64,000 bases of DNA from Arthrobacter sp. MMS18-M83 (lineage in GTDB: Bacteria; Actinomycetota; Actinomycetes; Actinomycetales; Micrococcaceae): positions 4,898,001-4,962,000 of the forward strand of contig NZ_CP113343.1 in the NCBI RefSeq assembly GCF_026683955.1, written 5' to 3'. Of the stretch, positions 1-64,000 are shown piece by piece. The position numbers and the translations under genes were made by a program. Position 1 is the first letter of the stretch. Each line of letters begins with the position of its first letter. The notes beneath the pieces were generated by a model, which saw nothing but the letters and a program-made list of their open reading frames with translations, did not search any database and had not been told where the DNA came from.

Positions 1-1032
1 GCCGGCGCGCCGGAAGCCGGGGCTGCCTCCTCGATGACTGGTTTCGTGACCAACTATGCGGGCGCCATCAAGGACAACCTGGCCAAGGGTTGGCATGTGG
101 TACCGGGAACGACCGAGCAAATGATCATGGGCTGCTACACCCCGCAGGCGCTGCCTGTGCTGTCTACGATGGCGGAGGGATTCGCCGTCTGCGACGCCTG
201 GTTCGCATCAGCTCCCACCATGACGATGCCCAACCGGGCCTTCGCGTGCGCCGGCACCAGCCAAGGACACCTGGATGACAAGGCCAAGCGATTCACCGTC
301 CCGAGCATATTCGGGCACTTGGGCCGTCATGGCATCCCGTGGAAAATCTACGGCGAAACAGAGTCTCCACTGACCAAGCTGGACTTCGACGACACGCGGC
401 ATGCTCCGGCGTCGAACATTGGCCTGTTTACCGATTTCCAGGCCGACGCGGCAGCCGGGAAGCTCCCCGCCTACGCTTTCCTTGAGCCGTCATGGTCCGC
501 GACCGGCAACAGCGAACACCCCAACTACAACGTCGCCCTCGGCGAGCAGTTCTTGCTCGACGCTTATCGTGCAGTCCACGATGGGCCGGACTGGGACTCC
601 ACCCTGCTGATCGTCACGTATGACGAGCACGGCGGCTGCTACGACCACGTCGCCCCGCCGTGGGGCGCGACGCCACCGGACAACGCGCCGGGGGAATTCG
701 GTTTCGATTTCACGCGTTTCGGGCCGCGGGTGCCAACGGTACTGATCAGTCCACTTATCCCACGTGGCACCGTCTTTCGGGCTCCCGGTTCGGTCCCGCT
801 CGATCACACCAGCATCCTCGCGACCGTCGAACGTCGTTGGAATCTACCAGCACTCACTCGCCGTGACGCAGCGGCACCGGACGTCGGCGGGGCCTTGAGG
901 CTCACCGTCCCCCGCACTGACGATCCCCTCGCGGACGTTCGGGCACCCGCTCCCCCTCCGACCACGCGAGCGTTGGCAGCTCAAACGTCCCACTTGCAGC
1001 AGTTGCACGACGAACTCCTCGCGCAACCGTAG
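1..1032 (+). CDS. Phosphoesterase / phospholipase C superfamily protein, 5'-truncated by the window edge
   Basis: The frame is open to base 1, so the N-terminal metal-binding part (usually a HVVVLMLENRSFDH-type motif) lies outside; about 343 residues are visible of a family usually 450 or longer. Seen: the conserved block YDEHGGCYDHVAPP and downstream GPRVPTVLISPLIPRG followed by DHTSI, all typical of the phosphoesterase family of bacterial phospholipases C and acid phosphatases. These enzymes hydrolyse phosphate esters and are normally exported, but the signal peptide cannot be checked here. The first in-window ATG (34) is unlikely to be the start, since homology-like sequence begins immediately. 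A second, more distant member is encoded at 53159-55219 (-). Substrate (phospholipid or phosphomonoester) cannot be told. Confidence 0.85.
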   Translation, partial: AGAPEAGAASSMTGFVTNYAGAIKDNLAKGWHVVPGTTEQMIMGCYTPQALPVLSTMAEGFAVCDAWFASAPTMTMPNRAFACAGTSQGHLDDKAKRFTVPSIFGHLGRHGIPWKIYGETESPLTKLDFDDTRHAPASNIGLFTDFQADAAAGKLPAYAFLEPSWSATGNSEHPNYNVALGEQFLLDAYRAVHDGPDWDSTLLIVTYDEHGGCYDHVAPPWGATPPDNAPGEFGFDFTRFGPRVPTVLISPLIPRGTVFRAPGSVPLDHTSILATVERRWNLPALTRRDAAAPDVGGALRLTVPRTDDPLADVRAPAPPPTTRALAAQTSHLQQLHDELLAQP

Positions 1033-1060
1033 GGTCGGGCTGCAACCGTAGGGTCGGGCT
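1023..1060. repeat. Perfect 19-bp tandem duplication across a stop codon
   Basis: The 19-base unit GCAACCGTAGGGTCGGGCT occurs at 1023-1041 and again at 1042-1060 without mismatch. The first copy holds the last codons and TAG stop of the phosphoesterase gene, so the second lies wholly in the 3' untranslated region. It looks like a recent slippage duplication. Confidence 0.9.
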
Positions 1061-1077
1061 TCGGCAGTGATCCCTGT

Positions 1078-2193
1078 TCAGGCCACCGTTCCATCGGTGG
1101 GGTAGATACCAGCCGAAGCCGCGTCGTCGCGCCCGGTCCACGTCCTGATAGCAGTCCAGCCAACGGCGGCGGTCGGTACGGCCAACAAGGCACCGATAAT
1201 GCCTGCGAGCATCGTGCCAACGGCCAAGGCAAGCAAAATGGCCAGTCCATGAATTCTCAGGACCTTACCCATCAAAACGGGTTGAAGGAAGTGATGCTCT
1301 AGCTGGTTGGCCGCGATGAGGACGGCGAGGACGATGAGGGACGTCACCGGACCGTTCGAGATCAGAGCGACACCCACGGCGAGGGTGCCGGCCGCAGTGG
1401 AACCAACGATAGGAATGAACCCGCCGACAAACACAAAGACGCCCAGAGGTAGGGCAAGCGGAACACCGAGGATGAGCAGGATTGTCCCGATGATCACGCC
1501 GTTCACTGCTGCAATGAGAGCCGTGCCCCGGACATAGCCTCCCAGAACGGTGGCGCTTCGTTCCGAAGCCAGATGGGCCTTGCTTCGGTGACCGGCCGGG
1601 AGGAATCCGAAGAGGAAATTCCTGATCTTTTCGCCATCTTTGAGGAAGAAGAACAAGATCACCACCATAAGAACCAAGCCAGCCAGAATTTCACCGACCG
1701 TACGGGCCCCGGTGAGCGCTTCGGCACCGAAGGTGGTGCTCGCGAAGAAACGCTGGACGGAATCGATCACGGAGCGGAGTTGTTCGTCGCTGACTTTGAA
1801 TGGGCCGTTGTTCAGAAATTGGTGCAGTTGGTCGATGCCAGCAGTGAATTTCACGGCAAGCTCCTTGGATTGCTCCCTAATAAGAAAAACGATTCCGGTG
1901 ACGACTCCGCCGAAGACTGCAAGGATCCCCACGAACGAAGCTGAGACAGCGAGTGCCCGGGGCCACTTGCGAGCAGTCAACCAACGTACAAGAGGTGAAA
2001 TTGCTGAGGCAAGAATGAGCGCGATCGTGACCGGGATAACGGCGAGGGGCACCCTGGTTAAAGCCCACAGAATCACCGATGCCAGGCTGATGACCAGGAG
2101 CATCTGCCCTGAACGGATCCCGGCGCGGCCAAGGCCGTCGGACCAGATCGCCGACGTCGTGCGTTTGTTGGGGGAATTGTTGCCCTCAGGCAT
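1078..2193 (-). CDS. AI-2E family transporter (PerM/YdbI-like permease)
   Basis: 371-residue integral membrane protein. Hydrophobic segments at about 31-47, 50-70, 82-105 and 170-187, then a cluster over about 220-350; a soluble stretch (about 105-165) separates the first three from the rest, the usual layout of the AI-2E/PerM family. The C-terminal part contains the family-like GGFIPIVGS and the LEHHFLQPVLMG motif. Members export small molecules or ions; the family name comes from TqsA and does not prove autoinducer transport. The ATG at 2193 has GGAAG four bases upstream. It runs convergent to the phosphoesterase. Confidence 0.88.
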   Translation of the reverse strand: MPEGNNSPNKRTTSAIWSDGLGRAGIRSGQMLLVISLASVILWALTRVPLAVIPVTIALILASAISPLVRWLTARKWPRALAVSASFVGILAVFGGVVTGIVFLIREQSKELAVKFTAGIDQLHQFLNNGPFKVSDEQLRSVIDSVQRFFASTTFGAEALTGARTVGEILAGLVLMVVILFFFLKDGEKIRNFLFGFLPAGHRSKAHLASERSATVLGGYVRGTALIAAVNGVIIGTILLILGVPLALPLGVFVFVGGFIPIVGSTAAGTLAVGVALISNGPVTSLIVLAVLIAANQLEHHFLQPVLMGKVLRIHGLAILLALAVGTMLAGIIGALLAVPTAAVGWTAIRTWTGRDDAASAGIYPTDGTVA

Positions 2194-2244
2194 TGGCTTC
2201 CTTCCTGGTTCTGGTTTAGGCAGTAAATGCCTCGCCGCGGCGCA

Positions 2245-3432
2245 TTAGCTCGCCACGAGGGAGGCAGTGCCTGCGTCTGGCGCGATGTATGGTTCGCCGG
2301 TGTGCCGGTGATCTACGGGTTCGAGGTGGGTAACGCCTGTTGCATATGCGACGACTCCGGAGAGACTGCCGGTGCGTTCGTGGGCTTGCCGTTGCCGGGC
2401 AGCTCCCGTGCCTTGGCTAAGGATCCTTTGCAATCCCTCCTTGGCGTAGTGTGCGTCCCCGGTTTCTTCCAGAGCATCGCGGACGTGGGAGTGGAGTGCG
2501 GCGAGGACATGCCTTGCGGTGCCGGGCTTATGGGTTTTCGGGTCGAGCAGTTCTCCGCGCAGGCCGAACCGGCTCGCTCGCCACGTGGCCTGGCGCAGGA
2601 CGGTGGCAGAAACCATGTCCGGCCGTTTTCCGGACTTCCATTCCCTGGCGGCAGTGTCCACCAAGGCACGCACCAACGCCGCAATCAGGACGGTATCCCG
2701 GGCATCAAGGCAAACATCGGAGACGCGGATCTCGACTGTAGGGTGCCGGGCGGACAGGCGAGCATCAAAATCCGGGCTCATGACCCCCCCGGTTCGCGAC
2801 AGGTCCGACACCAAGGAATGATAAGCCGCGGCAGACCCGAATACCTCCGTGGGACCGGCGCTGGACCATCGGTTCCAGGCTTGGGTCCGGAAACTGGCGT
2901 AACCGCTGTCGGCTCCGTTCCAGAACGGGGAATTCGAGCTCAGTGCAGTCAGCGCCGGAAGCCAGGACCTGATCCGGTCCAAGACTGCGACGCCTTCCTC
3001 ATCCGAATCAACGGAAACATGGACGTGATATCCGCAGGTCAGCTGCTCTCTGGCCGTCAGAGCGAACTTTTCCAGAAGTGCGTCGTAGCGCTCGGTGTTG
3101 GTTGCATGGGGAGTGACCGGCAGCGGCGACGTCGCGAGGGCGGCAACTCTCGCGCCCGCCTTCCGAGCGAGCGAATCGGCGTAAGAGCGTCCAGCACGTA
3201 TTTCTGCGGCGAGTGCACTCAGGCTGCTGTGCGGAGAGCTGATGACCTCAAGTTGCTCCTGCTGAAGCTCGATCGCCAACGTCGGGCGGAAAGGAGGATT
3301 CGTTCCCTGGCGACCGGCGCTATGAATGCGCAACACGTCGCCAGCAAGAGGCACGGGGCTGCCGTTGTCAGGATCCACGATCAGAAATTCTTCTTCAACA
3401 CCAAGAGTACGCACCTGCCAAGTGTGGGCCAC
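2245..3432 (-). CDS. YbdK-type carboxylate-amine ligase (GCS2 family glutamate-cysteine ligase-like)
   Basis: 395 residues, usual length for the family. Starts at a GTG, and the conserved GVEEEFLIVD (about 11-20) follows almost at once, which fixes the start although no good ribosome site is visible. Other family marks are ELQQEQLEV, GYHVHVSVDS (about 134-143) and EIRVSDVCLDARDTV. Such proteins couple a carboxylate and an amine with ATP; YbdK has weak glutamate-cysteine ligase activity in vitro. Actinobacteria make mycothiol rather than glutathione, so the real substrate is probably different. It is followed by the AI-2E permease on the same strand (51-bp gap). Confidence 0.88.
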   Translation of the reverse strand: MAHTWQVRTLGVEEEFLIVDPDNGSPVPLAGDVLRIHSAGRQGTNPPFRPTLAIELQQEQLEVISSPHSSLSALAAEIRAGRSYADSLARKAGARVAALATSPLPVTPHATNTERYDALLEKFALTAREQLTCGYHVHVSVDSDEEGVAVLDRIRSWLPALTALSSNSPFWNGADSGYASFRTQAWNRWSSAGPTEVFGSAAAYHSLVSDLSRTGGVMSPDFDARLSARHPTVEIRVSDVCLDARDTVLIAALVRALVDTAAREWKSGKRPDMVSATVLRQATWRASRFGLRGELLDPKTHKPGTARHVLAALHSHVRDALEETGDAHYAKEGLQRILSQGTGAARQRQAHERTGSLSGVVAYATGVTHLEPVDHRHTGEPYIAPDAGTASLVAS

Positions 3433-3521
3433 AAAAGCCGCCGTCAGCGACCACAGGTCGCAGGGCCCCCGAAATCAAACGTTTTCTGGTCAGTTCCGAG
3501 GACGCGCCACTGCTCCTAGCC

Positions 3522-3690
3522 GGCCGGCGTCACGACATCCTCCAGCATTGACCTGTCGAAGAATCGGATCTCGCCGGTTGCCTGGAAAAACACTGGAACG
3601 ACCTATGTGTTCGCGTCCTTCGAGGTTTCGAAGATCTCCGGCGCTGCCGTGTTTTCGCGCTATGGTTCCAATCAACTCAGGGCCCTTAGG
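3522..3690 (-). pseudogene. Decayed second copy of the 67-residue protein encoded at 4376-4579
   Basis: The DNA aligns base for base with 4379-4548 over about 160 bp with scattered substitutions. Relative to the intact copy it has a 2-base deletion in the codons for the HGGAP segment, a TAG in place of the Ser in NTSVV, and an unrelated 5' end lacking the MSYKY start. The C-terminal codons (FFDRSMLEDVVTPAG and stop) are still readable. Homology stops abruptly at both ends, so a single-gene duplication followed by decay is likely. It is too short and damaged to be expressed as the parental protein. Confidence 0.8.
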
Positions 3691-4292
3691 CCGACCAGGC
3701 AAAGGGGGCCGAGAAGGAGTTCTTCCCGGCGTTATCCCAAGTCATCCCGAACACGTCGACGCGGCCAATGCTCGACGTGCCGGCTGCCAGAGTGTCCGCC
3801 GGGAATCCGACCCCGCTGATCTTCACTCCCAGTCCTGTGTGATCCAGGGGAGACACGAAGTCCTCGACCGCCATGTCGACGGCGCTGCCAATGCGGACCT
3901 GGTGCATACGTCCATCGTCAGCGTAGGCCATTTCCACGGACTCCATGCCCGCCATTTCGCCGATCAATGGGGCGAGGCCCTCCATCGGTCCGCCGAGCTG
4001 GCCACCGAAGACTGCACCGAGCGCTTCGGCCTGCTCAGTTGAGGCGGCAGCATCCATGAGGACTCCGAGCTTCCACCCCCCATCACCCATCAGTGCGGGT
4101 GTATCGGCGACGACGCAGACGGTGAGGCCTCCGACGTCGACGCCGTTTACGTCACCGGATTCCACGTGGAAGGCCAACGCCACGTTGCAGCGTTCGTTGT
4201 CGGCAGGTGCGGTCAGCCCGGAAGTGGAGCACGGGGCAGACCATGTCGCAGTTGCAATTCTCAAAATACGTACCCTCGACATGCCACGGCAT
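3686..4292 (-). pseudogene. DUF1326 domain protein, interrupted by a +1 frameshift
   Basis: Translation starts at ATG 4292 after a good AAAGGAG site. The first 20 codons give the typical DUF1326 opening MPWHVEGTYFENCNCDMVCP; the family continues with PCSTSGLTAP, but that lies in another frame that stays open to 3686. The two frames join in a run of four G (plus strand) at 4233-4236: removing one base restores a single reading frame of about 200 residues with the Cys-rich N-terminus typical of the family. DUF1326 function is unknown to me; the cysteines suggest metal binding. Either a real inactivation or a homopolymer sequencing error. Confidence 0.85.
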
Positions 4293-4375
4293 TTTGGGGC
4301 TCCTTTCGGCGAGGCAACCCCCAAAAGAAAGTCTCCTCGTGGCCTTGAGGCGAGTCAACGCCAGGCGCTGACCCG

Positions 4376-4579
4376 CTAACCGGCAGGCGTCACCACGTCT
4401 TCCAACATTGACCTGTCGAAGAATCGGATCTCGCCCGTTGCCTGGAAGAACACTGGAACTACTGACGTGTTCGCGTCCTTCGAGGTTTCGTAGATCTCCG
4501 GCGCACCCCCGTGTTTCCGCGCAATGGTTCCAACCAAGTCGGTACCGCGTACCCGGACGGTTCGATATTTGTAGCTCAT
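4376..4579 (-). CDS. Small conserved protein, 67 residues, unknown function
   Basis: Start ATG 4579 (MSYKYRTVRV) is preceded by AAAGGG at proper distance; longer upstream frames have no ribosome site. The protein is mixed alpha/beta in appearance, without cysteines, signal or membrane segment. It has a ruined duplicate at 3522-3690, on the other side of the DUF1326 gene, and all three point the same way, so they may once have formed one unit. The retention of an intact copy with synonymous-looking changes against its duplicate supports it being a true gene. I do not recognise the family. Confidence 0.65.
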   Translation of the reverse strand: MSYKYRTVRVRGTDLVGTIARKHGGAPEIYETSKDANTSVVPVFFQATGEIRFFDRSMLEDVVTPAG

Positions 4580-4757
4580 CTGGACCCTTTCGTCAGCCAA
4601 GGCAAACCCTACTCCTGAGGGCCGCGGCCGGGAGCGGATCCGTGCGTCGCTGCCCCAAGGCATCAACAATCCACGATCCCTCTGGAGCCCCAAATGCGGC
4701 CGGATGCAGCCCTCCCTCGCCAATCGACGTGGCTATGATCTTTCCCTCTTGACGATG

Positions 4758-4785
4758 TTGACACTCACATTGGCGGGGATAAGAC
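4758..4785 (+). promoter_or_regulatory. Predicted sigma-70-type promoter of the cox operon
   Basis: TTGACA at 4758-4763, 16-base spacer, TAAGAC at 4780-4785, 57 bases before the coxM start. A perfect -35 and a fair -10 in the 262-bp gap between divergent genes. No obvious regulator-binding dyad is seen beside it. Confidence 0.5.
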
Positions 4786-4841
4786 TGATCATAGATCCGC
4801 GTCCTACGACCTGCAGGACGTCTGGCCCTAAGGGGTGGACA

Positions 4842-5720
4842 ATGCAGATTCCGGCTCCATTTGATTATGAGCGCGCGAGCGACGTCGCAAACGCGCTGGC
4901 ACTCCTTGAACGCCATGGTCCGGAGTCTCGAGTCATTGCCGGGGGACACAGCCTGCTGCCGATGATGAAGCTGCGGCTGGCCCGGCCGGAGTGGCTGATC
5001 GACATCAATGACCTAGCGGAACTGGAATTCATCCGCCGGGAAGGTGACCAGTTGCGAGTGGGCGCATTAACCCGGCACACAGCGCTCCTCGAGTCCACCG
5101 ATGTCGCCGAACTCTTTCCGATAATTCGCGACGCCGAGCACGTGATCGCGGACCCCGTGGTCCGCAACCGTGGCACGATCGGCGGCTCGCTCTGCCAAGC
5201 GGATCCAGCCGAAGACCTGTCCACGGTGTGCGATGTCCTGCGTGCCGAGACCGTGGTCCGAGGGCCCGGCGGCGAACGGATCGTCTCCATGTCGGATTTC
5301 CACCGCGGTCCCTACGAAACCGCCGTGGCCCAGAACGAACTGTTGTGCGAAATCCGCTTCATGATCCGCCCGCGCTCGGGCAGCGCCTATGAAAAGGTGG
5401 AACGCCGGGTGGGTGACTGGGCGGTCGTCGCGGCCGGGGCCGCCGTCGGGCTCTCCGAAGACGGCACAGTCGAAGAGGCCGCAATCGGGCTGACGGCGGT
5501 TGGACTGGACGGCACTGTCCCCGAGGCGGAAGCCGTACTTCGCGGACGGCAGCCGCATGAAGACCTGTTCATCGAGGCCGCCCGCATCGCAGCCGCCGCC
5601 TGCCACCCGGTCGACGACCAGCGCGGACCGGTCGATTACAAACGGCATCTGGCGGACGAACTCACCCGCAGGGTCCTGCGGCGTGCGTGTGCGCGCGCTG
5701 CCGGTGCACAGGAAGGCTGA
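4842..5720 (+). CDS. coxM: Aerobic CO dehydrogenase, FAD-binding medium subunit
   Basis: 292 residues from ATG 4842, chosen because AAGGGGTGG precedes it and the domain starts with MQIPAPFDYERA. FAD-binding motifs are AGGHSL (33-38) and TIGGS (112-116), both as in CoxM. The subunit passes electrons from the [2Fe-2S] clusters of CoxS to FAD and on to the respiratory quinones. The order M-S-L is that of form I CO dehydrogenases (form II loci are usually S-L-M). The coxS start lies 5 bases beyond the stop, with its ribosome site inside the coxM end. Confidence 0.93.
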   Translation: MQIPAPFDYERASDVANALALLERHGPESRVIAGGHSLLPMMKLRLARPEWLIDINDLAELEFIRREGDQLRVGALTRHTALLESTDVAELFPIIRDAEHVIADPVVRNRGTIGGSLCQADPAEDLSTVCDVLRAETVVRGPGGERIVSMSDFHRGPYETAVAQNELLCEIRFMIRPRSGSAYEKVERRVGDWAVVAAGAAVGLSEDGTVEEAAIGLTAVGLDGTVPEAEAVLRGRQPHEDLFIEAARIAAAACHPVDDQRGPVDYKRHLADELTRRVLRRACARAAGAQEG

Positions 5721-5725
5721 ACGCC

Positions 5726-6250
5726 ATGCAGATCAGCATGACGGTCAACGGGGACGAAGTCACCCGGGACATCGAACCCCGAGTGTTGTTGGTCCACTTC
5801 ATCCGCGAGAACCTCGGACTCACGGGCACGCACTGGGGATGCGACACCAGCAACTGCGGAACCTGCGTCGTCCTGATGGACGGTCAGCCGGTGAAATCGT
5901 GCACCGTGCTGGCAGCCATGGCCGCCGGACACGACATCCGGACAGTCGAGGGACTGGCGGTCGGCGGGACGCTCGATCCGGTGCAGCAGGGGTTCATGGA
6001 AGAACACGGACTGCAATGCGGATTCTGCACTCCGGGAATGATGCTCACCGCCAGGGCCCTGTTGGACCGCAACCAGCATCCCGACGACGCCGAGATCCGC
6101 CAAGCCATTTCCGGCCAGATTTGCCGGTGCACCGGTTACGCGACCATTGTCCGTTCGGTGCAATGGGCCGCCGCCCACCCGCTCGGTGCGGACGCTGAGA
6201 CGGACGACGGCGGCGCCGGCGGGACCATCGCAGAAGAGGTGACGGCATGA
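5726..6250 (+). CDS. coxS: Aerobic CO dehydrogenase, [2Fe-2S] small subunit
   Basis: 174 residues from ATG 5726 (AGGAAGG upstream). Plant-ferredoxin-like N-terminal cluster cysteines at 39, 44, 47 and 59 (pattern CDTSNCGTC then C) and C-terminal cluster cysteines at 98, 101, 133 and 135 (CGFC, CRC), the complete set of the xanthine oxidase/CO dehydrogenase family. It relays electrons from the molybdenum site of CoxL to the flavin of CoxM. The stop overlaps the coxL start in ATGA. The last 20 residues are acidic and Gly-rich, longer than in many relatives. Confidence 0.93.
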   Translation: MQISMTVNGDEVTRDIEPRVLLVHFIRENLGLTGTHWGCDTSNCGTCVVLMDGQPVKSCTVLAAMAAGHDIRTVEGLAVGGTLDPVQQGFMEEHGLQCGFCTPGMMLTARALLDRNQHPDDAEIRQAISGQICRCTGYATIVRSVQWAAAHPLGADAETDDGGAGGTIAEEVTA

Positions 6251-8640
6251 CCACCACCCAGGAGCATGCACCCAACCCGGCGGCGGGAGACCCCGGCCGC
6301 CCGATCGGGTTCGGCCGCCTCCAGCGCAAGGAAGACCCACGGTTCGTCCGCGGCAAGGGCAATTACATCGACGACATCGTGCTGGCCGGCATGCTGCATG
6401 GCGCCATCCTGCGCGCACCCGTCGCGCATGCCCGGCTGGTTTCAATAGATACCACGGAGGCGTTGGCCCATCCCAAGGTACTCGCCGTCATTACGGGGAA
6501 AGACCTGCAGGCCCTCAACCTCGCCTGGGCGCCCACCCTGTCGGCGGACGTCCAGGCAGTCCTCGTCACGGACAAGGTCCGCTTCCAGGGCCAAGAGGTC
6601 GCTTTCGTCGTCGCGGAGGACCGCTATGCCGCCCGGGACGCCCTGGAGCTGATCGACGTCGAATACGAGATGTTGCCGCCTGTGATTGATGCCCGCCGCG
6701 CCCTCGACCCCGGCGCGCCGGTCATCCGTGACGATATCGAAGGGCGGACAGACAACCGGATCTTCGATTGGGAGATCGGTGATGCAGCCGAAACCGAGGC
6801 AGTGTTCGCCACTGCCGACGTCGTGGTCTCCCAAGAGGTTGTGTACCCGCGTGTGCACCCGGCGCCCATGGAAACCTGCGGTGCCGTGGCGGACTTCGAT
6901 CCGGTAGACGGCAGGCTGACCCTCTACGAAACAACGCAAGCCCCGCATGCCCACAGGACCCTGTACGCCATAGTCGCCGGAATCCCGGAACACAAGATCC
7001 GCATCGTCTCCCCCGATATCGGCGGAGGCTTTGGCAACAAGGTGGGTATCTATCCCGGTTACGTCCTGGCCGTCGTCGGTTCGATCGTGACCGGCAAGCC
7101 GGTGAAATGGGTGGAGGATCGCTCGGAAAACCTGATGTCGACGTCGTTCGCACGCGACTACATCATGCAGGGCGAAATCGCGGCCACCAAGGACGGCAAG
7201 ATCCTCGCCGTCCGCACCAACGTTCTGGCCGACCACGGCGCGTTCAATGCAACCGCGCAGCCCACCAAGACCCCCGCGGGATTCTTCTCCATCTTCACCG
7301 GGAGCTACGACCTGAAAGCGGCCTACTGCAAGGTCACCGGCGTCTACACCAACAAAGCGCCCGGCGGGGTGGCTTACGCGTGTTCCTTCCGCGTGACAGA
7401 GGCGGTCTACCTGGTCGAGCGCATGGTGGACATCCTGGCCCGGAAACTGGGGATGGATCCGGCAGAGCTTCGGCTGAAGAATTTCATCAAGCCGGAACAG
7501 TTCCCCTACGCGAACAAGACCGGCTGGGTCTACGATTCGGGCAACTACGAGCCCGCCATGCGGCTGTCCATGCAAATGGCCGGGTACGAGGATCTCCGGC
7601 GCGAGCAGGCCGAAAAGCGGGAGCGCGGCGAACTGATGGGCATCGGCGTCTCCTTCTTCACCGAGACCGTCGGCGCCGGGCCGCGCAAGCACTTCGACAT
7701 CGTCGGGCTCGGCATGGCCGACGGCGCCGAACTCCGCGTCCATCCCACCGGCAAGGCCGTCGTCAGGATCTCAGTGCAGAGCCAGGGTCAGGGCCACGAA
7801 ACCACGTTCGCCCAGATCGTGGCCGAGGAACTCGGCATCCCACCCGAGAGCATCGACGTCGTCCACGGCGACACCGACCAAACGCCCTTCGGCTTGGGCA
7901 CATACGGCAGCCGGTCGACCCCGGTCAGCGGCGGCGCAGTGGCGCTTGTGGCGCGCAAGGTCCGGGACAAGGCGAAGTTCATTGCCGCCGCGATGCTCGA
8001 GGCCCGGCCCGAGGACCTCGAGTGGGAAAAGGGCCGCTGGTTCGTCAAGGGCGATCCGAGCGTCGGCAAGACAATCGCCGAGATCGCCTTCGGCGCCCAC
8101 GGCACTGTTGCCCTGCCAGAAGGTATCGACGGCAACCTCGACGCGGAAGTAACCTATGACCCGCCCAACCTGACGTTTCCGTTTGGTGCCTATATCTGCG
8201 TTGTAGACGTCGACGCCGGGACCGGACAGGTCAAGGTCCGGCGCTTCATCGCGGTGGACGATTGCGGGACCCGGATCAACCCGATGATCATCGAGGGCCA
8301 GGTCCACGGCGGGCTGACCGACGGCGTCGGGATGGCGCTCATGGAAATCATCGCCTTCGACGAGGAGGGCAACTGCCTCAGCGGCTCCTTCATGGACTAC
8401 CTCATCCCCACGGCGATGGAAGTCCCGGACTGGGAGACCGGCTTCACCGTCACGCCATCGCCGCACCACCCCATCGGCGCCAAAGGTATCGGCGAGTCGG
8501 CCACTGTCGGGTCCCCGCCGGCCATCGTCAACGCCATCGTCGATGCTTTGGCTCCGTATGGCGTGACGCACATGGACATGCCTTGCACCCCGGCCCGGGT
8601 CTGGGAGGCCATGCAGGGCCGAGCCAGGCCACCGGTGTGA
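6247..8640 (+). CDS. coxL: Aerobic CO dehydrogenase, molybdenum-copper large subunit (form I)
   Basis: 797 residues, close to the 809 of Oligotropha CoxL. The active-site loop reads AYACSFR at 376-382, satisfying the form I pattern AYXCSFR; Cys379 corresponds to the copper-binding Cys388 of Oligotropha. Gln231 (TTQAPH) matches Gln240, and Glu750 (GIGES) matches Glu763. Form II proteins carry AYRGAGR here, so true CO oxidation is supported by sequence. The enzyme oxidises CO with water to CO2, giving two electrons. The fourth-to-last motif position is Ala where the characterised enzyme has Arg. Starts in a 4-base overlap with coxS and ends one base before the next gene. Confidence 0.93.
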   Translation: MTTTQEHAPNPAAGDPGRPIGFGRLQRKEDPRFVRGKGNYIDDIVLAGMLHGAILRAPVAHARLVSIDTTEALAHPKVLAVITGKDLQALNLAWAPTLSADVQAVLVTDKVRFQGQEVAFVVAEDRYAARDALELIDVEYEMLPPVIDARRALDPGAPVIRDDIEGRTDNRIFDWEIGDAAETEAVFATADVVVSQEVVYPRVHPAPMETCGAVADFDPVDGRLTLYETTQAPHAHRTLYAIVAGIPEHKIRIVSPDIGGGFGNKVGIYPGYVLAVVGSIVTGKPVKWVEDRSENLMSTSFARDYIMQGEIAATKDGKILAVRTNVLADHGAFNATAQPTKTPAGFFSIFTGSYDLKAAYCKVTGVYTNKAPGGVAYACSFRVTEAVYLVERMVDILARKLGMDPAELRLKNFIKPEQFPYANKTGWVYDSGNYEPAMRLSMQMAGYEDLRREQAEKRERGELMGIGVSFFTETVGAGPRKHFDIVGLGMADGAELRVHPTGKAVVRISVQSQGQGHETTFAQIVAEELGIPPESIDVVHGDTDQTPFGLGTYGSRSTPVSGGAVALVARKVRDKAKFIAAAMLEARPEDLEWEKGRWFVKGDPSVGKTIAEIAFGAHGTVALPEGIDGNLDAEVTYDPPNLTFPFGAYICVVDVDAGTGQVKVRRFIAVDDCGTRINPMIIEGQVHGGLTDGVGMALMEIIAFDEEGNCLSGSFMDYLIPTAMEVPDWETGFTVTPSPHHPIGAKGIGESATVGSPPAIVNAIVDALAPYGVTHMDMPCTPARVWEAMQGRARPPV

Positions 8641-8641
8641 C

Positions 8642-9583
8642 ATGCCCCTGCACGGAGAAGCCTTGGCGGCGAGGGCGCAGGAACTTGTACAACGCCGGGA
8701 ACCGTTTGTGCGTGCCACGGTAGTGCGAGCCCAGCACCCCACCAGTGCCCATGCCGGCGACACGGCCCTGGTGCTCGCGAACGGCGAAATTGACGGATTC
8801 CTTGGGGGCACCTGCGTCGAGGCCTCCGTACGCGAATACGGCCTGCAGACGCTGTCCAGGCACGAACCGCTGCTATTGCGCGTCGTCCCAGGCGAGCCGT
8901 CCCGCATCCACGAGGAAGGCGCCGTGGAGGTCGCAAACCCCTGCCTCAGCGGTGGAGCGGTGGAGATCTTCCTCGAGCCGCAGATGCCCGCTCCCCGGGT
9001 GGTCGTGGTCGGCGCAACCCCCGTGGCACAAGCCCTGGGCGCCCTGGGTGCGATCCTCGACCTGGACATGGAGCTCACGAACGGAACAGCGGCAGAACCG
9101 CGGGCCGATGACGCCGCCCTCATCGTCGCGTCGCAGGGCCGGGACGAGGAGTCCTCATTGGAGGCCGCGCTCCGGATTGGGGTGCCATACGTCGCCCTTG
9201 TCGCCAGCCGCACCCGCGGCGCGGCCGTCCTGGCCTCACTCGACGTCGACGACGGCCAGCGCGCGCGTGTGCACAGCCCGGCCGGGCTGCTGCTGGGAGG
9301 CCGAACACCCGCCGAGATTGCGCTGTCGATACTGGCAGAGCTGGTGTCCGTGCGTCACCTTGGCGCGGCTGCAGAGAGTGCGACGCCGGAGACTGCGACG
9401 GCGGGCGCGGTGCCGGCGGATCCCGTACCAGCAACCGCCGTGGACCCTGTCTGCGGCATGAGCGTCGCTGCCGTGGAGTCTACGCTGCACGCCGAATACG
9501 ACGGGGCGACGTACTACTTCTGTTCTGCCGGATGCAGAAGAGCCTTCCTCGCCGATCCGGAGCGCTATGCCACTGCGCCTTGA
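8642..9583 (+). CDS. XdhC/CoxF-like molybdenum cofactor maturation protein with C-terminal YHS domain
   Basis: 313 residues. The N-terminal half has the XdhC-type GGTCVEASVRE segment, followed by a Rossmann-like part with VVVVGATPVAQAL and a late family motif LLLGGRTPAEIALSIL. Residues from about 268 form a YHS domain (VDPVCGMSV, later YYFCSAGCRRAF), a small metal-binding module. XdhC-type proteins bind and sulfurate molybdenum cofactor before insertion; in carboxidotrophs the homologues are CoxF and CoxI. The YHS domain could bring copper or another metal for the Mo-Cu site, which is only inference. It sits one base after coxL. Confidence 0.82.
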   Translation: MPLHGEALAARAQELVQRREPFVRATVVRAQHPTSAHAGDTALVLANGEIDGFLGGTCVEASVREYGLQTLSRHEPLLLRVVPGEPSRIHEEGAVEVANPCLSGGAVEIFLEPQMPAPRVVVVGATPVAQALGALGAILDLDMELTNGTAAEPRADDAALIVASQGRDEESSLEAALRIGVPYVALVASRTRGAAVLASLDVDDGQRARVHSPAGLLLGGRTPAEIALSILAELVSVRHLGAAAESATPETATAGAVPADPVPATAVDPVCGMSVAAVESTLHAEYDGATYYFCSAGCRRAFLADPERYATAP

Positions 9584-9661
9584 GCTCCCGACTCCCGGAA
9601 TCATTCCGGCGATCGGAGGGTCCGGCACTGCGCGGGGCGCCGACACCTTGGAACGTGCCCG

Positions 9662-10585
9662 ATGACCGGGCCTGCGCGGGCGGGGGCGGAAGACGATGTG
9701 CGGCGTCTGGTCCCCGACGTCGCTGCGCTCATGTCCACGCTGGACGACGGCGACTACCTGGCCGACGTCGGGCTGGCCACCGCACTGTTCTTGTCCGTCC
9801 GGCTACCGCAGCCCATCCTTCTGGAGGGCGAGGCCGGCGTCGGGAAAACCGAAGCGGCGAAGGCGCTCGCCAAGGTGCTGGACACTCCCCTGTATCGCTT
9901 GCAGTGCTACGAAGGCATCGACGCAGGTGAGGCACTCTACGAGTGGAACCATCAACGCCAGCTTCTGGGCATCCGGTTGGCCGAGGTCCGGGACGTCCAC
10001 ATGGAAGAGGCCGACCTTTTCGGGGAACAGTACCTGCTGCGCCGCCCGCTCCTCAAGGCGATCGAGCATCCCGGCCCTCGTCCGGCCGTCCTGCTGCTGG
10101 ACGAGATCGACCGGGCCGACGCAGAGTTTGAGGCCTTCACTTTCGAACTGCTGGCCGAGGCCGCCGTGACGATTCCCGAACTGGGCACTATCCGCGCCAC
10201 GCACCCGCCCGTCGTCGTCCTGACATCCAATCGGACCAGGGATCTGCACGACGCATTGACACGGCGCTGCCTCTACCACTGGATCGACTACCCCCAGCCC
10301 GAGCGCATCGCCGCGATCGTTCGCCGCAAGGTGCCTGGGAGCGCCGAGCCTCTCGCCCTTGATGCCGCATCCGCCATCACCAGGCTGCGGTCCCTGGACA
10401 TGGCCAAACCCCCCGGCATCGCGGAGGCAATCGACTGGGTTTCCGCGCTGACGGTGCTCGGCGTGGAACGATTGGATCCAGCAGCGGTGAAACAGACCTG
10501 GGGCTCGGTCCTGAAGAATCGCGACGATCTGGATACTGCGTGGTCCCGGGGCCCGGCTTGGGTGGCCGGAGCCGGCCATGACTGA
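9662..10585 (+). CDS. coxD: CoxD-type MoxR AAA+ ATPase
   Basis: 307 residues. Walker A GEAGVGKT at 56-63, Walker B LLLDEID near 152, sensor-1 TSNRTRDL and a C-terminal helical lid: the MoxR group of AAA+ proteins. CoxD of Oligotropha is required for building the [CuSMoO2] active site of CO dehydrogenase and works with CoxE. The gene follows a 78-bp gap after the XdhC/YHS gene and overlaps coxE by 8 bases. The start ATG 9662 has only a weak ribosome site (GGA), and no better upstream choice. Confidence 0.88.
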   Translation: MTGPARAGAEDDVRRLVPDVAALMSTLDDGDYLADVGLATALFLSVRLPQPILLEGEAGVGKTEAAKALAKVLDTPLYRLQCYEGIDAGEALYEWNHQRQLLGIRLAEVRDVHMEEADLFGEQYLLRRPLLKAIEHPGPRPAVLLLDEIDRADAEFEAFTFELLAEAAVTIPELGTIRATHPPVVVLTSNRTRDLHDALTRRCLYHWIDYPQPERIAAIVRRKVPGSAEPLALDAASAITRLRSLDMAKPPGIAEAIDWVSALTVLGVERLDPAAVKQTWGSVLKNRDDLDTAWSRGPAWVAGAGHD

Positions 10586-11819
10586 GTACGCGCTCAAGGA
10601 TGGCCGGGCCGCCGTCGATGCTGCAGCCCTGGCGGTCGGGTTCAGCACGGCCCTGCGGCGGGCGGGGCTGCCTGGCTCGCCCGACCGGGCGGCTTGGCTA
10701 GCGCGGGCACTCAGGATTGTGCCCCCGGTTGCCCGGGATCCGCTGTACTGGACTTGCCGGGTGGTACTTGTGTCCTCGCGGGAACAGCTGCCGGTATTCG
10801 ACTCCGTCTTTTCGGCCGCATTCGACGGGATGCTGAATCCTGCTGATACCCGCGGAGATGCGAACAGTCCCCGGGCGATCGGCGCGGAGGAACGAACCCG
10901 GGAGGCACCAGCGGGGCGACGCCCGGCCAATACGGAGGGTCGGGTCCCAGCGTCGCGGGCACCCATCGCCTCCCCCGACGCAGGCAAGGCCGACGAACCC
11001 AACGCACCGGAGCGAGAGGCAATCCTGGCCATGGCCTCGGCCGACGAGCACCTGCATGAGAAGTCCTTCGCCGAGCTCACCCCGGACGAAGCAGCCCAAG
11101 TACGGCAACTGGTGCGGCGCATCGTGCTGTCCACCCCGGAGCGCCGAAGCCGTCGGACCCGCCAATGGGCGCACGGCGGCGCCAAACTGGACTTACGGCG
11201 GACCATCCGTTCGGCTCGGCGCACCGGTGCCGACACAAGCTGCCTTGTCTATGCCCGCCGTCGCGCGCGTCCGCGCCGCTTGGTGTTCCTGTGCGACGTT
11301 TCCGGCTCCATGGAACCGTACACCCAGGTATTCCTCGCCCTGCTGCAAGGGGCAGTGGCCGGGGCCCAGGCCGAGGCATTCGTGTTTTCCACCCGGCTGA
11401 CCAGACTGACGCGCCAGCTTTCGAGTCGGAACGCAGACAAAGCCCTGGCCCTCGGAGCCGCTGCCGCCCCGGATTGGGCGGGCGGCACAAGGCTGGCGGA
11501 CAGTCTGCGAGCATTCATCGATGGCCATGGCCGCCGCGGACTGGCCAGGGGCGCCGTCATTGTCGTGCTTTCCGACGGCTGGGCCCAGGACGCGCCGGAG
11601 CTAGTGGACGCACAGATGGCGCGGCTAAGGCGCCTGGCCTACCGGATCGTCTGGGTCAATCCGAGGAAAGCCAGCGTGAACTATCAACCCCTAGCGGGCG
11701 GCATGGCCGCAGCACTGCCCTACTGTGACGCTTTCATCAGCGGACACAACTACACCGCTCTGGCCGAGGCGGCAACCGCCATTCGCGCAGACCGGCCACG
11801 TCCGGCGAGTTCGGCATGA
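10578..11819 (+). CDS. coxE: CoxE-type von Willebrand factor A domain protein
   Basis: 413 residues. A basic, helical N-terminal half is followed by a VWA domain whose MIDAS motif DVSGSM is at 240-245, with LSDGWAQD later. CoxE proteins pair with the MoxR ATPase CoxD in maturing the CO dehydrogenase metal site. It overlaps coxD and is the last gene of the operon. Residues about 90-145 are low-complexity Pro/Arg/Ala linker. The usual membrane anchor gene coxG is absent, so membrane attachment must be supplied from elsewhere or otherwise. Confidence 0.87.
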   Translation: MTEYALKDGRAAVDAAALAVGFSTALRRAGLPGSPDRAAWLARALRIVPPVARDPLYWTCRVVLVSSREQLPVFDSVFSAAFDGMLNPADTRGDANSPRAIGAEERTREAPAGRRPANTEGRVPASRAPIASPDAGKADEPNAPEREAILAMASADEHLHEKSFAELTPDEAAQVRQLVRRIVLSTPERRSRRTRQWAHGGAKLDLRRTIRSARRTGADTSCLVYARRRARPRRLVFLCDVSGSMEPYTQVFLALLQGAVAGAQAEAFVFSTRLTRLTRQLSSRNADKALALGAAAAPDWAGGTRLADSLRAFIDGHGRRGLARGAVIVVLSDGWAQDAPELVDAQMARLRRLAYRIVWVNPRKASVNYQPLAGGMAAALPYCDAFISGHNYTALAEAATAIRADRPRPASSA

Positions 11820-11848
11820 TTCAATGCGAAGGCCGCCCGTCATCGACC

Positions 11849-11863
11849 CCGGCGTTTTGCCGG
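11849..11863 (+). terminator. Possible weak hairpin after the cox operon
   Basis: CCGGC-GTTTT-GCCGG, 30 bases after the coxE stop. There is no T-tract, so it is at best a weak or Rho-assisted terminator. The rest of the 309-bp gap to 12128 shows no gene, RNA or dyad that I can support. Confidence 0.3.
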
Positions 11864-12128
11864 CTGGGCGTAACACCCAGAGCGGCCCGGTCGACTTTTT
11901 CAAACTTCGTCTTGCGCGCGGGCCGCTGATCATTCAGACTAACTACAGATCCGCAGGAAATACTTCCGCCGATCCAGTCTGCCGGACATAACGGCCAGCC
12001 ACCGCCCCATCACAGAATGCCGGGCGACCCCTCTCGAACCACCGCTTTCCGCCTCCCCGGATACGCCGGGCCCGGGAAGCCCTCCCCCATTGAGAGCCTG
12101 GCACACCCCCGCCGAGAAAGAGACCACG

Positions 12129-12383
12129 ATGATCAAACGCCACTCGGACGTCGTCCTGGAAATCACAGCCCACGACCCGGACACGATCGAAAACGACCTG
12201 AACACCGCCGTCGAAATCGCCCGCATGCACGCCATGCAGAACCACAGCCACGGCATCCTTGTTACCCAACACGGATACACCAACTACACGGTCGCCATCA
12301 GCCATGACGTTCCCTACGGGCAGACATACGAACGGCGCGAATTGCCGGGGAGCTCGCGGATGGAATCAGGGCAAGCCTGCTGA
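12129..12383 (+). CDS. Small conserved protein, 84 residues, unknown function
   Basis: ATG 12129 after a purine-rich GAGAAAGAGA stretch. The protein (MIKRHSDVVLEITA...) alternates short strands and one helix, with a segment GILVTQHGYTNYTVAIS and a close VPYGQTYERR; no cysteine, signal or membrane helix. It resembles short hypothetical proteins common in Arthrobacter-type genomes, from memory only. The gene stands alone between the cox operon and a divergently oriented oxidoreductase. Confidence 0.55.
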   Translation: MIKRHSDVVLEITAHDPDTIENDLNTAVEIARMHAMQNHSHGILVTQHGYTNYTVAISHDVPYGQTYERRELPGSSRMESGQAC

Positions 12384-12450
12384 GCCCTCGTCCTCCGACG
12401 CGGATCGGAGTTGGCCGACAGTTCCGCCTGCGCACGGCGTGAACAGGGCA

Positions 12451-13251
12451 TCACCCCCTCGGGTCACCGGGCACGCGCTCGGAGAGGAACTCCTCCCAAG
12501 TCCTCAGCCCAACGGCCCTGTCCACGGACAGGTTGGCGCCCTCTCGGATGGCCTTGGCCGCCCTTCCAGGCATCGGCACGGGAAGGAGGATGCGTCGCTC
12601 ACCGGCCGCGGCGAGATACGACCGGATGAGGTCACCCATCGGGTAAGAGACCGGCCCCGCAAGATCGGGCACCAGGCCTGCGGGCTCGCCGAGAGCGAGC
12701 TCGACGAGCCGGTCCGCGACCTCACCGGCGTCGACGGGTTGGAACCTGAAGCCTCTAGGCACTGGGATGACCGGGAGCTTGGCCATGGCCCGCGCCGTCA
12801 GCATCGTCAGTTCGAAGAACTGGGTGGCCCGGAGGGTGCTGAACGGGATTCCGGAGCCGGCTACGACCAGTTCGGCGTCCCGCTTGGACGCGAAGTAGCC
12901 GAAAGCCGCGCGGTCGAAGCCGCTCACGATCGGGATCGTGTCCGCCCCCACTACAGAAATGAACACAAGGTGCGCCACACCCGCGAGGGACGCTGCGGCG
13001 ACGAGGCGGCGGGCCTTCTCGCCGTCGCCCTTCTGCGCGCCCGCGCAATGCACCACAGTGCGGACACCTTCCATCGCGGCCTCGACTCCGTCGCCGGTGT
13101 CAAGGTCACATCTCGCGAACTCGATGACCTGCCCGGGCGCAGGGGCGTGACGGCCCGCCACGCGCACGGCGTTGCCCGTGTCCACTAGGCGCGAGGACAC
13201 GAGCCGCCCGAGCGTGCCGGTTCCGCCTGTCACCAAAATTGTCGAGTTCAT
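12451..13251 (-). CDS. NmrA-like NAD(P)-binding oxidoreductase (atypical SDR)
   Basis: 266 residues from ATG 13251, chosen because GAGGAG lies just upstream and the Rossmann motif TGGTGTLG (about 7-14) then takes its normal place. YFASKRDAEL gives the Tyr-x3-Lys-like pair near the middle, and the protein ends without further domain. Atypical SDRs of this group bind NAD(P)H and act as reductases or redox sensors; substrate cannot be deduced. Members often accompany sigma-factor or MerR-type stress genes. It forms no obvious operon: 126 bp separate it from the lipoprotein gene upstream. Confidence 0.85.
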   Translation of the reverse strand: MNSTILVTGGTGTLGRLVSSRLVDTGNAVRVAGRHAPAPGQVIEFARCDLDTGDGVEAAMEGVRTVVHCAGAQKGDGEKARRLVAAASLAGVAHLVFISVVGADTIPIVSGFDRAAFGYFASKRDAELVVAGSGIPFSTLRATQFFELTMLTARAMAKLPVIPVPRGFRFQPVDAGEVADRLVELALGEPAGLVPDLAGPVSYPMGDLIRSYLAAAGERRILLPVPMPGRAAKAIREGANLSVDRAVGLRTWEEFLSERVPGDPRG

Positions 13252-13377
13252 GGCCGTTCTCCTCTTCCGGACCGGTTGTCTGCCCTTTGTCGGTGGGCTC
13301 ATTTGCCATCATGGCATCCGGGACCCAAATCCTTCGGTTGCTAGGACAACACATCAGCATTCCGCGCAAGCCACGCC

Positions 13378-13755
13378 TCAGGAGCAAGTTCTAAGGAAGC
13401 TGGTGGCACCAGGTCGTGCATGGAAAGTCACGGTATGACCCCTGTCGTCATGGAAGACCGCACTTTGGCCCTCCACGGCGATAGTGCCCGACTGGTAGGG
13501 GTTGCCCCAGCCTGCAGGCGGGTTGCCGTGACCGTCGTCGAGCGGCTGGTCGGCGACGAAGAAGGAACCCTCCACCTGCGCTTCGTAAATGCCACAGTGC
13601 GTGAAGAGGGAGAAAGGGACAGCCAGGGGAGCGGTTGTGGTCGCACTTGCCGGTCCGTTGCTTTGCGGGGTTGCCGGGGCCGCACATCCACTCAGCATCG
13701 CCGTCGCGACAACCGCGGCAGCGACGGCTCGAACGTATCGTGCTGCGGCGTTCAC
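13378..13755 (-). CDS. Putative lipoprotein co-transcribed with a MerR regulator
   Basis: Start taken as GTG 13755, which shares GTGA with the stop of the upstream MerR gene; the longer ATG start at 13785 would overlap that gene by 34 bases. 125 residues: signal peptide with hydrophobic core VAAAVVATAM and lipobox LSGC, Cys24 being the predicted lipidated residue. The mature part has a Ser/Thr/Ala linker and a compact domain with HCGIYEAQ and TVTFHARPGA. Function unknown. Coupling to MerR suggests an envelope protein produced under the same stress. Confidence 0.7.
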   Translation of the reverse strand: MNAAARYVRAVAAAVVATAMLSGCAAPATPQSNGPASATTTAPLAVPFSLFTHCGIYEAQVEGSFFVADQPLDDGHGNPPAGWGNPYQSGTIAVEGQSAVFHDDRGHTVTFHARPGATSFLRTCS

Positions 13756-14144
13756 AGGTAGCTGCAGATCCGGCCGGCGTCGCACGCATCGGGGTCCGCG
13801 GCAGCCGCGACGGCATGGTACTCCGCGACGGTCGCGCGCAGTGCGACGAGTTCGGCGATCTGCGCGTCGAGGCCGGCCAGCTGACCGGCAAGAAGGTCCC
13901 TCACATGGGTGCAGGGAGAGCGGCCTGCGTCGCGCAGGATCAGGATTTCGCGGATCTGTGTCAGGGCCAGCCCTGCGGCGCGACCTCGTCGAATGAAGTC
14001 GAGCCTGTTGATGGTCTCGCGTGTGTAATGGCGGTATCCGTTGGCGGTGCGCTCCGCGACTGGCAGCAGCCCGAACTCTTCATAGAATCTCAGGGCCTTA
14101 CTCGTCATGCCCGCAGCTTGGGCGGCTTCACCGATTCGCACCAT
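13752..14144 (-). CDS. MerR family transcriptional regulator, metal/thiol-sensor type
   Basis: 130 residues from ATG 14144. N-terminal winged helix-turn-helix (IGEAAQAAGMTSKALRFYEE, about 4-23) with family motif GLLPVAERTANGYRHY, then the dimerisation helix. Effector-region residues Cys78, His80, Cys121 and Cys127 (CTH; CDAGRIC) resemble the ligands of the copper/zinc/mercury group. Such proteins activate promoters with over-long spacers. Dyads matching the CueR/ZntR-type CCTTCC...GGAAGG pattern lie before this gene (14169-14190) and before the thioredoxin gene (14576-14599), so it probably controls both. Confidence 0.85.
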   Translation of the reverse strand: MVRIGEAAQAAGMTSKALRFYEEFGLLPVAERTANGYRHYTRETINRLDFIRRGRAAGLALTQIREILILRDAGRSPCTHVRDLLAGQLAGLDAQIAELVALRATVAEYHAVAAAADPDACDAGRICSYL

Positions 14145-14168
14145 GCACCCCGTCCTCCTACCCTCTCG

Positions 14169-14190
14169 CCCTTCCACTGTAGGGGAAGGG
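14169..14190. promoter_or_regulatory. MerR-type operator dyad upstream of merR
   Basis: CCCTTCC (14169-14175), 8 bases, GGAAGGG (14184-14190): a perfect 7-bp inverted repeat 25 bases before the MerR start. It fits autoregulation by the adjacent MerR protein. The thioredoxin gene ends at 14212 just beyond it. Confidence 0.65.
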
Positions 14191-14211
14191 GTTCACGCGG
14201 TGTAGTACGGG

Positions 14212-14538
14212 TTAGCGAAGGTAATCAGCGAATTCCACTTCGAAGTACTGCTTCGCCCCGGCGCCGATCACGGAGATTCTTCGTTCGCCGTCCTTGAACA
14301 GGAATACCGACGGAACCGAATTAACCCCGAAGGCCCCTGCAGTTTCGGGATTTTCGTCGACATTGACTTTGACGACGTCGATTTTGTCGGCGTATTCGAC
14401 CGCGAGCTGTTCCAAGACCGGCGAAAGTCTTGCGCAGGGTCCAGACCAGTCCGCCCAGAATTCCACGACAACAGGTTTGGTTGACTTCAGCACATCGGCG
14501 TGGAAAGACGCGTCAGTTACATCTTTGGCCCGTTTCAT
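14212..14538 (-). CDS. Thioredoxin-fold protein with monothiol WSGPC site
   Basis: 108 residues from ATG 14538 (GGGGGAG upstream). Whole thioredoxin fold: KPVVVEFWADW, cis-Pro region NSVPSVFLF, C-terminal helix. The active site reads W31-S32-G33-P34-C35: the codon is TCT, so the nucleophilic first Cys of WCGPC is Ser. It cannot form the normal CXXC disulfide and is not a classical thioredoxin reductase substrate. It could act as a mixed-disulfide (mycothiol) carrier, chaperone or metal-binding protein. It lies directly upstream of the MerR gene and has a matching MerR-type operator. Confidence 0.85.
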   Translation of the reverse strand: MKRAKDVTDASFHADVLKSTKPVVVEFWADWSGPCARLSPVLEQLAVEYADKIDVVKVNVDENPETAGAFGVNSVPSVFLFKDGERRISVIGAGAKQYFEVEFADYLR

Positions 14539-14575
14539 GATCTCCCCCTTTTTCGCCTGCACCCTCGACCTTTGC

Positions 14576-14599
14576 ACCTTCCCCTAAGGGAAAAGTCAA
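14576..14599 (-). promoter_or_regulatory. MerR-type promoter/operator of the thioredoxin-like gene
   Basis: On the minus strand, TTGACT (14599-14594) is followed by the near-dyad CTTTTCCCTTAGGGGAAGG, placing the operator inside an extended (about 19-base) spacer as in MerR-controlled promoters. The -10 (CAAAGG) is poor, in line with dependence on an activator. Confidence 0.5.
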
Positions 14600-14747
14600 G
14601 GGGCAGTCAATAGGCGGCCGGACTGGCAACTTGGGCGAAAAGCCATCAAGCTAGAACAGGGGTAACCAGGGAGCGAAACGCACTCCCTCCGCACAGGAAG
14701 GCCCCGCAATTCCTAGACCAAGCCGGCCACCCAGGCCTTGGATCCGC

Positions 14748-15431
14748 ATGTACCTCAAGGCCAGCAATACCGGCCGGGCAGGCGCCAAAGACCTCGGCGG
14801 GCTCAAGCCCGTCGAGCCGGTCGCCTGGCAGGAGGGAGTGCCCCTCCTCGGCGAAGATCAGGTTTATGTGATGAAGAACGGGCAGGAGTACCACCCGGCG
14901 TGGTGCCACATTGTGTCCGACAAATGGAGTTGCGCACCGAGAGGGCTGCGCGTGACCCTTTTGGTCGACGTCGGGAAGCGGACCAGGTGCCAGGAATGCG
15001 AGCGATTGTTGAGCACAGTAGCGGAATCCATTACGAAGAATGACGAAACACACCCGGGGTCTATGCGCCAGACTAACCCGGTAATCCCGCTGCGAGTGGT
15101 TGGGGTCTCCCATGGAATCCTCTTCTTGGCGGCGGGACCGAAATACCAGGAACTCCTCAAGCAGACCGCGGTGGAGCCGGCGACCCCATTGATCGTTGAC
15201 GGCCGGCGCCACGGCATGCTCCTGCGAGTGGACGCCTCCCGCGACGAACCGCTCCTGGTTCTCCAGATGGACCCCCGTGCGACGTTCCGGAACGGCGCTT
15301 ATCAGGCGCGGCTGCGTCGCCCACTGCAGCGGTCCGCGACCAAACCCTATGCCGTGGACTCCGTTGAACCGGCGCCGAGGGCCAAGCACGCGGCCCGGCA
15401 CCCGGCGGTCACGGACGATATGGGAAGTTGA
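14748..15431 (+). CDS. Conserved hypothetical protein with Cys/His cluster
   Basis: 227 residues. The N-terminal half holds WCH, a Cys 8 residues on, and CQEC, a Cys3-His-like set (WCHIVSDKWSC ... RCQECE) that could bind zinc. The C-terminal half contains VVGVSHGILFLAAGP and a strand-rich region ending in a basic tail. No recognisable enzyme motif, signal or membrane segment. The start ATG 14748 has no clear ribosome site; ATG 14868 would be an alternative but would lose 40 residues. A longer opposite-strand frame here was judged a shadow. Confidence 0.55.
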   Translation: MYLKASNTGRAGAKDLGGLKPVEPVAWQEGVPLLGEDQVYVMKNGQEYHPAWCHIVSDKWSCAPRGLRVTLLVDVGKRTRCQECERLLSTVAESITKNDETHPGSMRQTNPVIPLRVVGVSHGILFLAAGPKYQELLKQTAVEPATPLIVDGRRHGMLLRVDASRDEPLLVLQMDPRATFRNGAYQARLRRPLQRSATKPYAVDSVEPAPRAKHAARHPAVTDDMGS

Positions 15432-15502
15432 GCCGATACCGGCCGAAGCCGCCGACTCCAACCCAGAAGATGCCGGGCGCGGCTGAGGCCCGGCACCCGG
15501 CG

Positions 15503-16534
15503 TTACCGGCCGCCCTCGATCTTCCGGCTGCGTTGGTTCTGGGCCATCGGGCCGTACGGATACACGCCGACGCGCGGTTGGCTGGCCTGGGTGAGCCGCC
15601 CGGTTTCCTCGGGGCTGAGTTCCAGGTCCGCAGCGGCAAGGTTGTCCGCCAGCTGTTCCGTTGTGCGAGCACCGAGGATCACGGAGGTCACGGCAGGCCG
15701 GTCCACCAACCATGCCAAGGCTACCTGGGAGGCACTGACACCATGATCCGCGGCGACCTTTTCCACCGTTCCGATGATGTCCCACGTGCGCGGGTCCTCG
15801 TTCCGGGCCTGCCATGCCTCCATGCCGCGTTCCGGGTTCTCGCCCAGGCGGGTGGCGCCGACGGGCGGTTCGTCGCGCTTGTACTTGCCGGAGAGCCAAC
15901 CGCCACCCAATGGCGACCATGGCAGCAGCCCGACGCCGGCATCCAGGGAAGCCGGAACGATCTCCGATTCGATCTCACGGACCAGCAGGCTGTACTGCGG
16001 CTGCAGGGTCACCGGTGCGCTCCAGCCAAGGGCCTTGGCCACGTGGACGGCCTTGGTCAATTGCCACCCCAGGAAGTTGGAGAAGCCGTAGTAGGCGATC
16101 TTGCCACTGCTGACGGAGTCGTGCAGGAAACGCAGCGTCTCCTCCAAAGGCGTAATGGGGTCCCACGCGTGCATTTGGTAGAGGTCTATCTGCTCCACGC
16201 CCAGGCGGCGCAGCGAGTCGTCCAACGCCCGCGTGAGGTGGCGTCGGGAGGTGCCGACGTCGTTCGGCGCCGTCCCCATGGGGAAGCGGCCCTTGGTGGC
16301 CAGCACCACTTGGTCCCGCGCATCGGGCCGTTCGGCGAGCCAGCGGCCGATGATTTCCTCCGATACCCCGGCGCTGTAAACGTCGGCGGTGTCGATGAAG
16401 TTGCCGCCGGCTGCGACGTAGCTGTCCAGGATGTCGCGGGACGTTTCCTCGGTGGCCTCGGCCCCGAAGGTCATGGTTCCCAGCGCGTAGTTCGAAACCA
16501 CGGCGCCGCTGTTGCCCAAAGTGCGATACTGCAT
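15503..16534 (-). CDS. Aldo/keto reductase
   Basis: 343 residues from ATG 16534 (TGAGGAAC upstream), usual AKR length. Catalytic tetrad elements: Asp and Tyr in FIDTADVYS, Lys in LATKGRF, His in LYQMHAWD; C-terminal NADPH-binding part with ILGARTTEQLADNL. Soluble NADPH-dependent carbonyl reductase of the family often annotated as general stress protein 69-like; substrate unknown. It lies 8 bases downstream of the NAD-dependent epimerase gene and is clearly its operon partner. Confidence 0.9.
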   Translation of the reverse strand: MQYRTLGNSGAVVSNYALGTMTFGAEATEETSRDILDSYVAAGGNFIDTADVYSAGVSEEIIGRWLAERPDARDQVVLATKGRFPMGTAPNDVGTSRRHLTRALDDSLRRLGVEQIDLYQMHAWDPITPLEETLRFLHDSVSSGKIAYYGFSNFLGWQLTKAVHVAKALGWSAPVTLQPQYSLLVREIESEIVPASLDAGVGLLPWSPLGGGWLSGKYKRDEPPVGATRLGENPERGMEAWQARNEDPRTWDIIGTVEKVAADHGVSASQVALAWLVDRPAVTSVILGARTTEQLADNLAAADLELSPEETGRLTQASQPRVGVYPYGPMAQNQRSRKIEGGR

Positions 16535-16542
16535 GATGTTCC

Positions 16543-17415
16543 TCAGTCCTCGGTGGGGGTAGTGCGGTTGGGATGGTAGGTCCGCCAGGTATGCTCGGGC
16601 GCGAACCCCAGTAACCGCCTTGCCTTGTCGATGGAGAGCATGGTCTCGTGCTCCCCCAGTTCCTTGATCACCTTCACATTCGGGAACACCTCTGCGGCCA
16701 AGCTGGCGCTGGATCGGCTCATGACCGTATCCGCGTTGGCGATGATGAACGCTTCGAACCCCGGCTTGCCGTTCTCGAGTGCCCGGGCCACAGCCTGCGC
16801 GCCGTCCCGGCCATCGATGTAACCCCACAGGTTCCACTTGCGCAGCATGGCGTCCGAGCCGAAGGAGGGAAACCGTTCGTAGTCTTCCACGTCCATGACG
16901 TTGGAAAACCGCAGCGCCACAATGCTTAGCTCAGGGTCCCAACGCGTGAGTTCGATAGCCATCTGTTCCTCAAGATGCTTCACCAACGAATACGTGCTCT
17001 CCGGCCGGGCCGGATATTCCTCATCCACCGGAATATAGGGAGGGTCGACGTCGAACGGCAGGCCCAGCACCGTCTCACTCGAGGCGTAGACAACCTTCTT
17101 GATGCCGGCCCGGCGGGCCGCTTGGAACACGTTGTAGGTGGAGAGCATGTTGTTCTCAAACGTGGCGGCATCCGGGACGATGCCGGGTGCGGGAATGGCA
17201 CCCAGATGCACCACGGCGTCGAAGCCACTGTGCCGGTCATCCAGCCCCAAGAACACATCCAACACCTGACCGTAGTCGCGCAAGTCCACGATCGCCAGGC
17301 CGGGGTTTCTCGCACCTGCACGGTCCAGGTTCAACACCTGGTGCCCGTCCTCCGTGAGCCGGCGCACCACGTGTCGGCCCAGCTTTCCGCTTCCTCCGGT
17401 CACTGCAATTCTCAT
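16543..17415 (-). CDS. NAD-dependent epimerase/dehydratase (extended SDR)
   Basis: 290 residues. Rossmann motif TGGSGKLG near the N-terminus, YASSETVLG strand, catalytic Tyr-x3-Lys in YSLVKHLE, and the substrate-side ALRFSNVMD. Extended SDRs of this type act on nucleotide sugars or on sugar acids (uronate dehydrogenase-like). First gene of a two-gene unit with an aldo/keto reductase, which suggests sugar or sugar-acid oxidoreduction. The start ATG 17415 follows CGAGGGAGTAACG. Confidence 0.88.
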   Translation of the reverse strand: MRIAVTGGSGKLGRHVVRRLTEDGHQVLNLDRAGARNPGLAIVDLRDYGQVLDVFLGLDDRHSGFDAVVHLGAIPAPGIVPDAATFENNMLSTYNVFQAARRAGIKKVVYASSETVLGLPFDVDPPYIPVDEEYPARPESTYSLVKHLEEQMAIELTRWDPELSIVALRFSNVMDVEDYERFPSFGSDAMLRKWNLWGYIDGRDGAQAVARALENGKPGFEAFIIANADTVMSRSSASLAAEVFPNVKVIKELGEHETMLSIDKARRLLGFAPEHTWRTYHPNRTTPTED

Positions 17416-17675
17416 CGTTACTCCCTCGGTATAGCTCGATGGTCCCGACCGGACGCCTGGTCAAGCCTCGTTGGGCAATACCATTGGCGTGCTTGATCCG
17501 TGCCGGCGGTGTCGAATCCACAGTAGGGTCTGACCCAGCCCTCGCGCGTGGCCCTCTCAGTCCTAGGACGGCCAGACCCCTTCCCCATGTGAACTGCATG
17601 CCCCGCCCCGGGAAGCACGCCCGGGCTGGCAACCCCGACCTCGAAGTGGCGGCCGTCCAGGCGTACCCTGCATTC

Positions 17676-17960
17676 ATGGACAACACCTTCGAGATTGAAC
17701 TGGTGAATGACAACGAGTACGCAGTGCGTTCGAAGGCAGAAGGGCAGACAGTGGAGTCACTTTTCCGAACCGATCCCGATTATCTTGAACGCATAGGGCT
17801 GTCCAAGGCCGACGGGAAGCGGGTCGTGGAGGAGACTGTTCGCTTCCTCGCCGAGCATCAACCCGTGATCGATTTCCCGCCGATGATCGATCTTGAAGAC
17901 ATCGCCGCTGCATACGAGGATTACCCGCAGCAACTCCGGAGTCGCCTCGAAATGGATTAA
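17676..17960 (+). CDS. Small acidic conserved protein, 94 residues
   Basis: Start ATG 17676 (MDNTFEIELVNDNEY). There is no ribosome site, but TACCCT about ten bases upstream would suit a leaderless transcript. The protein is acidic, with a strand-rich front and a helical back (VVEETVRFLAEHQPVIDFPPMIDLEDIAAAY). No cysteine, signal or membrane segment. Unknown function; the well-formed amphipathic pattern and codon use support a real gene. It stands alone between two divergent units. Confidence 0.6.
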   Translation: MDNTFEIELVNDNEYAVRSKAEGQTVESLFRTDPDYLERIGLSKADGKRVVEETVRFLAEHQPVIDFPPMIDLEDIAAAYEDYPQQLRSRLEMD

Positions 17961-18111
17961 CCCATTACGAGGTTGGCTGGTCGGGAGACGCTAGAGGGTC
18001 TTCCTCCCGAAGCTGCTCGCCGCGGTAAGGATCTAGACCCTGCACCCGCGATTGCCCTATCGTTGGGGAACCGAGGACAGTCGGCCCGGCGCTCCGCATC
18101 GGAGGTACATG

Positions 18112-18705
18112 ATGGGCATCATCTCGTCTAAATTCCACGGCAGACGGCAGAGCGGCAACCCAGCATTGCCGCCTGGCCAATACCAGACCGAGAGCTTTCC
18201 AGTCCTTACGGCCGGCCCTGCGCCCCGAATCCCCACCGCTGACTGGGAATTCTTCATCACCACCGAGGCAGGTCAGCGCCATGCGTGGTCTTGGGATGCA
18301 TTCATGGCCTTGCCCCAGACAGACATCCATACGGACATTCATTGCGTGACCAGTTGGTCCAGGCTGGGCACCTCGTGGCGAGGAGTGTCCCTGGATACTT
18401 TATTTGAGAACGTGGAAACCAGCTGCGAGTTCACGACGGCCCACTCCTACGGCGGATACACGACCAACGTCCCGCTCCCGGATCTCCTTGGTGGCCGAGC
18501 ATGGGTAGCCTGGGAATTCGACGGTGCGCCACTTGAACGCGCGCACGGCGGACCTGCCCGCCTCATCGTGCCCCATCTCTACTTTTGGAAGAGCGCAAAA
18601 TGGATCAACGGCATCGAGCTGACGCGGGGTGATGATCCTGGTTTCTGGGAATCCAACGGCTACCACATCCACGGCGACCCGTGGCGGGAGGAGCGTTACT
18701 CATGA
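18112..18705 (+). CDS. Sulfite-oxidase-fold molybdopterin oxidoreductase
   Basis: 197 residues. Two adjacent ATGs at 18109 and 18112; the second is preferred because GGAGGT then has 5-base spacing. The oxidoreductase molybdopterin-binding fold is shown by IHCVTSWSRLGTSWRGV, with the Cys as probable molybdenum ligand, SYGGYTTNVPL and the C-terminal WKSAKWINGIEL. There is no dimerisation domain, so it is closer in architecture to the YedY/MsrP catalytic unit than to sulfite oxidase, yet has no Tat signal and should be cytoplasmic. The reductase gene follows at once; together they form a short electron-transfer system. Confidence 0.85.
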   Translation: MGIISSKFHGRRQSGNPALPPGQYQTESFPVLTAGPAPRIPTADWEFFITTEAGQRHAWSWDAFMALPQTDIHTDIHCVTSWSRLGTSWRGVSLDTLFENVETSCEFTTAHSYGGYTTNVPLPDLLGGRAWVAWEFDGAPLERAHGGPARLIVPHLYFWKSAKWINGIELTRGDDPGFWESNGYHIHGDPWREERYS

Positions 18706-18715
18706 GGATCGCCAG

Positions 18716-19453
18716 GTGAGTACGTTGTGGCGCGTGGCCGACGTCGTCAGCAGCATGCCCGAAACGGAGACCGCCAGAACCATAGGGCTGCGCGTGAACG
18801 GCCTGAACGGCAACCTCGCCGGACAGCACATCGACATCCGCCTCACTGCAGACGACGGCTACACGGCCGTGCGCTCATACTCCGTGGCCAGGGCAGGCAT
18901 GGACGAAACCCTGGAGATCACCGTTGACGAGTTGGCCAACGGAGAAGTCTCCCCCTATCTGGTCAGAGACCTGGTGGTTGGGGACCAGTTGGAAATCCGG
19001 GGGCCGGTGGGTGGCTGGTTCGTCTGGAAACCGACTGACACAAACTCTATTCAGCTGATTGCTGGAGGATCCGGCATCGTGCCACTCATGTCCATGATCC
19101 GCGCACACCATGCATCAGAAAATCCGGCGCAGTTCCGGCTGCTCTATTCGCTCAAATCGCCCGAAGCGGGCTTCTACCGGGAGGAGCTCGGTACCCTCGG
19201 CCAAGAATCCTCCAAGCTCACCGTCGACTACATCTTCACGCGCAAGACGCCACCGGGTTGGCCGACTGCTGCGCAACGGCTCACGGCAGAAACCTTGCTG
19301 GCCAACATCTTGCCACCCGACCCCACCCCGGACATCTTCATCTGCGGCCAGACCGTATTTGTGGAAACGGTTGCGGAATGGCTCGTACAGGCGGGATATC
19401 CGACCGCTTCCATCAAGACCGAACGCTTCGGCGGAACGGGAGGAACCCGGTGA
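18716..19453 (+). CDS. Ferredoxin reductase-type flavoprotein (FAD/NAD-binding)
   Basis: 245 residues from GTG 18716 (GAGG eight bases upstream). FAD motif RSYSVAR, NAD(P)-binding GGSGIVPLMSMIR, late ICGQTVFVE and C-terminal ERFG: a ferredoxin-NADP reductase-like module with no iron-sulfur domain of its own. It probably passes electrons between NAD(P)H and the neighbouring molybdoenzyme. Starts 10 bases after that gene and ends in a GTGA overlap with the DUF6510 gene. Confidence 0.87.
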   Translation: MSTLWRVADVVSSMPETETARTIGLRVNGLNGNLAGQHIDIRLTADDGYTAVRSYSVARAGMDETLEITVDELANGEVSPYLVRDLVVGDQLEIRGPVGGWFVWKPTDTNSIQLIAGGSGIVPLMSMIRAHHASENPAQFRLLYSLKSPEAGFYREELGTLGQESSKLTVDYIFTRKTPPGWPTAAQRLTAETLLANILPPDPTPDIFICGQTVFVETVAEWLVQAGYPTASIKTERFGGTGGTR

Positions 19454-19797
19454 GTGCCAACAACGGCTCCGATTCTCCAGGCGCCAAGGAACCGAGCTTC
19501 GACGATCTGGACATCGCTGGAATCGAAGGCAATTCAATACCCCATCTGGATGGAAACGCGGTGGCGGGACAGCTGTGGGAGCTGTTTCGCTTCGATATCG
19601 TCGCCGCGATCGGACGGTGCAGGCACTGCGGTGCTGTCCGCGTTTTCGGGGAGACGATGGTGTACGTTGACGCGCCCGGGATCGTTGTCCGCTGCGCTTC
19701 CTGCGAGGGCGTGCTGCTGCGCCTCGTAGAGACCCCCACTCAGTACTGGCTCGACGTGAGCGGACTCAGCCATCTGCAGATCGACCGCGAGGGCTAG
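19450..19797 (+). CDS. DUF6510-type zinc-ribbon protein
   Basis: 115 residues starting at GTG 19450, overlapping the preceding stop. Two CxxC knuckles, CRHCG and CASCEG, about 30 residues apart, give a zinc ribbon; the end is LDVSGLSHLQI. I recall DUF6510 proteins occurring in just this context next to a sulfite-oxidase-like protein and a reductase, though function is unknown. Likely a small structural or electron-transfer partner of the molybdoenzyme. Confidence 0.75.
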   Translation: MSANNGSDSPGAKEPSFDDLDIAGIEGNSIPHLDGNAVAGQLWELFRFDIVAAIGRCRHCGAVRVFGETMVYVDAPGIVVRCASCEGVLLRLVETPTQYWLDVSGLSHLQIDREG

Positions 19798-19821
19798 GTA
19801 CTCTTCAGGAACCTGGATGTC

Positions 19822-20073
19822 TCATGCGCGCTGTGGGTGGCCGCTGTCTTCTTGATTGAGTGTCTGGCTCCCCCTGTAGTTGGCAAAGCGAGGTTCGACG
19901 GCCCAGGCCGCCTGGTGTAGAACACGGGCCAGCAACGCCCGAAGGCGGACCAGCCGCCTGTGGGTACGTCCGGCGGGCCGTGGAGCGATAACCGGGGCAT
20001 TCGGCAATGCGCTGAGTGCTTCGTGGTTGATGGACTTGATGACTGCGCAAGCCATCATGAGCGAAAAATCCAT
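19822..20073 (-). CDS. Small hypothetical protein, 83 residues
   Basis: Reads MDFSLMMACAVIKSINHEALSALP and continues with an Arg/Ala-rich middle; the ribosome site is poor (AGAAGAGA). I have the impression of similar short proteins in Arthrobacter genomes, not checked. It is the only plausible gene in the 517-bp gap 19798-20314, which otherwise shows nothing I can support. May be spurious. Confidence 0.35.
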   Translation of the reverse strand: MDFSLMMACAVIKSINHEALSALPNAPVIAPRPAGRTHRRLVRLRALLARVLHQAAWAVEPRFANYRGSQTLNQEDSGHPQRA

Positions 20074-20314
20074 GGTTCTCTTCTGTCGTTTGGTTTTAGT
20101 CCGCGCCGAAACGGGCCCCAGGCATCCTTCGGGCAGCGGTGAGCGGGGATTCGGAGCGACTCATCCTAGAGCCGGTTCCGTCGAGTCCTTGCAAACGACG
20201 TTATGCGGCGAGGGGCATAATGTCAGCAGCTGTGACGCTCCCTGGTTTTCCTAGGACTGAGCGACCTACCTTGCCTAATGGAAAGCCCGAATCCGGCGGT
20301 GCAGAATTGAAGGC

Positions 20315-21235
20315 ATGGGTCAGAGTGCAGAGTTCGGAAAATTCCTGAAGGCGATGCGGTCACGGTTGACCCCGGAGCAAGCCGGGATCAGCGCCGGTCC
20401 CGGTGCGCGCCGGGTCCCGGGGCTGCGCCGTGAAGAGATCGCCCGGCTGGCTGATGTGAGCACGGACTACTACACAAGGTTGGAGCAGGGCCGCAACATC
20501 CACCCCTCCCGATCGGTGCTTGACTCTGTGGCGCGTGCACTGAACCTTGATCCGGGCGAGCATGCGCACATGATGGACCTTTTGCAGAATTGTGCGATGT
20601 CCCAGCGTCCGCCCGTTTCCGGGCAGCGAGTGCGGCCCGGCCTGCACCAGCTTCTCGACGCGGTGGGCAACGTGCCTGCCCTTATCCTCGGTCGACGCAC
20701 TGATGTTCTTGCCGGAAACCGTCTTGCCATCCTCCTGCTTGCCGATTTCCCCACAATGCCCGCAACGGAACGGAACCTGACCCGGTGGATCCTCCTCGAT
20801 CCGTTCGCACAATCGCTTTTCCGGGATTGGAAGACCGTAGCAGCTGATGCGGTGGGATCCCTTCGCGTGGACATCGGGCGTCACCCCAACGACGTGCAGG
20901 CAAGTCAACTCGTCGGCGAACTCGCGGTATCCAGCGAGCACTTCCGCAAGTGGTGGGCAGGGCACCGGGTGGCAAAAGCATCGGCGGGGATTGTGCGGCT
21001 CCACCATCCCGTAGTCGGGGACTTGGAACTCAATGTTGAAGACCTGGTACTGCCCGACGATCCGGATCAGATGCTAAGGGTGTATTCCGCCCCGCCAGGG
21101 TCGTCGTCGGCGGATTCACTCGCGCTGCTTGGCAGCTTCGGCGCCGGAACCGGCACCCCTGAGGCTGCACAAGCATCCGAAGAAAGGGACGGGTCCGACG
21201 CCACAGGGACCCCTGGTTCCCGAACCTCCCCCTGA
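20315..21235 (+). CDS. Helix-turn-helix regulator with MmyB-like ligand domain
   Basis: 306 residues. N-terminal XRE helix-turn-helix of the subtype with GLRREEIARLADVSTDYYTRLEQGR (read in two parts: GLRREEIARLADVS and DYYTRLEQGR), followed by the MmyB-like domain (NLTRWILLDP, HFRKWWAGHRV, GIVRLHHPVVGDLELN). MmyB-type proteins bind fatty-acid-like ligands in some members. The C-terminal 40 residues are low-complexity. It is followed 53 bp later by an aldo/keto reductase gene on the same strand, its most likely target. Confidence 0.88.
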   Translation: MGQSAEFGKFLKAMRSRLTPEQAGISAGPGARRVPGLRREEIARLADVSTDYYTRLEQGRNIHPSRSVLDSVARALNLDPGEHAHMMDLLQNCAMSQRPPVSGQRVRPGLHQLLDAVGNVPALILGRRTDVLAGNRLAILLLADFPTMPATERNLTRWILLDPFAQSLFRDWKTVAADAVGSLRVDIGRHPNDVQASQLVGELAVSSEHFRKWWAGHRVAKASAGIVRLHHPVVGDLELNVEDLVLPDDPDQMLRVYSAPPGSSSADSLALLGSFGAGTGTPEAAQASEERDGSDATGTPGSRTSP

Positions 21236-21288
21236 ACAGACGCAAGAACATAACCGTTTCAGATATCTATCCAAGGGAAACTACATTG

Positions 21289-22335
21289 ATGAACTACGCC
21301 CCCACGCAGGACCGTTATGATTCCATGCCATACCGAAGGGTCGGGCGAAGCGGTCTGAAACTTCCGGCGGTCTCACTGGGCCTCTGGCACAACTTCGGCG
21401 ACGACAAGCCTTTTGAGGCACAACGGGCCATCCTTCGCCGCGCTTTCGACCTCGGCGTCACGCATTTCGACCTAGCCAACAACTACGGTCCGCCCGGCGG
21501 CAGTGCCGAAACCAATTTTGGCCGGCACCTGAGGGAGGACTTCAAGCCGTACCGCGACGAGCTGGTCATCTCCACCAAAGCCGGATACCGCATGTGGCCC
21601 GGCCCGTATGGGGAATGGGGCTCCAGGAAATACCTGCTCTCGAGCCTGGACCAGTCTCTTGAACGCATGGGCCTGGACTATGTGGACATCTTCTACAGCC
21701 ACCGCCCGGACCCGAATACGCCGCTCGAGGAAACCATGGGAGCGCTCGACACCGCGGTCCGCTCGGGCAGGGCGCTATACGCCGGCATTTCCTCCTATTC
21801 CCCGGACAAGACGCTCGAGGCGGCTGCCATCCTCCAGGACCTTGGCACACCATTGCTTATCCACCAGCCCTCGTACTCGATGCTCAACCGCTGGACCGAA
21901 CAGGGCGAGCCCAACTTGTTCCAAGCCCTTGAGCGGGTGGGCGCAGGCGCCATCGCGTTCTCGCCCCTTGCGCAAGGTTTGCTGACCACCCGGTACCTGA
22001 ACGGCGTCCCGGAGGACTCCCGCGCCGCCGCAGGCAAGTCGCTGGTGGACACCCAACTCTCCCAAGAGAACCTGACCCGGATCCGCGGGCTCAATGAGAT
22101 CGCGGCACAGCGCGGGCAGTCCCTCGCCCAGATGGCCATAGCCTGGGTGCTGCGCCCACAGAAGAAGGGCATCCCGGTCACATCTGCCCTGGTCGGTGCC
22201 AGCAGCGTCCGGCAACTGGAAGACAATTTGGCGGCAGTTTCGGGCCCGAGCTTCACCGACGATGAGCTCGAGAAGATTGACGAATTCGCCGTCGAGTCCG
22301 ATATCAACCTTTGGGCGGGGGCCCTGCAGGCCTAA
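21289..22335 (+). CDS. Aldo/keto reductase, YghZ (glyceraldehyde-3-phosphate reductase) type
   Basis: 348 residues from ATG 21289 (AAGGGAAA upstream). Carries the YghZ-type signature LGLWHNFGDD, FDLANNYGPP with catalytic Asp and Tyr, Lys in ISTKAGYRMWPGPYG, and His in FYSHRPD. YghZ-like enzymes reduce L-glyceraldehyde 3-phosphate and methylglyoxal with NADPH and are thought to detoxify reactive aldehydes. Its start lies 53 bp after the MmyB-like regulator stop. Confidence 0.9.
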   Translation: MNYAPTQDRYDSMPYRRVGRSGLKLPAVSLGLWHNFGDDKPFEAQRAILRRAFDLGVTHFDLANNYGPPGGSAETNFGRHLREDFKPYRDELVISTKAGYRMWPGPYGEWGSRKYLLSSLDQSLERMGLDYVDIFYSHRPDPNTPLEETMGALDTAVRSGRALYAGISSYSPDKTLEAAAILQDLGTPLLIHQPSYSMLNRWTEQGEPNLFQALERVGAGAIAFSPLAQGLLTTRYLNGVPEDSRAAAGKSLVDTQLSQENLTRIRGLNEIAAQRGQSLAQMAIAWVLRPQKKGIPVTSALVGASSVRQLEDNLAAVSGPSFTDDELEKIDEFAVESDINLWAGALQA

Positions 22336-22455
22336 ACTGTGGCGGGTTGCAGAACCGCTCGCACCTGGGGCGCTCCGTAGGTAGGCGGGCCCCCGTTCTG
22401 GACTTGTAAGGATTCCACCCGCGACGGCCAGGGCAAGCATTGGCATGATGGGGGC

Positions 22456-23385
22456 ATGTCATTGACCTTGGAACGCCACGCCCGGATCGGAATCATTGGC
22501 GGCACGGGCCTCTACAAGCTGCCCGGAGCGGTCGTGCTCGACACGCTCGATCTCGCGACGCCGTTCGGGCCGCCTTCAAGCCCCGTCACCGTCGCCCGGC
22601 TGGCAGCGCCGGATGGACCTGGCGGCGCGGACGGCCCAGTGGTCGCGTTTTTGAGCCGGCACGGGCGCGTGCACAGCATTGCCCCCCAGCAGATCAACTA
22701 CCGGGCCAACCTCTGGGCGTTCAAGAGCCTAGGCGTGGAGGCTGTCATCTCCTCCGCGGCTGTGGGCGGACTGGCTTCCAGCCACGGAACCGGCATGTTT
22801 GCCGTGCCGGACCAGGTTCTGGACAGGACCTGGGGCCGCTCGGACACCTTCTACGATGGCTCGCTGCCCACCGGAGTGCAGCATCTGCCCGCCGCCGAGC
22901 CCTACAGCGCTCCGCTGCGCGCGGCACTCATCTCCGCCCTGGAGCGACAGGGGGAAGACTTCGCTGAGGCGGCCACTGTAGCCACCATCAACGGTCCGCG
23001 CTTCTCCACCAAGGCCGAGTCCGCGGTCTTGGTCCAGGCAGGTGCGCACCTCATTAGCATGACCCAATACCCGGAGCCCGTGCTCGCGGCAGAGTTGAAC
23101 ATGCACTTCGCCGCGCTGGCATTCATTACGGATGCCGACACCGGGCACGACGGCTCCGAACCCGTGACGGCAGAGCTGGTGCTGGGCCGGCTGGCGGCGG
23201 CGCAGCCCCGGATCCTGTCCGTGTTGTCCGACGCGGTGCGGATCGTTTGGGCGGGGCTGGCCAACGCTGAGCCGGCGGACGACGGCGGAAACTGGCGGAT
23301 GGCGCTCATGCCGGACGCGGCGGTCGCTGCCGTGATGGGCGACGCCGGCCCTCTCCGCCCCGGCGCGGAAGGGACAGGGCCGTGA
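22456..23385 (+). CDS. mtnP: S-methyl-5'-thioadenosine phosphorylase
   Basis: 309 residues. Family motifs in order: GIIGGTGLY, SRHGRVHSI, QQINYRANLWA, GPRFSTKAES, MTQYPE and ITDADTG; the Asp-x-Asp at the purine site fits adenine rather than hypoxanthine bases. The enzyme splits methylthioadenosine with phosphate into adenine and 5-methylthioribose-1-phosphate. No methionine-salvage gene (mtnK, A, B, C, D) is nearby; instead five sugar-transfer genes follow in overlap, which suggests that the methylthio-sugar itself is the wanted product. Stop overlaps the epimerase GTG start. Length is above the usual 260-290 because of an acidic insert. Confidence 0.88.
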   Translation: MSLTLERHARIGIIGGTGLYKLPGAVVLDTLDLATPFGPPSSPVTVARLAAPDGPGGADGPVVAFLSRHGRVHSIAPQQINYRANLWAFKSLGVEAVISSAAVGGLASSHGTGMFAVPDQVLDRTWGRSDTFYDGSLPTGVQHLPAAEPYSAPLRAALISALERQGEDFAEAATVATINGPRFSTKAESAVLVQAGAHLISMTQYPEPVLAAELNMHFAALAFITDADTGHDGSEPVTAELVLGRLAAAQPRILSVLSDAVRIVWAGLANAEPADDGGNWRMALMPDAAVAAVMGDAGPLRPGAEGTGP

Positions 23386-24449
23386 GAATTCTGGTCACAG
23401 GAGGAGCCGGTTTCATAGGTAGCCATGTTGTCGATGCCGCGGTGGCCCGCGGCTGGGAGGTCCGAATCCTTGACTCACTGGATCCGGCGGTGCACCCGGA
23501 TCCACCACAAGGACTTCCCGGCGTTCCCCTGCTGGTGGGCGACGTCGGAGACCCGGCCGCGGTGGCAGCGGCGCTCGCGGGGGTCGACGTCGTCGTCCAT
23601 CAGAGCGCCAAAGTCGGCCTCGGCGTGGACTTCTCCGACGCCCCGGACTACATCCGCAACAATGACCTGGCCACGGCCGTGCTCCTGGCAGGCATGGCCG
23701 CGGCCGGCATCGACAAGCTGGTACTGGCTTCCTCCATGGTGGTCTACGGAGAAGGCGCCTACACGGACTCAGCCGGCAAGCCCGTGCGCCCGCGGCCGCG
23801 CCTGGTGGAAGACCTCGTACACGGAATCTTTGATCCCCGGGACCCTGCGACCGGGGAGCTCCTACTGCCGACACTGGTCACCGAAGACGCGGCCCTCGAT
23901 CCGCGGAACGTCTATGCCGCCTCCAAATTGGCCCAGGAAAACCTGGCGTCCGCCTGGGCGCGCTCAACCGGAGGCACTGCGATCGCTCTTCGGTACCACA
24001 ACGTCTACGGCCCTCGGATGCCCAAAAACACCCCCTACGCGGGCGTGGCCAGCCTGTTCCGTTCTGCACTGGCCCGCGGAGAGGCGGTGAAGGTGTTCGA
24101 GGACGGCGGCCAGCGCCGCAGCTTTGTCCACGTCGCGGACGTGGCGGAAGCAAATCTGTGCTCGATTGATGCATTGGCGAGCGGCAGGGCCGTGGCGCCA
24201 GGCAGCTTCAGGGCGTACAACATCGGTGCAGCGGAGGTCCACACCGTTGGACAGGTCGCGGCGGTCCTGAGCTCTGTTGGTGGAGGGCCGGACCCTGTGG
24301 TCACGGGCGAATTCCGGCTAGGCGACGTCCGGCATATCACCGCCAGCTCGGCTCGCGCGCGAGCCGAGCTGGGCTGGATCCCCGAGCACGGTTTTGAGGA
24401 CGGCATGCACGAGTTCGCCACGGCCCCGCTGCGCGGAGAACCTAGCTAG
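23382..24449 (+). CDS. NAD-dependent sugar epimerase (GalE-like), MTX-type cluster
   Basis: 355 residues starting at GTG 23382 within the mtnP stop. TGGAGFIGSHV NAD motif at the N-terminus, ASSMVVYGEGA, Tyr-x3-Lys in YAASKLAQE, LRYHNVYGPRMP and RSFVHVADVAEA: an extended SDR like GalE/RmlB. In M. tuberculosis, galE3 (Rv0536) follows the MTA phosphorylase Rv0535 in the same way. The proposed job is C3 inversion turning a methylthioribose derivative into the xylo form; substrate is inferred, not seen. Confidence 0.85.
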   Translation: MRILVTGGAGFIGSHVVDAAVARGWEVRILDSLDPAVHPDPPQGLPGVPLLVGDVGDPAAVAAALAGVDVVVHQSAKVGLGVDFSDAPDYIRNNDLATAVLLAGMAAAGIDKLVLASSMVVYGEGAYTDSAGKPVRPRPRLVEDLVHGIFDPRDPATGELLLPTLVTEDAALDPRNVYAASKLAQENLASAWARSTGGTAIALRYHNVYGPRMPKNTPYAGVASLFRSALARGEAVKVFEDGGQRRSFVHVADVAEANLCSIDALASGRAVAPGSFRAYNIGAAEVHTVGQVAAVLSSVGGGPDPVVTGEFRLGDVRHITASSARARAELGWIPEHGFEDGMHEFATAPLRGEPS

Positions 24450-24508
24450 ACAGCCAGCTCCGGCTCAGCGTCAGTTGAGGTTCGGACGCGACGCCGTCGG
24501 CCTGTTCG

Positions 24509-25411
24509 GTGGCTGCCCGAGGGCAAACGTCCCGGTTCCGTAAGGATTTCCGCCTGTCGCGCCGGGCCTGGGGCTTCTACGGTCAAAGGGTGGAGAAACA
24601 GCAGAGTGGTTCGCGCGGTTCGCAGGATGGAATCGGTTTGGAAAGCAGCCAGGGCGGACCAGGCGAGGACTTCGGGGAGCTACCCGTGTTGGTGGATGTG
24701 GTGTTGCCCTGCCTCAACGAGCGCTCGGCCCTTCCCCAGGTGCTGATGGCCCTGCCGCTTGGATACCGGGCGATCGTCGTGGACAACGGATCCACCGACG
24801 GCTCCGGTGCGCTGGCCGCCAGTCTGGGCGCGACCGTCGTCGACGAACCGAGGCGCGGCTTCGGCGCCGCAGCGCATGCCGGGCTGTTGGCTTCCACTGC
24901 GGAGTTTGTAGCCTTTTGCGATTGCGATGGTTCCTTGGACCCGGCCCAACTGGCCCCGATGCTGGAGCTCGTCCGCGCAGGGCAAGCCGATCTGGTGCTG
25001 GGTGCCCGGCATCCGGCCCCCGGTGCCTGGCCGATCCACGCCCGCCTGGCCAACATGGCCCTGAGCCGGCGGTTGCGCCGGCTGACGGGGATCCCTGTCA
25101 CGGATCTGGGTCCCCTTCGACTGGCTCGGCGCAGCGCGTTGCTAAGACTGGACCTCACAGACCGGCGCAGCGGCTATCCGCTGGAAATGTTCCTCAAAGC
25201 CCACCGCGACGGCTGGCGTGTAGCCGAGGTCCCGGTCGCCTATGCGCCACGGCTGGGGAAGTCCAAGGTGACGGGGACGCTGCGCGGAACCCTTACGGCC
25301 CTCAAAGACATGGGGACGCAGTTGGCGGCAGCTTCGCGGCAGGCGTCGGGGACGAAGGACGGCGGGCCGGCGGATGGACCTTCGGCCGATGCCCAAGGAG
25401 CGACGCCGTGA
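24509..25411 (+). CDS. GT2 glycosyltransferase, polyprenyl-phosphate-sugar synthase type
   Basis: 300 residues if started at GTG 24509; GTG 24590 (27 codons shorter) is also possible, and the conserved domain only starts near residue 62. GT-A motifs: VDVVLPCLNE, VDNGSTDGSG, metal-binding DCDGSLDP, and the DPM1-like TDLGPLRLARR and GYPLEMFLKAHRDGW. Such enzymes load sugars on to polyprenyl phosphate on the inner face of the membrane. The counterpart in M. tuberculosis would be Rv0539, implicated in methylthioxylose addition. No membrane segment. Confidence 0.83.
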   Translation: MAARGQTSRFRKDFRLSRRAWGFYGQRVEKQQSGSRGSQDGIGLESSQGGPGEDFGELPVLVDVVLPCLNERSALPQVLMALPLGYRAIVVDNGSTDGSGALAASLGATVVDEPRRGFGAAAHAGLLASTAEFVAFCDCDGSLDPAQLAPMLELVRAGQADLVLGARHPAPGAWPIHARLANMALSRRLRRLTGIPVTDLGPLRLARRSALLRLDLTDRRSGYPLEMFLKAHRDGWRVAEVPVAYAPRLGKSKVTGTLRGTLTALKDMGTQLAAASRQASGTKDGGPADGPSADAQGATP

Positions 25412-26115
25412 ATCTCACCATCGCCGTGATTGCCAAAGAATGTATCCCGGGCATGGTCAAGACGCGCCTCACTCCCCCGCTCACCCAAGAGCAGGCCGCA
25501 GCCCTGGCCCAGACCAGCCTCAGCCAGACGCTGGACACGGTACGATCCCTCCCCGCGGCCAGGCGTTTGCTGGTGTTCGAGGGGACGCCTGGCAACAGGG
25601 ACGCTGCTGGTTTTGAGGTGCTTGCCCAGAGTGCCGGCGGGCTGGACGAGCGGCTGGCAGCCATCTGTTCGCTCGCGACCGGCCCGCTGCTGATTCTGGG
25701 TATGGACACCCCCCAGCTGTGCCGGGACCAGCTGGTCCCGCTGCTGGCGGACTGGTCAACGCCCGCCCCGGCACCACGCCGCGACGCGTGGCTCGGCCCG
25801 GCGTCGGACGGCGGCTTCTGGGCCTTGGGCCTGCACCGGCCCGACGGCGGCCTGATCCGCGGCGTGGAAATGTCCACTCCGCAGACCGGGGCGCATCAAT
25901 TCGCCCGGCTGGCCGACGCCGGCCTGGACGTGGGGCTGCTCCCCGTCTTGAGGGACGTCGACCACTTCGCCGATGCCCTGGTTGCCGCGCGAAAATGCAG
26001 CGGCACCCCGTTTGCCCGCGCGGTGGACCGCCTTGCCAGAGGACTGCCAGCGCCAGAGGGGCCGGTTGGGGTGCCCTCTGAAGTGGCGCCCAACCGATCG
26101 GCGGCCCTGCGATGA
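25408..26115 (+). CDS. DUF2064 / TIGR04282-like putative sugar-nucleotide transferase
   Basis: 235 residues from GTG 25408 overlapping the GT2 stop. Starts with IAVIAKECIPGMVKTRLTPP, then ILGMDTPQL and GPASDGGFWALGL, the hallmarks of DUF2064 (cofC-like nucleotidyltransferase fold; also named arsenosugar-pathway glycosyltransferase in some models). The M. tuberculosis counterpart would be Rv0540. It may activate the methylthio-pentose 1-phosphate, since the motif order is that of nucleotidyltransferases; this is inference. The last 20 residues are low-complexity. Confidence 0.82.
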   Translation: MNLTIAVIAKECIPGMVKTRLTPPLTQEQAAALAQTSLSQTLDTVRSLPAARRLLVFEGTPGNRDAAGFEVLAQSAGGLDERLAAICSLATGPLLILGMDTPQLCRDQLVPLLADWSTPAPAPRRDAWLGPASDGGFWALGLHRPDGGLIRGVEMSTPQTGAHQFARLADAGLDVGLLPVLRDVDHFADALVAARKCSGTPFARAVDRLARGLPAPEGPVGVPSEVAPNRSAALR

Positions 26116-26843
26116 GCATCCAGACAGCCCCCATCGGGGGTGCCAAGGCCGCAGTCCCTTTTGCCGGCACCCGTCCGGTTGCCCAATTTGGCCAAGGTGG
26201 ACACGAACCGTACGCACGCTGCCTGCCCCTCGGCCTGGGGCGCCTGACGTTGCGTCCGGAATCTGCCATGCCGGGGTCCAGCGGGCATGTCACCTTCAGC
26301 ATGCTCCGCTGGTCCGCCCCGGCCACTGCGGACGAACGCGATCTGTTGCGCACCCTTCGGGGGCCGATTCTCGATGTGGGCTGCGGCCCCGGCCGGATGC
26401 TTGAGGCCGCCCGGGAGCTGGGACTGGCGTCGATGGGCGTCGATTTGAGTGCCGCCGCGGTACGGCTGGCCACCGACCGCGGCGGCGCTGCCATCCTTGG
26501 CTCCATCTTCGACCCGGTCCCGCACGAGCGCGGCTGGGGTTCGGCTCTTTTGCTGGACGGGAACATCGGCATCGGCGGAAATATCCGGGTGCTGCTGGAG
26601 CGCGTTGCCTCACTGTTGTCGCCGGGCGGGCAGGTGCTGGCAGAGGCGGAAACCCCGGACGACCTTGATGTGGCCTATCTGGCCGTGCTGGAGGATTCAG
26701 ATGGGCATGCCAGTGCCGCCTTTCCCTGGGCCCGTGCCGGCGCAAGTGCGCTGGCCCTCCACGCGGCCCGGGCCGGGCTCGATTGCGTTGCCAAGCGGAC
26801 CTTTCAGGGCCGCGTCTTTCTGACCTTGGAATTGCGACCATGA
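26112..26843 (+). CDS. Class I SAM-dependent methyltransferase
   Basis: 243 residues, starting in an ATGA overlap. SAM motif I ILDVGCGPGRMLEAA near residue 87, motif with GVDLSAAAV, and LLSPGGQVLAEAE for post-motif III. Residues 1-50 are proline-rich and poorly conserved in look. It may methylate the glycan made by its neighbours or the sugar intermediate; there is no counterpart that I remember in the mycobacterial locus, so this is the most distinct part of the cluster. Confidence 0.82.
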   Translation: MSIQTAPIGGAKAAVPFAGTRPVAQFGQGGHEPYARCLPLGLGRLTLRPESAMPGSSGHVTFSMLRWSAPATADERDLLRTLRGPILDVGCGPGRMLEAARELGLASMGVDLSAAAVRLATDRGGAAILGSIFDPVPHERGWGSALLLDGNIGIGGNIRVLLERVASLLSPGGQVLAEAETPDDLDVAYLAVLEDSDGHASAAFPWARAGASALALHAARAGLDCVAKRTFQGRVFLTLELRP

Positions 26844-28369
26844 AATCCGACAGCGGCCACCGCCGCAGCCACCACCGGGACAAGCCAGAAGACACCCAGG
26901 GCCTGCGCACAATGCCTGGTTGGACGGGGCACCGCCCGTCGCCCGGAGGCCATGCGACCGGCCCGGTCGGGAACGGCTCGGCGAGGAAAAGGCCACCGCA
27001 CCCTGGTGCCGCGGCTGAGGCGGTGGCGCTGTCTCTGATAGCACTGCTGGCCGGCGTCGTCTGGTGGACGGTCACTACGGATCCATCAGCAGAGTGGGTG
27101 TCCCCTGTTGGCACCCTGGCCGCCTGGGCCCTCTTCGTTCCGGCAGCACTGGTTGCACGCCGGATCCCGGGACGGCACGCTGCCGCCGTCGTGCTCCTGG
27201 GCTCCCTGCTGGTGGGAGCCGCGGCTATCGCCGCACCGCCCGCCACCAGCAACGATTCCGCCCGCTATGCGTGGGACGGCATCATCCAGAAAGCCGGAAT
27301 CTCGCCGTACGCCCACGTTCCGGCGGACGACGCGCTGCGGCCACTGCGTCCGGCATGGCTGTTCCAGGATGCCGGGCCGGACGGAACCTGCCATACCAAT
27401 CCCTTCCCCACGGGCACCGAGACCTCCACCAACATTCCCAGCGGCGGCACCCTGTGCACGGCCATCAACCGGCCAACCGTGCCCACCGTCTATCCGGCCG
27501 TGGCGGAGCTGTATTTCCTGGCCGTGCGGCTCATCCCCCGTTCCGAGGTCGGGTTCATTGCCTTCCAACTGACGGGGCTGCTCCTCAGCCTCTCCATAAC
27601 GGTGGCGCTGCTGGCGTTCCTGCGCCGCACCGGAAGACCCGCACACCAGGCGGTCTGGTGGGCGTGGTCTCCGCTGGTCGCCTTTGAAGCCATCAACGGC
27701 GCCCACGTGGACACGCTCGGCGCGGCCCTAGCCCTGGCGGCAGCGCTGCTGTTGGTGGGTGGGCGCGCACTCGGGTCCGGAATAGCCTTTGGCGCGGCCG
27801 TGGCCACCAAGCTCATTCCCGCCATCAGCGCCCCGGCCCTGCTGTACCGCCGGCCGGTCCGCTTCGTGGCTGCGGCCGTGGCCACGTTTACCGTGGCGTA
27901 CGTGCCGTATGTCCTCGCCAGCGGTTGGGCAGTACTCGGCTACCTGCCCGAATACCTTCGCTCGGAGGGGTACGACGGGCAGGACAGCCCGCGTTTCACG
28001 CTGCTGAAACTAGTGCTCCCGGCTAGCTGGGCAGGGCCGGCAGCCCTGGTGCTACTGCTGGGTCTGGCCTACTACGTGTGGCGGACCACCAACGCCACCC
28101 GGCCCTGGGACGGGCAGGTCTTGATGGTCGGAGGAACGCTTCTGATCGTTTCGCCCAGCTACCCCTGGTACGCACTGCTGCTCCTGCCGTTCGTGGTGCT
28201 GAGCCGTCGTTACGAGTTCACCGCCATCGCCCCCGTGCTGGCCATGATGTATTTCACCGGCGCCGAACCTTACGGCCAGCTAACTGCGCGGCTGGGCTTG
28301 GGTGCCGTCGCCGTGCTCTTGGTGGTTGCCACGGTGGCGCGACGACGGCCGCAGCAAGCAACGACGTAG
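26840..28369 (+). CDS. Membrane glycosyltransferase, GT87/DUF2029-like
   Basis: 509 residues from ATG 26840 overlapping the methyltransferase stop. About 55 hydrophilic residues, then ten or more membrane segments. Between the second and third lies an outside loop with DSARYAWDGIIQKAGISPYAHVP, an acidic loop usual for GT-C enzymes, and a Cys pair (TCHTN, TLCTA) that might form a disulfide. Later PSYPWYALLLLP resembles the end of the GT87 fold. GT-C enzymes transfer sugars from polyprenyl phosphate on the outer face. The M. tuberculosis counterpart would be Rv0541c. Last gene of the operon. Confidence 0.83.
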   Translation: MKSDSGHRRSHHRDKPEDTQGLRTMPGWTGHRPSPGGHATGPVGNGSARKRPPHPGAAAEAVALSLIALLAGVVWWTVTTDPSAEWVSPVGTLAAWALFVPAALVARRIPGRHAAAVVLLGSLLVGAAAIAAPPATSNDSARYAWDGIIQKAGISPYAHVPADDALRPLRPAWLFQDAGPDGTCHTNPFPTGTETSTNIPSGGTLCTAINRPTVPTVYPAVAELYFLAVRLIPRSEVGFIAFQLTGLLLSLSITVALLAFLRRTGRPAHQAVWWAWSPLVAFEAINGAHVDTLGAALALAAALLLVGGRALGSGIAFGAAVATKLIPAISAPALLYRRPVRFVAAAVATFTVAYVPYVLASGWAVLGYLPEYLRSEGYDGQDSPRFTLLKLVLPASWAGPAALVLLLGLAYYVWRTTNATRPWDGQVLMVGGTLLIVSPSYPWYALLLLPFVVLSRRYEFTAIAPVLAMMYFTGAEPYGQLTARLGLGAVAVLLVVATVARRRPQQATT

Positions 28370-28498
28370 CCACGGCGCCGGCGAGGCACGTTCCAGTTCA
28401 GCCAGCTGCATGCGGGAATCTTGCCGGGGTCCCGTCCGTTCTCATCGCATGGCCTGCCTCGGAGGCGTGGACAAGTAACGGAAGTTTGGGGACCGACC

Positions 28499-28912
28499 AT
28501 GACATTGAATGAAACAATTGCCCGTCTACGGGCCGGACATCTCATGGTCCGCGATGCCCAAGAGTGGGACGAGCTATCCACGAACCTGGGACGCGCTTAC
28601 GACACGAAAGACGACGAACTCATTGAACAGCTGCGGCCACCGTTTCTCCAGTCATGGAGGACCGTCACAAGATACGTCCTCCGCGACACATTCGAGGCAG
28701 CAGGCATCGCAGTCACCGACCCCAGCCACCCTTGGGGAATCGCAACGCTCACCGCGAAGGGAACCAGCTGCGAGCCACTCCTCTGCCGCGCCGACTCTGT
28801 GGACACTGAAAGGACAGAGTCCGTGTATGGTGGACTCCGCCTGCTCACTTTCGCGGACGCAATGAGCAACTACGCCGACTGCCTGACGCGCCTGTTCGAC
28901 GAGCTGGACTGA
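28499..28912 (+). CDS. Hypothetical protein, 137 residues
   Basis: ATG 28499 (MTLNETIARLRAGHLMVRD). The front is helical, the middle has WGIATLTAKGTSCEPLLCRADSVDT with two cysteines, the end is again helical and acidic. No domain recognised, no signal or membrane segment. It starts 129 bp after the GT87 gene and lacks a strong ribosome site; amino-acid composition and frame length support a gene. Confidence 0.5.
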   Translation: MTLNETIARLRAGHLMVRDAQEWDELSTNLGRAYDTKDDELIEQLRPPFLQSWRTVTRYVLRDTFEAAGIAVTDPSHPWGIATLTAKGTSCEPLLCRADSVDTERTESVYGGLRLLTFADAMSNYADCLTRLFDELD

Positions 28913-28982
28913 CCGGGCCGACCCGGGGAAGGAGCCGCCGTCGAACTCTTGCTTTCGCGCAGAGCACGCCGAAGGATGGGAC

Positions 28983-29474
28983 GGGTGGATGTGATTCCGC
29001 GGCATCCTCCTCGACGCGCTTCTCCTCGGCCGGAAGACCTACGACATCTTCGCTGGCTTCTGGCCGACTGCCCCGGCCGATGACCCGATCGCCACCCGGT
29101 TCAACACCGTCCCGAAGTATGTCGCATCACACACGCTGACCGACCCCGACTGGGCCGGGACGACCGTGCTGACGAATGTCGGAACCGAGGTCCGCGAGAT
29201 CCGCGAGCGCTACGACGAGACCCACGTCATCGGCAGCGGTGGCCTCCTCCAGACCCTCCTCACCGAGGACCTCGTCGACCGGCTGAATCTCTGGCTGTAC
29301 CCAGTGACTTTCGGCAGAGGCAAGCGGATCTTCCGCGACGGCACCGTTCCCTCCGCCTTCGCAGTCGCCCAGCCGCCGCGGGCCTTCCCGAAAGGCGCAA
29401 TCTGGCTCGTCTACCAGCGCGCGGGCGATGTGGTGCTAGGCGTCGACATCGAGGCGGCGCGCAAAGAGACATGA
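28983..29474 (+). pseudogene. DHFR-family (RibD C-terminal) protein lacking its N-terminus
   Basis: From about 28995 the frame reads ILLDALLLGRKTYDIFAGFWP, then GSGGLLQTLL and LNLWLYPVTFGRGKRIF, clear features of the DHFR/RibD C-terminal family. The upstream part is interrupted by a TGA at 28992 and lacks the usual first 40-50 residues (VSLDGV motif). No start codon exists between that stop and the conserved blocks except an ATG far inside at 29166. Remnants such as AEGWDGWM can be read just before the stop. I take it as a 5'-deleted, non-functional gene. Confidence 0.75.
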
Positions 29475-29485
29475 CAGGGGCTTGC

Positions 29486-29875
29486 CTAGCGAATCCCGCT
29501 GTCCACAACCAGCGTGATGTGAACGGGAGTTTGTGAGATGACCACTTGCTCGCTGGCCGTCGAAGCGTAACCGCCCACGTTGCTCGTTTTGATGACGTAG
29601 AGACCGTCAGGCAGCGTGAGGTTGAAGGCACCCGCGCTGTCGGTCAGTGTTGAGCCCCGCACCACTTCCCGATCCAAGGCGACAACCGTGGCCCCTGACA
29701 GTGGGCGCGGCGGACACTCCTGACCAATACGTTCCACGGGACACACCGGGGCGGTCAGCACGGAGCCGGTAACAACGCCGGAATGCCCAATGCCCGGGCC
29801 GCTTTGACCAGCGCACCCACACAACCACATGACCGCGGCCAACAAGGCCCAGCCGAACCGCTTCACTTCACTCAC
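29486..29875 (-). CDS. Putative lipoprotein with carboxypeptidase-regulatory-like domain
   Basis: 129 residues from GTG 29875 (second GTG three codons on also possible). Signal peptide with core WALLAAVMWL and lipobox LCGC (Cys21). The mature part has a short beta domain: SGATVVALD, GSTLTDSAGAFNLTLPDGLYVI, characteristic of carboxypeptidase-regulatory-like (transthyretin-type) folds. Presumably anchored outside the membrane; role unknown. It runs convergent with the DHFR remnant. Confidence 0.65.
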   Translation of the reverse strand: MSEVKRFGWALLAAVMWLCGCAGQSGPGIGHSGVVTGSVLTAPVCPVERIGQECPPRPLSGATVVALDREVVRGSTLTDSAGAFNLTLPDGLYVIKTSNVGGYASTASEQVVISQTPVHITLVVDSGIR

Positions 29876-30065
29876 CAACGTTCCAGCACAACACGATGTT
29901 CCCAGCCGCCCGTCGGCTCGCGGCGGCGGACCCGTGCCTTGGACCGGCCAATGTGGCCGCCAGAAGGCTCGACGATTTGTACACAACACCGAGTATCCAC
30001 CCTGCCGGGCCACCGGGAGCCTCCGAACCCATGCTAGCCAGGGATATCTAAGGCAGACTGGTGGC

Positions 30066-31139
30066 GTGAGCGGAATCCGGTGGGTGCTGCACGTCGATCT
30101 CGACCAGTTCATCGCGGCTGTCGAAGTGCTCCGCCGGCCGGAGCTTGCGGGCAAGCCGATCATTGTGGGCGGTCGGGGCGACCCCACGGAAAGAGCTGTG
30201 GTGTCTACCGCATCCTACGAAGCCCGGGCGTTCGGCGTGGGTTCCGGAATGCCCTTACGCATCGCGGCCCGGAAAGTGCCCGACGCCGTGATCCTGCCCG
30301 TCGATCACGAGGCTTACCTCGCGGCGTCTGAAACGGTGATGGCTACCCTGCGCGCGCAGCCCGGCGCCACCGTGCAGGTGCTGGGTTGGGATGAAGCCTT
30401 TGTAGGCATTGAGACGGAGAATCCGGAAGCGTACGCCCGGCAGGTGCAGGCCGCTGTCCTGGAACGAACGCAGTTGCATTGCAGCGTGGGCATCGGCGAC
30501 ACCTTGGTCCGGGCCAAGGTCGCCACCGGTTTCGGCAAGCCGGCCGGCATCTTCCGTCTCACTGCCGGGAACTGGCTTGACGTCATGGGCAGCCGGCCCA
30601 CTAAGGACCTGTGGGGCGTCGGAACCCGAGTGTCGGCCCGGCTTGCCAAGCTCGGCATCAACACAGTCGCCAAGCTCGCCGCAGCCGACCCCCAAGACCT
30701 GGTCCCGGAGTTCGGCCCCAGGATGGGTCCTTGGTACGCGCAGCTCGGACGCGGGGACGGCGCCAGCGTTGTGGACGACACTCCGTGGGTTGCCCGCGGG
30801 CATAGCCGGGAGACCACCTTCCAGCGGGACCTGACCGAGCCAACCCAGGTGGACGACGCCGTGAGGGAGCTGACAGCGCGCGTGCTGGAGGATGTTGTGG
30901 CCGAAGGACGGCCCGTGGTTGGGCTGACCCTCAAGGTTCGGTACGCGCCGTTCCTGACCACGACGCACGCGAGGAAGATTGCCGAGACATTCGACCGGAA
31001 CGAAATCCTCGCGCGCGCCTTGGACCTCGCGGCCGGAATCGAAGCGGGCCGTCCGATCCGGCTCCTGGGCCTGCGGGCCGAAATGGCAATGCCCGACGAT
31101 GCCCGAAAGGGACATACGCCGACGCGCGGAGGTTGGTGA
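30066..31139 (+). CDS. dinB: Y-family DNA polymerase (DNA polymerase IV-like)
   Basis: 357 residues from GTG 30066. LHVDLDQFIAAVE carries the first catalytic Asp, GWDEAFVGIE the second acidic pair, and STASYEARAFGVGSGMP is the finger motif; helix-hairpin-helix around GVGTRVSARLAKLGI and a little-finger domain follow. Translesion polymerase acting at damaged templates. It ends GHTPTRGGW without an obvious beta-clamp-binding QxxLxLF motif at the tail, so clamp binding is uncertain. No SOS box recognised upstream. Convergent with the RpiR gene. Confidence 0.87.
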   Translation: MSGIRWVLHVDLDQFIAAVEVLRRPELAGKPIIVGGRGDPTERAVVSTASYEARAFGVGSGMPLRIAARKVPDAVILPVDHEAYLAASETVMATLRAQPGATVQVLGWDEAFVGIETENPEAYARQVQAAVLERTQLHCSVGIGDTLVRAKVATGFGKPAGIFRLTAGNWLDVMGSRPTKDLWGVGTRVSARLAKLGINTVAKLAAADPQDLVPEFGPRMGPWYAQLGRGDGASVVDDTPWVARGHSRETTFQRDLTEPTQVDDAVRELTARVLEDVVAEGRPVVGLTLKVRYAPFLTTTHARKIAETFDRNEILARALDLAAGIEAGRPIRLLGLRAEMAMPDDARKGHTPTRGGW

Positions 31140-31181
31140 CGGCGTCGCTCCCTTCCTTACCCGCGCGGATGCTGACGGATC

Positions 31182-32084
31182 TCAGAACTGCGGCGGGATG
31201 CTGGGTATGGAGCGGTGGAGCATCTTGAATGCCCGCCACGAGGCTTCCATCTCGATCAGGCTTTGACGAGTGCGTTCGGGGTCAAGCCTGGCGAGGCTCG
31301 CGACGATCCCCTGCTGGACGGCCATGGCCGTCGCCAACGATGGGAAGAAGGACGTGCCTTCCGCCGGGACGAGGATGACTTCGTCGGCGCATTCTTCGAG
31401 TGCTGGCGGGAGGCTGTCCGTCATGACGACGATCTTCGTTCCCCGTGCATGGGCTTCCACGGCGGCGGTCACGGCCACGTCATAGATCCGCCAGTAGGAA
31501 CACACGATGAGTACATCCGAGGGCCCCATCTGCACGACGGTATTGGCCATGGTCGCCGGGACATCGAGCAGTCCACGGGCCGGGTACCCGGCGATTTGGA
31601 TGTTGTGGTTAAGGGCGTGCCCGACCGCGGCGAAGCTGCCCTGTGCGGTGACATAGATGCTTTCCGCGGCGGCCAGCATTCGGACGACCCGTTCAATTTG
31701 ATGCTCGTCGACGTTGCGCAAGGCGGCGGAAACTGAATCCGCGTCCCAGCGGAGCGATGCCTGAAACGGTGAATCAGAGCTCTTGTGTGCTCGGTCTACC
31801 TCCATGACCGAAAGATTCGCCATGTACCTGACGCGCAGCTCCCGTTGGAGATCCGGCCAGCCTTTGTAGCCGAGCCGCTGGGCCAGCCTGGTGACACTTG
31901 AGACGCTCGTCCGCGCTTCTTCGGCCAGCTCAGAGGCCGTCATGTAGCTTGCCGTGTCGGTCCGGGCCAGGATATTGCCAAGCACCAGGTTGCCGGCCCG
32001 GCTCAGCTTCTGCTTCGAGGACAACCGCCTGAGCCACGTGCCGACGGAATCCGGATCGGTGTCCCCGTAAATTGTGTCTGACAT
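31182..32084 (-). CDS. RpiR/MurR family transcriptional regulator
   Basis: 300 residues from ATG 32084, chosen for GGGAG five bases upstream; two longer starts lack a site. N-terminal RpiR helix-turn-helix (SELAEEARTSVSSVTRLAQRLGYKG in parts), then SIS sugar-phosphate-like domain with VTAQGSFAAVG and VLIVCSYWRIYDV. SIS ligands are usually sugar phosphates, but RpiR members also control other catabolic genes. It is divergent from the MFS-amidohydrolase operon, which it most likely controls through the TTGCA half-sites at 32148-32181. Confidence 0.87.
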   Translation of the reverse strand: MSDTIYGDTDPDSVGTWLRRLSSKQKLSRAGNLVLGNILARTDTASYMTASELAEEARTSVSSVTRLAQRLGYKGWPDLQRELRVRYMANLSVMEVDRAHKSSDSPFQASLRWDADSVSAALRNVDEHQIERVVRMLAAAESIYVTAQGSFAAVGHALNHNIQIAGYPARGLLDVPATMANTVVQMGPSDVLIVCSYWRIYDVAVTAAVEAHARGTKIVVMTDSLPPALEECADEVILVPAEGTSFFPSLATAMAVQQGIVASLARLDPERTRQSLIEMEASWRAFKMLHRSIPSIPPQF

Positions 32085-32147
32085 CGCACTCCCGACGCTG
32101 GCATCCATAGATGGAAACGACGCTACAGCAAGTTTTTGAGAGTTTAT

Positions 32148-32189
32148 TTGCAGAATTCCGTTGACTGCAAGAATCTTTGCACATAGCGT
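32148..32189 (+). promoter_or_regulatory. Promoter with TTTGCA/TGCAAG half-site array (likely RpiR operator)
   Basis: TTGCAG (32148-32153) and CTGCAA (32165-32170) are an inverted pair 11 bases apart; TTGCA (32177-32181) adds a third half-site, giving TGCAA-N6-TTGCA. A promoter is readable in the same stretch: TTGACT (32161-32166), 17 bases, TAGCGT (32184-32189), 44 bases before the MFS start. Binding there would block RNA polymerase. Confidence 0.5.
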
Positions 32190-32232
32190 GTGCATACCTT
32201 GTAAGCACCGTTGTATCGGCACAGGAGTAACA

Positions 32233-33606
32233 GTGACCCTATCTGCCCGTCTCGACAGACTTCCCCTCAGCCGCCCGCATTATCTCCTTTTGCTCATCGG
32301 AGGGTTGGGCTACACCTTCGACGGAATGGATGGCGCCGTAGTCGCGTTCCTCATGCCGACTATCAAAACCGCCTTCGCCTTGGACAACAGCCAACTTGGC
32401 CTCGTGGCATCCGCGTCTCCGTTCGGCTTCCTGTTCGGCGCCATCATCGCCGGTTATCTGGGCGACAGGATCGGCCGCAAGAAGGTCATGATGTACTCCC
32501 TCGTTGTCTACGCGGTGGCATCACTCGTTGCGGCACTGGCCGGGAACTTCGAAGTCTTCCTGATCGCCAGGATCGTCACGGGCCTTGGCGGCGGGGCGGA
32601 AAGCGCGATCATCGCCCCGTTCCTGTCCGAATTCGTTCCAAGCCACCGCCGAGGATGGTTCATTGGGGCCCTGGCCGGCTTCTTCTCGTTCGGCTTCGTG
32701 GCCGCTGCCCTGATCGGACGGTTTGTTGTCCCACTACCGGAGGGCTGGCGCTGGGCGCAGGTCATCACCTTTTTGCCCATCGTCATGGTGCTCTGGTGGA
32801 GAAGAAGCGTCCCTGAGTCTCCTCGCTTCCTGATCAACAATGGCGAGATACAACGCGCCGAGCACATCGTGGAGTCCTTCGAACAAAAAGTCCGTGCCGC
32901 GACCCGCGCGGAGCTACCGCCGGTGGAGGAGTCCAGAATCCTGGAACTCGAACCGGAAAAATACTCCTTGCGCAAGGCCCTGGCCTACTTGTGGGGACCC
33001 AAAATGTGGCGGACTACCGCAGTCACCTGGCTCATTTGGTTCGTCATCACCTTCTCTTACTACGGCTTCTTCTCCTGGATCCCGACCCTGCTCGTGGCCA
33101 AGGGCCTCACGGTCACCAAGAGCTTCGACTTTTCACTCTTCATCTATCTGGCCCAGATCCCCGGTTATTTCAGCGCCGCGTGGCTGAGTGAACGGCTGGA
33201 CCGCAAGCACACGATTGCCATCTACATGGTCGGCTCGGCCATCAGCGCCTTCTGGCTCAGTCAAATGGCCGATCCGGCAATGATCACAATGGCCGGAGTG
33301 TTCCTCTCCTTTTTCCTCAACGGCACCTACGCAGGAGTGTACGCCTACACGCCCGAAGTCTTTCCGACCTGGCTGCGGGCAACCGGCGTGGGCCTGAGTT
33401 CCTCCTTCGGCCGCGTCGGATCCATCACGGCACCACTGATCATCGGCGTCTTCGCCGCCCAGTGGGGCTTCGCCGGAGTCTTCGGTATGACAACAGCCGT
33501 CCTGGCCGCGGGCGTGATCTGCACCCTTCTCTTCGCCGTCCGGACCGCCGGGCGCTCGCTCGAGGAAATCACCGTGACGGAAGTCCTGGAACCCCAGCGT
33601 GGATAG
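32233..33606 (+). CDS. MFS transporter, sugar/aromatic-acid type
   Basis: 457 residues from GTG 32233 (CAGGAGTAACA directly before). Twelve membrane segments; GDRIGRKKV between segments 2 and 3, the PESPRFL motif after segment 6, and a long central loop, typical of the metabolite:H+ symporter (NiaP/AAHS-like) branch. Uptake of an organic acid or heterocycle would fit the hydrolases downstream. Overlaps the GAF gene by 8 bases; first gene of a three-gene unit. Confidence 0.88.
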   Translation: MTLSARLDRLPLSRPHYLLLLIGGLGYTFDGMDGAVVAFLMPTIKTAFALDNSQLGLVASASPFGFLFGAIIAGYLGDRIGRKKVMMYSLVVYAVASLVAALAGNFEVFLIARIVTGLGGGAESAIIAPFLSEFVPSHRRGWFIGALAGFFSFGFVAAALIGRFVVPLPEGWRWAQVITFLPIVMVLWWRRSVPESPRFLINNGEIQRAEHIVESFEQKVRAATRAELPPVEESRILELEPEKYSLRKALAYLWGPKMWRTTAVTWLIWFVITFSYYGFFSWIPTLLVAKGLTVTKSFDFSLFIYLAQIPGYFSAAWLSERLDRKHTIAIYMVGSAISAFWLSQMADPAMITMAGVFLSFFLNGTYAGVYAYTPEVFPTWLRATGVGLSSSFGRVGSITAPLIIGVFAAQWGFAGVFGMTTAVLAAGVICTLLFAVRTAGRSLEEITVTEVLEPQRG

Positions 33607-34072
33607 GACACCGAAGGCGTCCGGCCAGCTCGAGTCCCTCGCGGAGATCGGAGCAGAAGTAAACGCCACAGTGGGCGCCCTGCTCTTCACAATATTGGGC
33701 TTCACTGATGACGGCCGCACCATGGTCCGCCTGTATTCATCCATACCGGCGTCATACCCTGTGGGCGGCAGGAAAGACATGGCCAAGGATGTGTCCCCGG
33801 CGTGGGCCGCGGTCTTCGTCGGCGGACACACGCCCTATTTCGGCAGGACCAAAGAGGACGTCCGGCAGATTTTCGGCGATCACGAACTGATCGACAGCCT
33901 TGGCTGCGGTTCTGTCATCAACGTCCCCGTTACGGACGAAGGAATTCTCATCGGCGCGCTGAACCTGCTGAACCCGGAAGGGCTCTACGCAGACGCTGAC
34001 GTCCTCACAGCCGCGGATATCGCCGCCAGGTCCCAAAACGCCATTCGAACAGCACTCCAGGAGATGACATGA
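33599..34072 (+). CDS. GAF domain protein
   Basis: 157 residues from GTG 33599 overlapping the MFS end. One GAF-like domain over most of its length (LYSSIPASYPVGG, FVGGHTPYFGRTKEDV, GCGSVINVPVTDEGILIGALNLLNPEG). No DNA-binding or kinase part. Single GAF proteins often bind small ligands; being translationally coupled between a transporter and an amidohydrolase suggests binding of the pathway substrate or an unrecognised enzyme role. Ends in ATGA with the next gene. Confidence 0.75.
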   Translation: MDRTPKASGQLESLAEIGAEVNATVGALLFTILGFTDDGRTMVRLYSSIPASYPVGGRKDMAKDVSPAWAAVFVGGHTPYFGRTKEDVRQIFGDHELIDSLGCGSVINVPVTDEGILIGALNLLNPEGLYADADVLTAADIAARSQNAIRTALQEMT

Positions 34073-35286
34073 GCAGCGATCTGAGCATTACCAACGCACA
34101 CTACCTCGACGTAGCCGCCGGCATCTACCGGGACGGCGACATCCAGGTTGCCAACGGGATCATCACAGGAATCGGCAAGAGCCAGGCCCCCCGGACCGGA
34201 CCCACATACGACGCTAAAGGAAAGTTCGTCCTGCCGGGACTGATCGATTGCCACGTCCATCTGACGGCCATTACGGCGGATGTCTCGGCGATGGCCACAT
34301 GGTCCCCCGCCTACGTCGCCTTCGGTGCGGCGAAGGTGATGGGTGCCATGCTGGACCGCGGATTCACCACGGTTCGTGACGCGGCCGGGGCCGACTATGG
34401 CTACCACGATGCCCAGGCCTCCGGCATGGTCCGTGGCCCGAAAGTATTTTTCGCTGGCAAAGCCCTCACCCAGACCGGCGGCCACGCCGACAGCCGGCAG
34501 CGGGGGCAGGACAATCACGAACATGGCTATTGCCGCGCGAGCATCGGACGCATAGCCGACGGCGTCGACGCCGTGCGCCAGGCGGCCCGCGACGAGCTCC
34601 GAAAGGGCGCTCATCATATCAAGATCATGGCGGGCGGCGGGGTCGCGTCCCCCACCGACCGGATCGATTCCACCCAATATTCCGTGGGAGAACTCCGTGC
34701 CGCCGTCGAAGAAGCCGAAGCAGCCAACAGGTACGTCACAGCGCACGCTTACACCGGCCGGTCCATCAACCGGGCGCTGAAGGCCGGCGTCCGGGGTATC
34801 GAACACGGGAACTTGCTCGACGAGGAGTCAATTGAACTCTTCAACCAATACGATGCTTTCCTCACCATGAACCTGGTGACCTACTGGTCACTCCAGGAAG
34901 AAGGCAGGGAATTCGGGCTCAGCCAGACCAACTGGGAAAAGGTCGACTCCGTACTCAACGGAGGCCTCGAGGCACTCCGCCGGGCCTACGAAGGCGGCGT
35001 CAACCTGACCTTCGGCACTGACCTGCTCGGCGGAATGCACCGGCACCAGGCCAAAGAATTCGAGATCCGCGCGAAGATCATCCCGGTCATCGACGTCATA
35101 CGCAGCGCCACCACAACCGCCGCGAAACTCCTGCAACGCGAGGGCGAACTGGGCGTCATCGCACCCGGGGCAGCCGGCGACTTCATCATCACCGACCAAG
35201 ATCCCCTGGACGACGTCAGCATCCTCTCAGAGTCCCGACTCGCGGCTGTCATCCAGGACGGACGCGTCGTGTCGCTGCCTGATTAA
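34069..35286 (+). CDS. Metal-dependent amidohydrolase (imidazolonepropionase/Xaa-Pro dipeptidase-like)
   Basis: 405 residues. Metal ligands visible: DCHVH early, Lys in HHIKIMAGGG, His in VTAHAYTG and GIEHGN, and Asp in FGTDLLGG. Layout is that of the binuclear amidohydrolase branch that includes Sgx9260-type carboxypeptidases and imidazolonepropionase-like proteins. Predicted to hydrolyse an N-acyl amino acid or cyclic amide. Coupled by ATGA to the GAF gene, and convergent with the ring-opening hydrolase of the second arm, suggesting both act on the same compound class. Confidence 0.85.
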   Translation: MSSDLSITNAHYLDVAAGIYRDGDIQVANGIITGIGKSQAPRTGPTYDAKGKFVLPGLIDCHVHLTAITADVSAMATWSPAYVAFGAAKVMGAMLDRGFTTVRDAAGADYGYHDAQASGMVRGPKVFFAGKALTQTGGHADSRQRGQDNHEHGYCRASIGRIADGVDAVRQAARDELRKGAHHIKIMAGGGVASPTDRIDSTQYSVGELRAAVEEAEAANRYVTAHAYTGRSINRALKAGVRGIEHGNLLDEESIELFNQYDAFLTMNLVTYWSLQEEGREFGLSQTNWEKVDSVLNGGLEALRRAYEGGVNLTFGTDLLGGMHRHQAKEFEIRAKIIPVIDVIRSATTTAAKLLQREGELGVIAPGAAGDFIITDQDPLDDVSILSESRLAAVIQDGRVVSLPD

Positions 35287-35402
35287 GCCTGGATCCACCG
35301 ATCCCGCGGCCGGTTCACACACGTAGCCGGGTTGCCAGACATGTTGGTTCCTTCGGAAGACGGGGCCAATGCGCGGGAAGGACGGCAACAGGGACGGTTC
35401 CG

Positions 35403-36524
35403 CTATTCCATCATGCTGACAATTACGGCAAGCGGGTTGCCATTGGGAGGGCCTTGATGTGAGTTCCGCTCGCCGCCGCTGACGAAGACAGCGGTATGGC
35501 CTGTCAGGGAGGCAAGGAGGAAGCCGCCCATTGCCTTGGCGACGTGGTATCCCACCTGGTCGTCGAGCATGGTGATGCGTCGGCCGTCCAGCTCGGCTGT
35601 TTCGGGCATGATCATCTTTGCCAAGGCGTACACAACAGTTTTTGACGTCTCACTGACGTCGCATCCGCGTGCTACGCCAGCAGATTCGAGAGCGCCACCC
35701 ACGGCGGAGGCGTCAATGATGGTCCGCATGGATCGGTGGCCGATGCGCAGTGGGCTGGAAGAGCCGGTTGAGTTGCCCAGCAACAGGACTTCGGCGTGGG
35801 TTTTCTCGCCCCCGGAGGAAGTCATGGCGACGTCCGAGTACACGGACCAATCCCTGCGGACCATCGAATCGTGTACTTGATCGTCCGTTGCCTCGCCCAA
35901 GGCGAGAGCAACGCCGAGCGCGGATCCGTCGTTGGAGTAGCAGATGGCTCCCTCAGGTCCGATCGAGACATCTCTGGTGACAGTTTCATGGCCACGGGAA
36001 TTCGCATCCGCGATCGACTCGGTGGTCAGGGACGGCGCCTTGACCAGGACGAGGTGGACATCGCACGGATCCGTCAGCCCGGCGTCCTTCATGGCCGAGC
36101 TGACCGCGGACCGGACCTTGGAGATCTGGCCCATCCGCCCGATTTCCTCGGGGAGGATTTCCTCGGAGTGGGACAAGCCGACGACGAGGCGCGGACTGCT
36201 GTTGCCGGGTTTCGGCTCGGGGTCGGCCTTCCGTGTGAAGAGGGCAACGTGGGGGGTGATCACCCCGGGACTGCCGCCGGAGAGCACAATGCAGATCCGG
36301 TCGGCAATCTCTGCCGGGCTGCATCCGGTCCGCTGGGCGAGGAGGGTCCGGATTGCCAGATCGGCTGTCTCCCGGCCGACGTCCCGGCCGAGACCGGTCC
36401 CTTCGCTCTTGCCCACAACGGCGACGATGTCGGCGGGATCGATGGTTCCGGCGTCGAAGAGCTTGGCGATCTCCGAGACATCGGCGGGGGTTCGCATCTG
36501 GCATACATACACGTCAGTTCGCAT
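35403..36524 (-). CDS. Ring-opening amidohydrolase (cyanuric acid hydrolase/barbiturase family)
   Basis: 373 residues, near the 360-370 of the family. Threefold internal pattern: VLSGGSPGVITPHVALF in the first unit, HLVLVKAPSLT and TSSGGEKTHAEVLLLGNS in the second, VSGGERNSHQGPPNGNP in the third; each provides the Lys/Ser pairs of the family fold. Members open cyanuric acid to carboxybiuret or barbituric acid to ureidomalonate, and the family is small and distinctive. Which substrate is used cannot be read; an amidase directly upstream (as with ureidomalonase or AtzE-like enzymes) fits either. It is last in the operon and overlaps the amidase by 11 bases. Confidence 0.85.
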   Translation of the reverse strand: MRTDVYVCQMRTPADVSEIAKLFDAGTIDPADIVAVVGKSEGTGLGRDVGRETADLAIRTLLAQRTGCSPAEIADRICIVLSGGSPGVITPHVALFTRKADPEPKPGNSSPRLVVGLSHSEEILPEEIGRMGQISKVRSAVSSAMKDAGLTDPCDVHLVLVKAPSLTTESIADANSRGHETVTRDVSIGPEGAICYSNDGSALGVALALGEATDDQVHDSMVRRDWSVYSDVAMTSSGGEKTHAEVLLLGNSTGSSSPLRIGHRSMRTIIDASAVGGALESAGVARGCDVSETSKTVVYALAKMIMPETAELDGRRITMLDDQVGYHVAKAMGGFLLASLTGHTAVFVSGGERNSHQGPPNGNPLAVIVSMME

Positions 36525-37922
36525 CCGGGATCCTGTTCCTCAGTGTTGTGGTGCGCCCCCATTTGGACGCCTGTTCCAGCGCCGCGCCAAGAGCGAGTGC
36601 GATATCTTCCCTGAAAGGGGGCGCGACGATCTGGACGGAGATCGGCGCTCCCGAGTGGGCCGTGGCGACGGGTACGGACAAGGATGGGAAGCCGAAGAGG
36701 CTGATGGCCCGGCTGGGAGCCAGCAAGGCGAAGTTTCCTACGTTGCCCCGCAGGTCCCGCGGGACGTCAACGCTCACCGGCAGAACGAGGGCGCGCTCCC
36801 CTGTCAGCCACTGGCGAAGCTTGGCGATAATCTCCCCCCGGTGTTCCCACAGCGCGGCCCGTTCGGCCCGGCCGGGTTCCGTCCGGTTCCCCAGCATGGC
36901 CCGAACGGGGGCACCTATGAGTCCAGGGCGTGCAGTATTGAGGGCTGCGATGGTGCTCATGGAGTCCGCGGCACGAAGCAGGTCATAGACCTGAAGCCCA
37001 TCGTTGACCGCCTCGGGCAAGCCCTCCTGGACACGCGTTCCGGATGACCTGAGTGCTTCGACCGCGAAAAGGACGGTTCGCACAACCTCGGGGTCCACCG
37101 GTACGTTCCCGATGTGGGTACCCCACCGGACTTCGATGTCACGCGGGTCCACTTCGCGGTAGTTTCCCAGCGGTTCGTCGACGGCGATCGGGTCGATGCC
37201 GTCTGGACCGCTGATCACCGAGAGCACCACGTGAATGTCATCGATGCTCCGGCCCAGAGGGCCGATGACCTGGACGGCATCCTGGAAGGATAATGTCTCC
37301 ACTCCTAGCGGATCGGCGCCGGGAAGGGTTGGCTGCTCCCCGATCTGGGCACCCGTCCCACGGTTGGACGCAGACCGACGAGGCCAGCGCACTGCGCCGG
37401 CCAGCGGATCGAGCCGCCGTAGTCGCTGCCGAGGCCCACCAGTGACATTCCGGAGGCAATCGCCGCGGCTTCACCGCCGCTGGATCCTCCCGGCGTCCAC
37501 TCTCCGAGCGGATTGGACGTCCTGCCGAACAACTCGTTGATCGTGTCCACGCCTAGGGCAAACTCCGGACAGTTGGACTTGCCCATGAGGATGGCACCTG
37601 CCGCACGCATTCTGGCCACGGCAGTTGCGTCGGTTCCAGCACTCCAGTCCTCAAGAGTCTTGGATCCGCAGGTGGTCGGGAGGTCTGCCGTCGCGAGCAT
37701 GTCCTTCACGGTGAACGGGATACCGGCAAGCGGGCGGCCTGTCCCGTCCAACGCAGCAGCTTCTGCCAGGGCATCGGCACCCCGGCTGCAAACCAGGGCG
37801 TTGAGTGTGCCGTTGCGGTGTTCGATCTGGTCCACCGCAGACTTCACAAGGGCGTCATTTGCCAACTCTCCGGACCGCACCTGCGCGGTGAGATCCCGCA
37901 GGGTCACCGGGGCGGTGGTCAC
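36514..37922 (-). pseudogene. Amidase (amidase signature family), split by a frameshift
   Basis: The 5' frame (from GTG 37922) carries Lys in FTVKDML and the Ser-cisSer region GGSSGGEAAAI, then runs out after VGLRPTVGRVP. The 3' frame continues the family with IGEQPTLPG, QVIGPLGRSIDDI and reaches 36514. The whole has one base too few: adding one to the GGG run (plus strand) at 37347-37349 would join GRVP to QIGEQP in one frame of about 469 residues, the usual amidase length. Ureidomalonase, biuret-type amidases and AtzE are in this family. Either inactivated or a homopolymer error. Its start overlaps the GntR stop by 4 bases. Confidence 0.85.
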
Positions 37923-38617
37923 CCTCCAGTGCCAATCAGATCATCGAGATTTTCAAGGAGAGACGCATTGCCGTGATGGGCGATCTCGTACAGGACAGCT
38001 TCCTTGTCGCCTGTCTCGATGCTTTCCAGGAGTTGGGCATGGCGGGGGTGCATGTCTTTGCGGTCACCAAACATCTGTTCACGGAACTTCAGGTTGTACC
38101 CCATGCACAGTTCAAGCTGAAGGCGGAGTCCTTCGTAGGTGTCGATGAGCCGCTTGTGGCCCGGCAAGGAGACCAACGCCGCGTGGAAACGGCTATTGGC
38201 CTCGACCGCTGCTTCATCGTTCATTTCTTCGGCCGCGACGCGCATGTCTTCGAGGGCATCGCGCATAGGCTGGAGCCGCTTCGGGTCCAAGACCGGCATG
38301 CCCAATTCCACGGCCATCCGCTCGAGCGCGAAGCGAAGCGAATAGATCTCCCGGACGTCTTCGGCCGTGATGGGGATGACGATGAAGCCTCGCCGGGGAA
38401 GGCTCTGGACCAACCCGTCCCGTTGAAGTATCCGCAAGGCCTCTCGCAGCGGCGGCCGGCTGACGCCGAACATTTCCGACAGCCGTTCCTCAACGAGCCG
38501 TTCCCCTGGCCGGAATTCGCCGGACACGATCAGGGCCCTCAACCGCTGGACAACGGCGTCGGCCATGGTCGGGACCAGGACTTTGCTCGTGCCGGGGGCC
38601 GTTGCTTCAGCACTCAT
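37919..38617 (-). CDS. GntR family regulator, FCD (FadR-type) subfamily
   Basis: 232 residues from ATG 38617 (AGGAGA upstream). Winged helix with RPGERLVEERLSEMFGVSRPPLREALR (read as RPGERLVEERL and GVSRPPLREALR), then an all-helical FCD effector domain with ligand-type residues in FHAALV and EIAHHGNASL. These repressors respond to carboxylic acids and commonly bind TTGTATACAA-like sites; one such site (44518-44527) stands before the operon in which this gene lies. So it very likely autoregulates the whole operon. Confidence 0.9.
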   Translation of the reverse strand: MSAEATAPGTSKVLVPTMADAVVQRLRALIVSGEFRPGERLVEERLSEMFGVSRPPLREALRILQRDGLVQSLPRRGFIVIPITAEDVREIYSLRFALERMAVELGMPVLDPKRLQPMRDALEDMRVAAEEMNDEAAVEANSRFHAALVSLPGHKRLIDTYEGLRLQLELCMGYNLKFREQMFGDRKDMHPRHAQLLESIETGDKEAVLYEIAHHGNASLLENLDDLIGTGG

Positions 38618-38642
38618 AGTGTCTCCTGATCGTGTGTCGGGT

Positions 38643-39881
38643 TCATAGTCCGCCATTGCTGGCCCTGTCCGGGTCCGGGTGGACGTGGACCGGACCGGTG
38701 ATGATGCCGGCCTCAATCAGGCGGGTGATTTCCGACGTCGGGACGCCAAGTTCCGCCGCGATTTCCAGCGTGTGTTCGCCCAGCATCGGTGCGGGGCGGC
38801 GCAGCCAGCCTTCTTCGCTTCCCTGGACCTTGACAGCCTGGCCAAGCACTTTCATGGTACCCAGTTCCGGGTGCTCAACGGTCTGCACCATGCCCAAAGC
38901 CGCGGTAATCGGGTGATTTAGGGCTTGTTCCAGGTCCAGCACACGCCCGCACGGGATGCCGGCGTCGTTGATCAGCGGGATCCACTCTTCCGCGCCCCGT
39001 GTTGCCAGGGCATCCTCGATGAGACGGCGGAGTTCGACGCGGTTGGCCATGCGGCCCGCGTTGTCGGCGAATCTGGTGTCCTCGGCCAAACCATCCAGGT
39101 TCAGCACCGTGCAGAGGCGCCGCCACATCTTCTCGTTCCCCGATGCGAGGGTCACCGAGGCATCCCGGGTCTTGAACGTCCCCTGCGGGAACATGATCGG
39201 GTGATCGTTCCCGTCACGTCCCGGGATGATTCCGAGGCTGAGATACTTCTGGGCTTGGTAGGACATCAGCGTCAGTGTGGACTCCATCAACGAGGATTCG
39301 ACTACCGAGCCCGAGCCCGTCCGGTCGCGCTCGTGAAGGGCAGCCAAGACGCCGACAGCCGCGAAAACGCCGGTGGCTGAATCGCTGATGGCAATCCCGA
39401 CGCGCAGCGGCCCGGTCTCCTGTGTCCCTGTCACACTCATGAGTCCGGACATCGCCTGTGCCGTCTGGTCGAATCCGGGAAGTGCGTCGCCTGGCGGCTT
39501 CGTGCCGAATCCACTGATGTTGACGTAGATCAACCGTGGATTACGTGCCCGGAGCACCTCGGCGCCCAGCCCCATCTGTTCAGCCGTCCCCGGACGGAAG
39601 TTCTGCACGAAAACATCGGCGTCATCGATGAGCCCCAGCAGCAGGTCCCGGCCTTCAGCCTGCCGGAGGTCCACGGCAAACGAACGCTTATTGCGGTTCG
39701 ACGCGAGATAGTAGACGCTTTCATCGCCGTGGAACGGGCCGGACTGGCGGGCCGGATCCCCCGTCGGGAGGGTCTCGATCTTGATGACGTCGGCCCCAAG
39801 GTCTGCAAGGAGCATCGTCAGCGTCGGGCCCGAAAGGTAGCGAGTAAGGTCAATTACTTTCAATCCGTCAAGCGCGGCCAT
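38643..39881 (-). CDS. CaiB/BaiF-type (class III) CoA transferase
   Basis: 412 residues. N-terminal KVIDLTRYLSGPTLTMLLADLGADVIKIE, YYLASNRNKRS, and the catalytic-Asp region NFRPGTAEQMG: all class III CoA transferase marks. Transfers CoA between carboxylic acids (succinyl-CoA or another donor) with no free thioester hydrolysis. In this operon it would activate the acid released by ring opening, for the enoyl-CoA hydratase encoded just upstream. Overlaps that gene by 14 bases. Confidence 0.9.
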   Translation of the reverse strand: MAALDGLKVIDLTRYLSGPTLTMLLADLGADVIKIETLPTGDPARQSGPFHGDESVYYLASNRNKRSFAVDLRQAEGRDLLLGLIDDADVFVQNFRPGTAEQMGLGAEVLRARNPRLIYVNISGFGTKPPGDALPGFDQTAQAMSGLMSVTGTQETGPLRVGIAISDSATGVFAAVGVLAALHERDRTGSGSVVESSLMESTLTLMSYQAQKYLSLGIIPGRDGNDHPIMFPQGTFKTRDASVTLASGNEKMWRRLCTVLNLDGLAEDTRFADNAGRMANRVELRRLIEDALATRGAEEWIPLINDAGIPCGRVLDLEQALNHPITAALGMVQTVEHPELGTMKVLGQAVKVQGSEEGWLRRPAPMLGEHTLEIAAELGVPTSEITRLIEAGIITGPVHVHPDPDRASNGGL

Positions 39882-40758
39882 GAGCGGGGATCCTTCCGTC
39901 AGTGAAATTCGGGGTCCGGCCGGTGAGAAATGCGTCGATTCCTTCGCGGAGATCGTTTCCCTCGTAGGCCTGGGCGTGTAGTTCCCGGATCAGTTCATGC
40001 CCATCCGTGACTGCTGGGTCGGCGGCGAGCGCCGTTATTTGCTTGGTGGCCCTCACAGTGACCTCCGAGCTTTCGACAATGTTCCATGCCAGGCGGGCCG
40101 TTTCAGCACCGAGTTCCCCGGCCTCGACGACCTTTTGAACAAGACCCCAAGCCAAGGCCTGGTCCGCCGTGGCGAGGGTGCCGCTGTAGACAAGGTATTT
40201 GAGGTTGGCGGCCCCGATGAGGCCGACGACGGCGCGGGTCTCGGTGAGCCCCAACGTCACGCCGAGCCTCCCGATCGGAATGCCGAAACGCGAGCCGCTG
40301 CTGGCCAATCGGATGTCGCAGGCGGTTGCGAGTTCGCATCCGCCGCCGACGGCCAAGCCATCGATCATGGCGATCACCGGGAAGGGCACTGACTGGATTG
40401 CAAGCAGGGCGACGGCGATCGCAGCGTTGTACCGGTCTGCCGCGGCCGTCCCAAGGCGTTTTGCCGGGAACTCCGAGATGTCGGCGCCCGCACCAAAGGC
40501 TCGTCCCCCGGCACCCCGCACGATGACGACCCGTACAGCCGGGTCATCGCGTAGGTCGGTGAAGACCGCGCCGAGGCGCTGCCAGCCAGCGAGGGTGAGT
40601 GCGTTGTGCTGGGCCGGGCGGGTGAGCGTGACCACGACGACGGCCTTATTCCCAAGCGCCAGCATCTGGACTGCGATCATGTCCTCCACGGTGTCCGGCG
40701 AAGGCTCTGCTTCGAGAACGGTAAGCAGATCCTTGGCTGCTTCGATCACGCGGATCAT
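39868..40758 (-). CDS. Enoyl-CoA hydratase/isomerase family protein
   Basis: 296 residues from ATG 40758 in ATGA overlap with the permease; an internal ATG 26 codons on would remove a non-conserved front. Crotonase fold: RPAQHNALTLAGW, oxyanion-hole AFGAGADISEF and IDGLAVGGGCELATACDIRLA. The catalytic Glu of typical hydratases falls in the FGIPIGRLGVTLG segment, where no clear Glu pair is seen, so lyase, isomerase or hydrolase activity is possible. Partner of the CoA transferase. Confidence 0.87.
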   Translation of the reverse strand: MIRVIEAAKDLLTVLEAEPSPDTVEDMIAVQMLALGNKAVVVVTLTRPAQHNALTLAGWQRLGAVFTDLRDDPAVRVVIVRGAGGRAFGAGADISEFPAKRLGTAAADRYNAAIAVALLAIQSVPFPVIAMIDGLAVGGGCELATACDIRLASSGSRFGIPIGRLGVTLGLTETRAVVGLIGAANLKYLVYSGTLATADQALAWGLVQKVVEAGELGAETARLAWNIVESSEVTVRATKQITALAADPAVTDGHELIRELHAQAYEGNDLREGIDAFLTGRTPNFTDGRIPAHGRA

Positions 40759-41729
40759 CCGTTGTCCAAGGGAACCCGGCGCCGGGACAGCTGGGACAGA
40801 GCGACCGCCACAAGCAGGGCACCACCGTAGAAGAGCTGCTGGACGTAGGACTGGATCCCCATCAGTTGCAGCCCGGTGATTCCCGTGACCAGGAAGTACA
40901 CGGCGATGGCGGTCCCCCACGGGTTGAACCTGCCCGGCATGATGCTCGTCGCCCCAAGGAACGCCGCCGCGAAAGCGGGAAGCAGGAGGTTCGTGCCCGA
41001 GGTCGGATCGGCGCCGCCGGAAGTCCCGGCGTAAAGGACTCCCGCCACTGCGGCCAAGGTCGAGGACCCCATCAGCGCGCCAACCCGTACACGTCCGACG
41101 CGGACGCCGCTGAGCTTGGAGACATTCCGGCCACGCCCAACGAAGAGCAGGCGGCGTCCTATGGAGGTGTATTCCATGATCCACCACAGCAGGGCGCATA
41201 AGCCGATCGCGTAAAAGAACGCCAAGGAAATGCCGCCAAATCGCTTTACGATGACCCAGTCCACCAGCGTGTGGGAGATTCCCGAAATGGTTGCGGAGTT
41301 GCTGACCCAGAGCGTAATTCCGCCGAGTAAGGTACCCATGCCGAGGGTGACGATCAGCGATTCAATCCCGAAGAAGACCATGATGACGCCATTGAGGAAA
41401 CCGACCAGCAGGCCCATCGCGAGGGCGGCCAGGATCGCAGCCCAGATGGGCCAGCCGTATTGGACGTTCAGAATGGCGATCATCATGGCCGACAGGGTGA
41501 GCACCGCACCGACCGAAAGATCGTAATCACCGGCGGTGAGGGGCACGATCAAAGCCAGCGTCAGGACCAGGAGGACGGCTTGGGAGCCGAACATCGTCTG
41601 GAACGTCGCCGGGGTCAGGAAGACGTGGGGGTTGGCGATGCCGAAGCCAATGATCAGCAGTAGCCACGCACCAGGCAATGCGATGCGCTGAACCAGGCTG
41701 AGCCGACCCCCGCCTTTGAGTAGGGTCAT
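40755..41729 (-). CDS. ABC transporter permease, ribose (RbsC) type
   Basis: 324 residues from ATG 41729 overlapping the ATPase stop. Eight to ten membrane segments; the family signature AGDYDLSVGAVLTLSA and the EAA-like GRRLLFVGRGRNVSKLSGV are present. Single permease, forming a homodimer in this family. With the two neighbours upstream it makes an importer of the CUT2 class, which takes up sugars, autoinducer-2, nucleosides and purine/pyrimidine compounds. Confidence 0.9.
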   Translation of the reverse strand: MTLLKGGGRLSLVQRIALPGAWLLLIIGFGIANPHVFLTPATFQTMFGSQAVLLVLTLALIVPLTAGDYDLSVGAVLTLSAMMIAILNVQYGWPIWAAILAALAMGLLVGFLNGVIMVFFGIESLIVTLGMGTLLGGITLWVSNSATISGISHTLVDWVIVKRFGGISLAFFYAIGLCALLWWIMEYTSIGRRLLFVGRGRNVSKLSGVRVGRVRVGALMGSSTLAAVAGVLYAGTSGGADPTSGTNLLLPAFAAAFLGATSIMPGRFNPWGTAIAVYFLVTGITGLQLMGIQSYVQQLFYGGALLVAVALSQLSRRRVPLDNG

Positions 41730-43261
41730 GAGGCCTCCGCCGGCTGGGCGTCCTGGTCCACTGCGTAGGACTGCTCCGAGATCTCTTCCTTGTTCACGTG
41801 GGTTCCGGTCAATTCCGCCACGATCCGTCCCTGCCTGAATACCAGGACGCGGTCGCAGATCAATGCCAGTTGTTCGTGGTCGCTGCTCGCGCATAGCACA
41901 GCCATCCCTTCTGCGGTCGCTGACCGCAATACGCTGAAGATTTCTTCGCGGGCGCCGACGTCGACGCCCTGTGTCGGCTCATGGACCATCAGCAGCGACG
42001 GTCTGGTTTGCAGCCATTTGGCCATGAGCACCTTTTGCTGGTTGCCGCCGGACAGGCTTGAGCAAGGCAGAGCCGGATCATTGGGCCGTACTTGGAAGGC
42101 GGAAAGGACCTTCCTGGCCTCTTCCCGCATGCGGGAGCGGTGAAGGAAGGGGCCCTTCTGGAATTGGTCCATGGTCTGCATGCTGACGTTGTCCAGGACC
42201 GAGAGCGAGAGAATCGCCCCGTCGCGAGGCCGGTCGGCTGGAACAAGCGCCATCCCGGACCGGAAAGCACTGGTCGGGTTTTGGCCCCGCAAACGCATGA
42301 CCGATCCGTTCAAGGCCAGGGTCCCGGTCTCGGCCTTGGCCGCGCCGAACAGAATGTAAGGAAGATCCTCGAAGCCAGACCCCGACAAACCTGTCACCCC
42401 AAGGATTTCTCCCTCGTGAACGGCGAAGGACGCCTCGGCGACGAGGCCACCCTTGAGCCCGTCAATGACCGCGACTGGCTTGGTGGCCGCGATTTGCGCG
42501 GCACTGCGGTGAGACACAGCCTCGAGCTCGTGGCCTACGATCAGCTTGACCAATTCCTCGCGGCTGGTCTGCTCCGTCGAGCCGTTGCCAACAACGCGGC
42601 CGTCCCGGAATACGGTGAATCGGTTCGTGAGGCGTTTCACCTCTTCGAGGTCGTGGGAGACAAACAGCACGCCGGCGCCACCTGCGGCGACGTTGCGGGT
42701 CAGATCGAAGAGCATCTCTGTGTCGTCCTGCGGCAGGAACACCGTGGGTTCATCAAGGACCAGAAGACCGTTGCGGGGGGCACCGGAGACCGCGCGGACA
42801 ATTGCCAGCAGCGCCCGTTCGACAGGCCGAAGCGTGCTGACCGCGGCAGACGGATCCAGCTCGACCTTGTACTTCCTGAACAGCTCATTGGCGATCCGGC
42901 GCCAGGACCTCCAGCGGATGCCCGCAGAGTTCCCAGTAGAGATCTCATCGAGAAACAGATTCTCGAGAACGCTCAGACTGGAGATGAGACCTAGATCCTG
43001 GTGGACAAACCTCATCCCCAGCGCCTTGTAGTCTCCGGGGGCAAGCGGAAGCCGGACTTCGCTTCCGTTCACCAGCAGACGGCCCCCGGCATCCGGTTCG
43101 TGGAAACCGGCGAGCACCTTGATGAGCGTGGACTTCCCGGAACCGTTCTGGCCCAGCAGCCCGTGGATCTCGCCGGCGTTGACAGTGAGGTCAACCCCCT
43201 GCAGCGCCTTGACTCCGCCGAAGGTCTTGGCGAGATTGCTGATTTGCAGAACGGCTGGCAT
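41726..43261 (-). CDS. ABC transporter ATPase, RbsA type (two nucleotide-binding domains)
   Basis: 511 residues. First domain: Walker A GQNGSGKST, Walker B LLVLDEPT, but signature replaced by STLRPVERAL. Second domain: degenerate Walker A GLSGSGFED, proper signature SSLSGGNQQKVL and MVHEPTQGVD. This half-and-half arrangement is normal for RbsA-type proteins. Energises uptake through the RbsC-like permease. Its ATG shares one base with the binding-protein stop (TAATG). Confidence 0.92.
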   Translation of the reverse strand: MPAVLQISNLAKTFGGVKALQGVDLTVNAGEIHGLLGQNGSGKSTLIKVLAGFHEPDAGGRLLVNGSEVRLPLAPGDYKALGMRFVHQDLGLISSLSVLENLFLDEISTGNSAGIRWRSWRRIANELFRKYKVELDPSAAVSTLRPVERALLAIVRAVSGAPRNGLLVLDEPTVFLPQDDTEMLFDLTRNVAAGGAGVLFVSHDLEEVKRLTNRFTVFRDGRVVGNGSTEQTSREELVKLIVGHELEAVSHRSAAQIAATKPVAVIDGLKGGLVAEASFAVHEGEILGVTGLSGSGFEDLPYILFGAAKAETGTLALNGSVMRLRGQNPTSAFRSGMALVPADRPRDGAILSLSVLDNVSMQTMDQFQKGPFLHRSRMREEARKVLSAFQVRPNDPALPCSSLSGGNQQKVLMAKWLQTRPSLLMVHEPTQGVDVGAREEIFSVLRSATAEGMAVLCASSDHEQLALICDRVLVFRQGRIVAELTGTHVNKEEISEQSYAVDQDAQPAEAS

Positions 43262-44433
43262 TACTTCACGCCCCAGAGGGTCTTGTATCCGTCCTGGAAC
43301 TTCGCCGGATCCCCGTAGCCATCCTTCTGGTTCGCGGGTGTTCCCGTCTCATTGACATTGCCTGCGTCGAAGAGCCGCAACGGAGTTTTTTCACTGGCAA
43401 GCGGTGCCGTTCCGGTGAGGACACGAAGGACCTGGTCCATGTTGGCCCATCCCAGCCACTCGAGGGGTTCGCCGATCTCGGCCGCGACCAGGTTCTTCGC
43501 CTGGATCATGCTCAGTACCGAAGCTGTCCCGTTGTAGGCAACAATTTTGACGCTGTCGGTCTTACCCGCCTGGGTGATGCCAGTGCCAAGCAACGGAGTC
43601 ATTCCGTCGAACACCGGGACAACGTAGTTGATCGACGGATCGCTGAGCAGGGCAGCCTGGACCTGGGTGGGAACGTCGGTCGCCCAGTTCGAAATCGGGA
43701 TGTTCACGACCTTGGCCTTGCAACTGTCGGGGCAACGGGCTTTCAATTCATCGCTGAACGCGGACGCTATACCCGCGCTGGGCTGGACTTCATTTGACGC
43801 CACAAAGTACGCATTCACGTGACCTCCGGACTGCGCAATCGCATAGTCGGCCATCAGCGTCCCCGCACGGTAGTGGTGGGCGTCCACGAAGGCCGTCACA
43901 TCAGGAAGATCCTTCTTTGCAGAACCGATGTAAGACTCGTCGTAAAGGTGGGTGCTGATGACGGGAATCCCTGCCGCCTTAGCCGCGGCAATCTGCGGTC
44001 CGAGCAGCTTCGGGTCAGGTGAGCCCTCCAGCACGATCGCATCGACCTTTTGGGCGATGGCGCTGTCCATTCCCTGGATCCACTGCGGCACCTGTCCCTG
44101 GTTGGTGAACTGAACCACCTTGACTCCGGCAGCCTTGCCCGCGTCTCCCATCGCTGCATCAACAATCTGGTTGAACGGAACAGTGCTGTTCAAGCTGATG
44201 TTGGCTACGACTTTCCCCTTGGCCTTGGAAGCATCGAAAGCCGGACCTGGCGCGGAAAACGACGGTGCCGTCTTTGCCTGGTCGATGACGGCCTTCACCG
44301 CCGTGGTGTCGATGGCGGGGTTTTGCGAACTGGACGTGGTTGTACTGGCGCCCTCGGAACAGCCTGCCAGTGCCACGAGCGTCATGGCGGCCAGGGAAAG
44401 TGTTAGTGCCCTTGATCGGGTGGTGCGGATCAT
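43261..44433 (-). CDS. ABC transporter substrate-binding lipoprotein, CUT2 class
   Basis: 390 residues from ATG 44433 (GAAGGAA upstream). Lipobox LAGC with Cys25, Ser/Thr-rich linker, then a periplasmic binding protein type I fold (VVANISLNSTVPFNQIVDAA, AIVLEGSPDPKLLGPQIAAAKAAGIPVI read in parts). First gene of the eight-gene minus-strand operon, with a GntR-type operator 85 bases upstream. The ligand is unknown; genes behind point to a cyclic imide, pyrimidine or triazine rather than a sugar. Confidence 0.9.
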   Translation of the reverse strand: MIRTTRSRALTLSLAAMTLVALAGCSEGASTTTSSSQNPAIDTTAVKAVIDQAKTAPSFSAPGPAFDASKAKGKVVANISLNSTVPFNQIVDAAMGDAGKAAGVKVVQFTNQGQVPQWIQGMDSAIAQKVDAIVLEGSPDPKLLGPQIAAAKAAGIPVISTHLYDESYIGSAKKDLPDVTAFVDAHHYRAGTLMADYAIAQSGGHVNAYFVASNEVQPSAGIASAFSDELKARCPDSCKAKVVNIPISNWATDVPTQVQAALLSDPSINYVVPVFDGMTPLLGTGITQAGKTDSVKIVAYNGTASVLSMIQAKNLVAAEIGEPLEWLGWANMDQVLRVLTGTAPLASEKTPLRLFDAGNVNETGTPANQKDGYGDPAKFQDGYKTLWGVK

Positions 44434-44517
44434 CGCAGTTCCTTCAGTGTGTGTTCGGGCAGCGGGGCGGCCAGCCATGCTGCGTGATGCACATCACCCT
44501 ACTCCGTCTTTTGACTA

Positions 44518-44527
44518 CTGTATACAA
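44518..44527 (-). promoter_or_regulatory. GntR/FadR-type operator upstream of the import-catabolic operon
   Basis: CTGTATACAA on the plus strand (TTGTATACAG on minus), one base off the palindrome TTGTATACAA bound by many FCD-type GntR proteins. It is 85 bases before the binding-protein start and the gap 44434-44636 has no gene. The operon includes a GntR-FCD gene (37919-38617), the natural partner. Confidence 0.55.
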
Positions 44528-44636
44528 TTTCCCTTAACTTCTTTGCGCCACAATGCACCCCAATGCACCGGTGCCTGTTTCAACCGGAGGGGACCATTCG
44601 ATACCTGAGTCGCCTGTTACTCGCACACCCCGGGGA

Positions 44637-46751
44637 TCAGGTCGGTATCCCTCCCATGCCGTCGACCGGTTCGTCGGCCGGCCAAAGCTCCTCACGGCTG
44701 ACAGTCGTGCCCGCTGAGTACGAGGCCCGCCAGGCATCGAATGCTGCTGCCGGCACGGGGCGGGAGAAGTAGTGCCCCTGGGCAACGTCGCAGTCGAACG
44801 TCATCAGATGCGAGAGTATCTCGGCGGTCTCGACCCCCTCGGCGAGGACTGTCAATCCGAGGCTATGGCCCAGGTCGATGACGCTGCGCACAATCAGGGC
44901 GTCGCTGGGCTGCGTTGTCATGTTCAAGATGAACGATTTGTCGATCTTGATCTCGGTGACGGGCAGGTTCTTGAGCTGTCCCAGGCTGGTATACCCTGCG
45001 CCGAAGTCGTCAATGGAGAGCCGGACGCCCATCAAGGCGAGGGTTTCGAGCAGCCGCTGCGCCCGTGCAGGTTCAGCCATTAGTGCGCTCTCGGTGATCT
45101 CGAGCTCGAGCATTTCGGCCGGTACCCTGTGCAATGCGAGCAGATCGGCAACGTGCTCGGGCAGGCTGTCATCGAGCAGGCTGCGAGCCGACAGATTGAC
45201 CGACAAAGGCAAAGGACGCCCGTCGTCCATCCAGGCCCGGGCCTGTGCCAGGGCGGAATCCAGCACGTGGCCGGTTAGGGGCCCAATCAAGCCGGTGTGT
45301 TCGGCCAGCGGAATAAAGCCGTCCGGGAAGATGAGTCCCCTCTCGGGGTGTTGCCACCGGACCAAGGCTTCAGCCCCGATGATTTCCCCATCGCCGAGGC
45401 TGATCTTGGGCTGGTAGTCAAGTACCAGCTGATTCGCGGTCAGAGCGCGACGCAGATCTCCGAGCAGCGCCAGCTTGGCCGGACTGTGCCCGTCCGCGTC
45501 CGCGTCGTAGGCGAAAACGCCGAGGTTCTGGGCCTTGGCGACATACATCGCGACGTCTGCCCGCTGCAGCAGCGTCGTCGGGTCGGTCCCGTGCTCGCCG
45601 GAGAGCACCACTCCCACGCTGGCTTCGACATCGAGGGCAACGCCGTCGATCAGGAACGGCGTCTCTAATGCGTCCCGCAACCTCGCCCCGACGTCCGTGG
45701 CCGCCAGGACATCGGTGACGTCCGGGAGCAGGACGGCGAACTCGTCCCCGCCGAGTCGGGCGATCGTGTCGCCTCCGGTCAGCACCGAGCGCAGCCGTGC
45801 CCCGACCTGTTTCAGCAACTCGTCGCCGTAGTGGTGGCCGAACGTGTCGTTGATTTCCTTGAATCTGTCCATATCGATCAGCAAGAGCCCGGCGGTGGTG
45901 CCGGCGTGCTGGGCCGCAGAGAGCGCCTGCCTGCAACGCTCGAAGAGCAACGTGCGGTTCGGCAGCCCAGTCAGCGCATCGTGTAGTGAGCGGTGCAACG
46001 CCCGGCGCCGTTCGGCGTCAAGGAGCCGGCGATGGCCCCGCGTGACCGAAGCCGTCGCCAAGGCCAGCAGCAGCCCCAGCAGGAAAACCCACGGGGTCAG
46101 CCAGCCCTGAAGCTCCTCCAGATGCCGGAGCTGAGTCAGTTGGGACAAAGAAGCCTCATGATGGCTAACGTCCGCCGAATGCACGGCCTCCGCGATGGCA
46201 AAGAACTTGGGGTCGACCTCATTGGAGTCGATTTTCAGCGCAAGCGGAGTATCCCCTTTATCGACGGCGTCGAACAGGCGGCTGATCGACGAGCGATAGT
46301 CGTGATGCGCCGCATTTACGCGCGATGCCTGCTCCCGGTCGCCCTGGTCCCCGTTCCGGGCCACGAGATCGAGCGCATTCATCAGATCGGCGGAGGCTGC
46401 GTCGTATTCGGCCCGCACCCCCGGACCGGGCTCAAGGCGGTACTTTCGCTCGAGTGATTCCTCCGCCGAGACTGCGCGATCGGCCTGGTCATAATAATCA
46501 GACAGCTTGCTCGCGACGTCAGCCGAACGGGCCGCCGAGGATGTGGACTGGGAGGACCAGACTGCAAAAAGGGCGACGCCGAGCAGCACCAGCACCAGCA
46601 CCAAGGAGGCCACCCGGCTGCGCCTAGCAGTGCGGACATCGGCGTTGGACTGCACCGCGAGGAATTCGGGGTCGTTCTCAGCCGTCTGCGTCTCCGCCGA
46701 TTCAGGGTGGCTCCGGTCCGCTGGCTTGCGCGTAGCGATCTTGTCAATCAT
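44637..46751 (-). CDS. Membrane GGDEF-EAL protein (cyclic-di-GMP turnover)
   Basis: 704 residues from ATG 46751 (GGGGGGA upstream). Membrane segments at about 48-66 and 220-236 enclose a helical periplasmic-side sensor domain of some 150 residues. GGDEF domain with DALTGLPNR and intact GGDEF at 334-338; the allosteric I-site RxxD is missing (TGGD instead). EAL domain with GAEALVRW (EAL 461-463), DDFGAGYTSL and ESAL, seemingly complete. So both cyclase and phosphodiesterase sites look able to work. Monocistronic. Confidence 0.93.
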   Translation of the reverse strand: MIDKIATRKPADRSHPESAETQTAENDPEFLAVQSNADVRTARRSRVASLVLVLVLLGVALFAVWSSQSTSSAARSADVASKLSDYYDQADRAVSAEESLERKYRLEPGPGVRAEYDAASADLMNALDLVARNGDQGDREQASRVNAAHHDYRSSISRLFDAVDKGDTPLALKIDSNEVDPKFFAIAEAVHSADVSHHEASLSQLTQLRHLEELQGWLTPWVFLLGLLLALATASVTRGHRRLLDAERRRALHRSLHDALTGLPNRTLLFERCRQALSAAQHAGTTAGLLLIDMDRFKEINDTFGHHYGDELLKQVGARLRSVLTGGDTIARLGGDEFAVLLPDVTDVLAATDVGARLRDALETPFLIDGVALDVEASVGVVLSGEHGTDPTTLLQRADVAMYVAKAQNLGVFAYDADADGHSPAKLALLGDLRRALTANQLVLDYQPKISLGDGEIIGAEALVRWQHPERGLIFPDGFIPLAEHTGLIGPLTGHVLDSALAQARAWMDDGRPLPLSVNLSARSLLDDSLPEHVADLLALHRVPAEMLELEITESALMAEPARAQRLLETLALMGVRLSIDDFGAGYTSLGQLKNLPVTEIKIDKSFILNMTTQPSDALIVRSVIDLGHSLGLTVLAEGVETAEILSHLMTFDCDVAQGHYFSRPVPAAAFDAWRASYSAGTTVSREELWPADEPVDGMGGIPT

Positions 46752-46865
46752 TTGGTCCCCCCAGTGCGTCGCACGCCCCGGCTCAAACCCGGGGCGCGGA
46801 CATAACCAATGTTGAAGTCCCGTCAGCCTACGGCATACGTGACGAACCGGGGACAGAACCGCCGA

Positions 46866-47522
46866 TCACACCGGCTGCGGAACGATCCGAATGTACGGTT
46901 TGGGCTCCTTCCAATCGCCAAAGATCTCCCGGGCCTCGCTGTTCGGGACGGAGCCCGCGATGATGACGTCCTCGCCTTGCTTCCAGTTGACCGGCGTCGC
47001 CACCCGGTGCTTCGCCGTGAGCTGAAGCGAGTCGATGACGCGAAGCACTTCGTCGAAGTTGCGTCCGGTTGTCATGGGATAGACGAGGATCAGCTTGATC
47101 TTCTTGTCCGGCCCGATGACGAACACGTTACGGACGGTCTGGTTGTCCGCGGGCGTGCGGCTCTTGGCGTCCCCGGACGTCGCTGCCGGGAGCATGCCGT
47201 AAAGTTTCGCCACGGTGAAGTCCTCGTCGCCGATCACGGGGTAATTAGGGCGAGTCCCCTGCGTTTCTTCGATATCGGCGCCCCACCGCTCGTGATCAGC
47301 TGTCGAGTCCACGGACAAGCCGATGATCTTGACCCCGCGCCTGTCGAACTCGGGCTTGATCTTAGCCATGTAGCCGAGCTCGGTCGTGCAGACCGGTGTG
47401 AAGTCTTTCGGATGCGAGAACAGCACTCCCCACGCGTCTCCGAGCCAGTCATGGAACCGTATGTCTCCAGCGGTCGTCTTGGCGGAGAAATCGGGTGCGA
47501 TCTCACCGAGTTGCAGTCCCAT
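46866..47522 (-). CDS. 1-Cys peroxiredoxin (Prx6 type)
   Basis: 218 residues; ATG 47522 preferred over 47525 for proper spacing from AGGAGG (47528-47533). Peroxidatic Cys in FTPVCTTEL, Arg further on, and the long C-terminal arm with ATPVNWKQGEDVII and a final YIRIVPQPV typical of Prx6. There is no resolving Cys, so an external thiol such as mycothiol or a thioredoxin partner is needed. Reduces hydrogen and alkyl peroxides. The 109-bp gap to the divergent BTAD regulator suggests joint control. Confidence 0.92.
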   Translation of the reverse strand: MGLQLGEIAPDFSAKTTAGDIRFHDWLGDAWGVLFSHPKDFTPVCTTELGYMAKIKPEFDRRGVKIIGLSVDSTADHERWGADIEETQGTRPNYPVIGDEDFTVAKLYGMLPAATSGDAKSRTPADNQTVRNVFVIGPDKKIKLILVYPMTTGRNFDEVLRVIDSLQLTAKHRVATPVNWKQGEDVIIAGSVPNSEAREIFGDWKEPKPYIRIVPQPV

Positions 47523-47631
47523 CATGTCCTCCTGGGCGTTTCGATGTGATGACGGAGCCAATTGGTTCGCCGTCATTTCTGACGGTAGGGCGACCCTGTT
47601 CCCCGATCGTTCCCCCGGATACCATAAGGGC

Positions 47632-49356
47632 ATGGAGACGTGCGCCATCGTCGTGCTGGGCGCGTTCCGCGTCGTGGTTGACGGCCAGGCGGTTCCAGGG
47701 GACTCGTGGAAACGCACCAAGGCGGCCGGGCTCGTAAAGATCCTCGCCCTGGCTGAAGGGCACCGGCTGCATAGGGACGTCGTCGCCGATCTGCTCTGGC
47801 CCGATCTCAGCGCACAAGCTGCCGGTTCGAACCTACGCAAGGCAATGCATTTCGCGCGGGCTGCGCTCGGCTCGTCCGACGCCGTGCAGGCGCACGGCGA
47901 CCTGCTGGTTTTACTGCCCGACGCGGAGGTCTCCATTGACGCGGAGCGGTTCGAAGTGGACGGGCGCGCCGCGCTCGCCTCATCGACAGGGGCGGCCGAG
48001 GTGCTCGCCCTGTATCGAGGCGACCTGCTTCCCGATGATCGATTCGCCGTGTGGGCCGAGGACCCCCGCGATCGGCTGCGCACGCTGTACCTGAGTCTGC
48101 TCAAGGCCGCAGCTCGGTGGGACGACGTGGTAAAGGCCGAGCCAACGGACGAGGACGCCCACCGCGCGATCATGGTTCGCGCGCTCGACGCCGGCGATCG
48201 CCAAGGCGCGATCCGCCAGTTCGAGCGACTGTGTCGCCAGTTGCGCGCCGGCTTGGGCGTCGGCCCAGGGGCGGCGACGGTGGCAGTCTACGAGAAGGCC
48301 ATCGCCGAAGACAGCCGTCGTGCGGAGAATCGCACGCGGGCCACGTTGGCGCGAGCACTCATCGCCCTGAACAGCGGTGACCCCATCGAAGCCACTTCAT
48401 ACGCCCTGCGTGCACGCGAGCTGGCCATGGAAGCGAACCTGGGCCGAGAGATCGGCGAGACCAGCGCGGTGCTGGCGATCGCGGCGAACATGCAGAACCG
48501 CTGGCCCGAAGTGTTCGAGGCCGAGTTCGTGGAGTTCACACGACACGATTCCGTGCGCTCCGGCTATATTCTCGACGCACAGTTGTGCCTCGCTGAGTTC
48601 TGCCTGTGCGGGCCGGACGGGCACCGGAACATTATGCGGCGAGTAGTGCGTCTACGGACGATCGCCGAACAAGCGGGCTCGGTGCGTGGCCAAGCCATCG
48701 CCGACCTGTTGCTTGGGGAGGCGGCCCTGTTCTCCGGTGAACTCGGCGACGCCCGCGCTCTGCTCCAGTCCGCTCTTGAGCTGCACCGGCGGGCCGGGGC
48801 CCGAGCCGGCGAGATCGTGACACTGCAACGACTGGCTGAGGTTGACCTCGCGCAGGATCGGCCCGACGAGGCCGCCCGGGCAGCCGGTCGCGCCTTGCCT
48901 GCCGCCGCCTCCACCTGGCTTGAGCCCCACCTCGTTGTGCGCCTGTACGAAGTGCTCGCCGAGGCTGCCAGATCTCCGATGCAAGCTGTCCACATTATCG
49001 AGCGAGCCGACGCCGCTCTGGCCGGTAGGAGCGTCTGCCCGCCGTGCTCGATGGGTTATCAAGTCGCCGCCGCGAGGATTTACGCTCTGGCAGGGAAGCT
49101 GGACGCCGCCCGCCGTCGGCTCGCCAAAGCCGAACAGCTCGCTGGCATGTGGCCTGGCGGCCCATGGCACGCCGCCCTCTGGGAAGCACGAGCCATCCTG
49201 CGCCGCGCAGAGGGTCACGAGAACCAAGCCATCGCCCTGTTTCGGGAGGCGGCAGATAGTTTTGCCGAACTCGGCAGGCGCCAAGACGAGCAACGCTGCC
49301 TGGCCCGAGCAGCCCAGAGATCGCTGATGACGAGCGGAAAGTCTCTTGCCGGCTAG
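47632..49356 (+). CDS. BTAD-containing transcriptional regulator (SARP-like) with TPR-like region
   Basis: 574 residues from ATG 47632. N-terminal winged helix (VLGAFRVVVDG, LHRDVVADLLWPDL), then bacterial transcriptional activator domain up to about 230 (RFEVDGRAAL, DRQGAIRQFERL, LGVGPGAATVAVYEKA), followed by helical TPR-like repeats to the end. No NTPase motif, unlike large SARPs. BTAD proteins activate from direct-repeat sites. Divergent from the peroxiredoxin gene, the likely target. Overlaps the DAG-kinase gene tail to tail by 4 bases. Confidence 0.87.
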   Translation: METCAIVVLGAFRVVVDGQAVPGDSWKRTKAAGLVKILALAEGHRLHRDVVADLLWPDLSAQAAGSNLRKAMHFARAALGSSDAVQAHGDLLVLLPDAEVSIDAERFEVDGRAALASSTGAAEVLALYRGDLLPDDRFAVWAEDPRDRLRTLYLSLLKAAARWDDVVKAEPTDEDAHRAIMVRALDAGDRQGAIRQFERLCRQLRAGLGVGPGAATVAVYEKAIAEDSRRAENRTRATLARALIALNSGDPIEATSYALRARELAMEANLGREIGETSAVLAIAANMQNRWPEVFEAEFVEFTRHDSVRSGYILDAQLCLAEFCLCGPDGHRNIMRRVVRLRTIAEQAGSVRGQAIADLLLGEAALFSGELGDARALLQSALELHRRAGARAGEIVTLQRLAEVDLAQDRPDEAARAAGRALPAAASTWLEPHLVVRLYEVLAEAARSPMQAVHIIERADAALAGRSVCPPCSMGYQVAAARIYALAGKLDAARRRLAKAEQLAGMWPGGPWHAALWEARAILRRAEGHENQAIALFREAADSFAELGRRQDEQRCLARAAQRSLMTSGKSLAG

Positions 49357-50138
49357 GCGGTCTTCCGGGCAAAGTTTGCAGCGATCAGGTGAGGTCCTCC
49401 GCCCCCGCGAGGGGGCACCACTTGGGCGTCATCGAACAAGGCCCGACGGCGGCTTTGCTTATCCCAGGGTGAGAGTTTCTGGTCCGCGTCGCTGAGCGTG
49501 GCGTATTTCGCCATCTCCGCAATGTTGGCGAGCACCAGGCTGTCCAAGCTGCGGCGCTTGCCGTCGGCCTGGCGTATTTCGAACGGCTCAAGTTTCGAGA
49601 AGGTCCGCATCGCCGAGACCAATTCCTTCAGGGCCCCCTTGCCGCCCTTTTCCAGGTCCATGGCCACCACCGGCGTCAGCCCAAACCCGACATAGGAGTG
49701 CGCGTACTCCCCGGGCGAGTCCGGCCCCTCACCCGTGTGGACGCGCAGCAAATCGATGCTCCGTACCCTGCCGCCGGCGATCGCTTCCCCAAGCGGCTGG
49801 GTGCCGGTGCTTCGCCTGTGATCATTGGCATTTCCCGCCCCCAGCACCGCACACACGGCCCTGGGATTGCCGCCCTGCATCACTCCGTTAACGACCTCGT
49901 TGTAGCCACCGTCACCGCTGACAGAGACCACCAGCACGTCCCCGCCACCGCGGACAGCATCCCGTGCCAGCTCGACGGCATGACCGGCATGACCGGTCGG
50001 CTGGAGCCTGATGTCCACCGCGTAGCTGAGGATATCCTCCAGTTCGCCGTGGAGACGCTCAGCCAGCTTGCGTGCATCCCCTGTGCTGTTGGGATTGAAA
50101 ATGATGACGATTGATTCAAAGGTCCTTGCAGAAGTCAT
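49353..50138 (-). CDS. Diacylglycerol kinase-like lipid kinase
   Basis: 261 residues. DAGK catalytic fold: FNPNSTGDARKLAERL at the N-terminus, the nucleotide loop SGDGGYNEVVNGV (family GGDGTxNEV) and LGAGNANDHRR. Third Gly-rich base differs slightly from the consensus. Phosphorylates diacylglycerol, sphingoid base or another lipid; in actinobacteria sometimes linked to phosphatidylinositol mannoside supply. Length is short, as the C-terminal beta domain looks reduced. Start ATG 50138 has weak signals. Confidence 0.85.
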   Translation of the reverse strand: MTSARTFESIVIIFNPNSTGDARKLAERLHGELEDILSYAVDIRLQPTGHAGHAVELARDAVRGGGDVLVVSVSGDGGYNEVVNGVMQGGNPRAVCAVLGAGNANDHRRSTGTQPLGEAIAGGRVRSIDLLRVHTGEGPDSPGEYAHSYVGFGLTPVVAMDLEKGGKGALKELVSAMRTFSKLEPFEIRQADGKRRSLDSLVLANIAEMAKYATLSDADQKLSPWDKQSRRRALFDDAQVVPPRGGGGPHLIAANFARKTA

Positions 50139-50175
50139 TGCCGCCGGGAACGCGTAAACCGGGCCTCAGCCCCGG

Positions 50176-51275
50176 CTATGCCCCGGTGACCGTGGTCCAG
50201 ATGCCCACAGCACCTGCGACCACCATGATCGCGGTCGTGGCCCAACCGAGCGTGGCCGCGAGTTTTCCGTTGCGGTATTTGCCCATGAGCTCTTTGTCTC
50301 GGGAGATGAGCATCGTGACAATGAGGAACGGAGCGGCGGCAATCCCGTTGATGATGGCGCTCAAGACCAGCAATCCAATGGGGTCGGAGTCGAAGAGACT
50401 GATGATGACGCCGCCGACGGTTCCCACACCAAGCAGCACATAGAACGTGCGTGCCTGGCTGGGACGCCGATCAAAACCCCAGTTCTTGCCGAGCAGGCCA
50501 GCCAGGCCGGCCGAGCTGAACAAGGTCCGCGCGGGCGTTGCGGAGCTTGCGGTGGGCGGCGGCAGCGGAGCTGTCTTCCAGCCCGACGGCGTTGTCCCCT
50601 CCGAGGTCATCTTCCCTCAGCTCCTCGACCCGGTGCGCGCTTTGCCAGAAAAACAGGTACGGGGAGATGGTGGTGCCGAGGACAGCGACGATGAGGCCCA
50701 GGTAGTCCCAGCTAAACCGGAAGTGTAGGCCCAGCAGACCCGCCATAACGTCTGCCCAGTCCACCTTGGCCACGAACAGCACAGCCACATAGGCCAGCAG
50801 GGCCAGGCAGAGCCACTTGAAGATCTTCGCAATGACCGCAAAACCGCCGGCGACCAGGATTAAGGGCAATGCCGATCCCGGCGATCGCGCTCCATAGCTG
50901 AGCCGGGCCCGCGCCGAACAGTTCCATGCCCTGGCCGACTGCCATCAGGTCCGCCGCCGCGTTAAGGGTGCTGGCTCCCAACAGGGCCACGATGAGGATT
51001 GCGATCACTACCCGAGGTTTGCGCGAGAACTTCCGGCGGGCCAGCCTGCCCAGGCTATCCCCCGTGGCCAGGGCTGTGCGGTCGCGGATCTCCTGGACGG
51101 CCATCATCATCGGCTGCGCCCGTCACCAGGCCCGGACCGAGCAGGCCGAGGAACCGCCGGACCGGCGAGCGCTTCGGGCCAGAAGGACCAGGTCGCCGCC
51201 GGAAGAATCGTCTGGCTTGGTGCCGCTGGCTGGGGTCTCGCGGGATGCCGGTTCCGTAGCTTCCACAGGACTCAT
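50176..51275 (-). pseudogene. NRAMP-type Mn/divalent metal transporter, decayed
   Basis: Starts at ATG 51275 with a perfect AGGAG site, and reading frames jump repeatedly. Near 51115, LGLLGPGLVTGAADDD runs in one frame and MAVQEIRDR in another; about 30 residues holding membrane segment 2 are missing. Another frame break falls near 50868 (IGIAL to LILVAGGF). Near 50520 the text jumps from KLRNARAD straight to SAGLAGLLGKNWGFD, losing about 80 residues. The tail to 50176 is well kept. Two internal deletions and shifts cannot be sequencing errors, so the transporter is dead. Confidence 0.88.
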
Positions 51276-51304
51276 GTCGTTCTCCTGTTGTTCAGTTATA
51301 CCAA

Positions 51305-51315
51305 ATGCTAAGCAT
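51305..51315. promoter_or_regulatory. Palindrome in the promoter region of the dead NRAMP gene
   Basis: ATGCT-A-AGCAT, a perfect 5-bp inverted repeat, 30 bases before the NRAMP-type start and beside a TATAAC-like -10 (minus strand GGTATAACT). It may be the operator of a metal regulator (MntR/DtxR type), kept although the gene has decayed. The remaining gap 51316-51439 shows nothing else. Confidence 0.35.
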
Positions 51316-51439
51316 GCTGATTATTCCCAGTAACCTCGGCTTACGGCAAAGGCTTCCCTGTTTACGAAGGCAGCCCGGATCACCAGGAGGCGGGATTCCG
51401 TTCGTGCAAAGCCCGGCCCGTCCTTCCGGCAACTGCTCC

Positions 51440-52576
51440 TCAGCCGGATTCCTCCAGCACATCTGCGGATCGGAGGCTGCTCCGGATGATGCCTAACTGC
51501 TCAAGCTGGGCCGACATCCCCGCGCCGTCAGGAGAGTAGATCCAGGGGATCCCGGGAGTGGGCTGACCTCCGGACTTCGACCGCCCGCCCGCGAGCACCG
51601 CTTCGCCGACGGAGAGCTGGCGGATCGCGATGGCCTTGACGTTCCGTGGATGGCGTTGGGCGAACTCTGCGTAGATGGCCTCGTCGTGCTGTCCGTCGTC
51701 GCCAATCAGGAGCCACCTGACTCCGGGTAACTCCTCCGCGAGACGCTCCAGAGAGGTCCTTTTGTGCTCCTGGCCGCTACGGAACCAGCGGTCCGGGGTG
51801 GGTCCCCAGTCGGTGAGGAGCTTGGGACCCGCGGGATACAAATTGCGGGACAGGAACCGCGACAGCGTCGGTGCGACGTTCCAAGGTCCGGTCGAGAGGT
51901 ACACCACGGGTGCCGAAGGCGCTGTCCTAACGATCCGCTCGTACAGCACGGCCATGCCCGGCGTCGGGGTCCTCGCGTGCTCATCGAGTACGAAAGTGTT
52001 CCAGGCGGCTAGGAATGGACGGGGCAGCGCCGTCACCATTACGGTGTCGTCGATGTCGGAGACGACACCGAAGTCTGTGTCGTCAGCGACGATCTGCACT
52101 GGGGCCTCCACGATCCTGGAGATCCCGGATTGCACGGTGATGGTATGCCAGCCGGCGTCGAGGGCTACGGGGATACGCGCGTCGACCACACCACCGCGGT
52201 CGGCTTCGAGATCATGGACGGTGCCTGCGATGGTCACATGCACGCGGGCGTGTGCCACGGGCGCACTCGTGAAATTGCGCCAGCCGCGCATGCCATCCTT
52301 CAGCGGTTTGAGCGCACCGGCCCGAGCACCGCCTCCAGTGTCCCGCTGTTCACTGCGGACAACGCGCGCCAACACCCGGACCCAGGAAGTGGTGCCATAA
52401 CCGGTGTACGGGATGACGGTCTCCACTCGACCGCGCCGGATCGCGAGACGCGTCTGGAACCTGAGCCAGGCGTCGTCGAGCTTGAGGGCGAGGTGGCGGC
52501 CCTCGCCGCTCGGCGCCGGGCCGCCGCTGTCAACACTGTCGGACTGAGTGCGCGGCTTTACAGGACGAGGACACAT
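51440..52576 (-). CDS. App1 family phosphatase-like protein (DUF2183)
   Basis: 378 residues from ATG 52576; a GTG at 52633 would add 19 residues and abut the GyrI-like gene, and is possible. Seen: DDAWLRFQTRLAIRRGR, IPYTGYGTTSWV, and the HAD-type motif DIDDT at 174-178, then VYLSTGPWNVAP and LLIGDDGQHDE. These are the App1/DUF2183 marks; yeast App1 is a Mg-dependent phosphatidate phosphatase. Bacterial members are little studied. Cytoplasmic, no signal peptide. Same strand as GyrI-like and phospholipase C genes upstream, so lipid turnover is a common theme here. Confidence 0.87.
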   Translation of the reverse strand: MCPRPVKPRTQSDSVDSGGPAPSGEGRHLALKLDDAWLRFQTRLAIRRGRVETVIPYTGYGTTSWVRVLARVVRSEQRDTGGGARAGALKPLKDGMRGWRNFTSAPVAHARVHVTIAGTVHDLEADRGGVVDARIPVALDAGWHTITVQSGISRIVEAPVQIVADDTDFGVVSDIDDTVMVTALPRPFLAAWNTFVLDEHARTPTPGMAVLYERIVRTAPSAPVVYLSTGPWNVAPTLSRFLSRNLYPAGPKLLTDWGPTPDRWFRSGQEHKRTSLERLAEELPGVRWLLIGDDGQHDEAIYAEFAQRHPRNVKAIAIRQLSVGEAVLAGGRSKSGGQPTPGIPWIYSPDGAGMSAQLEQLGIIRSSLRSADVLEESG

Positions 52577-52633
52577 GCGTCCAGTCTGGCATGGCTGAAG
52601 AAGGCTGACGGTGAGGCTCGGTCTCACTGACAC

Positions 52634-53095
52634 CTACTTCAGCAAGTGCACGACCGTCGTTTCGGTGTGGGCCGGATCGGGTGTCGGATCGCCGTAGATC
52701 TCCCAAGAGTGCCCGGCAGACTCCCTATGGTTCGTCGCCATCCACTCGTCGATCGCGTTGTATGCCTCTTTCATGCGGTGGTACGGCCCGTGGTGGACTG
52801 CCACGGCAGCCTCGCCCCCAGGCGTTTCGGTTGCGTACACCTCGCCCGCCTTTTCAAAGGCGCGCGTGACTTCGACGCCGAAGTCGCACAGAATGGGCCC
52901 GTCGGGCTTGTTCGAGTGGTGGTAGACGAAGATGTTGTGGCCGTCCGTCCACAGATCGGGCTGACTGCGAATGAAGTCCCAGACCTTGCCCACCGCAGGA
53001 CCCCATGCCGAGCCAACTTCATTCGGCGGGACCTCGCGCCGGACGGCGGCCAGGGTGCGGGGGCGAACAGTCTGTAGGTTGACGGGGACCGTCAT
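52634..53095 (-). CDS. GyrI-like effector-binding domain protein
   Basis: 153 residues. A single GyrI/AraC-effector-binding domain (YHHSNKPDG, GVEVTRAF, AVAVHHGPYHRMKEAYNAIDEWM). Such stand-alone proteins bind small amphipathic or drug-like ligands; some are hydrolases (cyclopropanoid cyclase/hydrolase activity was reported for relatives). Start ATG 53095 has TAAGAT ten bases before, which would fit a leaderless mRNA. Stop is just before the possible GTG start of App1. Confidence 0.83.
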   Translation of the reverse strand: MTVPVNLQTVRPRTLAAVRREVPPNEVGSAWGPAVGKVWDFIRSQPDLWTDGHNIFVYHHSNKPDGPILCDFGVEVTRAFEKAGEVYATETPGGEAAVAVHHGPYHRMKEAYNAIDEWMATNHRESAGHSWEIYGDPTPDPAHTETTVVHLLK

Positions 53096-53158
53096 GCGGA
53101 GATCTTACATCCCGCCACGCCAATCAGGCGATGTGTGCACAGAGTCTGCGGGGTCCCG

Positions 53159-55219
53159 TTATCGGCCCAGTTGGGGGTCGCTCGTGAGCTGACTACCGTT
53201 TTCGAGCCGGCCCGCCAGGACGCGGACGAACTTGGCGTTGGCAGCGGAGGTGATTGTCAGGTCGTACCAGCCGCCCTGGGTGGGGATGACGACAGTCTTG
53301 CCCTGGCCGGGATTGAGAGAGAGCGTCTGGGTACCGGCGCCGTACGCGTCGGTCAGGGTGAGGGCTTCGCTCGTGGAGCCGGTGTTCTCGATCCGGAACT
53401 GCGCGTGCGGTGATTTACCGTCTGCGGCGACAGTAACGCGGAGGTCCGCGGCCGCCGTCGTGCCCGCCAAGCGGCGGTACCAGCCGGCCGGGCCGTGCAT
53501 GTGCACGTCGTATTCGGCACCGAGCGCCCACGCCGCGTCCAGTGAGGCTGTTGCCCCGATGGTGTACGAGTAGGGAGCCTGCGGCAGCGAATTGGAACGG
53601 ACCTGCACGTGCGCGCCCAGGGTGCCCCGGTTCGCCCAGCGGGCGGTGAGTTTCCCGGCGTCGATCTTCGTTTCGACGTCGAGGGCGTAGCCGAGCGGGC
53701 GGGACGGACGTGTGCCCTTCTCCTGGGCCGGCATCGAGTTCGTCGCCGGGGGCGTCGGAACATAGCTCGGGTGGCGGTTATGGTCAGTTGGCTTGTAAGC
53801 CGAGGTGTCGGGCATGGCTGGCGCAGCGCCGCCGGCCACAGCGAAGTCGAAGGCGCTGGTGAGGTCGCCGCTGACAGCGCGGCGCCACGGCGTGATGTTC
53901 GGCGAGGCGACGCCGAATCGGGCTTCGAGGAACCGGATGATCGAGGTGTGGTCGAAAGTCTCGGAGCAGACCCAGCCGCCCATGCTCCAGGGCGACGCCA
54001 CGATCATCGGAACACGGACGCCAAGGCCGAAATGACCCGGAACGTCCTTGCTGCCGTAGAACGTCGGGGTTCCGTCGTACCACTCGCCGGCGGTCGAGAC
54101 GGTGGACGCTCCCGGGATTTGGGGGGTGTTCGGGTGCGGCGGGACGATGTGGTCGAAGAAACCGTCGTTCTCGTCGTACATGAACAGCACGGCTGACTTG
54201 CTCCACACCTCCGGGTTGGAGGTAAGGATGTCCAGGACGTTCGCCGCGTACCAGGCGCCGAAATTCGGCGGCCAGTTCGAGTGCTCCGTGTAGGCTTCGG
54301 GCGCCACGATATAGGACACCTGGGGAAGCCTGCCACCTGCAACGTCCTCACGGAGGATCCGGAACAGGTCATCGCCGGCCTTCGCGTTCGTCCCGGTGCG
54401 TGCCTTCTCATACAAGGGACTGCCCGGCTTCGCGTCCTGGTACTGCTTGAAATACAGGAGCGAGTTGTCGCCGTAGTTGCCGATGTACGGGTCGCCAGTC
54501 CAGCCCTCATAGTGCGCCGGGTCGAGGCCCTCGCCGACGTCCTGGTAGACCTTCCAGCTCACCCCGGCCTTCTCAAGCTCCTCGGGGTACGTGCTCCACC
54601 AGTACCCGTTCTCATCGTTCCACAGGTCCGGACCCCCGCCTTTGCGGTCAGGGTCGTCCCCGCCGGCGAACATGAAGTACCGGTTCGGGTCCGTCGGGCC
54701 AAGGACCGAGCAGTGGTACTGATCGCAGACCGTGAACGCGTCGGCAAGGGCGAAGTGGAACGGGATGTCCTGGCGTCCGTAAAACGCCATCGTCGCGTCG
54801 GTCTTCTCCGGCAGCCACTTGTCGTACTTGCCGTTGTTAAAGGCTTCATGGGTGAGCTTCCACGAGTGGTCAAGGTCCTCCATGAACTGCATTCCGAGGT
54901 TCGGCGCCGTTGGGTGGAAAGGAGTGACCTCGCGTGTGGCGTTGGCCTGGTGGAACGCGTCCTTGCCGGACGGCAAAACCGCGGGGTGCGGGTCCGAAAA
55001 CCCTCGCACACCCTTGAGCGTGCCAAAGTAATGGTCGAACGCCCGGTTCTCCTGCATGAAGATCACCACATGCTCAACGTCCTTGATCGAGCCCGTGGCC
55101 CGGTTGGCGGGGATCTCCGCCGCCCTGGCGATGCTCTCCCCCAGCATCTGCGAGATCGCGGTGCCGGCGGCGCCGGCGGCAGAAAGCTGAAGAAAACGTC
55201 GACGGTCCAAACCTGCCAT
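53159..55219 (-). CDS. Tat-exported phospholipase C (phosphoesterase family)
   Basis: 686 residues from ATG 55219 (AGGAGC upstream). Tat signal with DRRRFLQLSAAG at residues 5-16. Phosphoesterase domain: HVVIFMQENRAFDHYFGTL (Thr/Asn metal site region), SYIVAPEAYTEHSNWPP, LFMYDENDGFFDHIVPP. From about 500, two C-terminal repeats typical of bacterial phospholipases C (YSYTIGATASLDAAWALG; HAQFRIENTGSTSEALTL). It cleaves phospholipids outside the cell and is often induced by phosphate starvation; no pho box was recognised. 254-bp leader region upstream without gene. Confidence 0.92.
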   Translation of the reverse strand: MAGLDRRRFLQLSAAGAAGTAISQMLGESIARAAEIPANRATGSIKDVEHVVIFMQENRAFDHYFGTLKGVRGFSDPHPAVLPSGKDAFHQANATREVTPFHPTAPNLGMQFMEDLDHSWKLTHEAFNNGKYDKWLPEKTDATMAFYGRQDIPFHFALADAFTVCDQYHCSVLGPTDPNRYFMFAGGDDPDRKGGGPDLWNDENGYWWSTYPEELEKAGVSWKVYQDVGEGLDPAHYEGWTGDPYIGNYGDNSLLYFKQYQDAKPGSPLYEKARTGTNAKAGDDLFRILREDVAGGRLPQVSYIVAPEAYTEHSNWPPNFGAWYAANVLDILTSNPEVWSKSAVLFMYDENDGFFDHIVPPHPNTPQIPGASTVSTAGEWYDGTPTFYGSKDVPGHFGLGVRVPMIVASPWSMGGWVCSETFDHTSIIRFLEARFGVASPNITPWRRAVSGDLTSAFDFAVAGGAAPAMPDTSAYKPTDHNRHPSYVPTPPATNSMPAQEKGTRPSRPLGYALDVETKIDAGKLTARWANRGTLGAHVQVRSNSLPQAPYSYTIGATASLDAAWALGAEYDVHMHGPAGWYRRLAGTTAAADLRVTVAADGKSPHAQFRIENTGSTSEALTLTDAYGAGTQTLSLNPGQGKTVVIPTQGGWYDLTITSAANAKFVRVLAGRLENGSQLTSDPQLGR

Positions 55220-55473
55220 GAGCTGCTCCTAGTGCGTTGTGGTCCGGTGATCCCCGATGGACTCTTCCAGCGCCAAGTTACTGCCCGGTATAGGTGTGGT
55301 GAACTTTGAGCGACATGCTAAATCGGAAACGGATAAACCTGCGCAGGCAGGTGGTAGACAGAGTGGAGCAGCCTTTCAAACCCGGTCCTGGAATGCCGAC
55401 AACCGTGCCGGCTTCGCGACAGAGCGCTGAGGTGGCTATGCCTAGAGCAGCAAGCAACAGAGATGTTGGTCCT

Positions 55474-55710
55474 TCAACGCCGGGTTGTTAGTCGAAGCTT
55501 CCAGAGCTCGCGGGATTCAAACGGGAACTGGCCCCAAGGATCACCCGACTGGATCTTTGCCGCGTCCTGAGTAACTGCCTTGATCAAGGAGCCATGATAA
55601 GCCTTCGTGAGATCACCGGGTATGCTGAGCCATCCGGCGACCAAAAGGACAGCAACAACAAACGACGTGCGGTGCTGAGAAAGGCCATGCTTAGTAATCT
55701 GCGCCGGCAT
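55474..55710 (-). CDS. Small membrane-anchored or secreted hypothetical protein
   Basis: 78 residues, with TAGGA five bases before ATG 55710. One hydrophobic segment (TSFVVAVLLVAGWLSIPG, about 15-32) followed by a 45-residue polar tail. No family recognised. The flanking sequence 55220-55473 and 55711-55954 shows no other gene I can support. An overlapping plus-strand frame at 55709-56203 has poor composition and was left out. Confidence 0.4.
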   Translation of the reverse strand: MPAQITKHGLSQHRTSFVVAVLLVAGWLSIPGDLTKAYHGSLIKAVTQDAAKIQSGDPWGQFPFESRELWKLRLTTRR

Positions 55711-55954
55711 GGTTTCCTACGATTCTTTCAATTCGCGCGTCCCCGGCGGCGAACCGTGGATAGATGCGGCTACGAAGACCGGTACGAAACTGTACCCAAT
55801 TCTACTGCCGGGCCACGCTGTTGTACCCCGGACCTACGTACTACCGTTCCGGGCACTCGCCTTCCCTATTGCTAATCCGAAGCGGGCCAACTGCCTCGCG
55901 CGGTCAAAGCGCTACGTGCCCAAGTTCCGCGGGGGCGATTGCTCCCACGTCGGC

Positions 55955-56614
55955 CTACCGGGCCGTGCGACGAGTGAAGACCAGATGGAGTACTCCGGCT
56001 GGAGAAGGGGTCGCTTCGATTTCAAAGCGCTGTTCGAGTCCTTCGAGTCCATCCCAGAGCCGTTCGCCCCGGCCCAGGACGATCGGCACGAGGACGATGT
56101 GCATGTGGTCGATCAGATCGGCCTCGAGGAACTGTCGAATCGTGCTGACGCCGCCACCGATTCGGACGTCGAGGTCGCCGGCCAGGGCGCGAGCCTGCTT
56201 TAGCGCGGAGACGGGGTCTGCGTCGACGAAATGGAAGGTTGTTCCGCCTTCCATTTCGAGTACCGGCCGAGGATGGTGTGTCAGAACAACGACGGGCGTA
56301 TGGAAGACGGGGTTATCGCCCCACCATCCCTTCCATTCCTCGTCCTCCCAAGGACCGCGTTGGGGGCCGAACTTGTTGCGCCCCATGATCTCCACGCCGA
56401 TCCCCGGCCCCCACGTGCTGGCGAACGCCTCATCGACGCCGAAGGATCCCTCAGACTCCCCGGAGATGCCCATCTCGCGGAAGGTGCGCGTCCCGAATGC
56501 CCACTCCATTAGCCGTGAGCCTGCGTGACCGAACGGAGCGTCGAGTTGCTGACCGTCGCCGGTGCCGAAGCCGTCGAGGGAGACCGAGAAGTTATGCACG
56601 CGGACGAGGGACAT
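55955..56614 (-). CDS. DHFR/RibD C-terminal family reductase
   Basis: 219 residues from ATG 56614 (AGGAG six bases upstream). Motifs: VHNFSVSLDGFGTG, IMGRNKFGPQRGPW, VVVLTHHPRP, RIGGGVSTIRQFL and PIVLGRGERLWDG, complete DHFR/RibD C-terminal fold. Predicted NADPH-dependent reductase, substrate unknown; not the housekeeping folate enzyme. Different subfamily from the truncated relic at 28983-29474. Confidence 0.88.
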   Translation of the reverse strand: MSLVRVHNFSVSLDGFGTGDGQQLDAPFGHAGSRLMEWAFGTRTFREMGISGESEGSFGVDEAFASTWGPGIGVEIMGRNKFGPQRGPWEDEEWKGWWGDNPVFHTPVVVLTHHPRPVLEMEGGTTFHFVDADPVSALKQARALAGDLDVRIGGGVSTIRQFLEADLIDHMHIVLVPIVLGRGERLWDGLEGLEQRFEIEATPSPAGVLHLVFTRRTAR

Positions 56615-56834
56615 GTCATCTCCTGAGTGGTTGTCAGTCGCAATCACTTTATGGTGATCGAACCCAACGACTCAAGACCGACGATTAGCGGATCAAATGT
56701 CCACGGAACCGCGTGGCGCCGCGCGTCGACGGTGCGCTCACTCCGGACAACCCCGAGAGCCGCTTCTTCCGCGACCACCGTGGGCCCGCCAGCCGAAAAC
56801 TGCGTAAGGCGTCCGTGGAAACCATGCACCGGAT

Positions 56835-57305
56835 TCAGGGGTGCGGATGAATCGGATCGACCCAGTAGACTTCTTCCGGCGGCTCGACAGGCTCGATCTC
56901 CAGGTTGATGACAACTGGATCCTGACCGCTGCGGACAAGCACGCAACTGAGAGCCTCGGTCTTGCTCGCGTTGATCTCTTGATGGGGTACGAACGGGGGA
57001 ACAAAAATAAAATCGCCGGGCCCCGCCTCTGCGACAAACTCTAGGTTGTCGCCCCATCGCATACGTGCCCGGCCGCTGACAACGTATATGACACTTTCCA
57101 GTTCTCCATGATGGTGAGCCCCGGTCTTGGCATTGGCATCAATGGTGACTGTGCCTGCCCAAAGTTTGTTGGCCCCCGCCCGGGCGTGTGTGATTGCGGC
57201 CGCTCTTGACATGCCAGGCGTTTGCGGCGTATTCAGATCGAGTTGCGATCCCGCAATGATCTTGACTCCGTGCTCGCGCCAATTTGGCTGTGACTCAGAG
57301 CTCAT
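56835..57305 (-). CDS. Cupin domain protein
   Basis: 156 residues from ATG 57305 with GGAGGG before it. Single cupin: GAHHHGELESVIYVVSGRARMRW carries the His/His/Glu metal set (quoted in part: GAHHHGELE), and GDFIFVPPFVPHQEIN the second motif with His. A metal-dependent isomerase, dioxygenase or sugar-binding role is possible. Starts about 140 bases before the divergent sulfite oxidase gene. Confidence 0.87.
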   Translation of the reverse strand: MSSESQPNWREHGVKIIAGSQLDLNTPQTPGMSRAAAITHARAGANKLWAGTVTIDANAKTGAHHHGELESVIYVVSGRARMRWGDNLEFVAEAGPGDFIFVPPFVPHQEINASKTEALSCVLVRSGQDPVVINLEIEPVEPPEEVYWVDPIHPHP

Positions 57306-57442
57306 TTCATCCCTCCGCCAAGCACCGGTTAACACCCGCCTTGGACAAGGATAGTCCCGCCCAGTGCCACCGAAGTGATGCAGCCCGGAGCCCGGCCCGG
57401 GGACGGCGAGTGGTAGAATCAGCGGCACGCGAAGGAGTGAAC

Positions 57443-58837
57443 ATGGCTCTGTTTGTTGTGCGTCATCAGCATTCAGCTGAGCGATGCCTCACGCAGGACC
57501 CCCGTATGGGAGCCATGCTGTTGAATCACCTGGGCCGCCCGAACGCCAGGCAGTACGGCGTGGAGATCCAGGGCGAGGCGGTTGTACAGGGTGAGCACAC
57601 GCTGTATTTCATCGCGGAGGCCAGCGACGAGAACCGCCTGCGTGACTTCATGCAGACGTTCCAAGGGATGGGCAGCCTGGACATCTACCCCGCCTCTACG
57701 TGGGCCCTCGCCGTCGCCGGCGGCGGCTGCGGCACGCCAGCGCCTATGAGTGAGTCCGCGTCGGCGATCGATCCCGCGGATGCCTGCCAGCAGGCTATCG
57801 ACGCCGGCCTGGTTGTTCAGCGTGTGCACCCACTCAACTGCGAGACCCCGATTCCGGCGCTGATCGGCGCCATGGTGCCCAACGCCCATTTTTACGTGCG
57901 CAATCACTTCCAGATCCCAAACCTTGACCCGTCCGTCTTCCGGCTTGAGGTCGGCGGGTTCGTGAAACGGAAGCTCAGCCTCAGCCTGGACGATTTGCGC
58001 AACCTTCCCTCACAAACCCTCACCGTCACCCTCGAGTGCGCCGGCAACGGCCGCGCACTCTTTGAGCCATCGATCGAGGGCGAGAAATGGAACCTGGGGG
58101 CCGTGAGCACCGCGGAATGGACAGGTGTGCCGCTGGTGGAAGTGCTGGATCGGGCCGGTGCGCAGCCGACTGCGCGCGAGGTCCTGTTCAGAGGCGCAGA
58201 CGGCGGGACCGTGGCGGGCCGCTTGGGACCCGTCCGCTTCGAGCGCAGCCTCCGGCTCGACCAGTGCCACGACACCGACCTGCTGCTGGCCTACGCGATG
58301 AATGGCGAACCGTTGCCGGTGCAGCACGGCTATCCCCTGCGCCTGGTGGTTCCCGACTGGTATGCCGTGGCATCGGTCAAATGGTTGACCGGCATCGAGC
58401 TCCTCGATCGGCCGTTCCATGGCCACTACCAACACGATAAGTACTGGTACGAATGGGAACGCGACGGCGAACCCGTCCGCGAGCCGGCGACGCTGCAGAG
58501 GGTACGGGCCCTGATCACCGAGCCGGCGCCCGACCACCAGACCCGGCGCGGCGACGTCGCTATCCGCGGCGTGGCTTGGTCCGGGGCCGGTCCGATCGAC
58601 CGGGTCGAAATCAGAGTGGGCGGAGGAGGCTGGCAGCCCGCCCACCTCGTCGGCGAACGCAAGCGCCACAGCTGGCAGCCGTGGGAGCAGATCATTAGCG
58701 TCCCGGAGCCCGGCATACTGACTGTGCAGGCCCGCGCAACCGACCTTGCCGGCCGAACCCAGCCCGAACGGGCCGAGTGGAACCGCCTTGGCTACGGCAA
58801 CAACTCGATCCATCAGATCGATGTCCGCATCATCTGA
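57443..58837 (+). CDS. Sulfite oxidase-family molybdoenzyme with additional N-terminal domain
   Basis: 464 residues from ATG 57443 (GAAGGAG). Residues 1-95 form a small alpha/beta ferredoxin-like domain (GEHTLYFIAEASDENRL, GSLDIYPAST) resembling DUF4242/DUF3303-type or muconolactone-isomerase-like proteins. From about 130 the sulfite oxidase domain starts: PLNCETPIPAL, FYVRNHFQIP, ECAGNGRALFEP with the molybdenum-ligand Cys, GYPLRLVVPDWY and VKWLTGIEL; then the Ig-like dimerisation domain (IRGVAWSGAGPIDRVEI). No signal peptide and no heme domain, so the electron acceptor is unknown. Confidence 0.88.
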   Translation: MALFVVRHQHSAERCLTQDPRMGAMLLNHLGRPNARQYGVEIQGEAVVQGEHTLYFIAEASDENRLRDFMQTFQGMGSLDIYPASTWALAVAGGGCGTPAPMSESASAIDPADACQQAIDAGLVVQRVHPLNCETPIPALIGAMVPNAHFYVRNHFQIPNLDPSVFRLEVGGFVKRKLSLSLDDLRNLPSQTLTVTLECAGNGRALFEPSIEGEKWNLGAVSTAEWTGVPLVEVLDRAGAQPTAREVLFRGADGGTVAGRLGPVRFERSLRLDQCHDTDLLLAYAMNGEPLPVQHGYPLRLVVPDWYAVASVKWLTGIELLDRPFHGHYQHDKYWYEWERDGEPVREPATLQRVRALITEPAPDHQTRRGDVAIRGVAWSGAGPIDRVEIRVGGGGWQPAHLVGERKRHSWQPWEQIISVPEPGILTVQARATDLAGRTQPERAEWNRLGYGNNSIHQIDVRII

Positions 58838-58919
58838 ACAGACTGACGCAGGCTGCCAAGGGTCGCAGCCAAGGGGATTGCCCCTCGCCGCGGAGGGCGG
58901 CGAGACTTACTGTGGAGCT

Positions 58920-60020
58920 ATGGACGCCACAGCAGCTCACGCCTTTGCGATTCCGCCGGTATCAGTTCGGCCCCCCACCGCTGTCGTTGAGGACGTCATC
59001 ACCCTCGCGACCGGCGTCTGGCTCCTCACCGGAACCTATGTTGACGGCTGGGCGCACAACACCCTCCATGATCTCGAGACGTTCTTCACTCCGTGGCACG
59101 CGATCCTTTACTCCGGCTTCGCGGCCTGCGCCGTCTGGATCGCCGCCCTGACCTGGCGTCGGCACGCCCCCGGCGAGCGGTGGACGGAAGCGATCCCCGC
59201 CGGCTACGCGGCCGCCGCAGCCGGGGTCGTCCTCTTTCTCATCTCCGGGGCGGCCGACTTCGCCTGGCATTCGGCCTTCGGCATTGAGCAGGGCATCAAG
59301 GCACTATTCAGCCCCTCCCATCTGGGGCTCGCCACCGGCGGCTTCCTCATCCTCAGCGCGCCGTTCTCCGCGGCATGGCACTCACCCGAGCGGTCATGGC
59401 CGCGGCTGATGCCCGCCGTCGTGAGCGCCATGCTCTCCGGTATGGTCGCCGCGTTCATCCTGCAGGAGTTCGCGGTCTTCGCGCGCCACGGGCTGATCCA
59501 GTCATACACCGGCGCTGCCGGGGCGCAGCCCGCGGTGACTGTTCCGACGTCGTCGAGCATCATGGTCTCTTTGGCATCGTTCTTCGTCTCAACGGCCGTG
59601 CTCTTCGTGCCCGTCCTCTTGCTGTCGCTGCGTTGGCGCCTGCACCCCGCGGTACCGATGGCCCTGGCGCTGCTTCCTTCCATAGCCCTGCAGATCATGG
59701 TCGGGCTGCGGGACGCCTGGCTCGTGCCGGTGGCCCTCGTCGGTGCCGTCCTCGTTGGAGTGGTGTGGGCGGTGGTGCGACCCAACCCGGACCGTCACGC
59801 CAGGCTCATGACCGCGATAGGCCTCTCCCCCGTCGTGTTCTGGGCCCCGTATTTCGCCGGTGTGGCACTCCACGACGGAGCACTGAGCTTCTCCCCTGAA
59901 ATTTGGGGCGGGACGCTCGGATGGGCCGGACTCGAGATGCTCGCGCTGGCCGTGCTCACGCTCAAGGTGCGAGCCACAGCCGGCGCAAAGGCCCAGTCAT
60001 ATCGTCCCAACCAGACATGA
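58920..60020 (+). CDS. Integral membrane protein, about 9 transmembrane segments, unknown function
   Basis: 366 residues from ATG 58920; TTACTGT eight bases before the ATG could be the -10 of a leaderless transcript. Membrane helices at about 30-45, 55-78, 95-118 and six more to residue 350. His-rich membrane-border motifs (WAHNTLHDLETFFTPWHAILYSG in part; FAWHSAFGIEQG; FSPSHLGLATGG) might bind heme or metal. It follows the sulfite oxidase gene by 82 bp on the same strand, so a link to that enzyme as membrane electron acceptor is conceivable but unproven. Confidence 0.75.
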   Translation: MDATAAHAFAIPPVSVRPPTAVVEDVITLATGVWLLTGTYVDGWAHNTLHDLETFFTPWHAILYSGFAACAVWIAALTWRRHAPGERWTEAIPAGYAAAAAGVVLFLISGAADFAWHSAFGIEQGIKALFSPSHLGLATGGFLILSAPFSAAWHSPERSWPRLMPAVVSAMLSGMVAAFILQEFAVFARHGLIQSYTGAAGAQPAVTVPTSSSIMVSLASFFVSTAVLFVPVLLLSLRWRLHPAVPMALALLPSIALQIMVGLRDAWLVPVALVGAVLVGVVWAVVRPNPDRHARLMTAIGLSPVVFWAPYFAGVALHDGALSFSPEIWGGTLGWAGLEMLALAVLTLKVRATAGAKAQSYRPNQT

Positions 60021-60159
60021 AGCCGTGAAAAGGCTGACAAGCCTGAGGCTCAGAAAAGGAAGCACCCGGCCACAACGGCCAGTCATAACTACATGGGCAT
60101 GACGGACACCCAACAGCGATCCCCGGACCAATTGTTGATAGTGTCAACCAGGCCAGAAG

Positions 60160-60183
60160 CCCCAAAAGGCCCCTGATTTGGGG
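60160..60183 (-). terminator. Hairpin downstream of the tRNA-like remnant
   Basis: CCCCAAA (60160-60166) and TTTGGGG (60177-60183) form a 7-bp perfect stem with a 10-base loop. On the minus strand it lies nine bases beyond the tRNA-like element and could be its terminator. There is no long T-tract. It also lies 140 bp after the membrane protein stop and might serve that gene. Confidence 0.4.
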
Positions 60184-60192
60184 AAACACGCG

Positions 60193-60282
60193 TGCCCAAG
60201 GCGGGACTCGAACCGGCTTCCAGGCCTCGCCAACACGAGGAACTCCCGAAAACGGGACGCCGCTGTGCCGCGCCTCTCCGGC
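60193..60282 (-). other. Degenerate tRNA-like element (class II-like), probably not functional
   Basis: The minus strand folds like a 90-base class II tRNA: acceptor GCCGGAG with CTTGGGC (6 of 7 pairs including a G-U), a 5-bp variable-arm hairpin CCTCG/CGAGG, and T-arm GCCGG-TTCGAGT-CCCGC with one mismatch. The D-arm is poor, and the anticodon arm (TCCC, GTTTTC, GGGA) has a 6-base loop without a usable anticodon. I see it as a tRNA relic or integration scar, or chance; only the TTCGAGTCCC B-box is convincing. Confidence 0.25.
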
Positions 60283-60283
60283 T

Positions 60284-60971
60284 AGGTGTTCTGAACGTAG
60301 TCCGTCGGCAGCGAATCGATTGCTTCGGCGGAATAGACCTTGCGGATGACAAGCCGGGTGAGTCCATCGACGGCGGCAGCGTCTGACCGGGCTCGCGTTG
60401 GGACAAAACTCATCGGCTTTGGGGAAATCTTTCGGGTGTGGCGTCTTCGCCGGGGTGTATCAGAAGTCCTCGGGCTCCCGTTCCCACGAGAAATCCACCA
60501 CTCGAAATCCTGTTGTGTCTGCTCGTGCGCGTCAGCACTATCCTGATCGAAACTGTCCTACTTAACAATTCCGTCGAGCGGCGTCCGATCTCTGCTATGC
60601 CTTCGCCGTGAGCAATCAAGCCAATCCGAGCGGAATCTCCCCCGGGATTCATTTCCAAGCGTCGACGGCTTACCCCCAGCTTTTACGGAACAAACTCCTG
60701 GCACTCAGACTGGCGGATCCACAGTGTCGTCTGGTTAGCGCGTTTCCGAGTGGAGCATCCCTTCGAATTCGGGTATCGGATACTCGCGCTCGAATCACGG
60801 ATGACCCGTAGTTTTCTTCAGCAAGGCCGCACTTGCGGAGTTGGTTTGCCGAGGGGGTGCCGGAAGGTCTCAATCGGGTCTCCGGCACAGTGCAATGTCG
60901 TCAATCCATCGGACTGACGCCCTGTCGTCACATCTTTGCGGCTGATCCGCAGTTGGAGATTGGGGGGTACA
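60284..60971. other. Non-coding stretch with a 17-bp palindrome
   Basis: Nearly 700 bases with no convincing gene; short frames on both strands (for example 60608-60811 plus) have neither motifs nor good ribosome sites. Includes the near-perfect dyad CGGGTATC-G-GATACTCG at 60770-60786 (one G-T mismatch), a likely regulator site 185 bases before the copper oxidase gene, and a 5-bp hairpin TGCGG-CTGAT-CCGCA at 60939-60953 in its leader. Confidence 0.5.
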
Positions 60972-63566
60972 GTGTTGAGTCTTTCATCGTCGGGCTTCTT
61001 CCATTCCCGACATAATTTCACGTCTCCAAAAAGGGGATTCCCTTCCGCCGCCAAGCGCAGATCCCGGTCTAGGTTGCACGCACTCACTCTGGTGATATGC
61101 CTTTTCGCCGGCTTCATGACCTCCGCTGGCACTGAAGTGCTCGCAGCGACGAGCGTTGGTTCGAACCTGGTGGTCAATCCGTCCCTGGAGGACGGCACCT
61201 CTTTTCCCGCTTGTTTTTCGAAGGCCGGGTGGGGTACCGCCGGAGTGTGGTCGATAACTGCCGGGCACACCGGAACACGCGCTGTCACCGTCCAGATTTC
61301 GAACTACGCCAGCGGTGACCAGAAACTCCTGCAGTCAGAAAACACAGCCTGCGCGCCGGCCGTTTCTGCCGGGGCTGTCTACAACCTGGGGATTTGGTAC
61401 CAGTCGACGGTTGCTGTGTCGCTGACAATGTTCAGACACACCTCCAGCGGCTGGACGTACTGGGGTGACATTGGGCAGGTACCGGCGTCAAGCACTTGGG
61501 CGCAGGCGACAGGCACCACGCCAGCTATCCCGAGCGGTACCGATCAAGTCGCCTTTGGCTTGTCCATCAACACGAACGGGACCCTCACCACCGACGACTA
61601 CTCGTTGTTCGCCACGGCAGTGCCCACACCGCCCCCGCCAGGACAGCTTGTTGCCAACGGAAATCTCTCCCAAGGGACGCCGACGCCGGATTGCTTCACA
61701 ACCAGTGGGTGGGGTAACCGAACCGTGACGGAAGGCCTGTCAACGGACGTGCCGATCAATTCGGCGGCTGGAACTCGGTCCTATACCTACACCGTTGGCT
61801 CCTACGTCTCGGGGGACATCAAACTCCTTGAATCAGAGACGCCCGGCTGTGCTCCGTCCGTGACTGCGGGTACCCAGTACAACGTCTCCATCGATTACAA
61901 GTCAACATCGGCCAGCAATGCGCTCACGATCTTCAAGCACGACTCGACCGGCTGGTCATACTGGACGGATGTGAAAACGCTGCCCGCGTCCAGCTCTTGG
62001 ACAACAATGACGGCTGTCACCGCGCCCATCCCTAGCGGGGTGGACAGTATCTCCTTCGGTATCTCACTTTCCGGCAACGGCACTCTCTTCACGACGAACT
62101 ACTCGTTGCAGCTTCCAGGACCCCCGCCACCGGCCGGGACCCCTTCCCAGGTGGGCTCGTGGCAGATACTCAATACGAGTATGCCAGTCAGGGACATCCA
62201 CTCAACATTGCTCAGCGACGGCAGGCTCTTGCTCATCGCGGGGTCCGGCAACCAAGCCGGCGCGTTCGCTGCGGGAACGTTCCAGGCCGTGGTTTGGGAC
62301 CCGAACGCCAACACGTTCACCACCGTGCCGGTGCCATATGACATGTTCTGCACCGGCCATGCGACCCTCCGCGATGGCAAGGTACTGATTGCGGGCGGAA
62401 CCGCCGCGTTTCCTACGGCAGCCCAAGGCCCGACCACCTTTACCGGATCGGCGCACAGCTACTACTTCGACCCCGCGGACAACCAGTTCCATCAGGTCAC
62501 GGACATGCAGGGAGGGCACTGGTACCCGACTTTGACAAAGCTGGGCAACGGCGACATCTGGTCCGCCGGAGGCCTGAACGAGAATGCTTCCGGATCGGTA
62601 CTCACGGAGATGTTCAGCAGTTCTGCAATGACGTGGCTGAACAAGAACAGCGTTCCGCAAACATGGAGCTTCTGGGGTTTGTACCCGCACATGTACTTGC
62701 TCAACGATGGTCGTTTGTTCTACTCGGGCGCGCACACATTCGGTAACGGACTTCCGGGATCGGGGGCATCGCTCTACAACTGGCAAACCGCCCAGATGTG
62801 GGACGTTGCAGGTCTCAGAAGCAAGGACCTCCGTGACCAGGCGGGGTCGGTTCTCCTGCCGCCTGCCCAGGACCAGCGGGTGATGATCGTCGGCGGTGGC
62901 AACACCCAAACCAACACCCCCGGGATCAACCTCGTGGACATCATCGACCTTAATCAGGCGAGTCCCGCATACGTTCCAGGACCCGACCTGCCAGGGCCCG
63001 GAAAGCTGTATGTGAACCTGCTCAACCTGCCCGACCGGACAGTCTTCTCCGCGGACGGCGCCCAATACAACCGCTCGGGGAATGTCAGCACTGCGGCCCT
63101 TTACCGGCCCGGCAGCAACAGTTGGCTGTCGATCGACCCGGACCCCGTCGGACGGAATTACCATTCATCGGCGATCTTGCTGCCAGATGGACGCGTGGCC
63201 GTCCTCGGCTCCAACCCGATGGATAACACCTTCGAACTCCGGATCTCCGTCTACAGCCCGCCCTACCTATTTCAGAACGGGCGCCCCGGCATTACCACGG
63301 CACCGGCTTCCGCTACCTACGGGCAGTCGTTCGGACTCCAGGTATCCGGGACCATCAAATCGGCTTCGCTCATGTCGCCGATGTCAGCGACGCATCAGAC
63401 GGACACCAACGCCAGGCTGGTCGATCTTCCCCTCACCGGAAGCGGCACTTTGATCACGGCGACCGTGCCGACCAGTTCAAACCTACTTCCACCAGGCCCC
63501 TACATGCTGACAGTGCTCGATACAAATAACGTGCCAAGCGTCGCCAGATGGGTGTGGATCTCATGA
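60972..63566 (+). CDS. Secreted copper radical oxidase (galactose/glyoxal oxidase family, AA5-like) with two N-terminal modules
   Basis: 864 residues from GTG 60972 (GGGGGGT just before). Signal peptide with RRSRSR and core LHALTLVICLFAGF. Two homologous modules of about 150 residues (62-216 and 225-380), joined by PTPPPPG and PGPPPPAG linkers; each starts with N-P/G-N-SLxxG, has a conserved Cys pair and ends SFGISL or AFGLSI. Then a Kelch-type propeller and a C-terminal early-set domain. All copper-site residues are present: Cys460 (DMFCTGH), Tyr518 (HWYPT), Tyr730-His731 (NYHSS) and His808 (ATHQT), matching Cys228, Tyr272, Tyr495, His496 and His581 of galactose oxidase. Predicted to oxidise alcohols or aldehydes with O2, yielding H2O2. 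Confidence 0.9.
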   Translation: MLSLSSSGFFHSRHNFTSPKRGFPSAAKRRSRSRLHALTLVICLFAGFMTSAGTEVLAATSVGSNLVVNPSLEDGTSFPACFSKAGWGTAGVWSITAGHTGTRAVTVQISNYASGDQKLLQSENTACAPAVSAGAVYNLGIWYQSTVAVSLTMFRHTSSGWTYWGDIGQVPASSTWAQATGTTPAIPSGTDQVAFGLSINTNGTLTTDDYSLFATAVPTPPPPGQLVANGNLSQGTPTPDCFTTSGWGNRTVTEGLSTDVPINSAAGTRSYTYTVGSYVSGDIKLLESETPGCAPSVTAGTQYNVSIDYKSTSASNALTIFKHDSTGWSYWTDVKTLPASSSWTTMTAVTAPIPSGVDSISFGISLSGNGTLFTTNYSLQLPGPPPPAGTPSQVGSWQILNTSMPVRDIHSTLLSDGRLLLIAGSGNQAGAFAAGTFQAVVWDPNANTFTTVPVPYDMFCTGHATLRDGKVLIAGGTAAFPTAAQGPTTFTGSAHSYYFDPADNQFHQVTDMQGGHWYPTLTKLGNGDIWSAGGLNENASGSVLTEMFSSSAMTWLNKNSVPQTWSFWGLYPHMYLLNDGRLFYSGAHTFGNGLPGSGASLYNWQTAQMWDVAGLRSKDLRDQAGSVLLPPAQDQRVMIVGGGNTQTNTPGINLVDIIDLNQASPAYVPGPDLPGPGKLYVNLLNLPDRTVFSADGAQYNRSGNVSTAALYRPGSNSWLSIDPDPVGRNYHSSAILLPDGRVAVLGSNPMDNTFELRISVYSPPYLFQNGRPGITTAPASATYGQSFGLQVSGTIKSASLMSPMSATHQTDTNARLVDLPLTGSGTLITATVPTSSNLLPPGPYMLTVLDTNNVPSVARWVWIS

Positions 63567-63621
63567 ACCAAACAGCACAGTTTGCGCCAGCGGCCCATCA
63601 CAAGCTTCGCACGGAGACGCC

Positions 63622-64000
63622 ATGAAAAAGAGCTCGCCCAAGGGATTCTTCTTCTACATGAGACTCACCTTCGTCGCGATATGCAGCTTTGCCCTCGCGT
63701 CGTTGCTGGTCCATCAGCAAGCGGTCTCGGCTGCCGGGAGAGGAGAACACATCCATTCCTTGGCAACGGCGGGCCTGGCCGCGGCCGAGGTTTCCGGCGG
63801 CCCGAGCGCCTCACTCCAGGCCGGAGCAGCGCCAAACGGGCAGTCTGACAAAGGTTCCCCTGCCCATGTCCCCAGTCCACCGTCGGGCCAGAGCCCGGGC
63901 GGGCCGCCTATCGGTCCGCCGGCCGACGGCGAACGCGCGGCGGCGAACAGCAAACAGCGATCACTCGGCGACGCTGCCGCCGAGCCGAATGGCCTGGGCC
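63622..64000 (+). CDS. Secreted Pro/Gly/Ala-rich protein, 3'-truncated by window edge
   Basis: ATG 63622 with GGAG seven bases before; open to the last base (126 codons visible). N-terminal MKKSSPKG, hydrophobic core LTFVAICSFALASLLV and possible cleavage after AVSAAG: a signal peptide or anchor. The rest visible is low-complexity (Pro, Gly, Ala, Ser) typical of a cell-wall linker. It follows the copper oxidase by 55 bp on the same strand, so a functional partner at the cell surface is likely; the catalytic or binding part lies beyond the window. Confidence 0.7.
   Translation, partial: MKKSSPKGFFFYMRLTFVAICSFALASLLVHQQAVSAAGRGEHIHSLATAGLAAAEVSGGPSASLQAGAAPNGQSDKGSPAHVPSPPSGQSPGGPPIGPPADGERAAANSKQRSLGDAAAEPNGLG

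What the first reader, a model, noticed from the sequence alone, without database searches (positions are those of the whole stretch)
22456..28369. Methylthioxylose-type (MTX) glycan cluster outside the mycobacteria
Six genes run head to tail; five junctions are stop-start overlaps except one 59-bp gap: MTA phosphorylase, GalE-like epimerase, DPM1-like GT2, DUF2064, SAM methyltransferase, GT-C membrane transferase. From memory, M. tuberculosis Rv0535-Rv0536-Rv0539-Rv0540-Rv0541c has the same families in the same order, and Rv0539/Rv0541c are tied to the 5-deoxy-5-methylthio-xylofuranose cap of lipoarabinomannan. No methionine-salvage genes accompany the phosphorylase. I infer that methylthioribose-1-phosphate is epimerised, activated, loaded on polyprenyl phosphate and moved to a cell-envelope glycan (lipomannan-like) of this organism. 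The methyltransferase has no counterpart that I recall and may add a further modification.
Basis: partly seen in the sequence, partly recalled or inferred. Interest (0 to 1): 0.85.

Follow-up and report, generated by a model that had tools for sequence, protein, structure and literature searches.

The report
Methylthio-sugar-like glycan gene cluster
A bacterium related to Arthrobacter carries six adjacent genes that probably turn a cell waste product into an unusual sugar on its cell surface, using sugar-making steps known from mycobacteria but a different final enzyme.

Summary
The six-gene cluster (22456-28369, +) is real: four junctions are 4-bp overlaps, the fifth a 59-bp gap. In Micrococcaceae a strong phosphorylase match and the GT2 enzyme occur in exactly the same 16 of 197 genomes, and mtnA was found in 0 of 20 genomes, so the phosphorylase looks dedicated to the cluster. 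Likely pathway: methylthioadenosine (MTA) or 5'-deoxyadenosine to a 5-modified pentose-1-phosphate, nucleotide activation, epimerisation, polyprenyl-phosphate donor, transfer to an envelope glycan. Up to the donor this matches mycobacterial methylthioxylose (MTX) biosynthesis.

(2) The last enzyme is not of the Rv0541c (MtxT) family: GT87 and MtxT-type transferases show no detectable profile similarity and exclude each other in 130 loci (39 against 77, none with both, 14 with neither). (3) The methyltransferase has counterparts (111 of 130 loci) and tends to occur with a membrane molybdoenzyme that this window lacks.

Not shown: the methylthio group, the acceptor, any activity. Two known MTA sources (spermidine synthase, DTW) were not found here.

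The parts
22456..23385 (+). MTAP-family nucleoside phosphorylase (predicted methylthioadenosine / 5'-deoxyadenosine phosphorylase)
   Evidence: PF01048 105.7 bits; NCBIfam MTAP 236.6 bits, under the curated 274.85; D-x-D motif (TDAD at residue 225) kept in at least 38 of 40 cluster MTAPs, one TDAN, one not shown; the other of the two PF01048 proteins of the genome is a PunP
23382..24449 (+). NAD-dependent epimerase (extended SDR; predicted ribo-to-xylo or similar epimerisation)
   Evidence: PF01370 159.2 bits; Y-x-x-x-K and glycine-rich motif; near GT2 in 121 of 130 loci
24509..25411 (+). GT2 polyprenyl-phosphate glycosyltransferase (MtxS-like); the true start may be 24590 or later
   Evidence: PF00535 70.5 bits; 52% (L039) and 56% (L038) identical to mycobacterial-type counterparts in alignment A1; nearest solved relatives by profile are ArnC (E 2e-15) and dolichol-P-mannose synthase (E 6e-13)
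25408..26115 (+). DUF2064 / TIGR04282 CofC-like protein (predicted pentose-1-phosphate nucleotidyltransferase)
   Evidence: PF09837 58 bits; TIGR04282 102.1 bits, under its curated 134; present in 120 of 130 loci
26112..26843 (+). class I SAM-dependent methyltransferase, substrate unknown
   Evidence: PF13489 30.5 bits and related models; counterpart in 111 of 130 loci
26840..28369 (+). GT87 membrane glycosyltransferase (GT-C fold; predicted final transferase)

Best explanation
The cluster is an envelope-glycan module of the methylthioxylose kind. The phosphorylase splits MTA (or 5'-deoxyadenosine) into adenine and a 5-modified ribose-1-phosphate. The DUF2064 protein activates this to a nucleotide sugar. 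The epimerase changes one hydroxyl, as in ribo to xylo. GT2 loads the pentofuranose onto polyprenyl phosphate. After flipping, the GT87 protein transfers it to an extracytoplasmic glycan, possibly a lipomannan-like mannan. The methyltransferase adds a further modification. Shown here: gene content, homology, dedication of the phosphorylase within Micrococcaceae, predicted folds, exchange of the last enzyme between loci. Inferred: every reaction, the order of activation and epimerisation, the sulfur, the flipping step and the acceptor.
For: A strong MTAP match and GT2 occur in exactly the same 16 of 197 Micrococcaceae genomes. Across the phylum 39 of 43 genomes with GT2 of 170 bits or more have MTAP, against 153 of 253 others. 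mtnA 0 of 20. The order MTAP-EPI-GT2-DUF2064-GT-C is shared with mycobacterial-type loci. The six genes are contiguous on the Arthrobacter sp. U41 conjugative plasmid; a Rhodococcus plasmid carries Mo protein, MT, MtxT-type, MTAP, EPI, GT2 and DUF2064 genes with a GtrA-family flippase candidate nearby. The GT2 profile's best solved relative is ArnC, a polyprenyl-P-pentose synthase. The GT87 model has a GT-C fold. From print: MTX of M. tuberculosis LAM starts from MTA and uses a decaprenyl-P donor and a GT-C enzyme (PMC11127046, passage); MtxS = Rv0539, MtxT = Rv0541c (PMC8780516, passage).
Against: No spermidine synthase (PF01564, 0 matches in this genome) and no DTW protein (PF03942, 0 of 8 genomes, where only 2 of 14 control genomes ring): the MTA source is unknown. 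The phosphorylase is under the curated MTAP cut-off. The last enzyme is not of the MtxT family. In 91 of 130 loci no MTAP lies within 9.5 kb of GT2, and 4 of 43 phylum genomes with GT2 showed no MTAP. The GT87 fold is closest to mannosyltransferases. No flippase was identified in the window.
Confidence: 0.7

Rival explanations
1. The true substrate in this organism is 5'-deoxyadenosine, the waste of radical SAM enzymes. The glycan sugar is then a sulfur-free 5-deoxy-pentofuranose.
For: Spermidine synthase and DTW were not found in the genome. The window lacks the cluster-type Mo enzyme that could act on sulfur: the six PF00174 proteins of the genome score 50.7-75.5 bits on that profile, against more than 400 for most cluster-type proteins. 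MTA phosphorylases are reported as promiscuous for 5'-deoxyadenosine (PMC8102628, passages).
Against: The closest described pathway yields methylthioxylose. MTA sources other than the two tested were not excluded. The Mo enzyme is also missing near two mycobacterial-type clusters (L036, L039).
Confidence: 0.2
2. GT2 and GT87 form an ordinary polyprenyl-phosphate-mannose pair for mannan side chains, and the phosphorylase only clears MTA or 5'-deoxyadenosine.
For: Dolichol-phosphate mannose synthase is the second solved family matched by the GT2 profile. The GT87 model is nearest to mannosyltransferases ALG3, GPI mannosyltransferase I and PimE. JGI names some homologues alpha-1,2-mannosyltransferase.
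Against: Perfect co-occurrence of strong MTAP matches and GT2 in Micrococcaceae; the other 181 genomes do without both. Homologous donor genes go with a different transferase in mycobacteria, where MTX is the product (PMC11127046). An epimerase and a nucleotidyltransferase are not needed for mannose. ArnC, a pentose enzyme, is the better solved match of GT2.
Confidence: 0.1
3. The six genes are a chance juxtaposition of unrelated housekeeping genes.
For: None found beyond the generality of the single families.
Against: 4-bp overlaps; recurrent neighbourhood in 130 loci; the same six genes contiguous on a conjugative plasmid.
Confidence: 0.02

Closest known systems
MTX capping pathway of mycobacterial lipoarabinomannan (MtxS Rv0539, MtxT Rv0541c)
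   Same: MTAP, epimerase, GT2 and DUF2064 genes are homologous and in the same order as in mycobacterial-type loci; GT-C transferase gene at the end; inferred polyprenyl-P donor.
   Different: The final transferase is GT87, not of the MtxT family; no Emb-type match in the genome; a methyltransferase gene that two of four mycobacterial-type clusters with MTAP (L036 and L039 of L036, L038, L039, L040) lack.
PimE / ALG3 / GPI mannosyltransferase I (GT-C, polyprenyl- or dolichyl-P-mannose users)
   Different: 13-18% identity; genetic context is a pentose-donor type pathway, not mannose.
Three-component pentofuranose systems (PRPP-based, GT136)
   Same: Lipid-linked pentofuranose donor and GT-C transfer outside the cytoplasm (PMC11127046, passages).
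   Different: Start from PRPP, not from MTA; none of the six genes of this cluster is a phosphoribosyl-polyprenol synthase.
MsrPQ methionine sulfoxide reductase with HprRS (E. coli)
   Same: Related loci, not the window, add a cytochrome b561-like domain fused to a sulfite-oxidase-fold Mo domain, often with a two-component pair.
   Different: NCBIfam scores reach sulfite dehydrogenases and MsrP alike, all far under cut-off; direction and substrate unknown; absent from the window.

Membership tests
MTX (MtxS/MtxT) pathway | MTA phosphorylase encoded with the pathway | tested here: met
   below the NCBIfam curated cut-off, so an MTAP-family protein rather than a curated MTAP
MTX (MtxS/MtxT) pathway | GT2 homologous to the mycobacterial protein at the MtxS position | tested here: met
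   52% identity to L039 (inferred M. lacus) and 56% to L038 in A1, same gene order; M. tuberculosis itself not compared
MTX (MtxS/MtxT) pathway | final transferase of the MtxT (Rv0541c) family | tested here: not met
   profile comparison GT87 vs MtxT family: probability 0.1, E 0.46; no MtxT-family match among the window's ORFs of 90 aa or more at E <= 1e-5
MTX (MtxS/MtxT) pathway | final transferase has a GT-C fold | tested here: met
MTX (MtxS/MtxT) pathway | acceptor is lipoarabinomannan (Emb-type arabinosyltransferases present) | tested here: not met
   no PF04602 match in G000 at E <= 0.001; 3 in the mycobacterial-type G150
MTX (MtxS/MtxT) pathway | polyprenyl-P-MTX synthase activity; methylthioxylose present in the glycan | not testable with these tools
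   needs enzymology, NMR or MS
MTX (MtxS/MtxT) pathway | a source of MTA in the genome | tested here: inconclusive
   PF01564 0 matches, PF03942 0 matches; other sources not tested
CAZy GT87 | PF09594 match over the curated cut-off | tested here: met
   43.6 bits against 25
Methionine salvage pathway | mtnA isomerase | tested here: not met
   TIGR00512 0 of 20 genomes, controls ring in 9 of 14
MsrPQ-like system | cytochrome b plus sulfite-oxidase-fold Mo protein in the cluster | tested here: not met
   present in 93 of 130 related loci but not at the window's cluster; the genome's PF00174 proteins score only 50.7-75.5 bits on its profile

The most novel reading that the evidence does not exclude
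Across Actinomycetota, and carried by plasmids, SAM waste (MTA or 5'-deoxyadenosine) is built into an envelope glycan as a 5-modified pentofuranose. In the full version, a membrane cytochrome-b molybdoenzyme under two-component control reduces the sulfoxide form (MSX) back to the thioether. The coat is then a renewable oxidant sink, a glycan counterpart of MsrPQ/HprRS. The final transferase was swapped repeatedly between two GT-C families without detectable sequence similarity, to fit different acceptors. The window would be a reduced version without the repair enzyme.
Probability: 0.2. Interest if true: 0.87.

Novelty: new variant of a known kind. Interest (0 to 1): 0.62.

Why it matters
A 2024 paper says it is unclear whether the MTX reaction exists outside lipoarabinomannan assembly (PMC11127046, passage). 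The genes suggest that it does: they occur in four Micrococcaceae genomes tested without an Emb match and in a Streptomyces-type genome (G171) with neither an Emb nor an MptB match. Harmless soil strains become test beds, and antibodies or tests aimed at MTX should be checked against environmental actinobacteria. It also names a possible outlet for MTA or 5'-deoxyadenosine in genomes without mtnA.

Tried and rejected
Window Mo trio (18052-19797) as part of the pathway: set aside, because short PF00174 proteins of the same size occur also in G446 and G008, which showed no GT2. The two-component pair as a core part: doubtful, because RR-HK with another Mo protein stands alone in this genome (L204) and in GT2-less G446. 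The MTA-source search failed. Direct comparison with M. tuberculosis: not obtained. Among the 110 of 148 mycobacterial-type genomes with a match none looked like it by size and place (my judgement, from recall), and none of the legible names among the 120 listed homologues was M. tuberculosis. The key paper (Angala 2017, PMC5357196) is not held and was not read. Solved-structure searches by sequence found nothing for DUF2064 or the MtxT profile, and only E 0.012 for GT87. An all-against-all clustering of neighbours merged unrelated frames and was dropped. Rows dropped before counting: 136 loci gave 130, after removal of 3 duplicates (L119, L131, L160) and 3 weak paralogues (L051, L052, L088). 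The score thresholds and the gap (96.4 to 120 bits) used to part MTAP from PNP-like matches are my choices, made after seeing the scores. Several loci end at contig ends, so gene counts are lower bounds. The tree is a quick one, without bootstrap. The fold lists of the two transferases overlap, so they show a shared superfamily, not different folds. Papers: only search listings and passages were seen, no whole text.
Full report
Observation. The six genes at 22456-28369 are intact, co-directional and tightly packed. The genome is 5.11 Mb in 2 contigs. The closest listed GT87 homologue is 90% identical, from Arthrobacter sp. FW306-04-A. Cluster GC is 68.6%, against 63.1% and 63.3% in the 10 kb on either side, which fits an acquired module but does not prove one.

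The phosphorylase. The genome has two PF01048 matches. The other one is a purine nucleoside phosphorylase over its curated cut-off, so this is the only MTAP found, and no MTA/SAH nucleosidase of that family was found. It keeps the D-x-D motif, as do at least 38 of 40 cluster MTAPs. It scores below the curated MTAP cut-off (236.6 against 274.85 bits); of the 197 Micrococcaceae genomes only one has a match over that cut-off.

Dedication. In 197 Micrococcaceae genomes GT2 is found in 16 at E <= 1e-25, in six genera. TIGR01694 matches of 120 bits or more are found in the same 16 genomes (in G438 the gene is split over two frames). Another 55 genomes have matches of 96.4 bits or less that mostly cover profile positions 71-240, the PNP-like part. 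With that cut no genome has one without the other (10^-23.1 without correction for relatedness). In the phylum sample 39 of 43 genomes with GT2 of 170 bits or more have an MTAP match at E <= 1e-30, against 153 of 253 others (p 5e-5); the four without are G028, G205, G256 and G294. mtnA was found in 0 of 20 genomes, 16 of them cluster carriers.

Distribution. GT2 matches at E <= 1e-20 occur in 76 of 296 genomes of the phylum, weak paralogues included, and, with a mycobacterial-type query at E <= 1e-40, in 110 of 148 of a Mycobacterium-type genus. Named loci include Streptomyces, Kitasatospora, Micromonospora, Frankia, Saccharopolyspora, Curtobacterium, Cryobacterium, Solirubrobacter and Acidimicrobiales. 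In 130 loci, fetched because they hold GT2, the genes within 9.5 kb are: epimerase 121, DUF2064 120, methyltransferase 111, cytochrome-b Mo protein 93, two-component pair 82, MTAP 39.

Mobility. The Arthrobacter sp. U41 conjugative plasmid carries GT2-DUF2064-MT-GT87-MTAP-EPI, with the Mo gene and a small gene beside them. The unit lies between perfect 893-bp inverted repeats. A Rhodococcus plasmid (typed non-mobilizable) carries Mo protein-small gene-MT-MtxT-type-MTAP-EPI-GT2-DUF2064 and a GtrA-family protein. A Kitasatospora linear plasmid carries epimerase, two-component pair, DUF2064, MT, cytochrome b and Mo genes, with no GT2 annotated in the stretch. An M. abscessus plasmid carries the epimerase, an MtxT-family protein and a weakly matching Mo gene, without GT2 in the stretch.

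The methyltransferase and the Mo enzyme. They are associated (89 loci with both, 22 MT only, 4 Mo only, 15 neither; Fisher 9.6e-7 without correction for relatedness). The Mo protein has an N-terminal cytochrome b561-like part (weak Pfam match), an internal RR pair and a sulfite-oxidase fold with an invariant cysteine. Scores do not decide between sulfite dehydrogenase and MsrP. That it acts on methylsulfinyl sugar is my inference; MTX and its sulfoxide MSX are both reported in LAM (PMC8531672, passages), and E. coli MsrPQ is under HprSR (PMC9302797, passages). The window's cluster lacks this gene: the genome's six PF00174 proteins score only 50.7-75.5 bits on its profile.

Acceptor and substrate. 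No Emb-type match was found in this genome; the mycobacterial-type G150 has three. Two MptB matches were found here and none in the Streptomyces-type genome G171, so a lipomannan-like acceptor is possible here but cannot be general. Spermidine synthase and DTW were not found (the DTW control rings in only 2 of 14), which leaves the MTA source open and makes 5'-deoxyadenosine a serious alternative (PMC8102628, passages).

Verdict. It works like the MTX pathway up to the lipid donor. It is not filed as a member of the MtxT/LAM-capping system, because two defining features were tested and not met. In the listings of searches (some capped, e.g. 40 of 207 and 20 of 37) and the passages read, I saw no description of the module outside mycobacteria; absence from this library is not absence from print.

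Noticed in passing
window 18052-19797 (+): Three genes: short molybdopterin (PF00174) protein, FAD/NAD oxidoreductase, DUF6510-like protein (the last name is recalled, no call). Short PF00174 proteins of the same size occur in genomes without the glycan GT2.
   Followed up: partly
window 57266-58834 (+): Another sulfite-oxidase-type Mo protein with a Mo-co dimerisation domain, 60 bits on the profile of the cluster-type enzyme.
   Followed up: no
L204:6713-10447 (own genome, G000:C1 about 826.7-830.4 kb): Response regulator, histidine kinase and a 614-aa Mo protein as a stand-alone unit; the kinase scores 466 bits on the profile of the kinase found beside glycan clusters.
   Followed up: partly
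L208:3466-12883 (Arthrobacter sp. U41 plasmid): Perfect 893-bp inverted repeats bracket the whole glycan unit; each carries the same 228-aa gene, lipoprotein-like by eye, with homologues in 10 other fetched loci plus one short match.
   Followed up: partly
at least L080, L081, L144, L161, L163, L168: Genes that I recognise by eye as molybdenum-cofactor genes (moaC, moeA, mogA-like) lie beside the glycan cluster; not confirmed by a family search.
   Followed up: no
L153:11957-12577 and 31 other records (two of them duplicates): A small hydrophobic protein, often next to the cluster-type Mo gene, with no Pfam family and no match in the window.
   Followed up: partly
L086 (G438): The MTAP gene and the methyltransferase gene are each split over two frames in an otherwise similar cluster: a decaying copy or sequencing error.
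   Followed up: no
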